Assembly: GCA_016125455.1 (NCBI GenBank)
Contig: WGLS01000001.1
Coordinates: 620,001 to 684,000, forward strand
From: Alphaproteobacteria bacterium
GTDB lineage: Bacteria; Pseudomonadota; Alphaproteobacteria; Caulobacterales; Parvularculaceae
DNA length: 64,000 nucleotides
Direction of reading: 5' to 3'
Below, one piece after another: positions 1 through 64,000 of the stretch. The position numbers and the translations under genes are program-made. The notes under the pieces were generated by a model. That model was not told the origin of the DNA. It did no database searches and was given only the letters and a program-made list of their open reading frames with translations. Within the stretch, counting starts at the first letter, position 1. Every line of letters begins with the position of its first letter.

Positions 1-69
1 TATGACTACCGGCGCCTCATGATCTGCGACGTCGACGCACGAGGAGTTAAGCGTCTCGAGGTTGTGTGA
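1..69 (+). CDS. possible 3' end of an upstream gene (partial)
   Basis: An open frame enters from the left edge in frame 1 and ends at a TGA at 67-69. The visible 22 residues end in a charged C-terminus (ARGVKRLEVV). In many alphaproteobacteria ribF precedes ileS, but this tail does not look like RibF and is too short to assign. It may simply be an open frame by chance. Confidence 0.25.
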   Translation, partial: YDYRRLMICDVDARGVKRLEVV

Positions 70-353
70 TCTACGCGACCAAGCAGGATGATGACGGCGG
101 GCGATGACGGCGCGGCGTTTGCCTGATACGACGTTTGAATGTCGGTCTTGACGCTCGTTATCGCGCAGGATGCGCGCCTTGCGTCGGTCGGGCGAATTAG
201 CCGCCCGGCCTGACGGTCGCCGTCGCCGCTAGCCTGCGGCTTGACGCGCGCCGCGGGACCGGGTTTCACCTTCGCCCCAGCGATCGCTGAAAGTTGTCAC
301 CCACCGGCTGCGCCATCCATGAGGCGGCCGCCGGAAAATTGCGGGAAATCCGA
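70..353. other. ileS upstream region, no gene seen
   Basis: No convincing gene on either strand. A minus-strand open frame (6-269) has no ribosome binding site and an Arg-rich composition typical of antisense reading in GC-rich DNA. The region presumably carries the ileS promoter, but I could not pick out a convincing -35/-10 pair. Confidence 0.5.
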
Positions 354-3317
354 ATGTCCGACGCTTCGCCGCGCGCCGCGCGCGACTACAAGGACACGCT
401 GTTCCTGCCCGACACGGATTTTCCGATGCGGGCGGGGCTGCCCAAGAAGGAGCCGGAATTGCTCCGCCGCTGGGCCGAGCAGGGGCTCTATGAGCAGTTG
501 CGCGCCGACGCAAAGGGGCGCCCGACCTTTGTCCTGCATGATGGGCCGCCCTACGCCAATGGCCATATCCACATGGGCACCGGGCTCACAAAGATCCTCA
601 AGGACATGATCGTCCGGTCACGTCAGATGACCGGATTCGACGCGAATTTCGTTCCCGGATGGGACTGCCACGGGCTGCCCATCGAATGGAAGGTCGAGGA
701 GGAGTTCCGCGCCAATGGCCGGGCGAAGCGCGACGTTCCGCCGTCTGAATTCCGGGCGCGCTGTCGGGAGTACGCGCAGGGCTGGCTCGATATCCAGTCA
801 GCGGAGTTTCAGCGCCTCGGCGGCGCCGGCGACTGGAAGACCCCGTATTCGACGATGGCGTTTTCCTCCGAGGCGACGATCGCAGGCGAATTGCTCAAGT
901 TCCGCGACCTCGGCCTGCTCTATCGCGGCTCGAAGCCGGTGATGTGGAGCCCGGTAGAACAGACCGCCCTCGCCGAGGCTGAGATCGAGTACCACGATCA
1001 TCAGTCCACGACGATCTGGGTGAAGTTTCCGCTCGCCGGACGAACGTCACGCGGCGGCACCGGTCAGGAAGTTTTTGATCGATCCGACGCCCTATGGGAA
1101 ATGCGTTCCGCCTCCGTCGTGATCTGGACGACGACGCCATGGACGATCCCCGGCAACCGGGCGATCTGCTACGGCCCGGAGCTTTCCTACGGCCTCTACG
1201 AAGTGGCCGAGATGAAGGCCGATCTCGACTTCGAGCCATGGTCGAAGCCGGGCGACAGGCTGATCGTCGGCGACGCCCTTGCGGAAAGCGTTCGCGAAGC
1301 CGGCCTGATCGCGGAGTGGACGCGTGTCGCCGACGTTCCGGCGGCGACGCTCGCCGGCGCGGTCTGCCGCCACCCCCTTCGCGGACTCGAAGGGGGTTAC
1401 GGGTTCGACGTGCCGCTGCTGGCCGGCGACCACGTCACCGATGAGGCGGGCACGGGCTTCGTGCACACAGCGCCAAGCCACGGCGCGGAAGACTTCGACG
1501 CATGGCGCGCCCACGGCCAGCCGCTCGAGGACATTCCGCATACGGTCGATGAATTCGGCGCCTACACAAGGGAAGCCCCCGGGTTTGAGGGCAAGAAGGT
1601 CCTCGTCACAGAAGGCAAGAAGAAGGGCAAGGATGGCGACGCCAACAAGGCGGTGATCGACGCGCTGATTGCGCGCGGCGGCTTGCTCGCGCGTGGACGG
1701 CTGACGCATTCCTATCCCCATTCCTGGCGGTCGAAGGCGCCCGTCATTTTCCGCAACACGCCGCAATGGTTTATCGGAATTGATCGTCCGACCGCGAACG
1801 GCAAGACCTTGCGCGAAAATGCGCTCGCCGCCATTGAGGAAACTGAATTCGTTCCGGCGTCGGGCCGCAATCGGTTGCGCGCGATGGTGGCGACGCGGCC
1901 TGACTGGCTGATTTCGCGTCAGCGCGCCTGGGGCGTGCCGCTGCCATTGTTCGTGAATAGGGATACAGGCGAGCTTCTCGCCGACGCCAGTGTCGACGCC
2001 CGCGTGCTTGCGGCGATTGCCGCACGCGGCGCCGACGCCTGGTTCGATACGCCGAAAGCGGAGCTTCTTGGCGCGGATCATGATGCGGACGCCTATGAGC
2101 AGGTGACGGACATTCTCGACGTCTGGTTTGATTCCGGCACCACGCACGTTTTCGTGCTGGAAAATCGGCCGGATCTCACCTGGCCCGCCGACGTTTATTG
2201 CGAGGGATCAGACCAGCACCGCGGCTGGTTTCAGTCGTCCCTGCTGCATAGTTGCGGCACCCGCGGCCGCGCGCCTTACCGCAAAGTCATCACCAACGGC
2301 TTCGTCGTCGACGGCGAGGGCCGCAAGATGTCGAAGTCCCTCGGAAATGTCGTCGCGCCCGAAGAAATCATCCAGCAGTACGGCGCGGAGATCATCCGCA
2401 TCTGGGCGGCGAGCGGCGACTACACCGAGGACCCGCGCGTCGGCAAGGAGATCATCGACAGCGCCGTCGACGCCTATCGCAAGCTGCGCAATACCATCCG
2501 GTACCTTTTAGGCGCCCTCAAGGGGTTTTCAGATGCGGAGGCTGCCGATCTCGCCGACATGCCGGAGCTGGAACGCTACATTCTCCATCGCCTCGCCGTC
2601 CTCGATGCGGAAGTGCGCGACGCGTACGAACAATTTGACTTCAAGCGTGTCTGGCGCCGGACGCTCGATTTCGCGGCGTTTGATCTATCGGCGTTTCAGC
2701 TCGATATACGCAAGGACGCGCTTTACTGCGACGCGGCTGATTCCCCGCGTCGGCGTGCGGCGCGGACGGTCATGTCGGCGGCGTTCGACCGATTGACGGC
2801 GTGGCTCGCGCCGATCTGCGCCTTCACGATGGAAGAAGCTTGGATGGCCCGGCATGGCGAAGCGGCCAGGTCGGTTCACCTGCGCCAATTTCCGGAAACG
2901 CCTGCCGAATGGCGCGACGATGCCCTCGCCGCGCGGTGGGACGCCCTTCGCCGCGTTCGACGCGTCGCGACTGGCGCACTTGAACTTGCGCGCCGCGAAA
3001 AAAGAATCGGCTCGTCGAACGAAGCGGCCATCACGCTTCATCTTTCAACGGATGAATTGCGCGCCGTGGTCGCGGGGCGCGACCTCGCCGAACTGTTCAT
3101 TACCGGCGCGGTCGACCTCGCGGCTGGCGATGGCCCGCAGGGCGCCTTCCGGATGGATGACGCGCCGGGCGTCGCCGTGATCGTATCCGAGGCGGGCGGC
3201 GAGAAATGCGAGCGCTGCTGGCGCTACACCGGCGACGTGGGCGCCGAAATCGATCGTCCTGACTTGTGCGGACGTTGCGCCGGCGTCGTCGATCGTTTCG
3301 ACGCGGGCGCGGCGTGA
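354..3317 (+). CDS. ileS: isoleucine--tRNA ligase
   Basis: Class I aminoacyl-tRNA synthetase that charges tRNA-Ile, with a CP1 editing domain against valine. The HIGH-type motif is in PYANGHIHMG near residues 62-71 and the KMSKS loop in GRKMSKSLGN. The C-terminus has the zinc-binding cysteine pairs (CERCW and CGRC) typical of bacterial-type IleS. The product is 987 aa, within the family range. I chose ATG 354, giving MSDASP; a TTG at 294 would add 20 residues that look unlike the family. lspA follows after 4 bp, the usual alphaproteobacterial pairing. Confidence 0.97.
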   Translation: MSDASPRAARDYKDTLFLPDTDFPMRAGLPKKEPELLRRWAEQGLYEQLRADAKGRPTFVLHDGPPYANGHIHMGTGLTKILKDMIVRSRQMTGFDANFVPGWDCHGLPIEWKVEEEFRANGRAKRDVPPSEFRARCREYAQGWLDIQSAEFQRLGGAGDWKTPYSTMAFSSEATIAGELLKFRDLGLLYRGSKPVMWSPVEQTALAEAEIEYHDHQSTTIWVKFPLAGRTSRGGTGQEVFDRSDALWEMRSASVVIWTTTPWTIPGNRAICYGPELSYGLYEVAEMKADLDFEPWSKPGDRLIVGDALAESVREAGLIAEWTRVADVPAATLAGAVCRHPLRGLEGGYGFDVPLLAGDHVTDEAGTGFVHTAPSHGAEDFDAWRAHGQPLEDIPHTVDEFGAYTREAPGFEGKKVLVTEGKKKGKDGDANKAVIDALIARGGLLARGRLTHSYPHSWRSKAPVIFRNTPQWFIGIDRPTANGKTLRENALAAIEETEFVPASGRNRLRAMVATRPDWLISRQRAWGVPLPLFVNRDTGELLADASVDARVLAAIAARGADAWFDTPKAELLGADHDADAYEQVTDILDVWFDSGTTHVFVLENRPDLTWPADVYCEGSDQHRGWFQSSLLHSCGTRGRAPYRKVITNGFVVDGEGRKMSKSLGNVVAPEEIIQQYGAEIIRIWAASGDYTEDPRVGKEIIDSAVDAYRKLRNTIRYLLGALKGFSDAEAADLADMPELERYILHRLAVLDAEVRDAYEQFDFKRVWRRTLDFAAFDLSAFQLDIRKDALYCDAADSPRRRAARTVMSAAFDRLTAWLAPICAFTMEEAWMARHGEAARSVHLRQFPETPAEWRDDALAARWDALRRVRRVATGALELARREKRIGSSNEAAITLHLSTDELRAVVAGRDLAELFITGAVDLAAGDGPQGAFRMDDAPGVAVIVSEAGGEKCERCWRYTGDVGAEIDRPDLCGRCAGVVDRFDAGAA

Positions 3318-3321
3318 GACC

Positions 3322-3936
3322 ATGACGGCTACTGACGAAAAATCATCAACCGGGCTTTCAGGCGCGTTGCGTCGCTTTGGCGAGTGGCGCCGGGCGGCGG
3401 CGTCGAACCGCTTGTTCCGGTCCGGGCTCGCGCTTGCGCTTGTCGTTGCGGCCGTCGACCGCGCATCCAAGCATGTGATCGTCAACGTGGTCGAATTGCC
3501 TGAACGGATCGGGCCCTGCGCCAAGGCGCCGGGTCTCACCTGCGCGCAGATCCCCGTCTTGCCGATATTCGATCTCACCTTCGTCAGGAATTATGGCATG
3601 AGCTTCGGCCTGTTCGCCGGCGGCATTGTCTCACGCGCGATCCTGTCCGCCGTGACTCTCGCCATCGCCGGCGGGTTGATCGTCTGGCTGGCGCGGATCG
3701 ACCGACGCATCGCCGCGGCTGGCGTCGGCTTCATCGTCGGCGGCGCCCTTGGCAATCTCTACGATCGGGTCAGCTATGGCTACGTCGTCGATTTTCTCGA
3801 CTTTTCAGGTCTTTACTTCCCATGGGTTTTCAATATCGCGGACGCGGCCATTAATGTCGGCGTTTTGCTTCTTCTTTTGGACGCGTGGCTCACTCGCGAC
3901 CGCAAGGATGAAGACGCGCCGCAGTCGATGGGATGA
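3322..3936 (+). CDS. lspA: lipoprotein signal peptidase (signal peptidase II)
   Basis: Inner-membrane aspartyl protease that removes signal peptides from diacylglyceryl-modified prolipoproteins. The two catalytic aspartates are visible as D157 in GYVVDF and D174 in NIADAAI, with the conserved GNLYDR and FVRNYGMSFG segments before them and four hydrophobic segments. At 204 aa it is longer than the usual 160-170; about 30 residues are an N-terminal extension before the first membrane segment, and there is a Cys-containing periplasmic loop (GPCAKAPGLTCAQ). It follows ileS by 4 bp, so it is co-transcribed. Its substrates include the BamF-like lipoprotein encoded next. Confidence 0.95.
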   Translation: MTATDEKSSTGLSGALRRFGEWRRAAASNRLFRSGLALALVVAAVDRASKHVIVNVVELPERIGPCAKAPGLTCAQIPVLPIFDLTFVRNYGMSFGLFAGGIVSRAILSAVTLAIAGGLIVWLARIDRRIAAAGVGFIVGGALGNLYDRVSYGYVVDFLDFSGLYFPWVFNIADAAINVGVLLLLLDAWLTRDRKDEDAPQSMG

Positions 3937-3997
3937 CGCAACGAACCGTTTCCGTGTATTCATTTCCGCCTCGCTTGGCGTAACCGGAGTGAACGAT

Positions 3998-4582
3998 ATG
4001 TCAAACCGCCAGATGTCGCGCCATCGTCGACCATCATTCGCCGCAGCTCTCGCCTGCGCCGGCATTTTGGTCGCGCCGAGCGGCTGCGCCGGTCTTGGCC
4101 GCGCCCTCGGGGATGGCAAGAATCCGCCGGACGAATTCGCCATAGCGACCAAGGCGCCGCTGGTCGTGCCGCCGGACTATTCGCTTAGGCCGCCGAAGCC
4201 GGGCGAAGACCGGCCGCAGGAGCAGTCCTCATCCGACCGTGCGCGTCAGGTGCTGCTTGGCGATAGCGGGGCCGAGCCGCCGACGCTCGGCGAACAGGTC
4301 CTGATCCAGCGCGCTGGCGCACTAGCGTCGGATCCGAACATTCGCAGCCTTCTGGCGCAAGAAAACGGCTCACGCGGCCAGAAAGACGAGGGTTTCGCCA
4401 ACCAGCTAATGTTCTGGGAATTTTTCGACGGCAAGGTCGACGACTCCAAGGCCCCGCTTATGGTTGAAAACACCGAGCAATGGCTGGCCCAGCGTGAACG
4501 GGCCATCAAGGCCGTGATCGGCGACGAAGGCGAGGTGGAAATCGGTGGCGGCGAGGCCCTGGCGCTTCCGGGCGTACGCTGA
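3998..4582 (+). CDS. bamF: BamF-type outer-membrane assembly lipoprotein (DUF3035)
   Basis: 194-aa predicted lipoprotein of the DUF3035 family, the alphaproteobacterial BamF subunit of the beta-barrel assembly machine. The N-terminus is basic and then hydrophobic, ending at C30 (PSGC), a slightly atypical lipobox. The family-typical stretch KAPLVVPPDYSLRPP follows near residues 52-66. The position after lspA matches the known synteny. The open frame extends upstream inside lspA in another frame, but ATG 3998 is the first start giving a signal sequence. Function is assigned by family and synteny. Confidence 0.85.
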   Translation: MSNRQMSRHRRPSFAAALACAGILVAPSGCAGLGRALGDGKNPPDEFAIATKAPLVVPPDYSLRPPKPGEDRPQEQSSSDRARQVLLGDSGAEPPTLGEQVLIQRAGALASDPNIRSLLAQENGSRGQKDEGFANQLMFWEFFDGKVDDSKAPLMVENTEQWLAQRERAIKAVIGDEGEVEIGGGEALALPGVR

Positions 4583-4630
4583 TCCAACTACGGTTTGCCG
4601 ACTCACCTATCAGGCGGCGATAATCCGGCG

Positions 4631-6574
4631 ATGCCCGACCCCGCCGCCGATCTCTTCGAACCTGCCGCGCAACCTACCGGCGTAGGTTCTGCGCCTGAGC
4701 GACCGACCTTGCGCAAGCTGCCGCCTGTCGCGATCAACCAGATCGCCGCCGGCGAAGTGGTGGAACGGCCCGCGGCGGCGGTAAAGGAACTCGTCGAAAA
4801 CAGTCTCGACGCAGGTGCAACCCGAATTGAAGTCGATCTCGAACGCGGCGGCAAGACGCTCCTGCGCGTTACCGACGATGGCGTCGGCATGGGGCCGCAA
4901 GACCTGACTCTTGCAATCGAACGCCATGCAACGTCGAAGCTCGCGCCCGATGAATCGGGCGCCTACGATTTGATGCGGATCACGACGCTCGGATTTCGCG
5001 GCGAGGCGCTGCCATCCATCGGCGCTGCCGCCCGGCTTGAAATCCTCTCCCGGCCAGATGGCGCCGCTGACGCATTTGCGATCGCCGTTCACGGTGGCGT
5101 TGTCAGTTCACCGCGTCCCGCGGCCTTCGCCGGACCTGGCACGAAAATAGACGTACGCGACCTGTTTTACGCGACGCCTGCGCGACTCAAATTCCTCAAG
5201 TCGGACCAGGCGGAGACAAGCGCCGCCGCGGACGTGGTTCGTCGTCTCGCTATGGCGCATCCTGGCGTTGACTTCTCGTTTTCATCGAACGGCAGGCGCA
5301 CCTTCAGTGTGCGTCGGGAATGCGATGACGAGGCTGGCTGGCTGGCGCGCGTCGCGGCGATCATGGGGCGGGACTTCGAAGCCAACGCACTGCCGCTTGA
5401 TGCTGAACGAGCCGGCGCCGCCGGCGCTATGCGGCTAAGAGGCTTCGCCGGCGTACCGACCTTCAATCGCGGGCTGCCGGACAAGCAGTTTCTGTTCGTC
5501 AACGGGCGTCCGGTGCGGGACAAACTGATTGTCGGGGCGGTGCGTGGCGCCTACGCGGATTTTCTCGCGCGAGACCGACACCCGGCGGTCGCGCTTTTCC
5601 TGTCGCTCGACCCCAGCGAAGTCGACGTAAACGTTCACCCGGCGAAGACTGAGGTTCGATTTCGCGAGGCGGCTCTGGTCCGAGGCTTGATCGTCAGCGC
5701 CCTGCGTCATGCGCTTGCCGAAGCCGGCCATCGCGCGTCGACCACCGTCAGCGCCTTTGCGCTCGGGCGGATGACCTCGGCCGGCGCTTCAGGCGCGCCG
5801 GCGCAAGCGTCGTTCGCAAATCCTTTCAGGGGTCTCTCCAGCCCCTCGGCGACAGCGCGCCCGGATGTCGGCGGGTTCGCCGATGCGCCCGGCGGCTATC
5901 ATCCGCCTCGTCCGCCGCATTCGGATTGCGACTTTGCGCCGACCGGCAGGATCGACGAGGGACAAAATGCGGATGAATTGCGCAACGCGTCAGGTTATCC
6001 CCTTGGCGCAGCAAGGGCGCAAATCCACGAGACCTATATTGTCGCCCAGACTGACGATGGCCTCGTCATTATCGATCAGCATGCGGCGCATGAGCGCCTG
6101 GTCTATGAGCGCATGAAGTCGGCCCTTGCCGCTGGCGGGGTCGCGCGCCAGGGGTTGCTTATCCCGGAGGTTGTCGAGCTTGAAGCCGACGATGTCGCGC
6201 GTCTGGTCGAGCGCGCAGCGGAGTTTCAGCAGCTTGGGCTTGTTATTGAAGGTTTTGGCGAAGACGCCGTCCTCGTCCGCGAGACGCCAGCGCTCCTCGG
6301 TGAGACGGATGTCGTAGGTCTTGTTCGTCAGCTTGCTGATGATCTGGCGGATATGGAGAGTGGACTTGCTCTCAAGGAACGGCTTGAAGAGGTCTGTTCG
6401 TCGATGGCGTGTCGCGGCTCGGTGCGGGCGGGCCGTCGCATGACGGCGCCGGAAATGAACGCGCTTCTCCGACAGATGGAGGCGACGCCGCACTCCGGCC
6501 AGTGCAATCATGGCCGTCCGACCTATGTGGAATTGAAACTGGCTGATATTGAAAGGCTCTTTGGCCGTCGATAG
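4631..6574 (+). CDS. mutL: DNA mismatch repair protein MutL
   Basis: GHKL ATPase that couples MutS mismatch recognition to strand removal. The N-terminal motifs are clear: [29 protein letters not shown] and [10 protein letters not shown]. The C-terminal domain carries [12 protein letters not shown], the DQHAx2Ex4E endonuclease metal motif, so it probably nicks DNA itself as in MutH-less bacteria. Length is 647 aa from ATG 4631; a TTG at 4595 would add 12 residues. It lies 48 bp after bamF on the same strand. Confidence 0.95.
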
Positions 6575-6585
6575 CGGGGCGCGAA

Positions 6586-7272
6586 ATGGGCGGGACGCCG
6601 GAATTCAGGACGCTTGCAGGGCTTGGCGAATTCTCCGAGCGGGATGACGATGAAATGCTGGCGCGTGCTGGCGACTTTCTCGAAAGAATCCGCAAGCGTC
6701 ACACCATTCGCGATTTCCGACCTGATCCGGTGCCGCAGGGCGTGATCGAGACCTGCATCGCGGCCGCCGGCCGTGCGCCTTCCGGCGCAAACCATCAGCC
6801 ATGGCATTTTGTCGCCGTGCAGGACCCTGAACTGAAACGGCGAATAAGGATTGCTGCCGAAGAAGAAGAGCGCGCCTTTTACAGCGGGCGCGCCGGCGCG
6901 GAATGGCTCGACGCCCTCGCGCCCATCGGCACCGATGCCGACAAGCCCTTCCTTGAGATGGCGCCATGGTTGATCGCGGTATTCGCGCAGCGGCGCGGAG
7001 GGCCGCTGCCGGGCGATGACCGGAAGAACTACTACGTCATGGAAAGCGTCGGTCTCGCCTGCGGATTCCTCATCGCCGCCTTGCATGACGCCGGCCTGGC
7101 GACACTTACGCACACGCCCAACCCGATGTCATTCCTGAACATGGTCCTCGGCCGTCCGGATACAGAGAAACCATTCGTTCTGCTGGTTGTCGGAAAGCCT
7201 GCGGTCGATGCCAAGATCCCGGTGCATGCTCTCAAGAAAAAACGCCTTAGCGAAATAATGACGATCTTCTAG
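6586..7272 (+). CDS. nitroreductase-family flavoprotein, iodotyrosine-deiodinase-like
   Basis: 228-aa FMN enzyme of the nitroreductase fold. It has the FMN-binding signatures RHTIRDF (residues 38-44) and SGANHQPW (66-73), and a C-terminal PFVLLVVG strand. It resembles the IYD subfamily rather than generic nitroreductases: after EEEE comes Y99, with E95 four residues before and K120 twenty-one residues after, the same spacing as the substrate-zwitterion triad Glu157/Tyr161/Lys182 of human IYD. Reductive dehalogenation of halotyrosines is therefore plausible but not shown. It starts 11 bp after mutL, probably in the same transcript. Confidence 0.85.
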   Translation: MGGTPEFRTLAGLGEFSERDDDEMLARAGDFLERIRKRHTIRDFRPDPVPQGVIETCIAAAGRAPSGANHQPWHFVAVQDPELKRRIRIAAEEEERAFYSGRAGAEWLDALAPIGTDADKPFLEMAPWLIAVFAQRRGGPLPGDDRKNYYVMESVGLACGFLIAALHDAGLATLTHTPNPMSFLNMVLGRPDTEKPFVLLVVGKPAVDAKIPVHALKKKRLSEIMTIF

Positions 7273-7276
7273 GGCG

Positions 7277-8401
7277 CTATCCGTTGTCGCGCGCCGCGCA
7301 ATAATCCGGCGCGCCTGCCGGCGCAAGAATGTCGACCAGTTTGTCGCGCGCCTGTCGCGACCAGCCGTCGCCGTCCTCTTCGCGCGGCCCGGCGTTTGTG
7401 GCTGCGATCATGATCAATCCATCTTCGCCTATTTCGTAGACGACCGCGTTTCCACCGGACGTGTCATAACCGCGGGTCTAACCTCGCCGCCGGCCAGCCT
7501 CGTCTGTATCCAGATACCAGCCCATGCCAACGCCAATGCCGCTGTTGAGCAATACATGCGGACCCCGGAGCAGCGCTATGCTGGATGGCGAAAGGAGCGT
7601 TCCATCCTGCAGCCCTGTCAGAATGCGGTGCATGTCTTCGACGGACAGCCGCGCCCCGTGCCCACCGAGGAAACCCCAGTCGATTGCCTTCCCTGTTTCC
7701 TCGAGCGGAGACAGAAGGGGCGGGAACCATTCATGGTCGCGTGGCGGCGTCGGCCAGAACGACGCAGGATCAAGCCCGAGCGGCGACAGAACGCGCGCTG
7801 ATAGAAAATCTGTATACGATATGCCACTGGCGATCTCAAGAATCGCGGCGAGAAGGGAGTAGTTGTCATTCGAGTAGCGGAAGCTTTCGCCCGGCGGGAA
7901 ATCGAGCGGGCTCCCGAAAACGGCCATCGCTGCGTCCGTCCGGCTATGGCGCCCTTCCGCGGCATAGGCTTGCGGCAAGCCGGACTGGTGGGTCAGAAGC
8001 TGTCGAACGGTGATTCGACGCTTGTCATCGGGCGCGTCCGCGAAAAAAGAAGAAATCGGGTCGTTCAACGAGAGAATCCCGTCGTCCACGGCGGACAGGA
8101 CGGCGATCGCCGTTAGCCATTTTGTTACCGAGGCGACGTCATAGCGGATGATCTTGCCGTTCTCCGCGTTCTCGAAAATGTCGCGCCGAAAGATGACGTC
8201 CGCGCCGCAGGCGGCCAAAACCGATCCCGTAAAGCCGGCGGCCTCAAGTTTGTCAATGGCGTCAATGGCGGATTGAAGTGGTTCGTTGGCGGATGAAGCA
8301 TCTAGCGCGCCCATTGATAGCGCCGCGAAGGATGCGCCGGCGAAGAGCTGAAGGAATTGCGATCGTCGGCAAAAGGTTGAGACGTCCGCCTTGGTGCGCA
8401 T
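7277..8401 (-). pseudogene. serine hydrolase (beta-lactamase fold) interrupted by one in-frame TAG
   Basis: A class C beta-lactamase/penicillin-binding-fold hydrolase with a Tat/Sec-like leader. The first part (307 codons) has the SxxK motif S91-V-T-K94 and the YxN motif Y176-S-N178. Translation then meets TAG at 7478-7480. The same frame continues for 66 more codons to a second TAG at 7277-7279, and that stretch reads as a normal family C-terminus: a TSGGN motif, the third active-site element, then a strand ending IMIAATN. Only one base separates this from an intact 374-aa gene. The ATG overlaps the upstream gene's stop (ATGA), so it is translationally coupled. It is either a recent nonsense mutation, a sequencing error, or read-through. 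Confidence 0.85.
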
Positions 8402-11115
8402 CAGAACTTCTCCAGAAGTCTCTCAAGATACCGTATTTCTTCGTCCGTAGCCTCGCCGGTCGACAAGCGCCGCCAGATGCGTTTCAGAAGTTCCCTTGCG
8501 CGTTCCTCGTCGGTCGCGCCAGGCACGTCGACGCCGTCGCCATTGCCATAGGCCTCGCCGATGGGACGACCCAACGGGTCAAATTGCTGGGCCGTGCGGC
8601 CTTCGCTCGCGCCGGCGCCTTCCTCTCCGCCCTGACGCATTTCGGCTTCGGCGAGGGCGCCAGCGCCGTTGCGCAGCTGGGCGATCGCCCGATCCATTGC
8701 ATCGCCTGCCGCATCCAGACCGCCCGATCGCAACGACTCTTGCGCATCGCGCATTTCGTCGAGGGCGCCTTCCAGCGCGCTGCGGGCGTTGTCCGCCGCT
8801 GGCGAGCCCGGTTGCCGGTTCAATTCGGACAGCATACGGCGCAGGTCTTCTTCGAGCGCGCGCTGAGCGTCAGCGAGATCTTCCTGCGGGTCGAAGGTCT
8901 CCGGCGCGTCGCGTCCGAGGTCAGGCGCGCCGCCGCCAAGGCCGCGCAGCGGATCCTGCGTGAAACCCGGAGCGCCAAACCTTCCGCTCCCAAACAAATC
9001 TTGCCCTGGACCGTCGCTCTGGCCGCCATCGCCGCCGCCAAGGGCGCGCCTGCGTTCAAATGTTTCGTCTGCAAGGCTGCGTTGCCGGCCGATCAGGTCA
9101 GCGGCTTCGCCCGCCCCGCCCTGGCCGCCCTGACCTTGGCCCTGACCCTGACCTTGCCCTTGGCCTTGACCCTGACCCGCGCCAGAGACCTGAAGATTCT
9201 CGAGAATGCTCTGGAGCTGGTTCAGCGCCTGTTGCGCTGCGCCGGTGGCGCCTGATTGGCCGAGATTGCGAATTGAATCGAGGAGCTCATCAAGATCGCT
9301 CATCTCCATTCGCTCGCCTTGCGGCCCGTTCGACGCTTCTGCGGCCGCAGCAGGCGATTGCGCGAGCGCCTGGAGGTAGGCCTGCATCGCCTGGCGAAGG
9401 TTCTCCGTAAGCTTTGAAATTTCGTTGGCATCGGCGCCATTGGCGAGCGCCTCGCGCAGCGCTTTCTGGGCGGCTTCGAGCGCCGCCCGCGCGTCGGCGA
9501 CATCCTGATCCTCAAGTTGAAGCGCTAGGGGCCACAACGCTTCGACCGTCTCGTCAACGTCCTTTGGACCATCCCCGTCTCCCATAACGCGCCACAGCGC
9601 CGTCCGCATCAGGAGGTACTCGGCGGCGCGATCGAAAAACCGGTCAGGTCCCAGCGTCAGGCCGTTAAAGGCGATCTGCGCCCGGCGCCACTCTTGCGGT
9701 GCCAGCGCAAGGTTTTGCCGCTGCTCTAAGACGGATCGCGCCAGAGGGTTCGTGAACGGACGTTGCGGTAAATCGAGGCGAAAGGCGTCGCTGCGCCCCT
9801 TCTGCCCGGCGCCGTCAACGACGACAATCGAAGCGTCAACGACAAGGCCAGCCCAGGGGTCGGCAAGCAGGTCAAGGTCTGCGCGGCGCGCGCCCGTCGC
9901 GCCGCGGAAACCACTAAGCGGCACAAGCTTGACGGCGTCCGGGTCCGGCGCGACGGCGTCGCGTCCGCGTTCGACGTCCGCCGCCGGGCGCAATTCCACG
10001 AAAGCATCTTCGACGCCGTAGTCATCGGAGATGAATACAGAAAGGACGATGACGCCATTTTCGGCAATCGCCGGGTCCGACGTCAAATGCGCCGTCGGCG
10101 CTACGTCCGGCGTTGCGTCGATCGGCCAACGGCCGACGAGGCCGCCGGCGCGCACGCGCAGAACTCCATCGCCGTCAATCCTCACTTCCCTGCGATTGAT
10201 GGAGGCGCCCGACGCATCGGGAGCCACGACTTCGCCATCCTCAAAGAGCATCTCGACCCGCACGGCGCCGCCGGCCGCGACTTGTGTCGGCGCTTGAATG
10301 ATCAGGCGCGAGCCCACCGGCGTCGCAATCCGATCGCGATTGCCCGCGATCCCGTCGTTTGGCCCCATCAGGTATGTTGGCGGCCTAGCCACATAGGCAG
10401 GCGGCTCGATCCACATGTCGATCAGGCCAGCTTCCCGGAGCGACGGGTCCGTTGGCGAAAAAGCGCCGGCAAGGCGGGCGTTCCAGTCGTCTCCCGCGAG
10501 GACCAGCGCGATGCCGAGCATCGCCGGAAGAGCGTATCTGAGCCCAAGCGGGTCGCAGCGATCGAAGTCCGGACGCCGCGACTTGAGCCGCGCCTTTCTT
10601 GCCTCCTCCCGCATCCGATCTTCGTGGACGGCCCAGAGCGGATTATCTTTCTCGCCAAAAGCCGCGTCACTGAAGAATACAACTGCATCGTGGCGGACTG
10701 CGCCGTCTCTCTCAAGGCGTCGCAAGACATTGAGGCGGCTCGGCCAGATCGGTCCGGGCGATCGTTTTGTCGCCCAGTAACCCAGGCCCGCAGTCGCCGC
10801 CGCCGTTGCAAATAGGGCGGCAGCATGGACGAACGCGGGCGCCACTCGCCACGCGCCAGCAAGGCTCAGAAACAAAAGGCAGAGAATTGGGGCGGCCACT
10901 ACCAGCGCCACAGGGGCGCCGCGTTCCCATAATATCGACAAACGGGCGAGCCCGGGCTTGGCGCCGAGAGAAAGGACTGGCTCAGGCGGACGTGCTGATT
11001 CCAGCTCAGCGGGCGAGAGGATGTCCAGTTCGCGCCCGGTCGCGGTCGAGTCGCCGCCGCCGCGGTCAACTGGCGGACGGTCGAATGGTGAATGCTTGTT
11101 TTGCTCGCTCGTCAT
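8401..11115 (-). CDS. DUF4175 / TIGR02302-family membrane protein
   Basis: 904-aa alphaproteobacterial protein of unknown function. Three hydrophobic segments lie in the first 210 residues (about 64-88, 90-112 and 192-208), followed by a beta-rich middle and a long Gln/Glu/Ala-rich helical region. An eight-fold Gly-Gln repeat followed by GGQGG interrupts the helical part. Large DUF4175 proteins of this type usually lie near lysA/argH, as here. It is likely an inner-membrane protein with a periplasmic or cytoplasmic coiled-coil tail. Its stop overlaps the start of the interrupted hydrolase. Confidence 0.85.
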   Translation of the reverse strand: MTSEQNKHSPFDRPPVDRGGGDSTATGRELDILSPAELESARPPEPVLSLGAKPGLARLSILWERGAPVALVVAAPILCLLFLSLAGAWRVAPAFVHAAALFATAAATAGLGYWATKRSPGPIWPSRLNVLRRLERDGAVRHDAVVFFSDAAFGEKDNPLWAVHEDRMREEARKARLKSRRPDFDRCDPLGLRYALPAMLGIALVLAGDDWNARLAGAFSPTDPSLREAGLIDMWIEPPAYVARPPTYLMGPNDGIAGNRDRIATPVGSRLIIQAPTQVAAGGAVRVEMLFEDGEVVAPDASGASINRREVRIDGDGVLRVRAGGLVGRWPIDATPDVAPTAHLTSDPAIAENGVIVLSVFISDDYGVEDAFVELRPAADVERGRDAVAPDPDAVKLVPLSGFRGATGARRADLDLLADPWAGLVVDASIVVVDGAGQKGRSDAFRLDLPQRPFTNPLARSVLEQRQNLALAPQEWRRAQIAFNGLTLGPDRFFDRAAEYLLMRTALWRVMGDGDGPKDVDETVEALWPLALQLEDQDVADARAALEAAQKALREALANGADANEISKLTENLRQAMQAYLQALAQSPAAAAEASNGPQGERMEMSDLDELLDSIRNLGQSGATGAAQQALNQLQSILENLQVSGAGQGQGQGQGQGQGQGQGGQGGAGEAADLIGRQRSLADETFERRRALGGGDGGQSDGPGQDLFGSGRFGAPGFTQDPLRGLGGGAPDLGRDAPETFDPQEDLADAQRALEEDLRRMLSELNRQPGSPAADNARSALEGALDEMRDAQESLRSGGLDAAGDAMDRAIAQLRNGAGALAEAEMRQGGEEGAGASEGRTAQQFDPLGRPIGEAYGNGDGVDVPGATDEERARELLKRIWRRLSTGEATDEEIRYLERLLEKF
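9128..9182 (-). repeat. hexanucleotide (Gly-Gln) tandem repeat in the DUF4175 gene
   Basis: A run of 6-bp units (plus-strand ccctga/ccttgg/ccttga variants) encodes eight consecutive Gly-Gln pairs. The unit length is a multiple of three, so copy-number change would preserve the frame. Confidence 0.8.
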
Positions 11116-11271
11116 GGTTCTTGCAGTCTAGGACGTCGGGGCCGTCGCCGTCGACGATAATGCGACGACTGTCGCGGCTCGCCGGACGAAGCGACGCAGA
11201 TCGTTCGCAATGCCGATGGACGCGGAAATGCGTTCGCAAAGGGTAACTTTTTCGCTTCGCTAGCCGGGTTC

Positions 11272-11646
11272 ATGGTTTTCCTGATTTCACGACACCGCCG
11301 CCGACGCCTGATCGATGCCGCGGCGGCGGCGCGCGATCATCGCGCTGGCGTCGGGGCGGCGATTGCGCTGGTCGTTTTTTACAATTTCGTTGGCGTTACG
11401 GACGTCTTCTCAACCTGGCTGGCGCTGTCGAGGGGCCTTGGCGAGGAAGCCAATCCAATCCTGCGCGCGATGATGGAGGCCTTCGGGCCAGGCTGGATTG
11501 CCGGAAAATTCGCCCTTCAGGCGATTGTTAGCGGAATGGTGCTGTGGTTTCCGCATCCGATCGTCTGTGGCCTTTTCGGCGCGGCGGTTGCGGCGAACGC
11601 CGTGATCGTCGCCAACAATTTCCTTATCGCCTACGGCCTGAACTGA
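11272..11646 (+). CDS. small membrane protein, DUF5658-like
   Basis: 124-aa predicted membrane protein with about three hydrophobic helices. The pattern TDVFSTWLALSRGLGEEANP, an Asp/Thr in a helix followed by EANP, is typical of DUF5658-like proteins, whose function is unknown. It starts with a basic cytoplasmic segment (RHRRRRL). It is transcribed divergently from the DUF4175 gene across a 156-bp gap and convergently with lysA. Confidence 0.75.
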   Translation: MVFLISRHRRRRLIDAAAAARDHRAGVGAAIALVVFYNFVGVTDVFSTWLALSRGLGEEANPILRAMMEAFGPGWIAGKFALQAIVSGMVLWFPHPIVCGLFGAAVAANAVIVANNFLIAYGLN

Positions 11647-11655
11647 CTTGGCCAC

Positions 11656-12942
11656 TCAACCGGACGTTGCTGACCAGGGCGGCGCGCTTTCGAGGGCAAT
11701 CATCTCCTCGAAAGTCGGGCGCCGACGGACAACGTGGAACGCGCCGCCGCTGACAAGCACCTCCGGCGCAAGGGGCCGGGTATTGTATTGCGATGCCTGA
11801 ACCGCGCCGTAGGCGCCCGCCGACATGAGCGCGAACAGGTCGCCTTCCGCCATTTCGGGCAACTCCCGCGCCTTTGCAAACCTGTCGCTCGTCTCGCACA
11901 CCGGTCCAACCACGTCATACTGGCCATACCGGGCTTCCGGCGACGGCGCGCGGACCGGCTTGATGTCGTGAAACGCGTCATACAGCGCCGGGCGGATGAG
12001 ATCGTTCATGGCTGCATCGACAATCAGAAACGTTCGCTCCTCGCCTTGCTTCACATATATCGCGCGGGTCAGCAGGATGCCGGCATTGCCGGCGATCATC
12101 CGGCCGGGTTCGAAAATCAGCCGGACATTCAGGGGTTCAGCGATTGCACGAATGAGCGCCGCATAGTCGCCGGGACCTGGCGGCGTGCCTTCGCCCTCGC
12201 TGCGTCCATCATAGGAAATTCCGAGGCCGCCGCCGAGGTCGATGCGCTCAATGGTATGGCCATCTGTCCTAAGGTCGCCAACAAGACCAGCGACCTTGCG
12301 GAAGGCGCGTTCGAACGGCGCGAGCTCGGTGATTTGCGAGCCGATGTGGACGTCGACGCCAACGATGTCGATTCCATCTAGCGACGCAGCCCGCGCATAG
12401 GCTGAACGGGCGGAGCTCCATGCGATCCCGAACTTGTCCTCCGCCTTGCCGGTCGAGATCTTGGCGTGGCCGCCAGCGGCGACATCCGGATTGACCCGAA
12501 AGGCGACAGGCGCGCGCCTCCCGAGGGACACCGCGACCCGACTGAGGGCTGCGGCTTCGTTTTCTGACTCGACGTTGAACTGGCTGACGTCCTGTTCGAG
12601 GGCGAATTGAAGCTCCGCGTCAGTCTTGCCGACGCCGGAGAATACGATCCTCGAGCCCGGAATGCCTGCCGCACGCGCGCGTTTCAACTCGCCGCCGGAC
12701 ACGACATCCGCGCCCATTCCTTCGCTTGCAAGCACCCTCAGAACGGAAAGGTTTGAGTTCGCCTTGACCGAAAAGGCGGCGAGGGCGTCAAGGCCTGCGA
12801 ACGCGTCCTGAAAAACCCGCGCATGGCGGCGCAGCGTCGCTTCTGAATAGACGTAGACAGGCGTGCCGACCGCCTCGGCGATCGAGGCGCAAGTGACGTC
12901 TTCGGCGAACATTTCTCCATTCCGATAGCTGAAGTGGTGCAT
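11656..12942 (-). CDS. lysA: diaminopimelate decarboxylase
   Basis: PLP enzyme converting meso-diaminopimelate to lysine, the last step of the pathway. It is a fold-type III TIM barrel with K60 in AAFSVKANSN as the PLP lysine. Other family marks are HIGSQI, GGGLGISY, the phosphate-binding EPGR, and GPVCETSD near the C-terminus. Length is 428 aa, normal. It is the last gene of the argH-lptM-lysA series on the minus strand, 233 bp after the lipoprotein gene. Confidence 0.96.
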   Translation of the reverse strand: MHHFSYRNGEMFAEDVTCASIAEAVGTPVYVYSEATLRRHARVFQDAFAGLDALAAFSVKANSNLSVLRVLASEGMGADVVSGGELKRARAAGIPGSRIVFSGVGKTDAELQFALEQDVSQFNVESENEAAALSRVAVSLGRRAPVAFRVNPDVAAGGHAKISTGKAEDKFGIAWSSARSAYARAASLDGIDIVGVDVHIGSQITELAPFERAFRKVAGLVGDLRTDGHTIERIDLGGGLGISYDGRSEGEGTPPGPGDYAALIRAIAEPLNVRLIFEPGRMIAGNAGILLTRAIYVKQGEERTFLIVDAAMNDLIRPALYDAFHDIKPVRAPSPEARYGQYDVVGPVCETSDRFAKARELPEMAEGDLFALMSAGAYGAVQASQYNTRPLAPEVLVSGGAFHVVRRRPTFEEMIALESAPPWSATSG

Positions 12943-13175
12943 TCGCCATACTCGCTCGCGCCGCGGCTGCGGCGCTTAAGTTCTGCAGGCCAGACTATTG
13001 GGCCCTGCAGTTGAGGGGAAACATAATCAGAACCGCAACTCTCGAGGCATTTTTTCTTGCTTGGCGTAGGCGCCGATCTGCTGGCAAGTGAATGACGACG
13101 CTCCGCGGCTGACCTGGCGGCAGCTGCGCTCGCGCCGCCAAAGCTAAAAGCGACTGAGCGCAAGGTCCAGCGGGC

Positions 13176-13412
13176 TCAATCCTCTTCAGGCTGATCGTCC
13201 GCTGCTTCGAGATCATCCTGGTCGGATCCGACCTGCGGCTGATTTGCCTCATAGCGTTCGTCGCTGAAGTCCTCGGCTTTTTCCTGGGCGCTTTCGCGTT
13301 CCGCCCGGGCGCGATCATCGGTGGGCGATCGCAAGCGCGCCTTCTTGCCGCACGATGAGAGGCTGGCGCTGGCGATCAGCGCCGCCGCGATCAGGACAAG
13401 CACTTTTTTCAT
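13176..13412 (-). CDS. lptM: small LptM/YifL-like lipoprotein
   Basis: 78-aa lipoprotein with a short hydrophobic leader ending in [14 protein letters not shown]. The CG-[K]-x-L-x-x-P segment after the lipidated Cys is the hallmark of the YifL family; E. coli YifL (LptM) assists LptD disulfide maturation. The tail is very acidic and predicted disordered. Its ATG overlaps the argH stop by 4 bp, so the two are coupled; an argH-yifL-lysA order is common in alphaproteobacteria. The symbol is given by family. Confidence 0.8.
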
Positions 13413-14833
13413 GTCGGCATCTCCTCAAAGCGCGTCCGCCAGTCGGCGATCCGTTCCCTGACGTTCGTGGGCGACGTGGCGCCGAAGGACGTCCTTGAAC
13501 CAACCGACGCCTCGACGCTCAGGACATCATAAACGTCCTGAGTAATTTCCGGATCCACGCTCTGCAGATCGCTGAGCGCCAGCTTGTCCAGCGTCAGCCC
13601 CTTTTTTTCAGCGATCGCTACGATCCTGCCGACGATTTCATGGGCGCGGCGGAACGGCGTGCGCCTCGTCCGCACCAGCCAGTCGGCCAGATCGGTCGCG
13701 GTCGAGTAGCCAAGCGCTGCGGCGGCGCGCATCGCGTCGCGATTGACGTTCAAGTTGCGAATCATGCCGGACATTGCGGCAAGCGCAAGGGATAAGCCGT
13801 CGAAAGCGGCGAATGTCGCGGCCTTGTCCTCCTGCATGTCCTTGGCGTACGCCAGTGGCAATCCTTTCATCATGATAAGGAGCGTCGACAGTGCGCCGAC
13901 GATGCGGCCTGGCATTGCCCGACAAAGTTCCGCCGCATCCGGATTGCGTTTTTGAGGCATGATCGAGGAGCCCGTCGAAAATGCATCGGGCAATCGAACG
14001 AAGCCGAAATGCGGCGACGTCCACATGACCAGTTCTTCGGCAAGCCGCGAAAGGTGGGTGGCGCAAAGGCTCGCCGCCATCACGGCCTCGATCGCAAAAT
14101 CGCGCGACGAAACGGCATCTAGCGAATTTGCGCACGGACGGTCGAACCCGAGGGCCGCGGCTGTACGATTGCGGTCAATCGGAAACGACGTGCCGGCAAG
14201 CGCGGCCGCGCCGAGCGGGCATTCATTCATGCGCGCCGCGGCGTCGGCGAAACGGGAGCGATCGCGCTCCAGCATTTCGACATAGGCAAGCATGTGATGT
14301 CCAAACGTCACCGGCTGGGCAATCTGAAGGTGGGTGTAGCCCGGCATAACCACGTCCGCGTTCGCCTCGGCCTGATCGACGAGCGCAACCTGCAGCACGC
14401 CGATTGCGTCGGCTGCGTCGCGGCATGCGCGGCGGGTCCACATCCGGAAATCCGTCGCCACCTGATCATTCCGCGAGCGGGCCGTGTGAAGGCGCCGACC
14501 GGGCTCGCCGATCAGCTCAATCAGCCGCGCCTCGACGTTCATGTGAATGTCTTCAAGGTCGGCGGAGAACGTGAACGCGCCGGTTTCAATCTCCTGCGCG
14601 ACGCGCTCAAGTCCGTCGACGATCTCCTTGCCATCCGCCTCGGAAATCACGCCGACCGCGGCAAGCATCTCCGCATGGGCCTTTGATCCGGTTATGTCTT
14701 CTCGCCACAATCGCTTGTCGACGCTGATCGATGCGTTGATATCGCGCATGATGGCGGCGGGACCTTCGGCGAACCGGCCGCCCCACATTTGGTTTTTCGC
14801 TGCCGCGGACTTATTTGCCGTGTCGTCGCTCAA
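13409..14833 (-). CDS. argH: argininosuccinate lyase
   Basis: Cleaves argininosuccinate to arginine and fumarate. The fumarase/aspartase signature [12 protein letters not shown] is present, along with the N-terminal MWGGRF and the [12 protein letters not shown] segment. Length is 474 aa. The start is probably TTG at 14833 (LSDDTANKS...), preceded by GGGA; the only nearby ATG, at 14788, sits inside MWGGRF and would remove conserved residues. The start codon lies only 14 bp from that of divergent tlpA. Confidence 0.95.
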
Positions 14834-14847
14834 TGGGGTCGATCCCG

Positions 14848-15510
14848 ATGAAAATGTCGCTGCTCAAAACGCTGATGACGCCGCGTATGTTGCTGATCAT
14901 CTGGGGCGCGGTCGGCGCCATCATCGTCCTGTACGTGATGACCGCCGCCGGCGTCCAGCTTTCGGACCGCCCGCGCGCCGCCGCCGATGCCGCATCGTCC
15001 ACTAGGCCGCTTCGGGATCCGCGACTAATAACGGGCGAAATGGCCGATTTCGCGTACGCCTTCACCCAACGGACTGCGCCCGCGGCCGTATTCAATGACG
15101 ACGAAACTGGTGCGCCGACGCGCCTGACGGACTTTGAGGGCAAGGCGGTGGTCGTGAACTTCTGGGCGACCTGGTGCGCGCCTTGCCGTGTCGAATTGCC
15201 TTCTCTCGATGCGCTTGCTGCGCGCCTTGAGGGCGAAGACGTGGAGGTCCTGCTTGTCGCCGCCGACCCTCGCGGCCGCAATGCCGCGGAAACCATGCTG
15301 GCCGACCTTGGCGTACGTCACGCCACGTCGCTGATCGACCAGAAACTCCAGCTTGTCTCGGCGATCGGCGGCCCGGCGGCCCTGCCAATCACGATTATCT
15401 ACGACCGCAATGGCGTGGAAGTTGGCCGTCTCGTAGGCGAAGCGGACTGGGCGTCGCCGGAGGCCGAGGCGCTGGTGCGGCGGGCAATGGCGCAAGGTAC
15501 GAGCGGTTAG
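14848..15510 (+). CDS. TlpA-like membrane-anchored thioredoxin
   Basis: 220-aa protein with an N-terminal membrane anchor (about residues 13-33) and a periplasmic thioredoxin domain. The active site is W-C110-A-P-C113, in the context [12 protein letters not shown] typical of TlpA/ResA reductases. A cis-Pro segment (PAALPITI) is present. It probably reduces periplasmic disulfides, for example during cytochrome c maturation, though no ccm genes are in view. ATG 14833 is an alternative start overlapping argH's start codon. Confidence 0.9.
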
Positions 15511-15605
15511 GCGAGGGTTTTCGGCCGTGAATGGCCTTGAAGAGGTCTGCTTTCGGCGCGAAGACGTTGGGCGATGAATTCGTTCCTGTCTTGAAGGTGG
15601 ATCTT

Positions 15606-17390
15606 ATGCGCCGGAATTCTCCCATTTGCCGCCATCGGGGACGAGGCGGTGCGGCGGCTGCGCGGACGGCGTTGCTGACAGCGGCTCTCGTGCTTGGCGG
15701 CTGTGGAGGGGGGGAGGACGCGCCGCAAACGCGCGTCGCGGCGACGGCAAGATCGGCCGCCGCCGCGCCGTCCGAGCCATCGCCTCTCGATCTTGAATTC
15801 CGGCTTGCGAATGCGGCGCCGATTGACGTCGACAGACTGTTTGCGTTGTTGCCTGTGGAAATGCGTCCGACCTTCGCCGGGACGTCCTTCGACGCGGAGT
15901 CGGGCGCTACAGTCCTCACTGGCGTGGCTTTTCCGGCGGCGCGATTCAAGGGCGACGGCGCGGTCGAATACGATGTGGAGTTCGACGGGCTGCGGGTCGA
16001 CCGGATGGAGCTCTACGGCGTCGACGTTGAAGCGCTCGATGCGGTCATTGACGGCGAACCGGCGATGCATTCGCCGATGCGGCGGGTCCTCACGAAGGCT
16101 CGCCTTTTTGGCGTGCGCGGTCCGAAGATCGATGATGGCGAAATGCGCGATGGCGATGGCGAGCCGATTGTCGATGCCGTGGTCGGCGCGATCGAAATCG
16201 CCGGCCTGTCGGCGCGTGAGGGCGGTCTGCCGCCTTTGCCGTCAAACGTGGATGCGGAAGGCGCGGGACTAGCGCGCCTGATGTACGCATTCGCCCTTGA
16301 TGGACTGTTCTTCAAGGATGTCGCATTTGCCGCGCGCGAAACGACGGCGGCCGGCCTGCCTGTCAAGGAAATGACGATGCCCGACATCCGGCTCGTCGGC
16401 CTCCAGGGCGGCCGGCTTGACGCGCTCGTCGTCAATGGCTTCCTGTCCATTACGCGCGACGCCGAGCGTCCTGAGATCGGGTCCGGATTGTTCGGGCCAG
16501 TCGCTGAAGCGCTGTCTTCGCCGTTTGAAGACGCGATATCGCCAAGCGAAAGCCGCACGTCGATCGACCTGATCGAGTGGCGGGGCGCGGATGCCTCGCA
16601 ACTACTTCCGTTCACGCTTCGCGGCGAAACGCCGCCGACCAGCGAGCGCAACCTGATCGATCTCGGTGCAATCAGCATGCGGAATTCAAGGACTTATATT
16701 GACGGCCGCCTGTTCGCCTCGACGCCGACGGCGGAAGTCTCCGAAATGAAATTCGCCTGGTTGGCGCCCTCGAAGATAAGGGCGCGGGCAAATGACATTT
16801 TCTATGATTTCACCGCTCTTTTCGACCCTGTTGCGGACAGTGAATCCATTGAATTTCTCGAAGAGCTTGCCCTTGACGGCGTCGAGGCCCAGGCAAGCCT
16901 TGGTTTTGACTGGGATCCGGATCGCGGCGCCGCGCACCTTGATGCATCGTCGGTCGCAAAAGGATTCGCATCAACCACGGCGGTTGTCGATCTCACGGAC
17001 ATGCGCCTCGCTGATGTCGACCGGATGTCCCTCGTTCGCGGATCCGATGCGGTATTCGATCTGGCGGCGCTGTCAGGCCTCGACGTGACAATCACTGACG
17101 AAGCCGCTCTTGACGCCATCTTCGGCCTTATGGCGATCGATGGGGGCGCCGGCGCCAAGACAACGCGCGGCGCTGTTACCGCGTTGCTGCGGTTCGTCGG
17201 GATGCAAGTCGGCTTCATGGAGCCGCGCTACGCCGACTATGTCGACGCCGTCGCGGATTTCATGCAGCAGGGCGGCGTACTGAAGATTGTAGCAAGTCCT
17301 GAAAATCCTGTGCCATTCGCCGAGCTGGAAGCGCTGGAGGGCGCCGAAGCTGTCAATCGTCTCGACCTGACGATCGATCACGAGGACTGA
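15606..17390 (+). CDS. large lipoprotein of unknown function
   Basis: 594-aa predicted lipoprotein. The leader has a basic n-region, then TALLTAALVLGGC with C33 as the lipidation site. ATG 15606 has AGGTGG upstream, so I prefer it to an earlier in-frame ATG at 15531. The mature protein is acidic, Asp-rich and repetitive in style: several segments read as beta-type units with the pattern 'alsgL.l......l....l..i', as in self-repeating periplasmic proteins. I recognise no domain. It is followed 14 bp later by a convergent ParA-like gene. Confidence 0.8.
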   Translation: MRRNSPICRHRGRGGAAAARTALLTAALVLGGCGGGEDAPQTRVAATARSAAAAPSEPSPLDLEFRLANAAPIDVDRLFALLPVEMRPTFAGTSFDAESGATVLTGVAFPAARFKGDGAVEYDVEFDGLRVDRMELYGVDVEALDAVIDGEPAMHSPMRRVLTKARLFGVRGPKIDDGEMRDGDGEPIVDAVVGAIEIAGLSAREGGLPPLPSNVDAEGAGLARLMYAFALDGLFFKDVAFAARETTAAGLPVKEMTMPDIRLVGLQGGRLDALVVNGFLSITRDAERPEIGSGLFGPVAEALSSPFEDAISPSESRTSIDLIEWRGADASQLLPFTLRGETPPTSERNLIDLGAISMRNSRTYIDGRLFASTPTAEVSEMKFAWLAPSKIRARANDIFYDFTALFDPVADSESIEFLEELALDGVEAQASLGFDWDPDRGAAHLDASSVAKGFASTTAVVDLTDMRLADVDRMSLVRGSDAVFDLAALSGLDVTITDEAALDAIFGLMAIDGGAGAKTTRGAVTALLRFVGMQVGFMEPRYADYVDAVADFMQQGGVLKIVASPENPVPFAELEALEGAEAVNRLDLTIDHED

Positions 17391-17404
17391 ACCTGTGTCG
17401 CTGA

Positions 17405-18049
17405 TCAGGCGGCCGCGCGGGCGGTCTTGGCGCGTCGGCAAATTTCGTCCGTCAACGCGATGATCTCCGCGGCGGCTTTGCCTGATCGTTCCGATTCCAC
17501 GACGCCAAGGCCGTCTGCGATGCTCTCAGCGAAGGCTGCCCGTGAACCAAGCTCGACGCTCGCCGTCGGCAGGCCTTGCCGGCGAATTTCCGATCGAATG
17601 CGATCAGCGACCCGCGCCCTTGGCGGGGCGCGATTGATGACAAACAAGGCGTCGACTCGAGCGCGGCCGATTGCTTTCGCTGTCGGCAGACTCGCGTCCA
17701 GATCCAGCGGAGTCAGTTGCAGCGGCGCGATGACAAGGTCCGCGAGACCGATGGCGCGCGTGACGCCTGGCTCGACGCTCGGCGGCGTGTCGATAATCAC
17801 GATATCGGCTGCGCGTGACCGCCGAACGCTTGATCCGACGGCGTAGCCGTTTGAAGTTTCGATATCGAAATCGAGTTCGCCATAGCGGCGCTTCCGGGTC
17901 TCAGCCCATCGAGTGAAGCTGCGCTGGTCGTCCATATCCACGGCGCCCACGGCGAGGCCGCGGGCGATCAGGCAGGCCGTCAACTGACAGCAAAGGGTCG
18001 TCTTGCCGGCGCCGCCCTTTCGTTGCGCGACTGTGATCGTGAACGGCAT
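17405..18049 (-). CDS. ParA/MinD-family ATPase, orphan
   Basis: 214-aa P-loop ATPase. The deviant Walker A motif is KGGAGKTT (residues 11-18), and a Walker B-like segment IVIIDTPPS follows, both typical of ParA/Soj ATPases. There is no parB next to it and it is much shorter than chromosomal ParA or MipZ, so it is more like the small stand-alone ParA-like proteins. ATG 18049 is preceded by AAGGA. It could act in positioning of a protein complex; the partner is unknown. Confidence 0.85.
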   Translation of the reverse strand: MPFTITVAQRKGGAGKTTLCCQLTACLIARGLAVGAVDMDDQRSFTRWAETRKRRYGELDFDIETSNGYAVGSSVRRSRAADIVIIDTPPSVEPGVTRAIGLADLVIAPLQLTPLDLDASLPTAKAIGRARVDALFVINRAPPRARVADRIRSEIRRQGLPTASVELGSRAAFAESIADGLGVVESERSGKAAAEIIALTDEICRRAKTARAAA

Positions 18050-18174
18050 GGGTGGTGATCCTTGGTGCGCCCAGTGACTTGCGCGAATGCGGTCGCTGAA
18101 ATCCTCAAGAATCAGAATCGGCGGATTCGCGTCAAACAAGAATGGCGCAACGCATGCGCCGCCGGTCGTCGGCC

Positions 18175-19350
18175 TTATGCGGCTTTGCGCACGACGATCG
18201 AGCCGGCTGAGTAGCCCGCCCCAAAGCCGGAAATGACGCCGAGGTCGCCCACGTCGAAGCCATCCCTGTGCAGGTGGAACGCGATGATCGATCCCGCCGA
18301 CGAGGTGTTCGCATAATCGTCGAGGACCACCGGCGCTTCTTCGCGCGTCGCGTCGCGTCCAAGCACCTTGCGCGCGATGAACTCGTTCATTGCGAGGTTT
18401 GCCTGGTGCAGCCACATTCTTTTCAGTGCGGCGGGCGCAATCCCGAGATTGTCAAGGTGCCCAGCAATCAGCTCGCTCACCCATGGCACGACGTCGCGAA
18501 ATACCTTGCGGCCTTCCTGCATGAAGAGCTTGTCGGTCGTCGGAGAATTCTGGGGGTCCGCAGGTTCGCCCGCGCTGCGTTCAGCGCGGTTGAGGAAGCC
18601 GAAATTGTTCCGGATATTGTTCGAATACATTGTCCGCAGACGCGTGCCGAGAATGTCCCAGGCCTCGCCCTCGGCGGGGGCGTCCGCACGCTCAAGGATC
18701 ACGGCCGTTGCGACGTCGCCAAAGATAAAGTGGCTATCGCGATTGCGAAAATTCAGGTGCGCGGTGCAGATCTCCGGGTTGACCATCAATACCCGGCGCG
18801 ACCCGGCGCGAATGAGGCCGAGGCCCGTTTCGATGCCAAAGGCCGCCGAGGCGCAAGCAACGTTCATGTCAAACGCGTATGCGTCATCGATGCCGAGCGC
18901 GGCCTGTATTTCAACGGCGACTGCTGGATAAGCGCGCTGCAGGTTCGAGGCTGCGCAAATAACGCCGTCAATATCGCCGGGCCCAAGGTCCGCGGCCTTC
19001 ATTGCATCCCGCGCGGCGTGAACCGCCATTTCGGCGAGCACGGACAATTCCTCGTCCGGGCGTGCCGGAAGGAAGGGCGCCATGCGCTCGATGTCGAGGA
19101 TGCCGGCCTTGTCCATGACATAGCGCGACTTGATGCCGGACGCCTTTTCGATGAACTCCGCGGAGGACGGTGACAAAGGGGCGGTTTCCCCAGACGCGAT
19201 TTCCGCGTCGTGGTCCGCATTCCAGCGCGCGACGAACGCGTTGAACGACGCAACGAGCTCTTCATTGGAGATCGCGTTCGGCGGCGTGAATAGGCCCGTC
19301 CCCACAATGCGGACGTCAGGTTCGATCCGGCTCGTTTGTACCGCTGCCAT
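18175..19350 (-). CDS. beta-ketoacyl-ACP synthase III-family enzyme
   Basis: 391-aa thiolase-fold condensing enzyme with the FabH triad C166 (NVACASAAFG), H315 (WLHQANLAM) and N348 (DDYANTSSAG). It is about 60 residues longer than housekeeping FabH, with an insert near residues 40-65. Such longer KAS III proteins include the Pseudomonas FabH2-type enzymes that use longer acyl-CoA primers; the similarity here is from memory and only suggestive. It lacks the plsX/fabH neighbourhood of housekeeping FabH. ATG 19350 has GGAGAG upstream. Confidence 0.9.
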   Translation of the reverse strand: MAAVQTSRIEPDVRIVGTGLFTPPNAISNEELVASFNAFVARWNADHDAEIASGETAPLSPSSAEFIEKASGIKSRYVMDKAGILDIERMAPFLPARPDEELSVLAEMAVHAARDAMKAADLGPGDIDGVICAASNLQRAYPAVAVEIQAALGIDDAYAFDMNVACASAAFGIETGLGLIRAGSRRVLMVNPEICTAHLNFRNRDSHFIFGDVATAVILERADAPAEGEAWDILGTRLRTMYSNNIRNNFGFLNRAERSAGEPADPQNSPTTDKLFMQEGRKVFRDVVPWVSELIAGHLDNLGIAPAALKRMWLHQANLAMNEFIARKVLGRDATREEAPVVLDDYANTSSAGSIIAFHLHRDGFDVGDLGVISGFGAGYSAGSIVVRKAA

Positions 19351-19445
19351 TCGCCTGTCTCTCCGCAACTGATTGGCATATTCGGCCAACACAGTGCGCC
19401 CGTTGCGCGGCGGGCGCAAGTTGGCGAAGTCGCCAGCGCTATCAA

Positions 19446-20066
19446 TCAGAGCCGTTTGACGCGCATTTGACCTTTTGCGGTGGCCGCATGGCGGGGACAG
19501 GCGATCTCATGGTCGTTCACCATCCCGACCGCCTGCATGAATGCGTAGACGATGACCGGCCCACAGAATTTGAACCCAAGCCGCTTCAACTCCCTCGACA
19601 TCGCTTCGCTTTCCGCGGTCCTGGTCGGCGCGTCGCGGAAGTCGGTCCAGCGGTTCACAATCGGCTCGCCGCCGACGAAGTCCCAAAGAAACCCCGAGAA
19701 GCCGTCTGCACGGGTCTCCATGAGGTCAAGATAGGCGCGCGCGTTGCCAATGGTCGCCTCGATTTTCGATTGAGACCTGACTATCCCGGCGTCGCCGAGC
19801 AACCGTTCGATGTGTTTCGGTCCGTAGCGTGCGATCTTCGCCGGATTAAAGCCCTCGAACGCCCGCCGGAAATTGTCGCGCTTGTAAAGGATCGTTCGCC
19901 AGGAAAGGCCCGCCTGAAATCCGTCGAGAATGAGCTTTTCGAACAACGCCCGATCATCCCTTTCCGGCGTCCCCCATTCCGTATCGTGATAATTTCGGTA
20001 TACAGGGTCGTCTGCGGGCGCCCACGGGCAATGGACCATCTCGGCGTCCTTCGGTCTTGCGGGCAT
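19446..20066 (-). CDS. tag: DNA-3-methyladenine glycosylase I
   Basis: 206-aa base-excision enzyme that removes 3-methyladenine from alkylated DNA. It has the HhH fold and the zinc snap of the Tag family: C13 and H27 at the N-terminus (HCPWAP...NYHDTEWG) and H186 and C190 at the C-terminus (NDHEIACPRH). EKLILDGFQAGLSW, the substrate-pocket helix, is intact. It lies 6 bp downstream of ygfZ on the same strand, so the two are co-transcribed. Confidence 0.95.
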   Translation of the reverse strand: MPARPKDAEMVHCPWAPADDPVYRNYHDTEWGTPERDDRALFEKLILDGFQAGLSWRTILYKRDNFRRAFEGFNPAKIARYGPKHIERLLGDAGIVRSQSKIEATIGNARAYLDLMETRADGFSGFLWDFVGGEPIVNRWTDFRDAPTRTAESEAMSRELKRLGFKFCGPVIVYAFMQAVGMVNDHEIACPRHAATAKGQMRVKRL

Positions 20067-20072
20067 CGGCTG

Positions 20073-20894
20073 TCAGTCCCCAAGGTAGGCGGGCCGTGAC
20101 GCTGTCGCTGACGCGCCATCGACATCAACGGGCGCCGCCAGCGAAATCCGGTCTAGGCGCACAATCGCGAGGCCATCAGATGCCTGCCCTCGGGGCGGCT
20201 CGATCAAGACGCCGACGGTCGCCTCGCCTTGCTTCAGGTCGGCGCCGCGGACGACGTTCGCAGAAGCGCCAAAAGCGACAACCATCGTCCGTTTGCGCAC
20301 TTCTCCTTTCCGCTTCATTCGGCTTGCGACCTCCTGGCCGACGAAACATCCCTTTCGATAGTCGACGCCGTTCAGGACGTCGTAGTTGACGTCGAGCGGG
20401 AAGGTCTCTTCTGCGTCAAAGCTTACGCCGAACTCAGGAACGCCCGCTGCGCGGCGCGCGGCGTGATATGCGTCCTCACCATCGCCGGAGGCGGTTTCAT
20501 TCGGGACGACAGCGCGCCAGCCAAGAACCGGCAGGCGCGGATCGGCGAAGACGGCCGCGGCGTCGGCCGGCGCTTCGGTTGGCGCATCCGGCGTCCACAC
20601 GACGGCGAGATTGTCGCGCGCCGCGATTTCGACCTTTGCGCGCAGTTTGTAGAGCTTGATGCGCTTTTCGAGAGCCGCTGCGCGTTCGGCCGCCGTATCG
20701 ATCAGGAAGCCGCCGGCGACGCGAACCAAAATGAAGTCGAACAGAACCTTGCCCTGGGGCGTCAGCAGGGCCGAAAACGCCGCCGGCTGCGCCGCGGCGA
20801 CGTTCTGGGTGATGATCCCCTGCAGAAAGCTTTCAGCGTCGGGGCCGGTGACGGACAGAACGGCGCGGGAGGACAGTCGGCGGTAATCGCTCAT
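20073..20894 (-). CDS. ygfZ: tRNA-modifying/Fe-S maturation protein YgfZ
   Basis: 273-aa folate-binding protein of the GcvT-like YgfZ/CAF17 (IBA57) family, needed for some Fe-S enzymes such as MiaB. The diagnostic K-G-C-[FY]-x-G-Q-E motif is present as KGCFVGQE at residues 181-188. The start at ATG 20894 (MSDYRRL) fits; an upstream ATG at 20930 would add residues not found in the family. It is divergent from the dihydroorotase-family gene with 118 bp between. Confidence 0.93.
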   Translation of the reverse strand: MSDYRRLSSRAVLSVTGPDAESFLQGIITQNVAAAQPAAFSALLTPQGKVLFDFILVRVAGGFLIDTAAERAAALEKRIKLYKLRAKVEIAARDNLAVVWTPDAPTEAPADAAAVFADPRLPVLGWRAVVPNETASGDGEDAYHAARRAAGVPEFGVSFDAEETFPLDVNYDVLNGVDYRKGCFVGQEVASRMKRKGEVRKRTMVVAFGASANVVRGADLKQGEATVGVLIEPPRGQASDGLAIVRLDRISLAAPVDVDGASATASRPAYLGD

Positions 20895-21012
20895 GGCCGC
20901 CAACATGGGGCGCGTCCGACTTGCCTGCAATCCCGTCCGTCTGGCGCGCCGGGTTCGGGCCTTGTCCAGACGTCGCCTCGACGTCGCCCGGCGCGACCGG
21001 TAAGAACAAGAG

Positions 21013-22368
21013 ATGGCAAGAACAATCTACGACCTGATTATCAAGAATGGCGTCGTCGTGAACCATGACGGCGAGGGTCGACGCGACGTCGGCGTATCTG
21101 GCGGCGTCATTGTTGAGATCGCCGCTGAGATTCCGGCGTCAGCCGCCGACGAGACGATCGAATGTGGCGGGCTGCACGTCCTGCCCGGGGTCATCGACAG
21201 CCAGGTGCATTTCCGTGAACCGGGTCCGACGCACAAGGAGGATCTGCACACCGGATCGAAGGCCGCGGTGCTTGGCGGCGTTACGGCTGTCTTCGAAATG
21301 CCGAACACCAATCCGCTAACCGTCACGGCCGATGCGATTGAAGACAAGCTCGCGCGCGCAGCGGGGCAAGTCGACCACCCCGGCATGTATTGCGATCACG
21401 CCTTCTATGTCGGCGCGACGCACGGCAACCCGAAGGACCTTGCCGAGCTGGAGCAACTGCCCGGCGTATCCGGCGTCAAGATTTTCATGGGCGCATCGAC
21501 CGGCGATCTTCTTGTGGAAGACGACGACGGGGTGCGCGAGGTGCTGGCCCATGGACGCCGCCGCGTCGCCATCCACTCCGAAGACGAATACCTTCTTCGC
21601 GAGGGCAAGGGGCGCGCCATTGCAGGCGACTGGCGTTCGCATCCCGAAGCGCGCTCCGTCGAAGCCGCCGTTCGCTGTACGGATCGTCTGTTACGGCTTG
21701 CGCGCCAAACGGGTCGGCGAATCCACGTCCTGCATATTTCGACAGCGGATGAAATCTCCATGCTTGCGGCGAACAAGGATATCGCCACTTGCGAAATTCT
21801 GCCCCAGCACCTGACGCTGGAAGCGCCGGATTGCTACGAACGGCTGAAGGGCTACGCCCAGATGAACCCGCCAATTCGGGATGCCCGTCATCGCGAGGGG
21901 TTATGGGCGGCGGTGCGGGGCGGCGTCTTTGATGTCATGGGCTCGGACCATGCGCCCCATACGAAAGAAGAGAAAGAGAAGCCCTACCCGGCCTCGCCAT
22001 CCGGCATGCCAGGAGTCCAGACGACGGTGCCGTTAATGTTGACCCATGTGGCGGAGGGACGATTGACGCTGCAGCGGTTCATCGACCTGATGTGCCACGG
22101 GCCGCAACGGACCTTCGGCATCGCCAATAAAGGTCGTCTTGCGCGTGGCTTCGACGCAGACTTCACGATCGTCGATCTCAAGCGCGCCGAGACAATTACT
22201 CACGCCGCGCAAGCGACCCGTTCCGGATGGACGCCGTTCGACGGCTTTCGAACGAAGGGCTGGCCGGTCGGAACAATCATCCGTGGCCGGCGCGTCATGT
22301 GGGATGGCGAGCTGTTGGGCGCCCCGGCGGGCCTTCCGGTCCGGTTTCAGGAGACGGTCACGGGCTGA
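21013..22368 (+). CDS. pyrC: dihydroorotase-family amidohydrolase
   Basis: 451-aa cyclic amidohydrolase close to class I dihydroorotases, which make dihydroorotate in pyrimidine synthesis. Conserved are GVIDSQVHFREPG (residues 59-71), K156 in VKIFMGAST as the candidate carbamylated lysine, HSEDE, HVLHIST and SDHAPHT. The first metal His of the HxH motif is Gln here (Q64-V-H66), an unusual substitution. A second, orthodox pyrC elsewhere is possible, so the symbol is tentative. It starts 12 bp downstream of AAGAGATGGC. Confidence 0.82.
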   Translation: MARTIYDLIIKNGVVVNHDGEGRRDVGVSGGVIVEIAAEIPASAADETIECGGLHVLPGVIDSQVHFREPGPTHKEDLHTGSKAAVLGGVTAVFEMPNTNPLTVTADAIEDKLARAAGQVDHPGMYCDHAFYVGATHGNPKDLAELEQLPGVSGVKIFMGASTGDLLVEDDDGVREVLAHGRRRVAIHSEDEYLLREGKGRAIAGDWRSHPEARSVEAAVRCTDRLLRLARQTGRRIHVLHISTADEISMLAANKDIATCEILPQHLTLEAPDCYERLKGYAQMNPPIRDARHREGLWAAVRGGVFDVMGSDHAPHTKEEKEKPYPASPSGMPGVQTTVPLMLTHVAEGRLTLQRFIDLMCHGPQRTFGIANKGRLARGFDADFTIVDLKRAETITHAAQATRSGWTPFDGFRTKGWPVGTIIRGRRVMWDGELLGAPAGLPVRFQETVTG

Positions 22369-22453
22369 GGCGTGCGGCGGCGCCGGCGGCCGCTTGACAA
22401 CTGAGCGGAAATGCTGAGAACGACTCGCAATAACGCGATCCGGGGTCTTCTCT

Positions 22454-23008
22454 GTGAATCTGGTCAAAATTCGCCGTCTTCTCATTCTGGCGCATCTGTA
22501 TATCGCCGCGCTTCTGGCGCCGGCATTCATTCTTGTTGGCGCGACGGGAGCGCTTTATGTCGCCGGCGTGAAAGGGGCCGAGACGGAAACGTCGATCGCC
22601 TTTGCGCCCGACGCCCAGCTCGATCCGTCAAGCCCGACGCTGGAGACGGACCTGCGCGACGTACTTGGCGCCGCGGGCATTGAAGTTGATTTCGAGTACC
22701 TTATCGTCCGCCCAGGAATGATCATGACGCGGCCGACTTCCAGGGAGTATGTCCGCCTCGACCTCTCCGGCGAAGGCCTTTCCGGCGCGGTTTACCGGCC
22801 CGACCTTCCAAAGGCTCTTATGGAGTTGCACAAGGGGCATGGACCAAGAGCGTTCCGCGTTTACCAGATCGCCATGGGGTCGATGCTAGTGCTGGTCGCG
22901 CTTGGCGGCCTCCTGGTCGGCCTCCTCGCCGCGTCCTACCGGCGCGCAACAATCATCGCGACGCTGATTGGATCGGGCATTTTCGCGGCGCTTGCATTTC
23001 TTGCCTGA
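22454..23008 (+). CDS. PepSY-associated membrane protein
   Basis: 184-aa inner-membrane protein starting with GTG (VNLVKIRR). It has one N-terminal helix (about 10-32, containing the HLYIALLLAP... GATGALYV pattern) and two C-terminal helices (about 137-160 and 165-183), with an extracytoplasmic segment between. The LHKGHGPRAFRVYQ...G motif before the second helix is typical of PepSY_TM proteins, often linked to iron-siderophore uptake or reduction. No iron gene lies beside it. Confidence 0.75.
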   Translation: MNLVKIRRLLILAHLYIAALLAPAFILVGATGALYVAGVKGAETETSIAFAPDAQLDPSSPTLETDLRDVLGAAGIEVDFEYLIVRPGMIMTRPTSREYVRLDLSGEGLSGAVYRPDLPKALMELHKGHGPRAFRVYQIAMGSMLVLVALGGLLVGLLAASYRRATIIATLIGSGIFAALAFLA

Positions 23009-23017
23009 GAACAAAAC

Positions 23018-23377
23018 CTAGTAGGCGAGCTTCGCGGCAAGCTCCGCGCCAACCGCAGCGCGGCTTTCGGCGAAAGCCTCGGCGTCATTGTCACATTGGG
23101 CGTGTGCGCTCTCGGCGGATCGAAAACCGTCATTGAATGCGCCGACAAGGCGCCGTCTGAGCTGCGCCGTCGGTTGTTCAAGACGAACCATCTGCTTCAT
23201 TCGTTCGCGCCAAAGCTCCGCTTCCCGTTGCGGCTCGCACATGCGGCGAACGTGGTGCAGTTCGCCAAAAACTCGCGCAAGCGTCGTCAGATCATCAGGG
23301 CGCGCGGCGACCGCTGATTCCGCCGACAGTTGCGTTGCGAGGGTAATTCCGATGAAGATGCCCAGCATTCGTTTCAT
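23018..23377 (-). CDS. TIGR02301-family secreted protein
   Basis: 119-aa exported protein: MKRMLGIFIGITLATQL leader with an AVAA cleavage region, then an all-helical domain. LARVFGELHHVRRMC, WRERMKQM and LVGAFNDGFRS...C fit the alphaproteobacterial TIGR02301 family; a conserved Cys pair (in HVRRMC and HAQC) could form a disulfide. Function unknown. It is convergent with the PepSY protein. ATG 23377 is chosen because it gives a clean signal peptide. Confidence 0.75.
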   Translation of the reverse strand: MKRMLGIFIGITLATQLSAESAVAARPDDLTTLARVFGELHHVRRMCEPQREAELWRERMKQMVRLEQPTAQLRRRLVGAFNDGFRSAESAHAQCDNDAEAFAESRAAVGAELAAKLAY

Positions 23378-23499
23378 GCACGCTTGCTTACCGCGGCAAG
23401 CGTGATTGGTCAGCCCTTGACACGTGCGTTTCCCTGACGTCCGCCTTGCAGCCAATTGGCAATGAAGGTTTTAGCGCATCGCGACAGGAAGGCGGCCCG

Positions 23500-24645
23500 A
23501 TGACAATCATGACCAGACTGATGATGATGCCATTTTTGGCGCTAACGTCGCTCGCCCCCTGCGGCCCCGCAGTAGCCCAAGAGTCAGAACAAGAAACAGT
23601 GGAGTTGCCGGCGCCGGCGGGGCAATTTGCTGTTGGCTCGTACGTCTGGCGATGGATCGACGAAGAGCGACCGCTGGACCGTGGCGCGGCGGATAAGCGC
23701 CGGCGAGAAATCATGGCTCAACTCTGGTTCCCCGCGGAACCACAGCCGGTTGACGCGAAGCGGCCATATCGTCCTCTCGCCAAGGGACGGTTCAACTTCG
23801 TCGTTGCCAACGCGACGCCGGGCGCGCCATTTGCCGAAGACGCCGGGAAGGCCAGGGTTATCGTGCTTTGTCCCGGTCGCGGCGTCAGCGCCGGCTACAA
23901 TTCAGTTGTCGCCGAAGGGCTGGCCAGCCAAGGCTACGCGGTGCTCGCGCTCGATAGTCCGGGCCTCGGATATGTTGAGTATCCTGACGGCCGCGTCGAT
24001 GACACAAGCGGCGAATTCCAGCCCTCCTTCGAACTCATCACCGGGCCATACGAAAAGGTGGACGAATTCTTCGAGCCGGCCGTCGAACTTGGTCTTGCCG
24101 ACTATCGGTTTGCGCTCGACACGCTGAAGGAAATTGGCCGAAAGGACGCAGGCGGGCGCTTCACGGGTCGATTGGATTTCTCTAAAATAGGCGTATACGG
24201 ACATTCGCTTGGCGGGCGAATATGCGGAAGTCTGGCGCAGGTCGACCGTCGGGTCGCCGCGTTTGCGGCGATGGAGGGCGTAGCGCCTCCTGAGGCGAGA
24301 CGGGGAGGCTACCGCGGCGCTTCGTTGATGCTGTACTCGAGCGAACTGCCGGAGGAAATGGCGCTCCCCAACATTCGCGAGATCTTCGACTTTCGAAAGG
24401 GCGCTTCGACAATCTTGCGACTTGAAGGTTTCGGGCACAATTCCGTGACGGATCGGCCAATTCTTTTTCCGGACAGTTTCAACTACTCGGTCGAGCCTGA
24501 ACGAGCCTTGCGGCTCACGATCCGCATCCTGACGGAATTTTTCGGCGCAACTTTTGACGACCGGCCATTTCCGGTCGAAAAGCTCGCCGAAGAGCCGGAG
24601 ATTACGATCGTGGAGACTAGCCTGACCCCGCCAAACGACGACTGA
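23500..24645 (+). CDS. secreted alpha/beta hydrolase, PAF-acetylhydrolase-like
   Basis: 381-aa exported hydrolase. A signal peptide (residues 1-26, ending AVAQ) is followed by an alpha/beta domain. The nucleophile is S236 in GVYGHSLGG, the oxyanion region is LCPGRGVSAGY, and a late GFGHNS supplies a candidate histidine. The overall layout resembles bacterial PAF-acetylhydrolase-like esterases. AGGAAGG precedes ATG 23500. The gene ends inside the 3' end of the convergent NUDIX gene (29-bp overlap). The substrate cannot be told. Confidence 0.85.
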   Translation: MTIMTRLMMMPFLALTSLAPCGPAVAQESEQETVELPAPAGQFAVGSYVWRWIDEERPLDRGAADKRRREIMAQLWFPAEPQPVDAKRPYRPLAKGRFNFVVANATPGAPFAEDAGKARVIVLCPGRGVSAGYNSVVAEGLASQGYAVLALDSPGLGYVEYPDGRVDDTSGEFQPSFELITGPYEKVDEFFEPAVELGLADYRFALDTLKEIGRKDAGGRFTGRLDFSKIGVYGHSLGGRICGSLAQVDRRVAAFAAMEGVAPPEARRGGYRGASLMLYSSELPEEMALPNIREIFDFRKGASTILRLEGFGHNSVTDRPILFPDSFNYSVEPERALRLTIRILTEFFGATFDDRPFPVEKLAEEPEITIVETSLTPPNDD

Positions 24646-25051
24646 TCGCCATCCGGAGCGCCCTTCGCGTTTCGTCCCAGGCGACGAGCGCCATGGCCTC
24701 GTCGATCGCGAAGAACTCGGCCGCCGACGCGTCGTCGCCGGCCACAGGCTCTCCTGACCTCCACTCGGCGGCGTAGTCGACCATGACAAGATGCCCGTTG
24801 CCGCCGGCTTCTTCCCGCAAGGCCACGCTCGGCAATGCCTCGAATACGCCGATCAGGCCAAGAATTGTCGCCTCGACTCCGCTTTCCTCCCGCAGTTCGC
24901 GAAGGGCCGCAGCCTCAAGCGCCTCATCGTACTCAAGCCGGCCGCCAGGGATTGACCAGCGCCCCTTGAACGGGGCTTTGCCCCGCTTGATCAGCAAGAT
25001 GCTCTCGCCTCGGAACACCACCGTTCCGACCCCGACGGTAATTCGCCCCAT
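24617..25051 (-). CDS. NUDIX hydrolase
   Basis: 144-aa pyrophosphohydrolase with a perfect Nudix box G-x5-E-x7-REUxEExGU, seen as GGRLEYDEAL...LRELREESGV. The start at ATG 25051 (MGRITVGVG) has GGAG upstream; ATG 25072 is an alternative. The short NUDIX fold with IPGGRLE resembles ADP-ribose or (d)NTP pyrophosphatases, but the substrate is not predictable. TIGR02301 genes often lie near a NUDIX gene in alphaproteobacteria, and here they are about 1.2 kb apart. Confidence 0.92.
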   Translation of the reverse strand: MGRITVGVGTVVFRGESILLIKRGKAPFKGRWSIPGGRLEYDEALEAAALRELREESGVEATILGLIGVFEALPSVALREEAGGNGHLVMVDYAAEWRSGEPVAGDDASAAEFFAIDEAMALVAWDETRRALRMAISRRLAGSG

Positions 25052-25154
25052 GCGTCGCCGCTCCAACGTCATGGCGCTGGATATCGCTTGCTGGCGCGGC
25101 GGGGGCAAGCCGGTGCGTTTGCGAGAGTGGCGCCCGTGCGGATAAGATCGCGGC

Positions 25155-25883
25155 ATGTGCGGACGCTTTCTTCTCACTTCGCCGCCCGAAGCCGTGGCGC
25201 GCGTGTTTGGCGTTGAGGTCAGGGACAATTTCCCGCCGCGCTGGAACATCGCGCCTACCCAGCCGGTGGCGACGATCCGCGTGGATGACGGAAAGCTGAT
25301 TGCGGAACGACGGCCTCGCTATGCGCTGATGCGCTGGGGCTTTATTCCATCCTGGGCCAAGGCGGATCACTTGCTGCGATTGCGTTCAAAGCCGCTGATT
25401 AACGCACGAGCGGAGACGGCGGCCGAGAAGCCCACTTTCAGGGCCGCATGGAAACGTCGGCGATGCCTTGTGCCAGCGGACGGTTTCTACGAATGGCGAC
25501 GGGACGAAAGCGGCCGAACGCCATTCCGGATCACGCCGTCCGAAAGGTTTGGCAATAACGGCCTCGTCGGGTTCGGCGCCTTGTGGGAAACCGCGCACGA
25601 TCCCGATGGCGGCGAGATCGATACGGTCGCGATCCTGACGGTTGCCGCTGGAGCGGACGTCGGCGCGCTGCACCATCGCGAGCCGGTGGTAATCGCGCCG
25701 CACGACTACGAGAACTGGCTGATGACAGAAGAGACCAGCGCCGGCGCGATGGGGGAGATGGTCGCGCCGGCGCCTGCGGGCTCCTGGGAAATCGCCGAAG
25801 CCCCGAAGGACCTCAACAACGCCCGCCACGAAGGCTCGCGCCTGTCGGGGGAGAAAGAACAGGGCGAGCTTTTCAGGAAATGA
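25155..25883 (+). CDS. SOS response-associated peptidase (SRAP / YedK-HMCES)
   Basis: 242-aa enzyme that forms a covalent crosslink with abasic sites in single-stranded DNA. The catalytic Cys2 is exposed after Met removal (MCGRF). Other signatures are WNIAPTQ, LINARAET (Asn), CLVPADGFYEW (Glu) and HHREPVVI, which carries the active-site His. It is divergent from the NUDIX gene with about 100 bp between. No LexA-like box was recognised upstream. Confidence 0.95.
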   Translation: MCGRFLLTSPPEAVARVFGVEVRDNFPPRWNIAPTQPVATIRVDDGKLIAERRPRYALMRWGFIPSWAKADHLLRLRSKPLINARAETAAEKPTFRAAWKRRRCLVPADGFYEWRRDESGRTPFRITPSERFGNNGLVGFGALWETAHDPDGGEIDTVAILTVAAGADVGALHHREPVVIAPHDYENWLMTEETSAGAMGEMVAPAPAGSWEIAEAPKDLNNARHEGSRLSGEKEQGELFRK

Positions 25884-25887
25884 TGCG

Positions 25888-26286
25888 TCAGCAGGCTTTC
25901 GCCTGCGCCCGCTCCGCGTCGCTGTCTTTCATGACGGCCTCTTCGTCGAGCAGGCCGGCAAGATCGCGGAAGGCGGAATAGGCCACCGCGTCGTGTCGAG
26001 AGAGGTCAGCGAGGCGATAGTCGATGCCGGGCGCATCCCACCGCCAGAGCGCCATCTTGAACAAGACCTCCCGCGGCGTTGTCGCCGGGATTTCGGCCGC
26101 CGCCCGCATGGTTTCGTTCATCGCCTGCACCAGGGTCTGGGTCGACTGTTCGCCGTCGCGCAGCAAGGCGTCGATGTCCCGATACACGGCAAAAAGCTGT
26201 TCATGCGGGTCGGTCGCCAGTTCGCCTGGCGCCCTGGCGGCTCGCCGAATGTCAGCAATGCGTAGTTTCAGGCGTTCTGACGCCAT
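25888..26286 (-). CDS. hypothetical protein, possible LuxR target
   Basis: 132-aa soluble, mostly helical protein that I do not recognise. ATG 26286 has GAGGAGCCAGGA upstream. It is charged and acidic in the last 40 residues, with no signal peptide or membrane segment. It is divergent from the LuxR gene, and a 20-bp perfect-arm dyad at 26365-26384 lies 79 bp upstream of its start, so it may be regulated by that LuxR (inference). Confidence 0.65.
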   Translation of the reverse strand: MASERLKLRIADIRRAARAPGELATDPHEQLFAVYRDIDALLRDGEQSTQTLVQAMNETMRAAAEIPATTPREVLFKMALWRWDAPGIDYRLADLSRHDAVAYSAFRDLAGLLDEEAVMKDSDAERAQAKAC

Positions 26287-26364
26287 TCCTGGCTCCTCGA
26301 CGTTGTCTGGAATAAAACAGGTCAGTACGTTCTTTCGGCTGGCGACGCATGTCGCATTGCCAAT

Positions 26365-26384
26365 TGTCACGGAGTTGCGTGACA
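26365..26384. promoter_or_regulatory. lux-box-like 20-bp dyad
   Basis: TGTCACG-gagttg-CGTGACA: two perfect 7-bp inverted arms with a 6-bp spacer. Lux/tra boxes bound by LuxR dimers are imperfect dyads of 18-20 bp, so size and position fit. It lies in the divergent region between the hypothetical gene and luxR, 122 bp from the luxR start. Confidence 0.5.
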
Positions 26385-26505
26385 GGCGCAGGGACCAGCT
26401 GTGGTTGCGCGCGTTTTTGGTCAATTCGGCTCGGAAAGGCCCGTCGGACGATACTTTCAGTTGGCTGTTGTCTTTTTCGGCTTCCTGGATGCAATATTTT
26501 TCAGA

Positions 26506-27252
26506 ATGGCCAGTTCGAAGCCGGTTTCACAAACGCTTGAGCGTTTCGCCCTGAGGTTGCGCGCCGCAGAAAGCTTCGAGCTTCTCCGCGACATTGTGGT
26601 GTCTTTCCTGGACGCGGAGGGCGTCGCGATGGCGAGCTATCACCATTTGCCGCCTCCCGGCGCAAAAGACTATGCGCCGACCATTTCCGTCGCCGCCCAC
26701 GGTTTCCCCGAAGACTGGCTTCGCGCCTACCGCGACCAGCGCTACTACGAAATCGATCCGATCCCGCGCCGCGTTCTCGATCTCGGCTTGCCCTTCTGGT
26801 GGTCTGAGGCGCGGGAAATGCCGGGGCTCTCCGCTGCGGAGAAAGACTTCCTGAATGAGCTTGAGCGCGCCGGTTTCGGTGATGGCCTCGCGATCGCGGT
26901 ATTCGGGCCGCATGGACGAAACGGTTATGTCGGACTTGGGTGCGGCGTCGGCAACGGCCCGAAATGGTCCGCGGAGAAAGTAGCCCGGCTGCAGATCGCC
27001 GCCCAGGCCGGCCATCAGCAATACTGTCATTTGCTCGCAGCGAAAGCGCCCGCCGGGGTCTCGTTGTCCGACCGGGAACAACAGATCCTCGGATGGATGG
27101 CGCGCGGGAGGAGCAATGCTGCGATCGCCGAAACCGTTGGCATCTCGCCGAACACGGTCGACACGTACGTGCGCCGGATCTACGAGAAGCTTGATGTCAC
27201 GGACCGGGTGACGGCTTCGTTGCGGGGCCACGCGCTCGGGCTGATTGATTGA
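26506..27252 (+). CDS. LuxR-family quorum-sensing receptor (solo)
   Basis: 248-aa regulator with an N-terminal autoinducer-binding domain and a C-terminal LuxR-type HTH (about 184-246). The residues invariant in TraR ligand domains are all present at a constant offset of +14: W71, Y75, D84, W99 and G127 for W57, Y61, D70, W85 and G113. In the HTH, E191, L195 and G201 match E178, L182 and G188. It should therefore bind an acyl-homoserine lactone. No luxI-type synthase is in the window. ATG 26506 was chosen over an upstream in-frame start because it matches the family's usual N-terminus. Confidence 0.93.
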   Translation: MASSKPVSQTLERFALRLRAAESFELLRDIVVSFLDAEGVAMASYHHLPPPGAKDYAPTISVAAHGFPEDWLRAYRDQRYYEIDPIPRRVLDLGLPFWWSEAREMPGLSAAEKDFLNELERAGFGDGLAIAVFGPHGRNGYVGLGCGVGNGPKWSAEKVARLQIAAQAGHQQYCHLLAAKAPAGVSLSDREQQILGWMARGRSNAAIAETVGISPNTVDTYVRRIYEKLDVTDRVTASLRGHALGLID

Positions 27253-27368
27253 CGTTGCGTGCGCTCGATTTTCCCGCTGCAACCGCGTAGGACCCGTGTT
27301 GATCAGGAGCCGGTCGGTCAGACAGGCCAGCAGACTGACAGATAGCTTCACCGGCAGGGAGACATGCG

Positions 27369-28670
27369 ATGGCGGCGGCTGCATCATGCGCCGTAATCGG
27401 CGCGCAATGGGGCGACGAAGGCAAAGGCAAGATTGTCGACTGGCTGTCGGCTCGGGCCGATGTCGTCGTGCGGTTTCAGGGCGGGCACAATGCGGGTCAT
27501 ACGCTCGTTATCGACGGCGAGGTCTACAAACTGTCGCTCCTGCCTTCCGGCGTCGTGCGACAGAGCACGCTATCGGTGATCGGATCCGGCGTAGTCGTCG
27601 ATCCGGCAGCGCTCGTCGCAGAGATTGAACGCGTACGCGCGAAGGGCGTGGCGATCTCGCCGGACACGCTTGCGGTTTCGGATGCCGCCACGCTTATTCT
27701 TCCGCTGCATCAGGAACTCGACGCATTGCGCGAAGGCGCCGCGAGCGGCACCAAGATCGGCACCACGAAGCGCGGCATTGGCCCGGCCTACGAGGACCGC
27801 GCAGGCCGGCGGGCGATCCGCGTCGGCGACCTTGCCCATCCGGACGCGCTCGCAGCGAAAGTCGAGAACCTCCTTGTTCACCATAATGCGCTGCGCCGTG
27901 GATTTGGCGAAGCGACTCTTGAGGCGTCAGCCATTGTCGAGATGCTGGTCGCGCTGGCGCCGATGATCACGCCGTACGCGAAACCTGTGTGGCGCCTGCT
28001 CGACGCGGCGCGCCGGGAGCGAAAGCGCATTCTCTTCGAAGGCGCCCAGGGCGTGCTCCTCGATGTCGATCACGGAACGTATCCGTACGTAACGTCTTCG
28101 AACACCGTCGCCGGGCAAGCTGCGACGGGCTCCGGTCTTGGGCCTCGCGACATCGGTTACGTCCTCGGCATCGTCAAGGCGTACACGACGCGTGTCGGGG
28201 CGGGTCCTTTCCCGACGGAGCTCGAGAACGAAATCGGGAGGCGGCTTGGCGAACGCGGCCATGAATTCGGCACGGTAACCGGCCGTCGACGCCGCTGCGG
28301 TTGGTTTGACGCAGCCCTCGTCCGCCAGTCGTGTCGCGTCGCGGGCGTGGACGGCATCGCCCTGACCAAGCTCGACGTGCTTGACGGATTTGATGCGCTT
28401 GACGTTTGCGTCGGGTACGAACTGAATGGGGAGCGGCTGGATTACCTTCCGGCCGGGTCCGAAGCGCAGGCCGCCCTTACGCCGATTTACGAGACGATGG
28501 CGGGCTGGTCCGGTTCGACGGCGCGCGCTCGGTCATGGGCTGATCTCCCGGCTGAAGCGGTAAAGTATGTCCGTCGGATCGAGGAGCTGATTGAAACGCC
28601 TGTGGCCCTCGTCTCAACGAGCCCGGAACGCGACGATGTGATCCTCATGACCGATCCGTTCAGCGTCTGA
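27369..28670 (+). CDS. purA: adenylosuccinate synthase
   Basis: Joins IMP and aspartate using GTP, first committed step to AMP. The signature [16 protein letters not shown] is at the N-terminus, followed by [21 protein letters not shown] and the C-terminal GTP-binding KLDVLDG. Length is 433 aa, normal. ATG 27369 has GGGAG upstream. Transcribed alone, 116 bp after luxR. Confidence 0.97.
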
Positions 28671-28764
28671 CGTGCGGCGATGGCCATGAGGGTGGCGCCT
28701 CGGTCGTTCGCGGCCTAAAACCCTGGGGCGTCGGGCGCGCAGCGGCGCGACGGAGGGGCGTGAC

Positions 28765-29976
28765 ATGGCAAAGAACAAGTGGATCAAGAGCGCCGGCCTG
28801 GGCGCGGCGGCGATCGTGTCGGTCGCCGCCGTCTTCTGGGCCGCGATTGGCCCGGACTGGCGGGCGCTTTTGTCGGATCCGCCCACGAACAAGGACGTGC
28901 TGTTCTGGTCGACTTCCCAGCGCGACGCCGCCTTTCGAATGCTCGACGAGGTGCCGTTCGTTTCCAGCGCCAGACGCATCGAAGCTGGCGGGAACGTCCG
29001 GGCTCTGCCGATTGGCGAGCCGCTTGACATGCTTGACTTCGATCTCGACGCCTACATGGAAGCGGGACGCGTATCGAGCATCGTAATCGTGCACGACGGA
29101 AAAGTGCGTATCGAGAGGTATAATCTCGGCTTCGGCCCGGGTGGCCGGTGGACAAGCTTTTCCGTGGCAAAGTCCTTCACATCGACGCTCGTTGGCGCGG
29201 CAATAAAGGATGGCTATATCGAAAGCATCGATGATCCGGTCTCGAAGTATGTAGAAGGGTTGAGGGGTTCGGCCTATGACGAGGTGACAGTCGAGCAATT
29301 GTTGACCATGACATCGGGCGTCAAATGGAACGAGGACTATGAAGATCCGGCATCGGACGTTGCGCTGTTTGGACAACAGGCCCCGGAGGACGGCGAAAGC
29401 TCCATCGTCAGCTACATGAAGAAACTGCCGCGCGCCCATCCGGCGGGCGAGGTCTGGAACTATTCGACCGGGGAAACCAACCTCATTGGCGCTCTGCTGA
29501 TCGAGGCGACCGGCAAGCCGCTCAGCGACTATCTGGAAGAGAAGATCTGGCGACCTTTCGGCATGGAGGCCGACGCGACATGGTTGCTTGCGCCTGATGG
29601 CGATGAAATCAGCGGCTGCTGCATCCAGGCGGCGACGCGCGACTTTGCGCGCATGGGCCTCCTAGCGCTCGACCGCGGCGTAATCGACGGCCAGCCGGTC
29701 ACGCCGGACGGCTGGTTCGCTAAAGCGTCCACGAAACAGGCGGAGACCGGCGAGCCCGCTGCGGGGTACGGGTATCAATGGTGGACGCTCGATGACGGCG
29801 CATTCCAGGCGCGCGGCATTTTTGGGCAGGGGATATTTGTTGATCCCGCGCGCAAGCTTGTAATTGCGTCGAACGGCAACTGGACGACCGCCCTCGGTCG
29901 CGCCGGCGGCGAACGCGACGCGCGCACGGACTTTTATGCCGCGGTGCGTGCGGCGATCGATGCCGAGGGGAGGTAG
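28765..29976 (+). CDS. serine hydrolase, 6-aminohexanoate-dimer-hydrolase-like
   Basis: 403-aa protein with an N-terminal membrane anchor or signal (about residues 9-28) and a beta-lactamase-fold domain. The SxxK motif is S133-V-A-K136 and the tyrosine motif Y233-S-T (WNYSTGETNLIG), as in NylB-type esterases/amidases. GYGYQWW and IFGQGIFVDP follow near the C-terminus. It is not a true beta-lactamase by sequence. The next gene, a thioredoxin, starts 6 bp downstream, so the two are probably co-transcribed. Confidence 0.88.
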   Translation: MAKNKWIKSAGLGAAAIVSVAAVFWAAIGPDWRALLSDPPTNKDVLFWSTSQRDAAFRMLDEVPFVSSARRIEAGGNVRALPIGEPLDMLDFDLDAYMEAGRVSSIVIVHDGKVRIERYNLGFGPGGRWTSFSVAKSFTSTLVGAAIKDGYIESIDDPVSKYVEGLRGSAYDEVTVEQLLTMTSGVKWNEDYEDPASDVALFGQQAPEDGESSIVSYMKKLPRAHPAGEVWNYSTGETNLIGALLIEATGKPLSDYLEEKIWRPFGMEADATWLLAPDGDEISGCCIQAATRDFARMGLLALDRGVIDGQPVTPDGWFAKASTKQAETGEPAAGYGYQWWTLDDGAFQARGIFGQGIFVDPARKLVIASNGNWTTALGRAGGERDARTDFYAAVRAAIDAEGR

Positions 29977-29982
29977 CGGCTG

Positions 29983-30483
29983 TTGAGGAGCGACCCGCAT
30001 TCGAAGGACAGGGAGGCTGGCGCGTCATCGCGCGCGGGACGGATTGCGCTTGCGCTTATGGCGGCGGCTTTATTTGTGTACGTCGCGTTTATCAGGCCGG
30101 CGACGACCGTTGTGGCGGCCGACGGGGCCGGGGAACCAGAGGTTCTTGCGGTGACCTTTGCGTCCGCCTGGTGCGCGCCGTGCCGTATTCTGAAGCCGAC
30201 GCTTGCGCGCGTCGCGCCGCGGTTCGCCGACGAACCTGTGCGGTTCTTCGAGCTGGATTACAGTTTCGGCAATGCGGATTCCGCCCGCGCGCGCGCCGCA
30301 GAGGAAGGCGTTGGCGATATTGCGGCGCGCATGGGCGGCGCGACCGGATTCACGATGCTGGTTGACCGCGATACGGGGGAGGTAATCGACACGTTGTATG
30401 CCGGCCTTTCGCCGACCGACATGGCGGCACGGATAAATGCGGCGCTCGCTGTCGCCCGGGCAACGCCGCGCGCAAGCGCCTAG
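29983..30483 (+). CDS. membrane-anchored thioredoxin-like protein
   Basis: 166-aa protein with an N-terminal anchor (about residues 20-38) and a periplasmic thioredoxin fold. The active site W-C64-A-P-C67 is intact. A cis-Pro is replaced by the segment GATGFTMLVD, so substrate handling may differ from TlpA. The start is TTG 29983, preceded by GGGGAGG; the next Met lies inside the hydrophobic stretch. Second thioredoxin of the window. Confidence 0.8.
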   Translation: MRSDPHSKDREAGASSRAGRIALALMAAALFVYVAFIRPATTVVAADGAGEPEVLAVTFASAWCAPCRILKPTLARVAPRFADEPVRFFELDYSFGNADSARARAAEEGVGDIAARMGGATGFTMLVDRDTGEVIDTLYAGLSPTDMAARINAALAVARATPRASA

Positions 30484-30943
30484 CGAAAGCGATGCGCTCG
30501 CCGATGTTCCTCAAACGCCATATCTTGATGGCCTTGGCTCGGATCCAATCGCCTGTGAATTGCTGCGCTGCAAATTGAGTATCTGCGCGCATCTCGATTT
30601 TCGCCATTAACCGTCTGTATGCGGGCGGTCGCAAATAGCGCCGATTCCCCTTGCGCGCTGGGCGATTTTGGATCATGCTTTGAATGTTCCGAGGGGCGTC
30701 CCGCCTGTCGTAAAGATACGACGACTCGTGCGACGCGCATCGAAGTTGCCAGGCTTGTTACGCTTAAGACGCGACCTGTCGTCTGATGACGGAAGGGTTG
30801 AACGCTGCCGACCCCAATGGCGGTGGGAAGGGCCGACAGACCACGCCCGATTGTCCCGCTGTCGCCGGGTCCGTGCGGAAATAGCCCGCCTAGGGATCGC
30901 AATTTACGCCGTGAACGAAGCCGGGCGCTAAGGCACTGCGCGC

Positions 30944-31017
30944 CAAGGAGCTTGGGCGTTTGGGACTGAGACGGACCCTTTGCACCTGATCCGGGTCATG
31001 CCGGCGTTAGGAACGGG
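30944..31017 (+). promoter_or_regulatory. degenerate TPP riboswitch aptamer (THI element)
   Basis: The 3' half matches the THI box closely: CTGAGA at 30966-30971, then ACCC, and ACCTGATCCGGGTCATGCCG leading into GCG. Two deviations stand out: the usual GGGGTGC on the 5' side is replaced by a GGAGC-type stretch, and GCGTAGGGA reads GCGTTAGGA with an extra T. It is not followed by any thiamine gene; the next coding gene is a cupin 348 bp away. Confidence 0.7.
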
Positions 31018-31049
31018 ACGGACGGCGGCCGCGAATGCGGCGCAACGTC

Positions 31050-31111
31050 TAGCCAGAGCCGTTTTCTTCAGCCCATTGATTAAATGGGTTGGGGGAAGCG
31101 GCTTCTGGTTA
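31050..31111 (+). promoter_or_regulatory. long hairpin downstream of the orphan TPP aptamer
   Basis: Outer stem CCAGAGCCG pairs with CGGCTTCTGG (one bulged T) and inner stem CAGCCCATT pairs with AATGGGTTG around a short loop. No U-tract follows, so it may be a Rho-assisted or antiterminator structure of the riboswitch rather than an intrinsic terminator. Confidence 0.45.
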
Positions 31112-31364
31112 TGCATCAACCAAGGTGCAAAGACCTACGGTCAACAACCGACGTCCAAAAACCCTCACGCAGTCCACGATACGAAACGGCATGCACGATA
31201 TGAATGCCAAGCCGTGCGCTGCTGCATCGAGCGCGGTTGTGGCGTTGCGCCCGATCTCATCCGATTCGCCGCTATTGGCGCGTGACCTCCCGCGGCGGGC
31301 GGGCTAGGCCGTTCTCATCGGCGCGTCGCGGTGAGCGCTCCGCTGCTAGGAGAGGGAATACGCA

Positions 31365-31901
31365 ATGGACTGGACCGCCCTGCGGCGCATCATCACTAAA
31401 AACAGTGAAGACGGACGATCGTCGGTTCTCATTGATGGGGAGCCCGCGAAGACGCTCGCCGTTGACGAAGCCGGCCTGGCGGAGATCTGGACGGCGGCCT
31501 TGAGCCGCGATCACCTCTTGTCCGGCGACGATCGCCTGACGTCGGAGAATGTCCGTCTAGAACCTGATCGTGGCGCGATGAAGGTGCGGTGGTTCACTGT
31601 CCCTGCCGACAATGACGGCCGAAGCGATGATGAACGCGAAGCGGCGGCGGCGTTCGGCTTTGCCGCTTGCGGCGCATCTCACGCCCGGATCGACACGTCA
31701 CGCCACCCAATGATGCACAAGACCGACACCCTCGATGTTATAATCCTTGTAAAGGGCGAGGTTGATCTGTTGCTCGACCAGGGCGAGCCGCAGTCGATGA
31801 AGCCAGGGGACGTCGTAATTCAGCGCGCGACGAATCATGCCTGGGTCAATCGTGGGTCGGAGACCGCGTTGCTGGTTGCGGTGCTGATCAACGCGGCGTG
31901 A
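31365..31901 (+). CDS. cupin-domain protein
   Basis: 178-aa protein whose C-terminal half (about residues 95-175) is a small beta-barrel cupin. The second cupin motif is readable as SMKPGDVVIQRATNHAWVN, and DTLDVIILVKGEVDLLLD forms the first. The N-terminal part (1-60) also looks like a cupin remnant or a lid. AGGAGAGGG precedes ATG 31365. The stop overlaps the convergent FAD enzyme by 14 bp. Substrate unknown. It is the first gene downstream of the orphan TPP aptamer. Confidence 0.8.
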   Translation: MDWTALRRIITKNSEDGRSSVLIDGEPAKTLAVDEAGLAEIWTAALSRDHLLSGDDRLTSENVRLEPDRGAMKVRWFTVPADNDGRSDDEREAAAAFGFAACGASHARIDTSRHPMMHKTDTLDVIILVKGEVDLLLDQGEPQSMKPGDVVIQRATNHAWVNRGSETALLVAVLINAA

Positions 31902-32895
31902 CCCCATCAGACAATAGCCGCCCGGCCATCGCCCGGGCCGCGGCGCTGCCGCTGTCAAACGCGCAGGACGCGTTCGGGCCAAACAGCCAATCCCCCGCCG
32001 CCATGAGCGTGCCGCACGCCGATGACAGAAATGGAAACCCGACCGGCGCCTCTGCCCGAGCATAGCGCCAACGGTGTGCGGCCGCATGGATTGGCCGGAC
32101 GTTGCGGGCATCAAGCAGGCCGCAGATGATCGGCCCAAGCTTGTCGGCGATCTCGTATTTGTCCGCCTCCAGATGGGCGTTTGTCCACTGCTGGCGGGCA
32201 TGAGCGACGATGCGGGCAGGCGCCGCCGCCCGACCGGGCTTCAGGTGCTCAAGGATCATCAGTTCAATCGGCGAGGAATGATCCTCAATTAATCGGAACG
32301 CATCGCCCTCGATCGCCGCGTCGAGGACCATCATGACGGTCCAGGTCGCCGCCATTGTCGCTGTCTCCGCGAGCCTTGCGATATCCGGGGCGGCCGATCG
32401 GACCAGCGCCGCCGTCTGGGGCGCCGGCGCGGTTACAATGATGGCGTCGGCGTCAGCGGTAGAATCGCCATCTGGGGCCTCGAGCGCGACTCGCCACCGC
32501 GCGCTGTTTCGCTCGTCGTTCCGGACGATTGACAGGGCGCGGTGCTGGAACCTGATGTCGAGCCCTTTGGCGAGCGGTCCCAACGCCGCATTCATGGCGG
32601 CCTGGCCGGTCCAGCGGGCTGACTGAGGAGCTCCCGGCCATCGCACGACATGGCCCGCGTCCGCGAGGCCAGCAACCAGTCGCCCGAATGCCCCATCGGC
32701 GTCGTCGATTCCGGGCGCGCCGTGATCGAAGGTCAAACCGTGCGCCGGCCCGTCGTCGCGCACCCGGCGCGTCGCGAGGCGGCCGCCGACGGCGCGGCTT
32801 TTCTCAAAAAGCACGAGGTCGGCGCCGGTCGCGCGCAGGTCACGCGCCGCTGCGAGGCCGGAAAGTCCCGCCCCGACAATCGCTATGCGGGTCAT
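31888..32895 (-). CDS. FAD-dependent amine oxidase, renalase-like
   Basis: 335-aa flavoprotein. The N-terminus has the dinucleotide-binding fold GAGLSGLAAARDL, an acidic ribose contact (FEKSRAVGGRLATRR) and a GHDHG-like segment (LTFDHGAPG). The C-terminus has AGDWLFGP, a typical FAD-closing motif. These features fit the NAD(P)/FAD-dependent oxidoreductases related to renalase. ATG 32895 has AAAGGAG upstream. It is divergent from the M20 peptidase gene. Confidence 0.85.
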   Translation of the reverse strand: MTRIAIVGAGLSGLAAARDLRATGADLVLFEKSRAVGGRLATRRVRDDGPAHGLTFDHGAPGIDDADGAFGRLVAGLADAGHVVRWPGAPQSARWTGQAAMNAALGPLAKGLDIRFQHRALSIVRNDERNSARWRVALEAPDGDSTADADAIIVTAPAPQTAALVRSAAPDIARLAETATMAATWTVMMVLDAAIEGDAFRLIEDHSSPIELMILEHLKPGRAAAPARIVAHARQQWTNAHLEADKYEIADKLGPIICGLLDARNVRPIHAAAHRWRYARAEAPVGFPFLSSACGTLMAAGDWLFGPNASCAFDSGSAAARAMAGRLLSDGVTPR

Positions 32896-32964
32896 CGCAA
32901 CTCCTTTCATCTTCGGGAAACGCAAGTGTCGCGCCTGAAGCTATATTGCCAGCGGCGGGAGAAG

Positions 32965-34314
32965 ATGACAGACCAAACGACGCAGCCAACGCGGGAAACG
33001 ACCATGAAAAACGCAAGAGCGGCCTTGTTTGCGGCGATAGCGGCGATGTCGCCAATTGGAGCGCATGCGGAGTTAACGGACGTCGAGAAGCAGATTGTCG
33101 CTATCGTTGACGCCAACGCCGATGAAGCGCTGACGTTTCTAGGCGAAGCGGTCTCGATCAATTCCGGCACCATGAACCATGACGGCGTCAAGGCCGTTGG
33201 CGACCTGTTTGGCCAGGCTTTTCGCGACATCGGCCTCCAGACCGAATGGATAGACCAGCGTGAGAAAACCGACCGGGCCGGACATCTGATTGCGCGTCAA
33301 GCGGGCGACCGGGGCAATCGCGTCCTGCTGATTGGTCATCTCGATACGGTGTTTCCAAAGGACAGCGATTTCCAGTCGTTCAGCATAGAGGGCGACCGCG
33401 CAATCGGACCTGGCGTTTCCGACATGAAGGGCGGCGATGTCGTCGTTCTCTTCGCGCTGAAAGCCCTCAGGGAAGCCGGTGTCCTCGATGGCGCAGCGAT
33501 CGAGGTCGTGTTCACTGGCGACGAGGAAAAAACCGGCAAGCCGATCTCGGAGGCGCGCAATGCGCTGATCGAAGCCGCGGGGCGCGCCGACGTCGCCCTC
33601 AATTTCGAAGGCGGCGAGCGCGGCGCGGCGGTGACCGGCCGGCGCGGTTCGTCCTCTTGGATTCTGAAGACCAGCGGCGAACGGCGCCATTCGAGCGGCG
33701 TTTTTTCGGAATGGGTCGGGGCCGGGGCGGCGTTCGAAATGGCCCGTATCCTGAATGAATTCTATGAAGAGCTGTCTGACGAGGAGTATCTCACTTTCAA
33801 TCCGGGGGTCGTCGTCGCTGGCACGGACGTCAAATACGACGAGGCGCAGAATCGCGGCGCCTCGTCCGGCAAGACGAACGTCGTCGCGCAAACAGCAATC
33901 GTTCATGGCGACCTTCGCTTCATCACCGAAGAGCAGAAGCAGAAGGCTCGCGCCCGGATGCGCAAGATCGTCGACAAGCATCTTCCCAAAACCGGGGCAG
34001 AGATCGAGTTTGTTGACTCATATCCGGCCATGACTCCCAACGACGCAAACGCGAAACTGCTTGGCGTCCTGTCGGAGGTCAGCGTCGATCTCGGCGGCGA
34101 AGCCTTGGCGGCGAACGATCCGGGGCGGCGCGGCGCGGCCGACATCTCATTTGCTGCGCCAATCTCCGGCGCTTCGCTGGACGGGCTTGGCGTTTACGGT
34201 TCCGGCGCACACGGACCAAATGAGGATATGGAGATACCTAGCCTTGCGCTCGCGACGCGGCGGGCGGCGATCCTGATTTATCGGTTGACCCGTGAGGATG
34301 CGCAGGCGTTTTGA
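32965..34314 (+). CDS. secreted M20-family metallopeptidase
   Basis: 449-aa di-zinc peptidase resembling glutamate carboxypeptidases. Metal ligands appear in GHLDTVF, GVSDMKGG and TGDEEKTG, and late in GSGAHGPNED. Residues 14-36 form a signal peptide ending AHAE. ATG 32965 has GGGAG at good spacing; ATG 33004 is an alternative that begins exactly at the signal peptide. The stop overlaps the next start (TGATG), so the DUF2233 gene is coupled. Confidence 0.9.
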   Translation: MTDQTTQPTRETTMKNARAALFAAIAAMSPIGAHAELTDVEKQIVAIVDANADEALTFLGEAVSINSGTMNHDGVKAVGDLFGQAFRDIGLQTEWIDQREKTDRAGHLIARQAGDRGNRVLLIGHLDTVFPKDSDFQSFSIEGDRAIGPGVSDMKGGDVVVLFALKALREAGVLDGAAIEVVFTGDEEKTGKPISEARNALIEAAGRADVALNFEGGERGAAVTGRRGSSSWILKTSGERRHSSGVFSEWVGAGAAFEMARILNEFYEELSDEEYLTFNPGVVVAGTDVKYDEAQNRGASSGKTNVVAQTAIVHGDLRFITEEQKQKARARMRKIVDKHLPKTGAEIEFVDSYPAMTPNDANAKLLGVLSEVSVDLGGEALAANDPGRRGAADISFAAPISGASLDGLGVYGSGAHGPNEDMEIPSLALATRRAAILIYRLTREDAQAF

Positions 34315-35075
34315 TGCAGGCTCGCAATCGCGGCCCGCTGCGGGCGTCAATCGCGGCGATGCTGTTCTTGGTCGGGACCATTTCAACGGCGGCCGGCGCC
34401 GACTGCCGGAGCATTGCCTATCGTGGCGATCAGTATGCGGTATGCGAAGTCGATCCGGCGCTTCAGGAAATCCGCCTCTTCCTGAACAGGCAGGGCGGGC
34501 GTCGGTTTGGGCAGTTCAATGAAATCGGGCGCGCCTTGGCGGTCGCTGGCGAGCGCCTTGAACTGGCGATGAATGGCGGCATGTACCATCGCGACCGGAC
34601 GCCTGTGGGCCTTTATATTGAAGACGGCGTCCAGCTGACGTCGCTCAATACGCGCCCTGGTCCGGGGAATTTCCACCTTTTGCCGAATGGCGTCTTCTTT
34701 GTTCTCGAAGACGGCGTCGCCGGGGTCCTCGATGCGAAGGCCTATCGCGACGCCGCGCAATATCCTCTCTACGCGACCCAGTCTGGCCCCATGCTGGTGA
34801 TCGACGGCGAGGTTCATCCCAGGTTCATTCCGGAATCGGACAGTCTCAAGCGACGCAATGGCGTCGGCGTCCGCACGGATGGTCGCGTCGTTTTTGCGAT
34901 ATCTGACGGCGCCGTAAATTTCCATGATTTCGCGACATTTTTCCGTGACGAGATGAAGACGCCGAATGCGCTATATCTTGATGGCGTGATTTCCCGCCTC
35001 TACGCGCCCGCGCTTGGTCGCGACGATCCCGGCCCGGCCATGGGCCCGGTCATTGGCGTCGTCGTCGAAGACTAA
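34314..35075 (+). CDS. DUF2233 / phosphodiester glycosidase-family exported protein
   Basis: 253-aa exported protein with a signal peptide (residues 1-29) and the NAGPA/DUF2233 domain, whose characterised members cleave GlcNAc-alpha-phosphodiesters. Family marks are LAMNGGMYH, PVGLYIEDG, ATQSGPMLVIDG, RRNGVGVRTDGRVVF and a terminal DGVISRLY. The ATG overlaps the M20 stop, which suggests the peptidase and glycosidase act on the same extracytoplasmic material. Actual substrate unknown. Confidence 0.85.
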   Translation: MQARNRGPLRASIAAMLFLVGTISTAAGADCRSIAYRGDQYAVCEVDPALQEIRLFLNRQGGRRFGQFNEIGRALAVAGERLELAMNGGMYHRDRTPVGLYIEDGVQLTSLNTRPGPGNFHLLPNGVFFVLEDGVAGVLDAKAYRDAAQYPLYATQSGPMLVIDGEVHPRFIPESDSLKRRNGVGVRTDGRVVFAISDGAVNFHDFATFFRDEMKTPNALYLDGVISRLYAPALGRDDPGPAMGPVIGVVVED

Positions 35076-35971
35076 TTGATGTTGAACACCCGCCGCGCGG
35101 TCGCGCCGAGGAAAGCGTCCCGCGTCTCGCGCTCCAGGCCAAGTTCGTCAAGGCCCTTAAGACAGCGCGCTGGCGACAGCATCGGCCAGTTGGTGCCGAA
35201 CATGATCCGAGCGCGGCCGTCCGCCTTCAGGAAGTCCACGAAGTCGCCGGGCAATCGGTGGAGAGCATAGGCGGACGTGTCGACGTAGAAATTCGGGAAC
35301 TTCCTAGCGATGGAAATGACTTCGTCGACCCACGGGAAGCCCACATGCCCGCCGACAACGACCAGCTCAGGGAAGTCCAGCAGGACATCTTCAAGATAGG
35401 GAATTAGCCGTCCGGGATCGGACGGCTGCAGCGGTCCGGTATGGCCGATCTGGGTGCAGAACGGCAGGCCTTCGTCGACGCACGCCGCATAGATTGGATA
35501 ATAGCGCCGGTCGTTCGGCGGCAGATCCCAGAGCCAGGGCAGGACCCTGACTCCGACGAAGCCCTGTCGCGCGCCGCGGCGTATCGATCGCACCGCGGAC
35601 ATTGCGTTCCTGAGATCGACGCTCATCACGCCGCGGAAGCGATCGGGCGCCGCCTGAACGTGGTTCGCAACGGCTTCATTCGAGATGAGCACGCCCTCCG
35701 GGCCGGTCCATGCCGACAGGAGCGCAAGTCCAACGCCGGATGCGTCCATCGCGGCCAGCGTCGTTGCGCGGTCCGGCAGGATCGTCTCCTTGCTTTGCCC
35801 GGTCCACCGAAGGAGACTCGCCATCCAGGGGCGGGCGGCCATTTCCGGCGTAATGATCTGCATCCAGGCGTCGACGATATCCGGCGCTTTCTGCGTGGTT
35901 ATTTGCGCGCTCCGCTCTTGCCTGTCGAGTTTAGCACCGTGGCGCGGCTGCGTCGCGGGGCGAGCGGGCAT
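35072..35971 (-). CDS. amidohydrolase-2-family protein with a degraded metal site
   Basis: 299-aa TIM-barrel protein of the amidohydrolase_2 family. The usual DAHxH at the first strand is DAWMQ here, so both metal-binding histidines are missing. Later sites are kept or altered: QIGHTGP, VGGHVGFPW, DTSAY, and FGTNWPM with Asn where most members have Asp. The start at ATG 35971 keeps the first strand (IVDAW). It may be a metal-poor or non-catalytic variant. It overlaps the DUF2233 stop by 4 bp, convergently. Confidence 0.82.
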   Translation of the reverse strand: MPARPATQPRHGAKLDRQERSAQITTQKAPDIVDAWMQIITPEMAARPWMASLLRWTGQSKETILPDRATTLAAMDASGVGLALLSAWTGPEGVLISNEAVANHVQAAPDRFRGVMSVDLRNAMSAVRSIRRGARQGFVGVRVLPWLWDLPPNDRRYYPIYAACVDEGLPFCTQIGHTGPLQPSDPGRLIPYLEDVLLDFPELVVVGGHVGFPWVDEVISIARKFPNFYVDTSAYALHRLPGDFVDFLKADGRARIMFGTNWPMLSPARCLKGLDELGLERETRDAFLGATARRVFNIN

Positions 35972-36007
35972 TCATTGCGAGCCTCGCTCCGGTTTGCTAG
36001 ACCGAAG

Positions 36008-38160
<2,153 letters not shown>

Positions 38161-38256
38161 ATTCTAATCGTCCTTGATAACCTTCATTGAAAAAAGAATC
38201 GCATGAATTGATTGATCGAGATCACCAGATCCCGCTTGCGTACTTCTCCGCATTGC

Positions 38257-38595
38257 CTATACCAAATCGACCATGGCGGACTGAGTCTCTGGGTCGGAGA
38301 GCATCATTGATGTCTTTTCGAGTGAAGCGAGGGCAGTAACAAGATGCGGCGGCGCATAGGCCGAGATTTTCTGTTTCCCTGAAACCATTAGGGCCGTTGC
38401 TTCTTCAGTGCGCTCCGAATGGTGCGTCAGTATTGAAGCGCGCTTTGCCAAGCCGGTCAGATAGTCGCTGTAAGCGTCAATCAGAAGTTCGCGCCGCCGA
38501 TCTGAATTTGAATACGCGCGTGAAAGAGCTGCTTGGGCGATAGATCCGGCAAGCGCCAAAGACGCTCTGAATCCAAGGAAAGAAAACTCGCTCAT
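38257..38595 (-). CDS. hypothetical protein in a lower-GC patch
   Basis: 112-aa helical protein without signal peptide; I do not recognise it. Its coding region and the flanking 38161-38256 are noticeably less GC-rich than neighbours, with AT-rich codons such as AAT, TTT and GAA, which suggests acquisition. It could be a small accessory or immunity-type protein, but nothing supports that directly. ATG 38595 has no strong ribosome binding site. Confidence 0.5.
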   Translation of the reverse strand: MSEFSFLGFRASLALAGSIAQAALSRAYSNSDRRRELLIDAYSDYLTGLAKRASILTHHSERTEEATALMVSGKQKISAYAPPHLVTALASLEKTSMMLSDPETQSAMVDLV

Positions 38596-38642
38596 ATTCG
38601 ATGCGGATAACAGATTCGACGTAGATTGACCCCCTCAGTCTC

Positions 38643-38768
38643 GCTGACGCTCGACAGCTCCCCCGCAAGCGGGGGAGCGGGGCTTCTTTTTCCCTTGCGT
38701 CCGCCATGCGAAGAAATCTCTTCCCCCATTAATGGGGGAAGTCCCGAGCGGAGCGAGGGGATGGGGGC
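38643..38768 (+). repeat. left copy of the hairpin-rich repeat flanking DUF559
   Basis: Two back-to-back hairpins: GCTCCCCCGC-AA-GCGGGGGAGC (38657-38678), and the palindrome 38720-38741 with arms CTTCCCCCATT / AATGGGGGAAG. Between them is TTCCCTTGCGTCCGCCATGC, shared with the right copy. It ends in GGGGATGGGGG directly against the DUF559 stop codon. Confidence 0.85.
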
Positions 38769-39158
38769 CTACCGACCGTCAGTCTCACGACGGCGTTTCA
38801 ACTCAGCGACCCGCAGCTGCGCCTCATGGAGGATCGTCTCCAGAACGCCGTCCATATTTTTGAACGTCTCGTCGTTCCAGAACCTAACGACCCGCCAACC
38901 TTCGCTGCCTAGAAAAGCGTCGCGGCTTGCGTCGCGCGCCGGACCATTGTCGCGTCCGTGCTGGTCGCCGTCGAGCTCGATGATGAGCCGCGCCTCGACG
39001 CAGGCGAAATCGGCGATGAATGGGCCCACCGTATGCTGACGACGAAACCGGAAGCCGCCGAGCTGGCGGTTGCGCAAGGCGCGCCACAGCGCGCGTTCGG
39101 CCGGGGGCATGCGCTTGCGCAACGCTTTCGCATTCGGGTGCGGCCTGCGAATGGGCAT
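38769..39158 (-). CDS. DUF559 endonuclease-like protein
   Basis: 129-aa protein of the DUF559 family, a PD-(D/E)xK-type (Vsr-like) nuclease fold. Visible are FRFRRQHTVGPFIADF with D50, and IIELDGDQHG with E61, D63 and H67 as the metal/catalytic cluster. An ATG at 39158 gives MPIRRPHPN; open sequence further upstream runs into the right repeat and is not protein-like. The gene lies between two direct repeats, the usual DUF559 situation, and is likely mobile with them. Confidence 0.85.
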   Translation of the reverse strand: MPIRRPHPNAKALRKRMPPAERALWRALRNRQLGGFRFRRQHTVGPFIADFACVEARLIIELDGDQHGRDNGPARDASRDAFLGSEGWRVVRFWNDETFKNMDGVLETILHEAQLRVAELKRRRETDGR

Positions 39159-39204
39159 AGGCGCAATATACTTGCACCCGCTGTGTAATGCCAAAACCCC
39201 CTCC

Positions 39205-39330
39205 GGTCCTCCGGACCACCTCCCCCGTAAAACGGGGGAGGAAATTCCCTTCCCTTGCGCCCGCCATGCGAAGAAATCCCTTCCCCCATTCATGGGGAAG
39301 TGGCCGGAAACGCCGATGGGGGTTAGTCTC
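39205..39330 (+). repeat. right copy of the hairpin-rich repeat flanking DUF559
   Basis: Same orientation as the left copy. Hairpin CCTCCCCCGT-AAA-ACGGGGGAGG (39219-39241), then the shared block TTCCCTTGCG-C-CCGCCATGC, then arms CTTCCCC/GGGGAAG ending at 39300, then CGATGGGGG. The aminotransferase start lies only about 15 bp beyond, so this copy sits in its leader. Confidence 0.85.
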
Positions 39331-39335
39331 CCGTC

Positions 39336-40502
39336 ATGACCCGCCCCTTCAACCCCGTTTTCGCGAACCGGCCGAAGTCGATCTTCCCGACCATGTCGGC
39401 GCTCGCCGCCGAGCATGGCGCTATCAATCTCGGCCAGGGCTTTCCGGACGAGGACGGCCCGCAGGAGATGCTCGACCTCGCCGCCGAGGCGCTGCGGCGC
39501 GGGCCGAACCAGTATGCGCCGGTGGAGGGCGTCCCGGCCCTGCGCGCGGCGGTCGCGGCGGACAACAAGCGGTTTTACGGGCTTGAGATTGATCCGCAGA
39601 CGGAGACGCTCGTCGTCTCAGGGGCGACGGAGGGGCTCGCCGCGGCGTTCCTCGCGCTCCTCAATCCGGGCGACGAGGCGATCGTCTTTTCGCCCTTCTA
39701 TGAGTGCTATGCGCCGCAGATCGAGGCGGCGGGCGCGCGGCTCGTCGCAGTCCCTCTGTCGCCGCCGGGCTGGCGCATTGATGCGAGCGCCCTCGCGGCG
39801 GCGATCACGGATCGCACGAAACTGATCGTCGTCAACACGCCGCACAATCCCCTCGGCAAGGTGATGTCGGCGGACGAGTTGGAAATTGTCGCCGGCGTCG
39901 CTCGCGCGAATGACCTCTACGTCGTCTGCGACGAGGTCTATGAACATCTCGTCTTCGATGGCCGCGCCCATGTTCCGCTGATGTCGCTCCGAGGCATGCG
40001 CGAACGCACCGTGCGCATCGGCTCGGCAGGGAAGACGTTTTCTGTCACCGGCTTCCGCATCGGCTACCTCACAGGGTCGACCGATATGATCATGGCGCTG
40101 ATGAAAGCGCACCAGTTCATCGCCTATACGTCCCCTGCGCCGCTGCAGGAAGCGGTCGCCGCTGCGCTCGGGATGGGCGACGAGTACTACGCGACGTTTC
40201 GCGCCGGCATGCAGGCGAAGCGCGACCGGCTCGCGGCCGGCCTCGCCGGCGCCGGCTTCGAGGTGATGCCATGCGAAGGGACCTACTTCCTTACCGTCGA
40301 CATCCGCTCGGTCGGCCGCGACGACGACGTCGCCTTCTGCAGGGAGATCACCGAAAAGGCCCGCGTCGCTGCCGTGCCCCTGTCGGCCTTCTATGCGTCG
40401 GGTGAGACGGCGAAGCCGCGTCACTACGCGCGCTTCTGCTTCTGCAAGAAGCCGGACGTGCTCGACGAGGCTGCGGCCCGTCTCAGGGCGTACTTTTTAT
40501 GA
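39336..40502 (+). CDS. PLP-dependent class I/II aminotransferase
   Basis: 388-aa fold-type I aminotransferase. The PLP lysine is K233 in GSAGKTFSVTGFRIGY; NTPHNPLGK holds the PLP-contacting Asn; CDEVYEHL and the C-terminal RFCFCK Arg (carboxylate contact) are intact. NLGQGFPDEDGP near the N-terminus resembles kynurenine/glutamine or methionine aminotransferases. The substrate is not certain. The leader has been entered by the right repeat copy. Confidence 0.92.
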   Translation: MTRPFNPVFANRPKSIFPTMSALAAEHGAINLGQGFPDEDGPQEMLDLAAEALRRGPNQYAPVEGVPALRAAVAADNKRFYGLEIDPQTETLVVSGATEGLAAAFLALLNPGDEAIVFSPFYECYAPQIEAAGARLVAVPLSPPGWRIDASALAAAITDRTKLIVVNTPHNPLGKVMSADELEIVAGVARANDLYVVCDEVYEHLVFDGRAHVPLMSLRGMRERTVRIGSAGKTFSVTGFRIGYLTGSTDMIMALMKAHQFIAYTSPAPLQEAVAAALGMGDEYYATFRAGMQAKRDRLAAGLAGAGFEVMPCEGTYFLTVDIRSVGRDDDVAFCREITEKARVAAVPLSAFYASGETAKPRHYARFCFCKKPDVLDEAAARLRAYFL

Positions 40503-40531
40503 TTGGCGTAGGGATGAAGGAAGACACAACA

Positions 40532-41398
40532 ATGACGCGATCGTCCCGCCTCTTCGCCGTGATCTTGCTTTGTCTCGCCACGCCGGCAATTGCGCAGGAT
40601 GACTTCATCAGGGAGCAAACACGGCTTCTTGCGGAGGCCGAGTCGAGTCTCGCCGCTGATCCCGCCGACGCCGATGCAACCATCTGGAAGGGGCGGCGGC
40701 TCGGCTATCTCGGGCGTTATGATGAGGCGATTGCGGCCTTCGAGGATGGCGAGCGACGCCATCCCGCGGATCCGCGCTTCGCCCGCCATATCGGTCACCG
40801 GTTCATCAGCCTTCGGCGATTTGCAGACGCCGAAACGGCGCTCGCCCGCGCCGCTGCGCTTGCGGCGGCGATGCCGGATGAGGTGGAGCCGGACGGTCTT
40901 CCGAACGCGGCGGGCGTGCCGACATCCACGCTGAAGGGGAATATCTGGTATCACCTTGGCCTTGCCCGGTATCTCCAGGGTGATTTTGCCGGCGCGGCCC
41001 GCGCCTATGCCGGCGCGGCGGCGCTCGCCCACAATCCGGATGCGTCGGCGGCGGCGCGCTACTGGATGGCGCTGGCGCTGCTGCGGAGTGGGGAGCATCC
41101 GTCAGCTGAAGAAGCGCTGGCGCCGGTCTCCGCCGACTGGACGCTTGTCGAAAATGAAGGCTACCGCGATCTGGCGCTTTGCCTGAAGGGCGAGCTTGAC
41201 TGCGAGGCCCTGCTGGCGCGTGCGAGGGAGGGCGGCGGCCTTGATCTTGCAACCACCGCCTACGGCGTTTCCATGGCGCGGCGCATCGCCGGCGACGACG
41301 AAGGCGCGGTCGCCTTGTTGAAGGAACTGGCGGGCGGCGACGCAGGCGCCGCCTTCGGCCGCATTGCCGCCGAACAGGATCTCGATCGCCTCAGGTGA
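40532..41398 (+). CDS. exported TPR-containing protein
   Basis: 288-aa protein with a signal peptide (MTRSSRLFAVILLCLATPAIA, cleavage before QDDF) and helical pairs of TPR type from about residue 33 to 280. ATG 40532 has AAGGAAG; an earlier ATG at 40499 overlaps the aminotransferase stop (ATGA) and could allow coupling, but it would bury the signal peptide. Likely a periplasmic scaffold; partner unknown. Its stop overlaps the convergent TauE gene by 8 bp. Confidence 0.78.
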   Translation: MTRSSRLFAVILLCLATPAIAQDDFIREQTRLLAEAESSLAADPADADATIWKGRRLGYLGRYDEAIAAFEDGERRHPADPRFARHIGHRFISLRRFADAETALARAAALAAAMPDEVEPDGLPNAAGVPTSTLKGNIWYHLGLARYLQGDFAGAARAYAGAAALAHNPDASAAARYWMALALLRSGEHPSAEEALAPVSADWTLVENEGYRDLALCLKGELDCEALLARAREGGGLDLATTAYGVSMARRIAGDDEGAVALLKELAGGDAGAAFGRIAAEQDLDRLR

Positions 41399-42110
41399 GA
41401 TTGGTTGCGACGATCATCACGCCAAGGACGAACAGCAACCCATAGATGGCCTTCGCCAGCGCCGCGACGGGCAGTCGTGCGGCGATGCGTTTGCCAACGA
41501 ATGTCGCTAACACGATGCCCGGCACGCTCCAAGCGAAGTTGATCAGCACTTCTCTTGTCCACAATCCGCCGAGGCCATGTCCCACGACGATCATGAGATA
41601 TGTCGGCGTAAAGAACGCCTGCGTCACCGCCACGAACTTCGCCGGCGGCCATGAACGCATGGCGGAATAGAGGACCACAGGCGGGCCGCTGGTGTTGTAG
41701 GCGCCGCCCAGGACGCCGCCGACGAACCCGAAGACGTACCGCCATCTCTGGTTCTTCAGTTGCGGCGGCGCGGGTTTGACGAGGGCGTAAATGCTGAATG
41801 CGGCGATCGTCACCCCAAGGATCAGGAGGACGACCTGCTGCGGCGCCCGCGCCAGCAGGAGAACGCCGAACGGTATGCCGACGATCGCCGAGCCGATAAG
41901 GCCGGTCGCTTCCCGGAAATCGACATCGCGTCGGTTTTGCGCAAGCATGACGGCCGAGAGAATAAACGCGTTCAACGCGACAAGCGCCGAAGCGTCCTTA
42001 ACGTCCATCAGTAGCGCAAGCACCGGCATCGCCGTCAGGGCGAAGCCGAACCCGATCGTGCCCTGAACGAGGGCCGCGGCGAAGACAAAAAAAGGAACGA
42101 GTGCGGACAT
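41391..42110 (-). CDS. TauE/SafE-family membrane transporter
   Basis: 239-aa inner-membrane protein with about seven to eight hydrophobic helices, of the sulfite exporter TauE/SafE family. The two-fold repeat characteristic of the family is visible: the VQGTIGFGFALTAMPVL motif near the N-terminus and the GGVLGGAYNTSGPPVVLY motif in the second half. Members export sulfite, sulfoacetate or other organic anions; substrate unknown here. ATG 42110 chosen because the first helix begins at once. Confidence 0.9.
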   Translation of the reverse strand: MSALVPFFVFAAALVQGTIGFGFALTAMPVLALLMDVKDASALVALNAFILSAVMLAQNRRDVDFREATGLIGSAIVGIPFGVLLLARAPQQVVLLILGVTIAAFSIYALVKPAPPQLKNQRWRYVFGFVGGVLGGAYNTSGPPVVLYSAMRSWPPAKFVAVTQAFFTPTYLMIVVGHGLGGLWTREVLINFAWSVPGIVLATFVGKRIAARLPVAALAKAIYGLLFVLGVMIVATNLT

Positions 42111-42467
42111 GTCAGGAGCTCTTCGGCGGCGATGGCGGCTTTTGGCGATCTGCAGTGGCGGTGGGATCAGGCGGGGACGTGCGCGCGGGGTTGATGCGGC
42201 GGGCTGGCGGGAGCAGCAGCAATAGCGCCTCGCTCTCTGAACGTCACCCTCGGCGGCAGCCCGATCTCTTGCCTGTCGATAGGTTGTTGAGGGCGTTTTC
42301 GCTGCGTTGCGGCGCTGCCAGCGCAATCGCTCTCGATCGTCAATTTCGAACGCCCTGTCGCAGAGACATTGACTCGCGCGCGCCGGACACGTCGGTCTGC
42401 AGTTGGCCAGCGCGCGACGCGCAGGATGGCTGTATCCGGCGCCGTCGGCCCGAGAGGGGAGGAACCC
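42111..42467. other. divergent intergenic region, no gene seen
   Basis: 357 bp between the TauE gene and the TolB-like gene, running in opposite directions. All open frames are Arg/Ala-rich shadows. No clear promoter, repeat or RNA structure was recognised. Confidence 0.5.
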
Positions 42468-43460
42468 GTGACCGGTTCGATGATCGTTTCGCGCGCCGTC
42501 GCCGCCACCGTCGGCGCCGTCGCCGCAGCCAGCGCGACTGCCGCGGCCTTGGCCGCAAGCCATAGCGCGCCGCCGGCCCCGCGTCTGGTTCTCGGCGTTG
42601 AAGATCAGTATCCGACATTTTCACCTGATGGTCGGTGGATCGCATTCGAATCCCGTCGAGCGGACGGCGTCGACCATATCTTCAAGGTCCGTTCGGACGG
42701 CGGCGGGCTAATGCGAATTACGAACGGGCTCGAAGACGATGAGGCGCCGGTTTTCTCGCCTGACGGCGAAACGATCCTGTTTGCGCGGCGGCTGGGCGAA
42801 GGCCGCTCGGCGCATCTCGACATATTTGCGGTTGATCCTGACGGCGGAAACCTGCGCAACCTTAGCCAAACGCCAGATGCATCGGACGACCATCACAAAT
42901 TCAGTGCGGATGGCAAACTTATCGTATTCAATTCAAGCCGGTCGACCCCGTTCTCCTCGCTCAGCGAACAAGACCTCGCTGCTTATGGTTGGAACTACGA
43001 CATCTGGGTAATGAACGCCGATGGCTCCGGACAGCGGCCGCTGATCGAACTGCCCGGATGGGACACGTATCCGTCGTTTTCGCCGGACGGGCAGAGCCTT
43101 CTCTGGCGCAGGGTTATCGAAACCGCGGACCGCAACTCTGAAATCTTTATCGCCACAGCGACAGGCGACCAACCGCGCAACCTCACTGATCACCCCGCCT
43201 TTGATGGCTACCCTGCATTCTCGCCGGACGGCGAGTGGATCGCATTTGCCTCCAACCGGGATGGCGACGGCAACACCTTTCGGCTCTACGCAATGCGTCC
43301 CAACGGTTCGGACGTCAGGAGGCTGACTGATCCGAGCGCCGGCGTCGAGGACGTGCGGCCTGCGTGGTCGCCAGACGGAGCGTCTATTGTTTTCAATCGC
43401 GATGAGGGCGGCGATTCCCGCTTGATGATCGTGAATGTCGCTGCGGCGCTGGATCGTTGA
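42468..43460 (+). CDS. TolB-like beta-propeller (PD40) exported protein
   Basis: 330-aa protein with a signal or anchor segment (about 5-27) followed by five or six PD40 blades, each ending in a 'fSPDGe.i.f.s' motif: TFSPDGRWIAF, VFSPDGETILF, KFSADGKLIVF, SFSPDGQSLLW, AFSPDGEWIAF and AWSPDGASIVF. GTG 42468 is chosen because AGGGGAGG precedes it at ideal spacing. It lacks the N-terminal TolB domain, so it is a TolB-propeller relative rather than TolB itself. Confidence 0.85.
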   Translation: MTGSMIVSRAVAATVGAVAAASATAAALAASHSAPPAPRLVLGVEDQYPTFSPDGRWIAFESRRADGVDHIFKVRSDGGGLMRITNGLEDDEAPVFSPDGETILFARRLGEGRSAHLDIFAVDPDGGNLRNLSQTPDASDDHHKFSADGKLIVFNSSRSTPFSSLSEQDLAAYGWNYDIWVMNADGSGQRPLIELPGWDTYPSFSPDGQSLLWRRVIETADRNSEIFIATATGDQPRNLTDHPAFDGYPAFSPDGEWIAFASNRDGDGNTFRLYAMRPNGSDVRRLTDPSAGVEDVRPAWSPDGASIVFNRDEGGDSRLMIVNVAAALDR

Positions 43461-43704
43461 CTGGCCTGTGCGCCGGTCAGTCCCAAGTTATTGGCTTTGG
43501 CTTGCGGCCTGCCCATGCAGCTTTCGGCCAAGTGACACGTCGTTTTTGGCGTGGTAGTTTGTCGCACATCGAAGAACAAGTCTCGCTGCTGGACGCTTGA
43601 ACTCCTCTCGACGGACTGGCCTCAGGCAACGACCACGCTTTGTTGCTCGATACAGCGGACCGTAATTCCGCGGGCCGCCATGGCTAGATCGAAGGAGACC
43701 CGGT
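43461..43704 (+). promoter_or_regulatory. long leader of the cold-shock gene
   Basis: 244 bp without an open frame. Near the start codon is the hairpin GCGGA-CCGTAAT-TCCGC and then ATCGAAGGAGACC with the ribosome binding site. A long structured 5' leader is usual for csp genes, where it can act as a thermosensor. I could not fold it, so this is a suggestion only. Confidence 0.4.
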
Positions 43705-43908
43705 ATGGCGACCGGTACCGTGAAGTGGTTCAACGCCGAAAAAGGCTACGGGTTCATTCAGCCCGACAACGGCGGCAAGGACGTGTTCGTGCACGTTTCG
43801 GCCGTTCAACGCGCAGGTCTTCAAACCCTCAAGGATGGCCAGAAGCTTTCCTTCGAGATCACGACAGAGCGCGGGCGCGAGGCTGCGTCGGATCTCAAGG
43901 AAGTCTAG
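43705..43908 (+). CDS. cold-shock domain protein
   Basis: 67-aa single OB-fold RNA/DNA-binding protein. Both RNP motifs are perfect: KGYGFIQ (RNP1) and VFVHV (RNP2), with [10 protein letters not shown] at the start. It melts RNA secondary structure. AAGGAGA precedes ATG 43705. Whether it is cold-induced cannot be told from sequence. Confidence 0.97.
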
Positions 43909-43991
43909 TTCGAGGGTCCAGGCGAAACTGATCGGCCAGGCGAGCGACGCGGTCGCAAGTCGAACGACCGCGAACCACGCGATCGAAGGGC

Positions 43992-44023
43992 GAGCCGAAA
44001 TCAAATCGCCGTCCTTTCGGCTC
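43992..44023 (+). terminator. hairpin after the cold-shock gene
   Basis: Perfect 9-bp stem GAGCCGAAA / TTTCGGCTC with a 14-nt loop, 84 bp after the stop. No run of T follows, so it would terminate only weakly or with Rho. A second hairpin (TGCCCAAAAC / GTTTTGGGGCA, 44106-44133) lies beyond and may serve the convergent gene. Confidence 0.45.
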
Positions 44024-44168
44024 TCATTGCGCCGGGGTTAAATCTGGGGCCCGACGCCGTTGGCCAGAGGCGTATCATCGCCGCTCGAATTGCTGGCGTG
44101 GCTCTTGCCCAAAACGCAACGGGTTTTGGGGCAGGCGGCCCAGCGCATCGCCGAACGGCCGCGGGCGG

Positions 44169-46346
44169 CTATCGCAGACGGTTCGTTTTCCAGGCGTCCA
44201 TCTGGTCGCGCGCCACGCGACGAGACCGCATGAAGATGTAAATCCCGACTACCGCAACAAAACCGAGAACGACCAGAACAGTCATGTTCGGTTCTGAATC
44301 GCTGACGGGCGACGGAGTCGGCCGGTCAGATGGCGTTTCCGTTCCGGCTTGCGGCGCTGGCTTCGGTTGCTCCGGCCTTGTTGATCGGGGCGTTTCGGGC
44401 GCGGCGTCGGTGGGCGCGGGATCGGCAGGCGGAAGGGGCGTCTCCTCAACCGGCGTCGACGGCGCGGCGTCCGGCGGCGTCGTGGCGGAGGGCGCAACCG
44501 GTTCCACGTCCGTCGGAGTCCGCTCAGCTGGCGGCGCGTCGTCGGCAGGCGCCTGCGCGTCGGGCGTGACGTCATCGTCAACTGGCTCGGCTTCGGGCGC
44601 CGGGGCGGTTGGATGCTCCTCAGGCTTGTCCGGCGAAGATGCCGCCATGTCGTCTGCGGAGCCGTCCACAGCGCCTGCCTTACCACCTGCCGCCTGAGCG
44701 TCGGATGGCTCAGGGGCTGCTGACTGATCAGACGACGGCTGATTGGCGGTCGACGGCGCATCTTCATCGGCCGCGTGTTCGTCAACGGACGCGTCAGCGG
44801 GGGGCTCGGCCGGAGCGTCGGGAGACGGCGTATCCGTTGATGACGCATCGCCGGACGAGGGCGCTTCCGGTTGCGTTTCCGGTTGCGTTTCCGGCGCAGG
44901 CGCATCAGCGGTCGAGGCGTCCGCAGGCTGATCTTCGCCGGAGTCCTCAGTTGACCCATCCGCAGGCTCCCCCGGGGAGCGATCGAGATCAGCGTCCGGC
45001 GTCGTCTCGGCGGGCGGCAATGGGTCGTCCGCCGGCGTTTCGTCCACCGGCGTTTCGTCTGGCGACGCTGCGTCATCCGTTAGCGTCTCGTCGACGGCCG
45101 GCTCATCGGTAGGCGTATCATCCGTCGGCGTATCATCGACTGGCGCGTCGTCGGCGGGCGTTTCATCGCCGCCGCCGATATTCTCGATGACCTCGCGGCC
45201 TTTCTCGACGACGCCGTCAAGCGCGCCGGTCTCCGCCGCTGCGCCGGCCGCGCCCGCGCCGCCGGCGGCCGCGCCGGCATTGCCAACTTGCCGCGCGTCG
45301 CCGATTTCACGGTTGCCGCCGCGCTTGGCGTCGGTTGAATTTCCGGCCTGGCGTTCAGGCGGGATCGACGTGCGCACGTCCGAAAGCGCATCATCGAGCG
45401 CATTCATCGTGTCGAGGTTCACCGCGCCGGTGATTTCAAGGCCCTGGTCGCGCTGGAAATTGACGACTGCTCGCTCCGTGTTGACGCCGAAAACGCCGTC
45501 CTCTGCGCCGGCGGCGTAGCCAAGAAGGTTCAGCGCCCGCTGAACGTCCTTGACTTCCGAGCCGCGCGATCCGACGGCGAGCCCGTCTGGCTGGTCCGGC
45601 ATTTCGACGCGGGATTCCTGATACTCTTCCGATGCCGTGTCGATCTTGCCCGGGTTTCGAACGAGGTCGAGAACCTGCTGGGTCCAGACGATCCGGTCGG
45701 CCTCGCCGTGCGCGGGTTTTGAAGATTCCGGATTGCCGCGATTGACGCCCCGCGAGACGGCGCGGATATCATTCTGGTCCGCATACGACCCAAGGCCGAC
45801 CTTGTTAAAATAGGCGGCCGCTACTTCGATCGACTTCTTCAGGTTCCGGGTGAGAACGTCCGGGTCCTTGACGAGATCGATCCCTGCGATCTCGCCATAC
45901 CGGCGATAATTGTCCTTGCCCGTCAGCTGGAAGAAGCCGCGACCGCGATACTTCCAGCCGTCGCCTGACGCCTCGTCGCCATTGCCGAGCCGATCAGCGT
46001 AGACCCGGTTCGCGATTTTTTTCGGGTTGCCGCCGTACTTGCGCGCTTCGGCGATGCCGTCGAAGTGGGTCGGGAAGATCTCCATCAGCCGTTCGGCGCT
46101 GTAATTCAGGTCTTCTTCCTTGTACCGGAGAAAGCCCGTCTCAATTAGTCCCTGGCCAATGAAATGAGCGATCCTGAGGGCATTGTCGATATTGTTGTCC
46201 AGGAGGATCCTCTGGGAGCTGAGGATTGTGGAGATATACTGGCCCTGGGTCGAAAACGGGTTCCACCAGTTGCGACCAGGGAGCATCGCGACCAACTTGT
46301 TGAAGTCGATCTTGCGGATGTCCTTGATATCGAAAAACTCGGTCAT
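44169..46346 (-). CDS. GH19 endolysin-like protein with PG-binding domain and C-terminal membrane anchor
   Basis: 725 aa in four parts. Residues about 1-232 are a glycoside hydrolase 19 domain of the phage-endolysin type: HFIGQGLIETG with catalytic E69, then DGWKYRGRGFFQLTGKDNY. Residues 256-318 are a PG_binding_1 repeat. Residues about 392-687 are an Asp/Pro/Thr/Ala-rich disordered linker. Residues 688-706 are a transmembrane helix followed by RSRR. There is no N-terminal signal peptide. It likely cuts peptidoglycan; how the domain reaches it is unclear. ATG 46346 has GAGGGG. It is divergent from the serine hydrolase-thioredoxin gene. Confidence 0.88.
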   Translation of the reverse strand: MTEFFDIKDIRKIDFNKLVAMLPGRNWWNPFSTQGQYISTILSSQRILLDNNIDNALRIAHFIGQGLIETGFLRYKEEDLNYSAERLMEIFPTHFDGIAEARKYGGNPKKIANRVYADRLGNGDEASGDGWKYRGRGFFQLTGKDNYRRYGEIAGIDLVKDPDVLTRNLKKSIEVAAAYFNKVGLGSYADQNDIRAVSRGVNRGNPESSKPAHGEADRIVWTQQVLDLVRNPGKIDTASEEYQESRVEMPDQPDGLAVGSRGSEVKDVQRALNLLGYAAGAEDGVFGVNTERAVVNFQRDQGLEITGAVNLDTMNALDDALSDVRTSIPPERQAGNSTDAKRGGNREIGDARQVGNAGAAAGGAGAAGAAAETGALDGVVEKGREVIENIGGGDETPADDAPVDDTPTDDTPTDEPAVDETLTDDAASPDETPVDETPADDPLPPAETTPDADLDRSPGEPADGSTEDSGEDQPADASTADAPAPETQPETQPEAPSSGDASSTDTPSPDAPAEPPADASVDEHAADEDAPSTANQPSSDQSAAPEPSDAQAAGGKAGAVDGSADDMAASSPDKPEEHPTAPAPEAEPVDDDVTPDAQAPADDAPPAERTPTDVEPVAPSATTPPDAAPSTPVEETPLPPADPAPTDAAPETPRSTRPEQPKPAPQAGTETPSDRPTPSPVSDSEPNMTVLVVLGFVAVVGIYIFMRSRRVARDQMDAWKTNRLR
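44290..45170 (-). repeat. low-complexity acidic linker repeats in the GH19 gene
   Basis: Short units related to gacgaaacgccggtg/gacgatacgcctacg (DETPxD, DDTPTD) recur many times, along with ETQP ETQP. The linker is a degenerate tandem repeat of three-multiple units and so can change length without frameshift. Confidence 0.6.
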
Positions 46347-46715
46347 CGCCCCTCGCAATCTACCCCTGCGCCTAACCCCTGCGCCGACAATTACGGCGGT
46401 ATCTCCGCCGCGCAGGTCCGCAAATCCCCGTCGCCGCATCGGCGCGGGGCCTCAGCGGCCAACGGCATAACGCGCTGACGCGGCGAAACGATGACAATCG
46501 CAACGCTGCGACAGTTGACTGCGTCTCCGGGATAATGGCGCATTTTTGCCGCTGCCGCGAGGCGCCGTTAACCTTCGGAGGTCGAATGGGGCGGGGCCGC
46601 CGGCGATTTTGGCTCGAGGCTGGCCGAGGGGCCACGCTGCGCCGGCGAGCGACGCAACCTTTGGGCGAAGGCCCGGTCGCCGTCGCTGGCGCAATTAGAT
46701 GATTTGGCAGGAAGA
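46347..46715. other. divergent promoter region between GH19 and hydrolase-thioredoxin genes
   Basis: 369 bp without a convincing gene. It holds the leaders of two divergent envelope genes. A GTTAACC half-site of CtrA type lies near 46567, but it has no partner at N7 spacing. No operator-like dyad was recognised. Confidence 0.4.
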
Positions 46716-48554
46716 ATGGCGAAAATGCTGGTTCGGAAAATGAAGGCGGAACGCACGTTTGGGGCCCGGTCTGCGGTTGTGGGCGCGCTCGCGTTCGCGT
46801 CCCTAACCGGCGGATCGGCAATCTCCGCCACCCCGGCAGAAGTTGATGCGGAGGCGGTCGGCATGGAGGCGGATGCGGCTCTTGCGGCTCTTGTCGAGGG
46901 AAACAGCAAAAATGGGGAGGCGGCGGCGCTGGCTGGCGCATCGCTCGTGGTTATGCGTGGCGGCAAGGTTGTCTATGAAGGCGCGGCTGGCTGCGCCCGG
47001 TTCGACGCGCCGGACGAGCCTGAGAAAGGGGAACAACAGTCCTGCGCCAGACCCATGCGCGCCGACACAAAGGCCCGCGTTGCTTCCGTTTCCAAGGTTG
47101 CTGTCGCCCTTGCCGCCGCGCGCCTTGCTGACGAGGGCGTACTTAACCTCGACGCGGACCTTGCCGGCCTTGTTGACTGGCTTGCGCCGCTTGACGGCCG
47201 CGGCCTGACGTTGCGCCGCGTCCTCGCCCATGTCGCGGGCGTGCGGGACCCGGCGGCATACTGGGTCGCCGCGCCGGCCACGATGTCCGACGCCTTCCCC
47301 GATCCGGCCGCTTTGCTTGCGGAAGGCGATGGCGAAGAAACGTTCGCCTACGCCAACATCAACTACGGCATTGCCGCGGGGGCCATCGAGACAACCACCG
47401 GCGAACGTTTCGATCTCGCGGTTCGACGGCTCGCGCTGGCCCCGCTTGGGCTGGATGCCGGATTCAACTGGTCAGGCGTCAGCGGCAAGGCGCGCAGTCG
47501 CGCCGCGACAATCTATCGATGGGACGAAACGGCCGGCGTATGGTTGCCACAGATCGACGGGGGAAAGGACCTCAGGCAACGGCCGCCGCATTTTCTGGCG
47601 TCGGATGATCTCGACCGCGCCGCCTACTTGAAGGCCTATCGGCCGGCCGACAATCCGACACTTTTCTCGCCGCAAGGGGGCTTGCGCGCGTCCGCCGAAG
47701 ACATCGCCCGCCTTGTCGCCGCGACGACGGCGACGCCGGCGCTGGCGACGCCGGTCTGGCGCGCATCCTCAGACCGTTCCAATGTCGCCCCTGGCAACGA
47801 ATGGGCCAAGGCGTTCGCGGCCGGACTTGAAATAAACGAAGATGACTTCGCGGTAGCGCCGGGCCGAACCCTGATTGGCCACGCCGGCGAGGCGTATGGC
47901 CTCTACAGCGGCGCCTGGCGCGTCATCGATGCGCCGGCGTTTGATGGCCTTCTGGATGCGGACGATGATGCGCTCATCATTTCGTTCCTCGTCACCGGCG
48001 TAAAAGGCGAGCCGGCGCCAGGCGTCGGCGTCGCCTTCCACGCCCCGACCGAGGCGATGATGCGCATCGGCCTCAACGTCGCCGACCGCCTCGCCGGGCG
48101 CCCGCCGACGGCCGCGGTCGCGAACGAAGAACACCCCGAAGCAAGGCCGTTTGAACAGTTTCGCAACGCCAATCTCGACGTTGACCGGGCGCTTGCGGCG
48201 GCGCGCGCTGACGGCAAGACCGTCGCGCTCGTGCTCGGCGGCAACTGGTGCCACGATAGCCGGGGCCTGGCCGGCCGCCTCGAACAGCCTCGTTTTCAGG
48301 CGTTGCTCGATCGCGGTTTCCATCTCGTCTATGTGGACGTCGGTCGCCGGAACCGAAATCTCGACGTCGCCCGTCGCTTCGGCGTGGACGAAGTCAAAGG
48401 CACGCCTACGGTGATTTTCGTCTCACCCAATGGCGAAACGCTCAATCCCGGCGCCGTGCATGACTGGCGCAACGCCGCATCACGCACCGTCGATGAGACG
48501 TACGCCTATTTTGCGAAGCATGCGCCAAAGCTCGAGGACAGCCGCTCCCGCTGA
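46716..48554 (+). CDS. serine hydrolase fused to a thioredoxin-like domain
   Basis: 612-aa exported protein (signal segment about 15-38). The first 460 residues are a penicillin-binding-fold hydrolase with S124-V-S-K127, Y212-A-N214 and the late HAG motif at 389-391. Residues about 475-610 are a thioredoxin fold whose active site reads C512-H-D-S515, so only one Cys is present, with the cis-Pro turn (VKGTPTVIF) kept. The fusion is unusual. CAGGAAG precedes ATG 46716; later Met codons at 46725 and 46740 are possible. Probably periplasmic. Confidence 0.85.
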   Translation: MAKMLVRKMKAERTFGARSAVVGALAFASLTGGSAISATPAEVDAEAVGMEADAALAALVEGNSKNGEAAALAGASLVVMRGGKVVYEGAAGCARFDAPDEPEKGEQQSCARPMRADTKARVASVSKVAVALAAARLADEGVLNLDADLAGLVDWLAPLDGRGLTLRRVLAHVAGVRDPAAYWVAAPATMSDAFPDPAALLAEGDGEETFAYANINYGIAAGAIETTTGERFDLAVRRLALAPLGLDAGFNWSGVSGKARSRAATIYRWDETAGVWLPQIDGGKDLRQRPPHFLASDDLDRAAYLKAYRPADNPTLFSPQGGLRASAEDIARLVAATTATPALATPVWRASSDRSNVAPGNEWAKAFAAGLEINEDDFAVAPGRTLIGHAGEAYGLYSGAWRVIDAPAFDGLLDADDDALIISFLVTGVKGEPAPGVGVAFHAPTEAMMRIGLNVADRLAGRPPTAAVANEEHPEARPFEQFRNANLDVDRALAAARADGKTVALVLGGNWCHDSRGLAGRLEQPRFQALLDRGFHLVYVDVGRRNRNLDVARRFGVDEVKGTPTVIFVSPNGETLNPGAVHDWRNAASRTVDETYAYFAKHAPKLEDSRSR

Positions 48555-48575
48555 ACCTTCCGCCGGGAGCGCGCC

Positions 48576-49757
48576 TCAGCGCTTCGCTCGGGTGTCGTCG
48601 TTCCAGTAGGAAACGCAAGGGATCTTGGTCAGATCGCAACGATCGGCGTATTTGCGCGCGATCTCCGTCACTTCCGACATCAGGCCTTCTTCGAGCGTAA
48701 TCGGATCGAGACCAAGGCCGAGCAGCCGCTGGTTTTCAACGTCAAGGTCGTTCTCTGCGGCTTCCTTCCGCGGGTTCGGCACGTTTTCGATGGTCGCGCC
48801 CGTCTTGTCGGCGATCATCTTCGCGAGATCGCGCACGCGGTGGGTCTCGGTCATCTGGTTCAGGATGTGCACGCGCTCGCCATGTTGGGGCGGGTTCTCA
48901 AGCGCAAGCTGAATGCATTTCACCGTATCCTGAATATGGATGAATGCGCGCGTCTGGCCGCCGGTGCCGTGCACGGTCAGCGGATAGCCGACGGCCGCCT
49001 GCATCAGGAACCGGTTCAGGACTGTTCCGTAATCGCCGTCATAGTCGAAACGGTTGATCAACCGCTCGTCCTTGCGCGTTTCAGCGGTCTGGGTGCCCCA
49101 GACGATGCCCTGGTGCAGGTCGGTAATCTTAAGTCCGTCATTCTTGTTGTAGAAAGCAAAGAGCAGTTGGTCCTGCGTCTTCGTCATGTGGTAGATCGAT
49201 CCCGGATTCGCCGGGTACAGAATTTCCTGCGTAATCTCGCGGCCGTCGTCGGTTGCGATCTTCACAGGCAAGTAGCCTTCAGGAATTTTCATCCCCGCCG
49301 TGCCGTAGCCATAAACGCCCATCGTCCCGAGATGAACGAGGTGGCAGTCGAGCCCGCTTTCAACGATTGCAGCGAGGATGTTGCTCGTCGCATTGATGTT
49401 GTTGTCGACCGTGTACCGTTTGTGCCAGGAAGATTTCATCGAATATGGGGCCGCGCGCTGTTCGGCGAAGTGAATGATCGCCTCGGGCTTGAACTTCTCC
49501 ATGAGATAGAGAAGGCGCATGTAGTTGTGCGCGACATCGCAATTCTCGAAGCCGATGTGGCGGCCGGAAACTTCTTTCCAGGCGGCGAGGCGCGTCGACA
49601 GGGGGCGGATCGGCGTCAGCGATTCCACCTCAAGCTCGACGTCGATCTTGCGGCGGGAGAGGTTGTCGATCAGCAGAATCTCGTGGCCGAGATTGGACAG
49701 ATGCAATGTCGTCGGCCAGCCGCAAAAGCCATCGCCGCCGATCACCAGGATTTTCAT
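48576..49757 (-). CDS. sqdB: UDP-sulfoquinovose synthase
   Basis: 393-aa NAD-dependent SDR enzyme that makes UDP-sulfoquinovose from UDP-glucose and sulfite, for the sulfolipid SQDG. The N-terminus [10 protein letters not shown] has the dinucleotide-binding glycines; family-specific stretches are [31 protein letters not shown] (catalytic Tyr/Lys), [16 protein letters not shown] and [13 protein letters not shown] 49757 has GAGGAGAAG. No sqdC/sqdD/sqdX is next to it in this window. Confidence 0.93.
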
Positions 49758-50343
49758 CGCGTGCTTCTCCTCGGAGGCCAAGGCCGGCCGGCCTTGGCGG
49801 TTTCAAGCGCCGCAAGCGGTCGCCGCAAGGTGGTTGCTCTCCCTAAGGCGCCGAAAGTCCGTCGCCAAGGCGACTCGCCGGGAAGTGGCGCCTGACCGAA
49901 GGCAAATACGCATTGGACTTCAGCGCCGGAAATCCTTTTTGGGGCTGGAGGTTGAGTCGTCCGGCCAATGACATTGCGGCCTTTGCCCGAAACTGGCCTA
50001 GATGGGTTGGCGGGCGGCGTCGCGCAATAAGCATCATGGAGCTGGAAGATAACCCTTCGAACCGCTCCGACCGCGTCGCCCCGGTCGCCGGGCGGGTCAG
50101 CCCGCCCCATCGGAGACATGAGCGAAGCTAATCGTCGCGAGATACGGAAAATGGTGGAGGTGAAAGGCGAAGCCTTGAACCGGAACCCGCGCGATGGGTT
50201 GGCGGGCGGCGTCGCGCAAACAAAGATGGTGGAGCTGGATGAGCACCTTTCAAATCGCTCCAAAAGCATCCGACTGGATGCCGGGCGGTCAGCCCGCCCC
50301 ATCGGAGACATGAGCGAAGCGAATTGTCGCGAGATATGGAAAA
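49758..50343. other. gene-free stretch beside tRNA-Ala with a tandem duplication
   Basis: 586 bp without a convincing gene. Its right two thirds are two direct copies of a 161-bp segment (separate entries). Translated shadows on the minus strand show the same duplication as SSTIF...RRPANPS-like repeats and are artefacts. Confidence 0.6.
50001..50161 (-). repeat. direct repeat copy 1 downstream of tRNA-Ala
   Basis: Begins GATGGGTTGGCGGGCGGCGT and ends with GGAAAATGGTGGAG, a copy of the last bases of the adjacent tRNA (plus-strand view). The central CAGCCCGCCCCATCGGAGAC and TGAGCGAAGC blocks are shared with copy 2. Confidence 0.8.

Positions 50344-50353
<10 letters not shown>
50193..50353 (-). 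repeat. direct repeat copy 2, running into tRNA-Ala
   Basis: Same 161-bp unit as copy 1, displaced by exactly 192 bp, and ending in the true 3' end of the tRNA. It also contains an internal ATGGTGGAGCT resembling the tRNA end. Confidence 0.8.
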
Positions 50354-50419
<66 letters not shown>

Positions 50420-50581
50420 GAAACCGGACATGGCAGGCCGCAAGATCGACCCAGCCATTTGGGAACCGCGTTCCTAGCCGCCGTCCGAACGCCCGGCAAG
50501 CGAAAAACGCGAAGACGTCTGGACGCGCGCCCGGCGGCTGACGTCCGTAATGATGGCCGATCCGAACGCTGGTCCTGCGCT

Positions 50582-50992
50582 CTAGGTGTCGTCGTCGTTG
50601 TCGCCGCCGCTAATGATGCCCGATACGTCGTCGCTGTCATCGTCGTCATCGAGAAGCGTGTCGTCGTCTTCGTCGTCGTCCTCGATTTCTATGTTGATAT
50701 CCTCGAGTTCGTCGATGTCCTCGTCCTCGTCGAGGCCTGCCTTGCGCTTGGACTTCGCTTCGGCGGTTTCGTCATCAGCGTCTTCAAGGGATGTCTCCGC
50801 CGACGGTTTTTCCACCTTTTCCGGTTGTTCTGCGGGCGCATCGTCCGGCCGCGGCTTGCGCGGCTTCAGGAGCGGTTCCGGCGTAAAGTCGTTGCCGCAC
50901 TTCGGGCAGTGCGCGGGTTCTTTGTTGAGGTCATAGAAGCGCGCGCCGCACTCCGGACAATCGCGCTTGACGCCTAGTTCCTGCTTGCTCAC
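50582..50992 (-). CDS. TIGR02300-family zinc-ribbon protein
   Basis: 136-aa alphaproteobacterial protein. The N-terminus is a zinc ribbon, CPECGARFYDLNKEPAHCPKCG, with the FYDLNK hallmark of TIGR02300. The rest is extremely acidic (runs of Asp and Glu) and disordered. The start is GTG 50992 (VSKQELGVKRDCPECG), since the upstream open frame lacks similarity. TIGR02300 genes lie next to aroA in many alphaproteobacteria. Function unknown. Confidence 0.88.
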   Translation of the reverse strand: MSKQELGVKRDCPECGARFYDLNKEPAHCPKCGNDFTPEPLLKPRKPRPDDAPAEQPEKVEKPSAETSLEDADDETAEAKSKRKAGLDEDEDIDELEDINIEIEDDDEDDDTLLDDDDDSDDVSGIISGGDNDDDT

Positions 50993-51114
50993 GGGGGTGT
51001 TTGTCCCTTGCTTTCGGCGGGCGCCCAGCACCGCGCCACCGGCGAAAAGCCGGTCTGTTGCCACGCGCCAGCGGCGCTGTCAAAACGCTTGCTTGCACCA
51101 CAGGGACGAAGCGG

Positions 51115-52500
51115 ATGGCCGAAGGCGCGGGGCGGAGCGAAAACCGGACGTCGGAGTTTCTTGCGGGGCCCTGGCGCGCGACGCGCGGCGGCGCGCTTTC
51201 CGGCGCGACGTCAGCGCCGGGCGACAAGTCGATCTCCCACCGGGCGCTCATTTTCGGCGCGCTCGCCGATGGCGAAACCAACGTCGCCGGACTGCTTGAG
51301 GGCGACGACGTCTTGCGCACCGCGGCGGCTATGCGCGCCCTCGGCGCGGACATCGAGCGCAACAGGGACGGGGCGAAGGGGCCCGCTGCCGTTGAATGGC
51401 GCATCGCCGGTCGGCGTTGGTCGCCGCCGGACGCGGCGCTCTATTTCGGGAATTCCGGCACGGGCTGCCGCCTTGTCATGGGCGCCGTCGCGGGCGCGGG
51501 CGTGGACGCGCGCTTCGACGGCGACGGTTCGCTGCGCGCGCGTCCGATGGGTCGGATAGCCGAGCCGCTGCGCGCGATGGGCGCGATCGTCGAAATGACC
51601 GACGGCCGCCTGCCGCTGGGGGTTTCCACGCCGAACGGGCTTGCGGGCGTTGCGTATGAATTGCCTGTCGCCTCGGCGCAGGTGAAGTCTGCGGCGCTCC
51701 TTGCCGGGCTTGGCGCGGCGGGCGAGACGATCATCAATGAGCCGACGCCGTCGCGCGACCACACCGAGCGGATGCTCGCAGCGTTCGGCGTACGGATCGA
51801 TATCGAAACGACTGGCGCGGGTCGGCGCATTCGCCTCGATGGCGGCCAGAAACTGACCGCGTGCAACGTTGTCGTGCCCGGCGATCCGTCCTCGGCGGCG
51901 TTCCCGGTCGTCGCCGCCCTCATCGTGCCGGGGTCCGACGTTCTGGTGCGGAACGTGCTCGTGAATCCGCTGCGCGCCGGCGTGTTCGAGACGCTCATCG
52001 AAATGGGCGCTGACATTTCCCTCGAAAACCGGCGCGAGGCAGGCGGCGAGCCCGTTGCCGATATTCGCGCACGCCACTCCGGTCTGAAAGGCGTCGCCGT
52101 GCCGGCCCGTCGCGCGCCATCCATGATCGACGAATATCCGATCCTCGCGGTCGCAGCCGCGTTTGCCGACGGCGACACCTACATGCCGGGAATCGAGGAG
52201 CTGCGCGTCAAGGAGACTGACCGCATCGACGCGACCGAGGCGATGCTGAAGGCCGCGGGCGTCGAAACCGACGCCGGCCCGGACTGGATGCGCGTTTGCG
52301 GCAAGGGAGGAGCAGCGCCCGCCGGCGGCGGCCGGGTGGAGACGCGCCACGACCATCGCATTGCGATGTCCGCCCTCGTCCTTGGCCTTGCGACGAGAAG
52401 GCCGGTCGAGATCGACGACGCGGCGATGATCGGCACCAGTTTCCCGAACTTCGCCGAACTGATGCGCGGCCTCGGCGCCGACCTCGCGCCGTCAGGCTAG
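51115..52500 (+). CDS. aroA: 3-phosphoshikimate 1-carboxyvinyltransferase (EPSP synthase)
   Basis: Shikimate-pathway enzyme. Motifs include GDKSISHRALIFGAL, FGNSGTGCRL, RPMGRI, SAQVK, RDHTE, PSMIDEYP and KETDR. Several (GDKS, SAQVK, FGN-x-TGCRL) follow the class II pattern known from Agrobacterium CP4-type enzymes, with NPLR where class II has NPTR and Gly where CP4 has Ala100. 461 aa. ATG 51115 (MAEGAGRSEN) fits the family length. The 3' end overlaps the next convergent gene by 9 bp. Confidence 0.96.
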   Translation: MAEGAGRSENRTSEFLAGPWRATRGGALSGATSAPGDKSISHRALIFGALADGETNVAGLLEGDDVLRTAAAMRALGADIERNRDGAKGPAAVEWRIAGRRWSPPDAALYFGNSGTGCRLVMGAVAGAGVDARFDGDGSLRARPMGRIAEPLRAMGAIVEMTDGRLPLGVSTPNGLAGVAYELPVASAQVKSAALLAGLGAAGETIINEPTPSRDHTERMLAAFGVRIDIETTGAGRRIRLDGGQKLTACNVVVPGDPSSAAFPVVAALIVPGSDVLVRNVLVNPLRAGVFETLIEMGADISLENRREAGGEPVADIRARHSGLKGVAVPARRAPSMIDEYPILAVAAAFADGDTYMPGIEELRVKETDRIDATEAMLKAAGVETDAGPDWMRVCGKGGAAPAGGGRVETRHDHRIAMSALVLGLATRRPVEIDDAAMIGTSFPNFAELMRGLGADLAPSG

Positions 52501-53424
52501 ATACTTTTCGAACCAGTCGAGGGTGCGTTCCCACGCAAGCGTCGCGGCGGCCTTGTCGTATCGCGGCGTCGTGTCGTTGTGGAATCCGTGGTTCACGCCG
52601 GGATAGAAATGCGCCTCATAGGCCTTGCCCGCCGCCTTCAAAGCCGCCTCATAGGCGGGCCAGCCGGCATTGATGCGCTCATCATTCTCCGCATAGTGAA
52701 TAAGCAGCGCGGCGCCGATGCCCGGAACGTCTTCGGCGGCCGCTTGCCGGCCATAGAACGGCACGGAGCACGCCATCTCGGGAAATGCGACGGCCAGCGC
52801 GTTGCAAACGCCGCCGCCATAGCAGAACCCGACCGCGCCGATCTTCGCCGTCGTCTCGTCCATGTCGCTGAGATGCTCGAAACCCGCGAAGAAGTCGTTC
52901 ATCAGTTTTTCGCCGTCCATCGAACGCTGCATCTCGCGGCCTTCGTCGTCAGTGCCCGGATAGCCGCCAAGCGGCGACAGCCCGTCCGGCGCGAGCGCAA
53001 CGTAGCCCGCCTTGGCCACCCGGCGCGCAACATCCTCGATATAGGGGTTGAGGCCGCGGTTCTCGTGCACGACGAGAACGCCGCCGCGCGGTCTCCCCAA
53101 CGCTGACGGCATGGCAAGCAGGCCTTCGATCTCGCCATGGCCCTCGGGCGAGGCGTATTTGATCCGCTTGGTGACGATCGCCGGGTCGTCCGGCGACACT
53201 TCGTTCGCGAGGGCGTAGTTCGGCTGCAGCGCCGCAAGCACGCCTGCCGCCGCGCCCGCCCCGACGAGGAGCGTCGCCCGGTCGAGAAACTCCCGCTTCG
53301 TCAGGCGTCCATGAACATAGCCGTCATAGATTTCGAGCAGCGCCGGCGAGAAATCCTTCGCGGTCTTGCGGCGCGCGCCCTGCGAAGCGGCGGCGCTCGG
53401 CGTGGTGGCGTCATTAAGTGTCAT
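52492..53424 (-). CDS. dienelactone hydrolase-family protein
   Basis: 310-aa alpha/beta hydrolase. The catalytic triad is C201 (GFCYGGG), D248 (ENDERIN) and H279 (NHGFHND), with E121 in HENRG, as in dienelactone hydrolase. An N-terminal extension of about 75 residues contains a hydrophobic stretch (ATLLVGAGAAAGVLAAL), like a twin-arginine-less leader used by the 'dienelactone hydrolase, secreted' group. Substrate unknown. First of three minus-strand genes placed between aroA and cmk. Confidence 0.88.
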   Translation of the reverse strand: MTLNDATTPSAAASQGARRKTAKDFSPALLEIYDGYVHGRLTKREFLDRATLLVGAGAAAGVLAALQPNYALANEVSPDDPAIVTKRIKYASPEGHGEIEGLLAMPSALGRPRGGVLVVHENRGLNPYIEDVARRVAKAGYVALAPDGLSPLGGYPGTDDEGREMQRSMDGEKLMNDFFAGFEHLSDMDETTAKIGAVGFCYGGGVCNALAVAFPEMACSVPFYGRQAAAEDVPGIGAALLIHYAENDERINAGWPAYEAALKAAGKAYEAHFYPGVNHGFHNDTTPRYDKAAATLAWERTLDWFEKYLA

Positions 53425-53492
53425 CGGCGGCGGCTCCTTCGTTGCGTCGCCTAATCGATCACAAACCCGCGGGCCGCGCCAGCGCGCACGGC

Positions 53493-55055
53493 CTATTTCC
53501 CGACGGCGCCAGTGATGAAGTCGCGGAGGTCCTTTGCGTACCGGTCGAGCGATCCGGGGTGCACGTACATCATGTGCCCGGCCTCGTAGTATTCGACCTT
53601 CACCCGGGCGCGTTCCTCAGCGGTCAGGTTCATGTGGTCGACGAAATAGTCCGTCGCGCCAAAGGGCGTCGCCATGTCGTAATAGCCCTGCTGGATAAGC
53701 ACTTTCATCGACGGGTTCTGCTTGATCGCGTGCTCGAAATCGATCGCGGCATTCGGCGATGGCACCTTGAAGCTCGACCCCGGCAGGGCGTGGCCCCAGT
53801 CCCATTTGCGGAACAGGCCGCCTGAGATGACATACTTCTTGTCGGCGCCGAACTTCAGCGTGTTCGTCATGTAGTCGAGAAACGCCGCCGTATAGGCCGC
53901 GCGCACCGTCGAAAAGTACGGGTCATAGTCCATCGCCTCGGCGAGCGGCTGAACCTGCGCGCCGGTGAAGCGCGCGTCGATGCGGCCGGTGGACTTGCCG
54001 GCCCGGCGCTGGACTTCCTTGAGGAACTGGCCGTGCGAAACGCGGAGGTTGGCGAGCAGCCAGTAGTCCGCATCGACGCCAGTGTAGCTCGCCAGCTTGC
54101 GCGCGATCGCCTTCCTTTCCGCCTCCGGCAGCTTGTTCCCTTTACGGAGCGCCAGGAGATAGTCCGTCGCCGCCCATTCGTCGACCTCGGCGAGGAAAGC
54201 CTTGAGGTCCGAAGGCTTGGGGTCGAGCAGGTCGTGGTAGCGCGCCGTCGCGGCGAAGGTCGACAGGTACAGCGTATGCGGAAGGTCAATGCCGACGCCG
54301 TCCTCGCCTGAGGCGAAGTCCATGAACGGCGACACCAGAATGACGCCGTTGAGGTCCATGTTGTGCTCGGTGAGCAGCACGTAGGTCGTCGCCCCGCCGC
54401 GCATGCCGCCGTAACTCTCTCCAAGCATGAATTTCGGCGACAGCCAGCGGCCGGATTCGGTCGTGAAACGAGCGATGAATTCCGCCGCCGCCGCCGCGTC
54501 CTGATCGACGCCCCAATAGTCCTTGCTGTCTTTTTCGTCCTTCAGTTCCGTATACCCTGTGCCTACAGGGTCCATCATCACAAGGTCCGCGACGTCAAGC
54601 ACGGAGTATTCATTGTTCACGTGGGCGTAGGGCGCCGGCCCGGTGTGCTCGCCATCGGTGAGGACGACGCGTCGAGGCCCCAGAACGCCCATGTGCAGCC
54701 ACATCGACGCCGAGCCGGGGCCGCCATTGTAGGCGAAGACGATGGGGCGCGCAGCGGCGTTCTCCACGTCCGTACGGCGATAGTACGTATACCCGAAGGT
54801 CGCCTTTTCCCTGCCCTTTTCGTCGCGCATCGGCATCAGGCCGACCGTCGCCTCATAGGGGATCGCCTGCCCGGCGATCGTCACCGACCCTTCGGTGACG
54901 GACTGTTCGCGGCCCGTCTTGTCGGTCTTGGCGTCGCCTGCGTCCGCCGCCTCGGTCGGCTCATGGCCCTCCTGCGCGTGGGCGGGCGCCATGACGGGCG
55001 CTGCGAGGATGAGCGCGGCAAGAAGGGCGACGGTGCGGCGGCGGATGCGGGTCAT
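53493..55055 (-). CDS. S10-family serine carboxypeptidase
   Basis: 520-aa exported peptidase with a signal peptide (residues 1-27, AHAQ). The S10 features are YNGGPGSASMW (oxyanion), S214 in GESYGG, an Asp in YYDMATPFG and a His in AGHMMYVHP. Bacterial S10 enzymes of this type release C-terminal residues from peptides; specificity unknown. It lies 68 bp upstream of the dienelactone hydrolase gene on the same strand, probably the same transcript. Confidence 0.93.
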   Translation of the reverse strand: MTRIRRRTVALLAALILAAPVMAPAHAQEGHEPTEAADAGDAKTDKTGREQSVTEGSVTIAGQAIPYEATVGLMPMRDEKGREKATFGYTYYRRTDVENAAARPIVFAYNGGPGSASMWLHMGVLGPRRVVLTDGEHTGPAPYAHVNNEYSVLDVADLVMMDPVGTGYTELKDEKDSKDYWGVDQDAAAAAEFIARFTTESGRWLSPKFMLGESYGGMRGGATTYVLLTEHNMDLNGVILVSPFMDFASGEDGVGIDLPHTLYLSTFAATARYHDLLDPKPSDLKAFLAEVDEWAATDYLLALRKGNKLPEAERKAIARKLASYTGVDADYWLLANLRVSHGQFLKEVQRRAGKSTGRIDARFTGAQVQPLAEAMDYDPYFSTVRAAYTAAFLDYMTNTLKFGADKKYVISGGLFRKWDWGHALPGSSFKVPSPNAAIDFEHAIKQNPSMKVLIQQGYYDMATPFGATDYFVDHMNLTAEERARVKVEYYEAGHMMYVHPGSLDRYAKDLRDFITGAVGK

Positions 55056-55205
55056 GGTGGCTCCCCTGGAGGTTGCGCCGACAGCGGCGGCTTCGCGCGA
55101 CGTTCGTAGCGCGGCTTCCTGAAGGGAGCGTTGCGGCGCGGTCAGGTCAAGGGGAGGCGATTGTCGCAGGCGTTCAGCGCCAGGCGCGCCGGGCGCCCGA
55201 CGAGA

Positions 55206-55745
55206 CTAGTTCCTGCCGCCAAAGCGACGCGCCAGCCCGAAGCCGGCAAACGCGGTGAGGATCAGCAACGCCGCGCCCGGCGCCGGCACCACGGCGGCCT
55301 TCGCCTGGTTCGGGGCAACGACTTCGTAAGCGCCAATCGTCACGTCGCCGGTCTGGTCCTTGACGTCGCCGGTCGCGCCGACTGGCGCGAATGTCTCGGC
55401 GTCGAGAGTGGCGACGAGCTCGCCGGATACGGTCGAACCAACCGGCGCAGCGTCGACGAGGTTCACCGCATAGTCCGTTGTCTGGGCCGGCGTGAACACC
55501 GAAGACGGCGCCTGGCCGCCGAGCAGGAAGGAGCCGGCGTACATGTCGACGCCTTCGTCGCCTATGGAGGTCAGGTCTTCGAAGAGGATCCGGGACGTCT
55601 CGACCTCAAGCGCGCCGATCGCGGTAATGCTCGCGACCGTGTCGCTGATCCGCTCGATCTGGAACATGAGGGCCGCATGAGCGGCGCCGGGAACAGAAAG
55701 GCCGAGAAAGAGGCCGGAGACGACTGAAACACCGTTGAAACGCAT
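55206..55745 (-). CDS. exported protein with PEP-CTERM-like sorting signal
   Basis: 179-aa protein with a signal peptide (residues 1-24) and a C-terminal VVPAPGAALLILTAFAGFGLARRF, i.e. a VPxPG motif, a hydrophobic helix and an Arg-rich tail. That is the layout of PEP-CTERM substrates of exosortase. The body is beta-rich, Thr/Val/Ala-rich and without cysteines. ATG 55745 has GAGGGCG; ATG 55763 is an alternative. No exosortase is in the window. Confidence 0.78.
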   Translation of the reverse strand: MRFNGVSVVSGLFLGLSVPGAAHAALMFQIERISDTVASITAIGALEVETSRILFEDLTSIGDEGVDMYAGSFLLGGQAPSSVFTPAQTTDYAVNLVDAAPVGSTVSGELVATLDAETFAPVGATGDVKDQTGDVTIGAYEVVAPNQAKAAVVPAPGAALLILTAFAGFGLARRFGGRN

Positions 55746-55993
55746 AACGCCCTCGTACGCCAAACACCAAACCCCGACACGTCGTTAACATATGCTGCAG
55801 CGCAGCGCCACCAATGCCTGGCAAACTCCACGAAAAATTCATGCAATTCAGGCGTGCAGCCGATTGGCTATTGGCGCGCGCCGAGCGGGAAGGTTACTGC
55901 GACAAGGTGCTTTGTAGGGTGTCGCGCGAGCCGACCTTGTCAACATATGCAAACGCTCTTGGCCCTACCGGCCGGTGACGCTATGCAGCCGGC

Positions 55994-56701
55994 ATGACCG
56001 ACGCCTCGCGCCAAAGCGCCGCCGAACCCCCAGCCGGCCATTCGGCCTTCAAGTCGAAGGTCATCGCCCTCGACGGCCCCGCCGCCAGCGGCAAGGGCAC
56101 GCTCGCGCGGCGACTCGCCCGGGCCTACCGGTTCGCCTATCTCGACACCGGCGTGCTTTATCGCGGCGTCGCCTGGTCAATGATGCGCGACGCGGCGGAC
56201 CCGGCGGACGCAGACGCGGCGGCGCGCTACGCCAGGGACTTCGACATCGACCGCATCGACGACAAGCTCGTGCGCACCCGCGAAGTCGGGGCTGCCGCCT
56301 CCAGGGTCGCGGCCATACCGGCGGTGCGGGCGGCGTTGCTAGACTATCAGCGCGCCTATGCCGCGCGGCCGCCCGGCGGGCTGGAGGGCGCAGTGCTCGA
56401 CGGTCGCGACATCGGCACCGTTGTTTGCCCCGACGCCTGCGTTAAGTTCTTCGTGACGGCGAGCCCGGAAACCCGCGCCCACCGCCGCTGGCTGGAGTTG
56501 CGGTGTGACCGGCCGGACCTCGGCGAAGATGAAGTGCTGCGCGACCTGAAGGAGCGGGACGCCCGCGATGCGGCGCGCGCGGACGCGCCAATGAAGCCCG
56601 CCGTTGACGCGGAGTTGCTCGACACCACTCACTTGAGTATAGACGCCGTCGAGGCGGCCGCGCGCCGCATCATCGACGATATTTTCCGGCGTTGCGTCTG
56701 A
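55994..56701 (+). CDS. cmk: cytidylate kinase
   Basis: 235-aa P-loop kinase phosphorylating CMP/dCMP. Walker A is GPAASGKGT (28-36); YLDTGVLYRGVA, LDGRDIGTVVCPDA and R-rich LID segment RCDRPDLGEDEVLRDLKERD are typical. The first 20 residues are a variable extension. Followed by rpsA in the normal cmk-rpsA order, 272 bp downstream. Confidence 0.95.
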   Translation: MTDASRQSAAEPPAGHSAFKSKVIALDGPAASGKGTLARRLARAYRFAYLDTGVLYRGVAWSMMRDAADPADADAAARYARDFDIDRIDDKLVRTREVGAAASRVAAIPAVRAALLDYQRAYAARPPGGLEGAVLDGRDIGTVVCPDACVKFFVTASPETRAHRRWLELRCDRPDLGEDEVLRDLKERDARDAARADAPMKPAVDAELLDTTHLSIDAVEAAARRIIDDIFRRCV

Positions 56702-56973
56702 GGGATCGCCCTCCGGCGCCGACGGGAGGACCGATCTGGGCGTCGGGCAGCTTTCACGCCGCCGCACGCCCAAATCCACCATCGGACTCCAGCGCTGAAA
56801 CATCGCCGAACGTTATCGACGCAAAAGGTTGAGCCAGGCCGCCGCACGCATGCGGGCGGGCCCGGCAAGGCGTCTGCGGCGATGCGTTCGTTTCCAAAAC
56901 AAACCGTGAAACCAGGGCGGCTCGGGTGCGCAAACGCGCTGAAGCCCGGCGGCCCGCAACCAGGACTGAACTT

Positions 56974-58680
56974 TTGTCAGAAACCATGAACCCGTCCCGC
57001 GACGCTTTCGCGGAAATGCTCGAAGCCTCGCTCGTCAATCGCCAGGACTTCGAAGACACCGTCGTCAAGGGAATCGTTACTGCGATCGAGAAAGACGTCG
57101 CCGTCATTGACGTAGGCCTCAAGACTGAAGGCCGCGTGCCGCTGAAGGAGTTTTCCCAGCCCGGCAAGGATGTGGCGCTGAAGGTCGGCGACACTGTCGA
57201 GGTCTATGTGGACCGCGTCGAAAACGCGCTCGGCGAAGCCGTGATCAGCCGCGACAAGGCGCGGCGCGAAGAGGCGTGGGAGCGCCTCGAACAACAGTAC
57301 AATGACGAAGAGCGCGTCGAAGGCGTCATTTTCAACCGCGTCAAGGGCGGCTTCACCGTCGACCTCGGCGGCGCGGTCGCCTTCCTGCCGGGCTCCCAGG
57401 TCGATATCCGCCCGGTGCGCGACGCCGGCCCGCTGATGAACATGACGCAGCCGTTCAAGATCCTGAAAATGGATCGCCGCCGCGGCAATATCGTCGTCTC
57501 GCGCCGTTCGATCCTCGAGGAGGATCGCGCCGAGCATCGTCAGGAAGTCGTCCAGCAACTGAACGAGGGCGACGAGCGCGAAGGCATTGTGAAGAATATC
57601 ACCGACTACGGCGCATTCGTCGAGCTCGCGCCGGGCGTGGACGGCCTCTTGCACGTCACTGACATGTCATGGAGCCGCGTCAATCACCCGTCCGAGGTGC
57701 TTGGCGTCAACGATACGGTCAGGGTCAAGATCATCAAGATCAATCCGGAAACGCACCGCATTTCGCTCGGCATGAAGCAACTGACCCCCGATCCGTGGGA
57801 AGGCGTCGCGGCGAAGTACCCGATCAGCGCCAAATTCAGCGGCAAGGTCACGAACATCACCGACTACGGCGCGTTCGTCGAGCTTGAAGACGGCATCGAG
57901 GGCCTTGTGCACGTGTCTGAAATGAGCTGGGTGAAGAAGAACGTCCACCCCGGCAAGATCGTTTCCACCTCCCAGGAAGTCGAAGTGATGATCCTCGAGG
58001 TCGACGAGCACAAGCGGCGCATTTCGCTTGGCCTCAAGCAGTGTGCGGACAATCCGTGGGAGCGCTTCGCCGAAGAGCATCCCGAAGGCTCCGTGATCGA
58101 GGGCGAGGTAAAGAACATCACCGAGTTCGGCCTGTTCGTCGGCCTTACCGAGGAGATGGACGGCATGGTCCACCTTTCCGACCTCGACTGGGACCGCTCC
58201 GGCGAGGAAGCAATCAAGGACTACAAGAAGGGCGACCTCGTCACCGCAAAGGTGCTGGACGTCGATGCTGACAAGGAGCGCATCTCGCTCGGGATCAAGC
58301 AGGTCGGCGCGGACCCGATCGACAATGTCGAAGGCGGCATACGCCGCGGCGCGGACGTCACCTGCACGGTCACGGCGATCGAAACCGGCGGCATCGAAGT
58401 GCAGGTCGGCGGCGAGGGCGGCCCGAAGGCGTTCATCCGCAAGTCCGACCTGTCGAAGGATCGCGGCGAACAGCGGCCTGACCGTTTTGCGGTTGGCGAC
58501 AAGGTCGACGCGCGGGTCACGGCGTTCGACAAGACTTCGCGACGCATCTCGCTTTCCATCAAGGCGCGGGAAGTGGCGGAGGAAAAGGACGCCGTTCAGC
58601 AATATGGCTCCGCTGACGCCGGCGCTTCGCTTGGCGACATTCTCGGCGCGGCCCTCAAGCAGAACGAAAAGAAGAACTGA
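56974..58680 (+). CDS. rpsA: 30S ribosomal protein S1
   Basis: 568-aa mRNA-binding ribosomal protein with six S1 domains, each ending in patterns like RISLG(M/I)KQ. The first conserved stretch is DTVVKGIVTAIEKDVAVIDV. The start is TTG 56974 (LSETMNPSRDAF), because AGGA sits 8 nt upstream, while the nearest ATG (56986) has no ribosome binding site; the residues SETMNPSRD also match homologues. The last residues are QNEKKN. The terminator follows. Confidence 0.95.
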   Translation: MSETMNPSRDAFAEMLEASLVNRQDFEDTVVKGIVTAIEKDVAVIDVGLKTEGRVPLKEFSQPGKDVALKVGDTVEVYVDRVENALGEAVISRDKARREEAWERLEQQYNDEERVEGVIFNRVKGGFTVDLGGAVAFLPGSQVDIRPVRDAGPLMNMTQPFKILKMDRRRGNIVVSRRSILEEDRAEHRQEVVQQLNEGDEREGIVKNITDYGAFVELAPGVDGLLHVTDMSWSRVNHPSEVLGVNDTVRVKIIKINPETHRISLGMKQLTPDPWEGVAAKYPISAKFSGKVTNITDYGAFVELEDGIEGLVHVSEMSWVKKNVHPGKIVSTSQEVEVMILEVDEHKRRISLGLKQCADNPWERFAEEHPEGSVIEGEVKNITEFGLFVGLTEEMDGMVHLSDLDWDRSGEEAIKDYKKGDLVTAKVLDVDADKERISLGIKQVGADPIDNVEGGIRRGADVTCTVTAIETGGIEVQVGGEGGPKAFIRKSDLSKDRGEQRPDRFAVGDKVDARVTAFDKTSRRISLSIKAREVAEEKDAVQQYGSADAGASLGDILGAALKQNEKKN

Positions 58681-58743
58681 CGCTTCGGCTTTCGGGCGCC
58701 CCCCCGGGGCGCCATTCAGGGGCGCTGCCGTCTCATACGTTTC

Positions 58744-58776
58744 CGCCCCGTCGGCTGCTGGCCGGCGGGGCGTTTT
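58744..58776 (+). terminator. intrinsic terminator after rpsA
   Basis: Stem CGCCCCGTCGG / CCGGCGGGGCG, one G-T pair, 9-nt loop region, followed by TTTTCGTT. An extra short hairpin (GGCGCCCC / GGGGCGCC, 58695-58713) lies just before it. Confidence 0.8.
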
Positions 58777-58790
58777 CGTTCAGGCGTCGG

Positions 58791-59144
58791 TCAAATGAGA
58801 TACCGGTAAATTGAATACAGGGTGAGCCAGAGGAATCCGTACGCGGCGAGATTGAGGCCGGCGCCGCGGGTCGAATCGCCGACAACGTCGCGTGACTTCA
58901 GGTCAAGCGCCGCAAGCCTGGAGCCGACGAACAGCGTCAGCATCGGAACGAACCCGAGGGCGAAGAACAGAATGTCCATGAACACCGTCAGGGCCGTGCG
59001 GTTCGCGTCGAACATCCCGAAGGCGGGCAGGAAGGAAGCCATGAACCAGGTCGCGAGGATTGGCGTCGCGAGAATCCACCGGACGAGATGGTTCGTTTCT
59101 TCTTTCAGGCCCACGGACGAACTGCGGACTGCGTACTGGCTCAT
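58791..59144 (-). CDS. small membrane protein of unknown function
   Basis: 117-aa protein with about three transmembrane helices (residues about 25-45, 55-78 and 95-115) and a hydrophilic N-terminus. I recognise no family. It is convergent with rpsA and divergent from mutM; homologous position is often taken by ubiE/ubiB genes, which are absent here. Confidence 0.65.
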   Translation of the reverse strand: MSQYAVRSSSVGLKEETNHLVRWILATPILATWFMASFLPAFGMFDANRTALTVFMDILFFALGFVPMLTLFVGSRLAALDLKSRDVVGDSTRGAGLNLAAYGFLWLTLYSIYRYLI

Positions 59145-59493
59145 GGGGTCGTTCCTTTCCGTTCCGTTTCGTCCGGCGCGTCCTGGCAGGGTGCGCCAGC
59201 GGCCGATTGTCGATGCGAGCCCGCCATGCGCCGATGACGACGGGGCTAATGCGACTTCTTACGTCCGCGTTGTTCTAGCGGCTCATGAACGTCGGCGCCG
59301 CCTTTGCGCGCGTTGCGCCGCCGCCTTGAAATAGCGGCGACTAGCGACCGGTTTGTGTCAAGAATGGTTGGCGTAAACTTTGGTTGTCAAGGCTGCTCGG
59401 GGTGCGCCTCGCAATGACGCGAAAAGCTTGACGCTCCGTTGACGGGCGCGGCAAGTGCCGACCTTCGAGGGGGCCAGGAGCGGCTGACGATCC
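59145..59493. other. divergent region upstream of mutM, no gene seen
   Basis: 349 bp. Two TTGACG hexamers at 59428-59433 and 59438-59443 could be -35 elements for mutM, but no convincing -10 was found. Shadow open frames only. The mutM start is fixed by its Pro2, even though AGGAG lies unusually far (14 nt) upstream. Confidence 0.4.
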
Positions 59494-60450
59494 ATGCCTG
59501 AACTTCCAGAGGTCGAGACAGTGCGGCGCGGCATTGCGCCAGCATTTGAGGGGGCGACGATCGCGGCGGTGAGCCTCAGGCGACCCGACCTCCGGTTTCC
59601 GCTGCCAACTGACTTCGCGAGGCGACTGACGGGCGCCCGCGTCGGACGGGTCTGGCGCCGCGGCAAGTACATCTGCGTCGATCTCGACCTCGGCGACACG
59701 CTCATCATGCACCTTGGCATGTCAGGCCGCTTTTCGGTCCGACCGAAATGCGAGGCCCTAAAACCGGAAATCCCGAAACCGGAGGCCCCGCAACCGGAGG
59801 CCCTGGAAGGCGAGGTCCTGAAGCGCGGCGCGCCGGCTGCGCGGGTCGCTGCGGGCGGCACCTTTCATTACGCTATAGACGCCGATCCACGTCACGACCA
59901 TGTCGAGATCGACCTTGAAGGGCCGACGGGCCGCCATGTAATTACCTATAATGACCCGCGCCGGTTCGGGTTCATGGACCTCGCTCCGACGCGCGAGATT
60001 GACGTCTGCCGGCATTTCAGCGGCATGGGGCCGGAGCCCCTGTCGGATGCCTTTTCTGACGCCTATTTCACGGACCGCCTGGCCGACCGCGCCACGCCGA
60101 TCAAGGCGGCCCTGCTGGACCAGTCCGTTGTCGCCGGCGTTGGCAATATCTACGCCTGCGAAGCGCTGCATCGCGCGGGGATCTCGCCGCGCCGCAAAGC
60201 CGCGAGCGTCGCCGGCGTCCGGGCAGGCCGGTTGCGGGCGGCTATTGTCGATGTGCTGGTCGAGGCAATCGATGCCGGTGGTTCCACTCTCCGAGACTTT
60301 GCGGCCGCCGACGGCGCCCTCGGCTATTTCCAGCACCGGTTTGACGTTTATGGCCGCGAAGGCGCTGCCTGCCGCCGGTGCGGCGGCGCTGTGGCGCGGC
60401 TCGTCCAGGCAGGCCGCTCGACCTATTACTGCGGCGGATGCCAAAGATAG
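59494..60450 (+). CDS. mutM: formamidopyrimidine-DNA glycosylase MutM
   Basis: 318-aa base-excision enzyme for 8-oxoguanine and Fapy lesions. Catalytic P2 and E3 (MPELPEVET) fix the start. The N-terminal sheet has LGMSGRF; the H2TH region is [16 protein letters not shown]; the zinc finger is CRRC...CGGC at the end with the intercalating Q residue beyond. Residues 86-110 are a pentapeptide repeat inserted in a loop after SGRFSVRPK, not present in typical MutM; see the repeat. Transcribed toward rpsT. Confidence 0.95.
59749..59823 (+). repeat. 15-bp minisatellite in mutM
   Basis: Five 15-bp units in tandem, TGCGAGGCCCTAAAA then CCGGAAATCCCGAAA, CCGGAGGCCCCGCAA, CCGGAGGCCCTGGAA and GGCGAGGTCCTGAAG. 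They encode [20 protein letters not shown] and GEVLK. The unit is five codons, so length changes would keep frame. Confidence 0.9.
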
Positions 60451-60615
60451 GACATCAGGCCCGCGAAAGCGTTGACGCGGTTTTGCCCAAGCTCTATACG
60501 CGCGAGCTTCCCGTTGGCGCCAAGGTCGTCCGACGTCCGAATGTCGCGCGCGTGCGCAATCCACTGAGGCGCTTCTGTCCGGGGCGCATCGAACTGAAAG
60601 GGCCCAAGCGAGGTC

Positions 60616-60882
60616 ATGGCCAATACGTCGTCTGCAAAGAAGATGGTGCGCAAGATTGCGCGCCGCACAGCTATCAACACGTCGCGTCGCTCACGTTTGC
60701 GCACGTTCCTGCGCAAGGTCGAAGAAGCAATCGCCAGCGGCGACAAGTCGGCCGCGGACACGGCTTTCCGCACCGCGCAGCCCGAACTTCAGCGCGCCGT
60801 CACGAAGGGCGTAATGCACAAACGCACCGTGTCGCGGAAGCTGTCGCGCCTTTCCGCGCGCATCAAGGCGATCTCCGCCTGA
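60616..60882 (+). CDS. rpsT: 30S ribosomal protein S20
   Basis: 88-aa basic ribosomal protein binding 16S r[24 protein letters not shown] is typical for the family N-terminus, with RKVEEAI and the terminal helix [26 protein letters not shown] precedes the ATG. The gene order mutM-rpsT-dnaA is common in alphaproteobacteria. An intrinsic terminator follows. Confidence 0.96.
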
Positions 60883-60937
60883 CGAAATGCGCTGCGGCGC
60901 CGCACGGGACCTGCAACATATTGCATTGCCGGCAAGA

Positions 60938-60966
60938 GCCGCATCCATCCGGATGCGGCTTTTTTG
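60938..60966 (+). terminator. intrinsic terminator after rpsT
   Basis: Perfect 9-bp stem GCCGCATCC / GGATGCGGC with loop ATCC, followed by TTTTTT. It lies 55 bp after the rpsT stop, so dnaA has its own promoter. Confidence 0.92.
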
Positions 60967-61112
60967 CGCCTGTTCCCGCCGCGCCGCGTCATGCGATCAT
61001 GCGACGTCACGGGGTTGGGATCGCAGCTTGAAATTCTCGCGCGAGGCGTTCCGGTCGCGCAAATTGTGCGGCGTGCACGCCGTGCGCAAAAAATTTTCCC
61101 CGACCGCATATT

Positions 61113-61128
61113 TTAAGGGCTCGTTAAC
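61113..61128 (+). promoter_or_regulatory. CtrA-type binding site and nearby CcrM (GANTC) sites
   Basis: TTAA-GGGCTCG-TTAAC at 61113-61128 is a full TTAA-N7-TTAA site. GANTC sites follow at 61145-61149, 61173-61177 and 61672-61676. In Caulobacter, CtrA and CcrM methylation time transcription of cell-cycle genes and replication initiation. Control of dnaA here is inferred from position. Confidence 0.6.
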
Positions 61129-61387
61129 CATTTGAATTTGTCGGGAATCACGATTTGCAACTGAAAAAATGCGATTCCCCATACGCGAAATGAGCGTTCG
61201 CCTGTTGCAACCATGAGCGTGTTCGTCATATCTTCGTAACATCGATTGGGGGCGTACTGATCATTGGTTCTCGGGACGCCTGCGACGCCTGGTAGAGTTA
61301 CTTTTTCCATTTTCGTTTTGCGGTCGATCGTGGCCGCCAAAGAAAAGCGCACGGCCACCAGCCGCGCGCGCATAGGGGCCTTTGGAA

Positions 61388-61501
61388 ATGATCGACGCCG
61401 CCGCCGTCCGATTTTTGAACCGTAAACAGATTACCTTTGGCGCGCTGTCGGCCTTTCTCAGTTTCGGGGCGCTCCGCCTGACGACCGAGTTATTTTTGTA
61501 A
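61388..61501 (+). CDS. possible 37-aa membrane peptide upstream of dnaA
   Basis: An ATG opens a 37-codon frame with a short basic N-terminus and a hydrophobic C-terminal half (FGALSAFLSFGAL). TTTGGAA is the only ribosome-binding-like sequence. Reported as a candidate because the region is otherwise empty; it may be chance. Confidence 0.2.
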   Translation: MIDAAAVRFLNRKQITFGALSAFLSFGALRLTTELFL

Positions 61502-61687
61502 CTTAGGCGGAACTCGCTTCCGTTTCCCTTAACTTACCCTCATTGGCGGCGATTTCGCCGTTACCCAGAGAGGCTTCAACGTCTTCGGGCGCGCTTTCCG
61601 CGCGTCCCGCCGCCCTCCTGCGCGCATTGCTGCGCCGTCATCCACTATTGCGCTCGGCGACGGGCGCCTGAGATTCCGAGGAATGAA

Positions 61688-63088
61688 ATGATCGAGATTG
61701 AGCCCGATGGCCTGGACAAGCACTTCGCAACGTTTCGCGATACGCTTCGGCGCAAATACGGCGAGACGGTGTACCGGTCCTGGATGTTCGACCTCGCGCT
61801 CGACGAAGCTCAAGGCGACAGCGTTACCCTGACGACGGAATCGCCCGTCATCGCGGACCGCCTGAACCAGCAATACCGTCACGGCATGCTGCGCATCTGG
61901 AACGCCACTGTCGCGCCTTTGCGGACGCTAAACATACGCACGCGGGCTCGGCTATCCGCGAGCGCCGAAGAAGCTGGGCGGAAATACTTCCTGGCGAACG
62001 ACAGCGTCAGGGATCGCAGCCCTTCGACGTCGCGGTTTGAGCCTGCTGCCGGGGCGCGGCCGGGGTCGTTGATCGACCGGCAACTGCGGCTCGAAGGCTT
62101 CGCCGTCGACGCAACGAACGAGATTGCGGCGCGGGCCGCCGCGCGGCTTGCCCGCGGCATTGGCGGCGGGGACCTTGTCTACCTGCATGGGCCGTCCGGG
62201 TGCGGAAAGACGCACCTTCTGAATGGCGTCGCGAACGCGCTGCTGGATGCCGATCCGGCAACGCCGCTGGCGTACTACACCTATTCCGACATTCGCGATG
62301 AAAGCGCCGCGGCCGCGCGCCAGGGAAAGCTGCAGGAGTTTCACCTCAAGCTTGCGGGCCTCGACCTTCTGATGATCGACGATATCCACCTGCTCGCATC
62401 AAGCAAACGCACGCAGGAGGAAATCCTGAACCTGGTCGACGCGTTTCGCAGTGCGGGCAAGATGGTGGCGATCGCCGGCGACCTCGACCCGGCGCACCTG
62501 CGCGAAGCAGGGTTCAATGCGCGGCTCGCCGATCGCCTGGCGGGCGGCGTGCCGGCGTCGATCCAGCCGGCGAGCGATGCGCTCAGAATTGAGATCCTCG
62601 CCACCCGCCGCTCGGCCGAAGACGCCAACTGCATTATCGGCGACGATGTTCTCGAATTCATCGGCATGGCCTTCCGCGGGAGCATTCGCGAGGCGATCGG
62701 CGCGTTCAAGCAGGTTTTGTTGACCTACGGACATGAAGCCCGAACAGTGTCGGTCGCCGATGCGAAGGATGCGCTAAGGGTTCGGCTTCAGGCCGGCGCG
62801 GTCGGTCTCGACGATCTGTTGCGCGCGACCGCCGATGTGTTCGGTCTTTCGGTCGCTGACCTCACGGGCCGCGCCCAGCCGCAGCGAATCGCAAGGGCCC
62901 GACACGCGTTTTCCATGGTCGGTCGCGAAGGCTTGAAGGAATCCTTCCCCCGCCTCGGCGCCGCCCTGAAACGCGATCACACGACGATCATGTCATCCTA
63001 TGACCGCGCCCAGGCCCTGCACGATCGCGACGAGGCCTTCCGTTCGCGGGTCGCGGCCATCCGCAATCTGCTCGGCCTTCCGGACTAG
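61688..63088 (+). CDS. dnaA: chromosomal replication initiator DnaA, divergent
   Basis: 466-aa AAA+ initiator. Domain I is recognisable (residues 1-80). Walker A is GPSGCGKT (168-175), Walker B LLMIDD (227-232), the sensor/Arg-finger segment is ARLADRLAGG, and the DNA-binding helix-turn-helix ends in RDHTTIMSSYDRA. The usual FVVGxSNxxA stretch before the P-loop reads FAVDATNEIA, and several positions of the signature are changed, so it is a divergent DnaA. ATG 61688 has CGAGGA upstream. dnaN follows. Confidence 0.95.
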   Translation: MIEIEPDGLDKHFATFRDTLRRKYGETVYRSWMFDLALDEAQGDSVTLTTESPVIADRLNQQYRHGMLRIWNATVAPLRTLNIRTRARLSASAEEAGRKYFLANDSVRDRSPSTSRFEPAAGARPGSLIDRQLRLEGFAVDATNEIAARAAARLARGIGGGDLVYLHGPSGCGKTHLLNGVANALLDADPATPLAYYTYSDIRDESAAAARQGKLQEFHLKLAGLDLLMIDDIHLLASSKRTQEEILNLVDAFRSAGKMVAIAGDLDPAHLREAGFNARLADRLAGGVPASIQPASDALRIEILATRRSAEDANCIIGDDVLEFIGMAFRGSIREAIGAFKQVLLTYGHEARTVSVADAKDALRVRLQAGAVGLDDLLRATADVFGLSVADLTGRAQPQRIARARHAFSMVGREGLKESFPRLGAALKRDHTTIMSSYDRAQALHDRDEAFRSRVAAIRNLLGLPD

Positions 63089-63106
63089 CATCCTGAACTG
63101 GCCGGA

Positions 63107-63121
63107 CTGGCGAAGCGCCAG
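63107..63121 (+). terminator. short hairpin after dnaA
   Basis: CTGGCG-AAG-CGCCAG, a perfect 6-bp stem 18 bp beyond the stop. It lacks a T-run, so it could be an mRNA 3' end stabiliser or a weak terminator. Confidence 0.4.
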
Positions 63122-63372
63122 CAGGTTGTGGTAACATTCACGACCGATCAGGACGCCGCGAACGGCACCTTGTCGGCGCGCGTCGGATCGTTTCCGGCTC
63201 TTGTGCGGCGCTTCGCGCGTTCGGTCGCTTTGGCGCGATCGATGCGAAAGAACGTCGCCACGCCGCCAGTGGCGGCCGCGTCCGACAACCAAGCCGATAG
63301 CGGCGTTCGATTTCAATAGCGGGCGCGCCTTCAACCCGATGGCGCGCCAACGCACGTGACGGACGCGGAGAC

Positions 63373-64000
63373 ATGAAGGTAACGATCGAAAAGTCGGCAT
63401 TCGTGAAGGCGCTTGGCCACGTGCAGAGCGTCGTTGAGCGCCGCAACACAATTCCCATCCTCGCCAATGTCCTGCTGCAGGCCGACGGCGGCGCATTGAC
63501 GCTAACGGCGACCGATCTCGACATTGAGGTGTCCGAGGCGGCGCCGGCCGACGTTGCGCGGTCTGGCGCGACCACTGCGTCGGCGCTGACGCTCTATGAA
63601 ATCGTCCGCAAGCTGCCGGATGGCGCCCAGGTGCGCCTTGAGCTGTCCCAGGACGATCACCGGCTTGCCGTTGCGGCCGGCCGATCGGAGTTTTCCCTTG
63701 CGGTCCTGCCGGACGAAGATTTCCCGACGCTGTCGACCGACGAGATGGCTGTCCGCTTTTCCATGCCGACAGCCGATTTGCGCCACCTCCTCGCAAAGGC
63801 GCGGTTCGCCATGTCGCAGGAAGAGACTCGGTACTATCTCAATGGCGTTTATCTGCATCCGGTCGAAGGCGGCGACGGCGGGGTCTATCGGGCCGCGGCG
63901 ACGGACGGCCACCGGCTCGCCCGCATCGACGCCGATCTGCCGGCGGGCGCCTCCGAGGCGCCGGGCGTGATCGTTCCCCGCAAGGCGGTGCTTGAACTCG
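63373..64000 (+). CDS. dnaN: DNA polymerase III sliding clamp beta (partial)
   Basis: The first 209 codons of dnaN; the gene runs off the right edge. MKVTIEKSAFVKALGHVQSVVERRNTIPILANVLL, DLDIEV, and YYLNGVYLH followed by TDGHRLA are the family marks of domains I and II. It lies 284 bp after dnaA. ATG 63373 has GCGGAGAC upstream. Confidence 0.97.
   Translation, partial: MKVTIEKSAFVKALGHVQSVVERRNTIPILANVLLQADGGALTLTATDLDIEVSEAAPADVARSGATTASALTLYEIVRKLPDGAQVRLELSQDDHRLAVAAGRSEFSLAVLPDEDFPTLSTDEMAVRFSMPTADLRHLLAKARFAMSQEETRYYLNGVYLHPVEGGDGGVYRAAATDGHRLARIDADLPAGASEAPGVIVPRKAVLEL

Follow-up and report, generated by a model that had tools for sequence, protein, structure and literature searches.

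The luxR/u132 locus

The window, meaning the whole stretch of 64,000 nucleotides analysed here, carries a LuxR-type gene and a divergently oriented partner, termed u132, with a 20-bp dyad in the intergenic region that separates them (Table 1). The luxR start is assumed to be the ATG at 26506. Its reading frame is open upstream to a GTG at 26401 and that of u132 to a TTG at 26424, so that an ORF caller allowing these starts would place the dyad within a gene. The sequence GAGGAG lies upstream of the u132 start (ATG 26286) and several u132 homologues, which were cut at start codons by hand, have no longer N-terminus. On its other side, u132 is adjoined by a convergent gene for an SRAP-domain protein (PF02586; 25155-25883), which was not found when the related loci were searched for it.

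Table 1. Features of the locus and candidate RNA loci in related genomes
Feature	Position	Strand	Basis
u132, divergent 132-aa gene; undescribed, predicted helical family (KLALWRWDAP ... DAVAYSAFRDL)	25888..26286	-	family alignment
Divergent intergenic region between both ATGs, 219 bp	26287..26505		sequence
20-bp operator-like dyad TGTCACG-GAGTTG-CGTGACA	26365..26384		exact match; leave-one-out 22.8 bits
Left arm of dyad, TGTCACG	26365..26371		sequence
Right arm of dyad, CGTGACA	26378..26384		sequence
LuxR-type gene, 248 aa	26506..27252	+	PF03472, PF00196, nine TraR invariants, relatives
Candidate small RNA loci L045, L046 (two sites each), L092, L093, L225	behind luxR	minus	

The window LuxR possesses an Autoind_bind ligand domain (PF03472; residues 27-172, 1.7e-25) and a GerE helix-turn-helix (HTH) domain (PF00196; residues 186-237, 2.4e-17), both above the curated cut-offs; this is the combination that marks quorum-sensing (QS)-type LuxR proteins. 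The solved structures that it matches are CviR, RhlR, TraR, LasR and SdiA. All nine TraR-invariant residues listed in the accessible text of PMC4338825, six of which belong to the ligand domain, are present. W71, Y75, D84, P85, W99 and G127 correspond to TraR W57, Y61, D70, P71, W85 and G113, each at TraR+14, and E191, L195 and G201 of the HTH correspond to TraR E178, L182 and G188, each at TraR+13. The original prediction had counted five ligand-domain and three HTH invariants at a constant offset from TraR; the residues are indeed present, but the ligand-domain list contains six, and the offset is constant within each domain while shifting by one between them. The recognition region of the HTH is TVDTYVRRIYEKL, and identity to the closest relatives is 46-56%. 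Plasmid records returned matches to this LuxR only below 60% identity and no match to u132. The window's own genome contains a single PF03472 match; a second LuxR-like gene, located on contig 10 and 36% identical, passes the Pfam cut-off with GerE alone and is without the site described below (9.8 bits).

A search of the own genome (3.6 Mb) with the luxI profile PF00765 gave no match, an absence that is not absolute because the genome is 96.33% complete; the earlier remark that no luxI is visible in the window can accordingly be extended to the genome. As the controls of this search matched nowhere, it was extended to relatives, where PF00765 was found in 16 of 61 genomes by the same search, again with none in the own genome (G000). 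G004 and G026, the owners of the closest luxR/u132 pairs, were also without a match. That luxI might adjoin a rearranged form of the locus was considered for the eight genomes with a LuxR/u132 pair that were included in the 61-genome search. None carries luxI on the contig of the pair, but four have it elsewhere (G036, G033, G011 and G007, each on a different contig), so an own signal is possible in those genomes. The comparison supports the view that the window LuxR is a solo within its own genome.

The dyad and its distribution

The window dyad, TGTCACGGAGTTGCGTGACA, has exact arms of 7+7 bp around a 6-bp spacer, precisely as had been predicted from the sequence of the divergent promoter, and its leave-one-out score is the highest in 14 kb. 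Taken alone it is not significant: four matches to its pattern with up to three mismatches were found in the window against 2.64 expected, and, by a rough estimate, about every sixth 200-bp stretch would contain a perfect 7-bp dyad with a spacer of 0-12 by chance. It gains its weight from conservation in relatives rather than from the statistics of the window. The description of the dyad as lux-box-like stands for length and symmetry, since it is a 20-bp dyad in what would be the target promoter, and fails for sequence. CT(N12)AG is absent, positions 3-4 and 17-18 being TC and GA, and the dyad contains no CT at all. A consensus scan of 26200-26560 found neither a sigma-70-like promoter nor a terminator. 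Outside the dyad, the intergenic sequences of the window, G004 and G026 have diverged too far for MAFFT, which did not align the dyads with one another. A copy with one mismatch at 17071-17090 of the window lies within a long ORF and is probably due to chance.

Dyads upstream of luxR/u132, together with one G026 site noted by eye, gave the form TGTC(A/C/G)CG-N6-CG(T/G/C)GACA, with deviations, and a symmetric profile was built from eight seed sites picked by eye, many of the loci being related. The 20-bp clade consensus is TGTCMCG-N6-CGKGACA. In leave-one-out scoring the best match was the luxR/u132 site in all eight seed loci, with 16.1-24.9 bits (window 22.8, G004 16.1, G026 19.2, G078 21.6, G081 17.0, G036 24.9, G065 20.9 and G011 C50 21.0). 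Shuffled loci reached 13.7 bits at 95% and at most 16.0 among 240, and a threshold of 15 bits was adopted. A further 14 non-seed loci scored 15.2-26.2 bits with the site beside luxR or u132: those of G035, G007, G080, G236, G284, G289 and G285 (L083, L084, L139, L153, L158, L168, L173), those of G041, G037, G028, G008, G025 and G029 (L042, L043, L045, L046, L092, L093), and a Parasphingopyxis locus (L034). The site of G079 (L141) is a copy of the G065 seed. Overall, 23 of 48 loci scanned carry a site of at least 15 bits beside luxR or u132. The 25 loci without one include nine where u132 has no LuxR next to it, as well as G033 (10.8), G011 C2, G063, G031, G015, G024, G032, G030, G020, L032 (labelled Woeseiaceae) and L033. 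Away from the module, a single match exceeded the threshold (15.4 bits, within polA of L092), and one in L140 came close at 14.8.

The site follows the gene pair. Relatives that keep the pair had been proposed as a check on the dyad, and a related 20-bp site is present at 16 of 18 LuxR/u132 loci, including the closest, G004 and G026, and missing at G033 and G011 C2. By comparison, seven of the 22 clade loci without an adjacent u132 have it (Fisher 4e-4), in four cases ahead of candidate RNAs, in two immediately ahead of luxR and in one ahead of another gene; 17 of 40 clade loci are without it. The G030 locus is informative in this respect. Its luxR adjoins a semialdehyde-dehydrogenase gene as in G004 and G026 (84-86% identical), and it has neither u132 nor the site, the best score between the genes being -0.8 bits. 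Because the G030 LuxR groups with that of G026 inside the G004 branch (95/60 and 100/98), joint loss of u132 and the site is the simplest reading. Six loci (L047, L083, L084, L139, L140 and L141) have the tandem order luxR-luxR-u132. Two to four of the six ligand-domain invariants have been lost from the second LuxR, and at five of the six loci a site of at least 14.2 bits stands in front of the second luxR as well as of u132.

The site also follows one clade of LuxR proteins. A tree was built from 62 LuxR rows after four without a normal HTH match had been dropped, and identical C-termini were merged before counting. A 100/99 branch separates 47 of its rows from the other 15, and all 29 site-associated rows (site of at least 15 bits within 600 bp of luxR) are among the 47. 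The remaining 18 of these 47 have no site, and neither does any of the 15 rows across the branch, 12 of which come from luxI loci. The Fisher values for this association, 1e-5 when rows are counted and 5e-5 when loci are, serve as guides only because the rows are related. The 17 luxI loci scanned (L064-L080) reached at most 10.2 bits. A (V/I)DTxxRR recognition region is shared by most clade rows, with departures in the second LuxR of tandem loci; the 15 rows outside the clade have different ones. All six ligand-domain residues are retained by only nine of the 29 site-associated LuxRs. The further neighbours of clade LuxRs with a site, assessed by eye, vary: the window has purA, whereas G004 and G026 have a semialdehyde dehydrogenase and G025 and G029 a gene resembling polA. 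These comparisons support the dyad as a putative operator common to luxR and u132.

Class II activation by LuxR at a lux box involves a site centred near -42. Among 23 non-redundant cases, YTA on the presumed target side starts 20 nt past the site in 10 (one on the other side) and 21 nt past it in three (none on the other side), giving an activator-like spacing to a -10-like element in 13 of 23. Across offsets 15-23, YTA occurs on the target side in 15 of 23 and on the other side in seven, against a background of 6%. For these counts target directions were assigned by hand and the near-copies L141, L158, L043, L046 and L093 were removed. If the offset-20 YTA marks the start of the -10 element, the site would be centred near -42, as in class II activation. 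The window and G026 have no YTA at activator spacing on the target side, and in G004 it is weakly present. The G041 and G037 sites stop a few nucleotides short of the luxR start. A combined probe of site and YTA, allowing up to one mismatch, returned noise from 62 family genomes (23 matches against control columns summing to 44) and was set aside; its five exact matches are all at LuxR modules.

Additional copies of the dyad upstream of genes had also been suggested as a check. In the own genome the exact pattern with up to two mismatches has nine copies against two for a reversed-pattern control, a further count of close copies gave 14 against five, and the consensus pattern shows a modest excess of 36 over 26. 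The control exceeds the dyad pattern in some genomes (G015, 7 vs 16; G236, 7 vs 19). Eighteen of the 35 other sites in the own genome were examined and all 18, among them the copy at 17071 of the window, fall inside predicted ORFs, so that the search did not bear out the suggestion and a multi-site regulon of this genome is unsupported.

The u132 family and candidate small RNAs

Homologues of u132 are found in 11 of 61 relatives. A 14-row profile has matches in 45 genomes of a 299-genome sample of the order; in a 385-genome sample of the class it matches one, the own genome. K77, W81, R82, D108 and L109 are invariant across the 14 rows. A Pfam search with the 14 members gave no family (best chance match 0.019), nor did an NCBIfam search with the window protein. 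The 132-aa gene belongs to a real, conserved and undescribed family. A single-sequence structure model, weak at a pLDDT of 66.9, consists of five helices.

A LuxR ligand-domain gene lies within 1.5 kb of 19 of the 60 u132 matches (59 loci), and of 14 of the 21 strongest (E below 1e-30). Because the genomes concerned carry few such LuxR genes, this adjacency is probably far beyond chance. The pair is divergent at seven loci (window, G004, G026, G033, G011 C2, G078 and G081) and in line, with luxR first, at 11 (G036, G035, G007, G080, G065, G079, G011 C50, G236, G284, G289 and G285). Among 25 u132 loci without LuxR, neighbours were scanned against Pfam at 19 (20 proteins; the 3' neighbour for L159, both for L157), the others being L081, L150, L154, L160, L163 and L164. 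At seven of the 19 a regulator is the divergent 5' neighbour, belonging to the TetR (three), Crp/FNR (one) or HTH_3 (three) class (L090, L142, L146, L147, L149, L151 and L156), and two of these, L090 and L142, are strong u132 matches. u132 may be an output protein under differing local regulators. Separately, at L088 (2666-4411) and L089 (1966-3549) large proteins with a similar N-terminal region by eye are encoded divergently from u132-family genes; Pfam recognises only TPR repeats in one of them and has no match for the other.

The site also occurs behind luxR in G028 and G008 (two each) and in G025, G029 and G064 (one each). Next on the same strand come a CU run of the type CTCTCTCCCCC and a GC-rich hairpin, both conserved between species. 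A terminator scan flagged both hairpins of G028 (L045) and that of G029 (L093). The hairpin of G025 has a T run by eye, and those of G008 (L046) and G064 (L225) have poor T tails. Elsewhere among the loci scanned, the CU run is found only at L046 6674 and L070 1729. No conserved ORF was seen by eye in these stretches, and an Rfam search of four of the five loci (all except L225) gave no family at E up to 1. The window has neither a terminator nor a CU run that would indicate such an RNA. On sequence grounds, the CU-run stretches may be small RNAs driven by the site, and the run could pair with ribosome-binding sites.

Proposed mechanism and relation to known systems

The reading that we prefer, with a probability of roughly 0.7, is that a solo LuxR of a distinct clade binds the dyad and controls u132, perhaps together with itself. 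The window protein would be a quorum-type receptor whose ligand is probably acyl-lactone-like and made by others. As a dimer, probably with its ligand bound, it would attach to the 20-bp dyad in the divergent promoter and control u132, by activation or repression, and perhaps luxR. u132 would be a small, probably helical protein with a presumed output function, and its family would often stand under a local divergent regulator, here LuxR. The computed basis of this model comprises the domains and residues of LuxR, the failure to find luxI, the conservation of pair and site, their joint absence in G030 and the activator-like spacing in relatives.

As an alternative, LuxR could be a repressing or autoregulating switch, the window dyad blocking one or both divergent promoters until ligand lifts the block. 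The window has no -10-like element at activator spacing and its site lies in the shared divergent region, the sites of G041 and G037 end just before luxR, and repressing solos, CarR and CepR2, are described in the portion of PMC4338825 at hand. The activator spacing of 13 of 23 cases speaks against this reading, which is unlikely but deserves to be taken seriously. The dyad could also belong to another regulator, with LuxR acting elsewhere or through another site, as might be suspected from the absence of CT(N12)AG, the lack of a -10-like element at the usual spacing in the window and the 18 of 47 clade rows that have no site. However, the site keeps to one LuxR clade, being present at 29 of its 47 rows and at none of 15 other LuxRs, and remains beside clade LuxRs despite their differing further neighbours, which makes a foreign owner highly improbable. 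Coincidence, with a dyad that happens to lie next to a gene pair to which it has no connection, would account for the lack of significance in the window alone and the modest genome excess over control; it is contradicted by conservation across loci and by the joint absence with u132 in G030, and can be given next to no weight.

The role of u132 might also be different. It could be a TraM-like anti-activator, switched on by LuxR and binding LuxR in a negative feedback, for which TraR-TraM is a precedent (PMC13043044, from the part of that source consulted). Its small size, its all-helical prediction from the weak model, its position next to luxR and the LuxR-clade site in front of it are all compatible with such a role. 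Yet a search of solved structures with the u132 profile, run to E 5, gave five matches, none of them a TraM chain, and a fold search with the weak model (pLDDT 66.9) gave nothing at E <= 0.001. Family members also adjoin TetR, Crp/FNR and HTH_3 regulators (seven of the 19 non-LuxR loci scanned), which makes a LuxR-specific binding role unlikely for the whole family. An anti-activator is on this evidence decidedly doubtful, and u132 as an output of LuxR is the reading kept here. The TraR-TraM system shares with the window a LuxR-type protein and a nearby gene for a small, probably helical protein; it differs in that no TraM chain is found among the u132 matches, no luxI is found here and u132 family members are also encoded next to regulators other than LuxR.

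Solos with intact AHL-binding residues, such as the SdiA, ExpR and PpoR groups covered by the accessible part of PMC4338825, have in common with the window LuxR the Autoind_bind and GerE domains, the nine invariants and a genome in which no luxI is found. The window protein differs from them in its recognition region (TVDTYVRRIYEKL), operator sequence and neighbour. In the tree it lies across the 100/99 branch from luxI-linked LuxRs, SdiA, ExpR and PpoR being absent from that tree. The clade site resembles the canonical lux box as a 20-bp dyad and departs from it in having TC(N12)GA for CT(N12)AG and TGTCMCG arms. In 13 of 23 cases, the window not among them, its spacing to a -10-like element would centre it near -42. 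Subramoni et al. 2015 (PMC4338825, in the portion available) noted palindromes lacking CT(N12)AG ahead of some alphaproteobacterial solo units, and a group 3 solo whose unit includes a gene for a small hypothetical protein. For these alphaproteobacterial groups that portion gives no consensus and no protein family; of the 385 genomes sampled from the class, the u132 profile matched the own one. The solo subgroups described in the accessible part of PMC10134790 include neither a u132-type partner nor the clade site, and a search by title or abstract, mostly outside subscription journals, found no literature on a luxR/u132/site module. The window LuxR adds a member to the LuxR solos, and its site and partner make a variant.

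LuxR solos are common, and their targets and operators are mostly unknown. The recurrence of a mirror-image site beside related gene pairs suggests a little-studied regulatory switch. The clade identified here comes with an operator consensus, a candidate direct target and one natural case in which site and target are both missing, so that target and ligand become testable with one reporter construct. The u132 family, which has no Pfam match, is an unstudied candidate output beside several regulator classes. A wider proposal, offered tentatively as possible rather than probable, is that the solo clade not linked to luxI uses its own operator class, TGTCMCG-N6-CGKGACA, as a portable switch. Its targets would vary by genome between u132, a second LuxR and small RNAs whose CUCUCUCCCCCC-type run pairs with ribosome-binding sites, the last forming a post-transcriptional arm of eavesdropping. 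The candidate small RNAs, if real, would tie LuxR solos to translation control.

G037 and G041, two related genomes of another family, carry near-identical CGTCACGAAG-type dyads at further positions (G037 C1 2106105, 2132257, 2166512 and 2172417; G041 C1 2453227 and 2490478), which are perhaps a repeat or a second operator.
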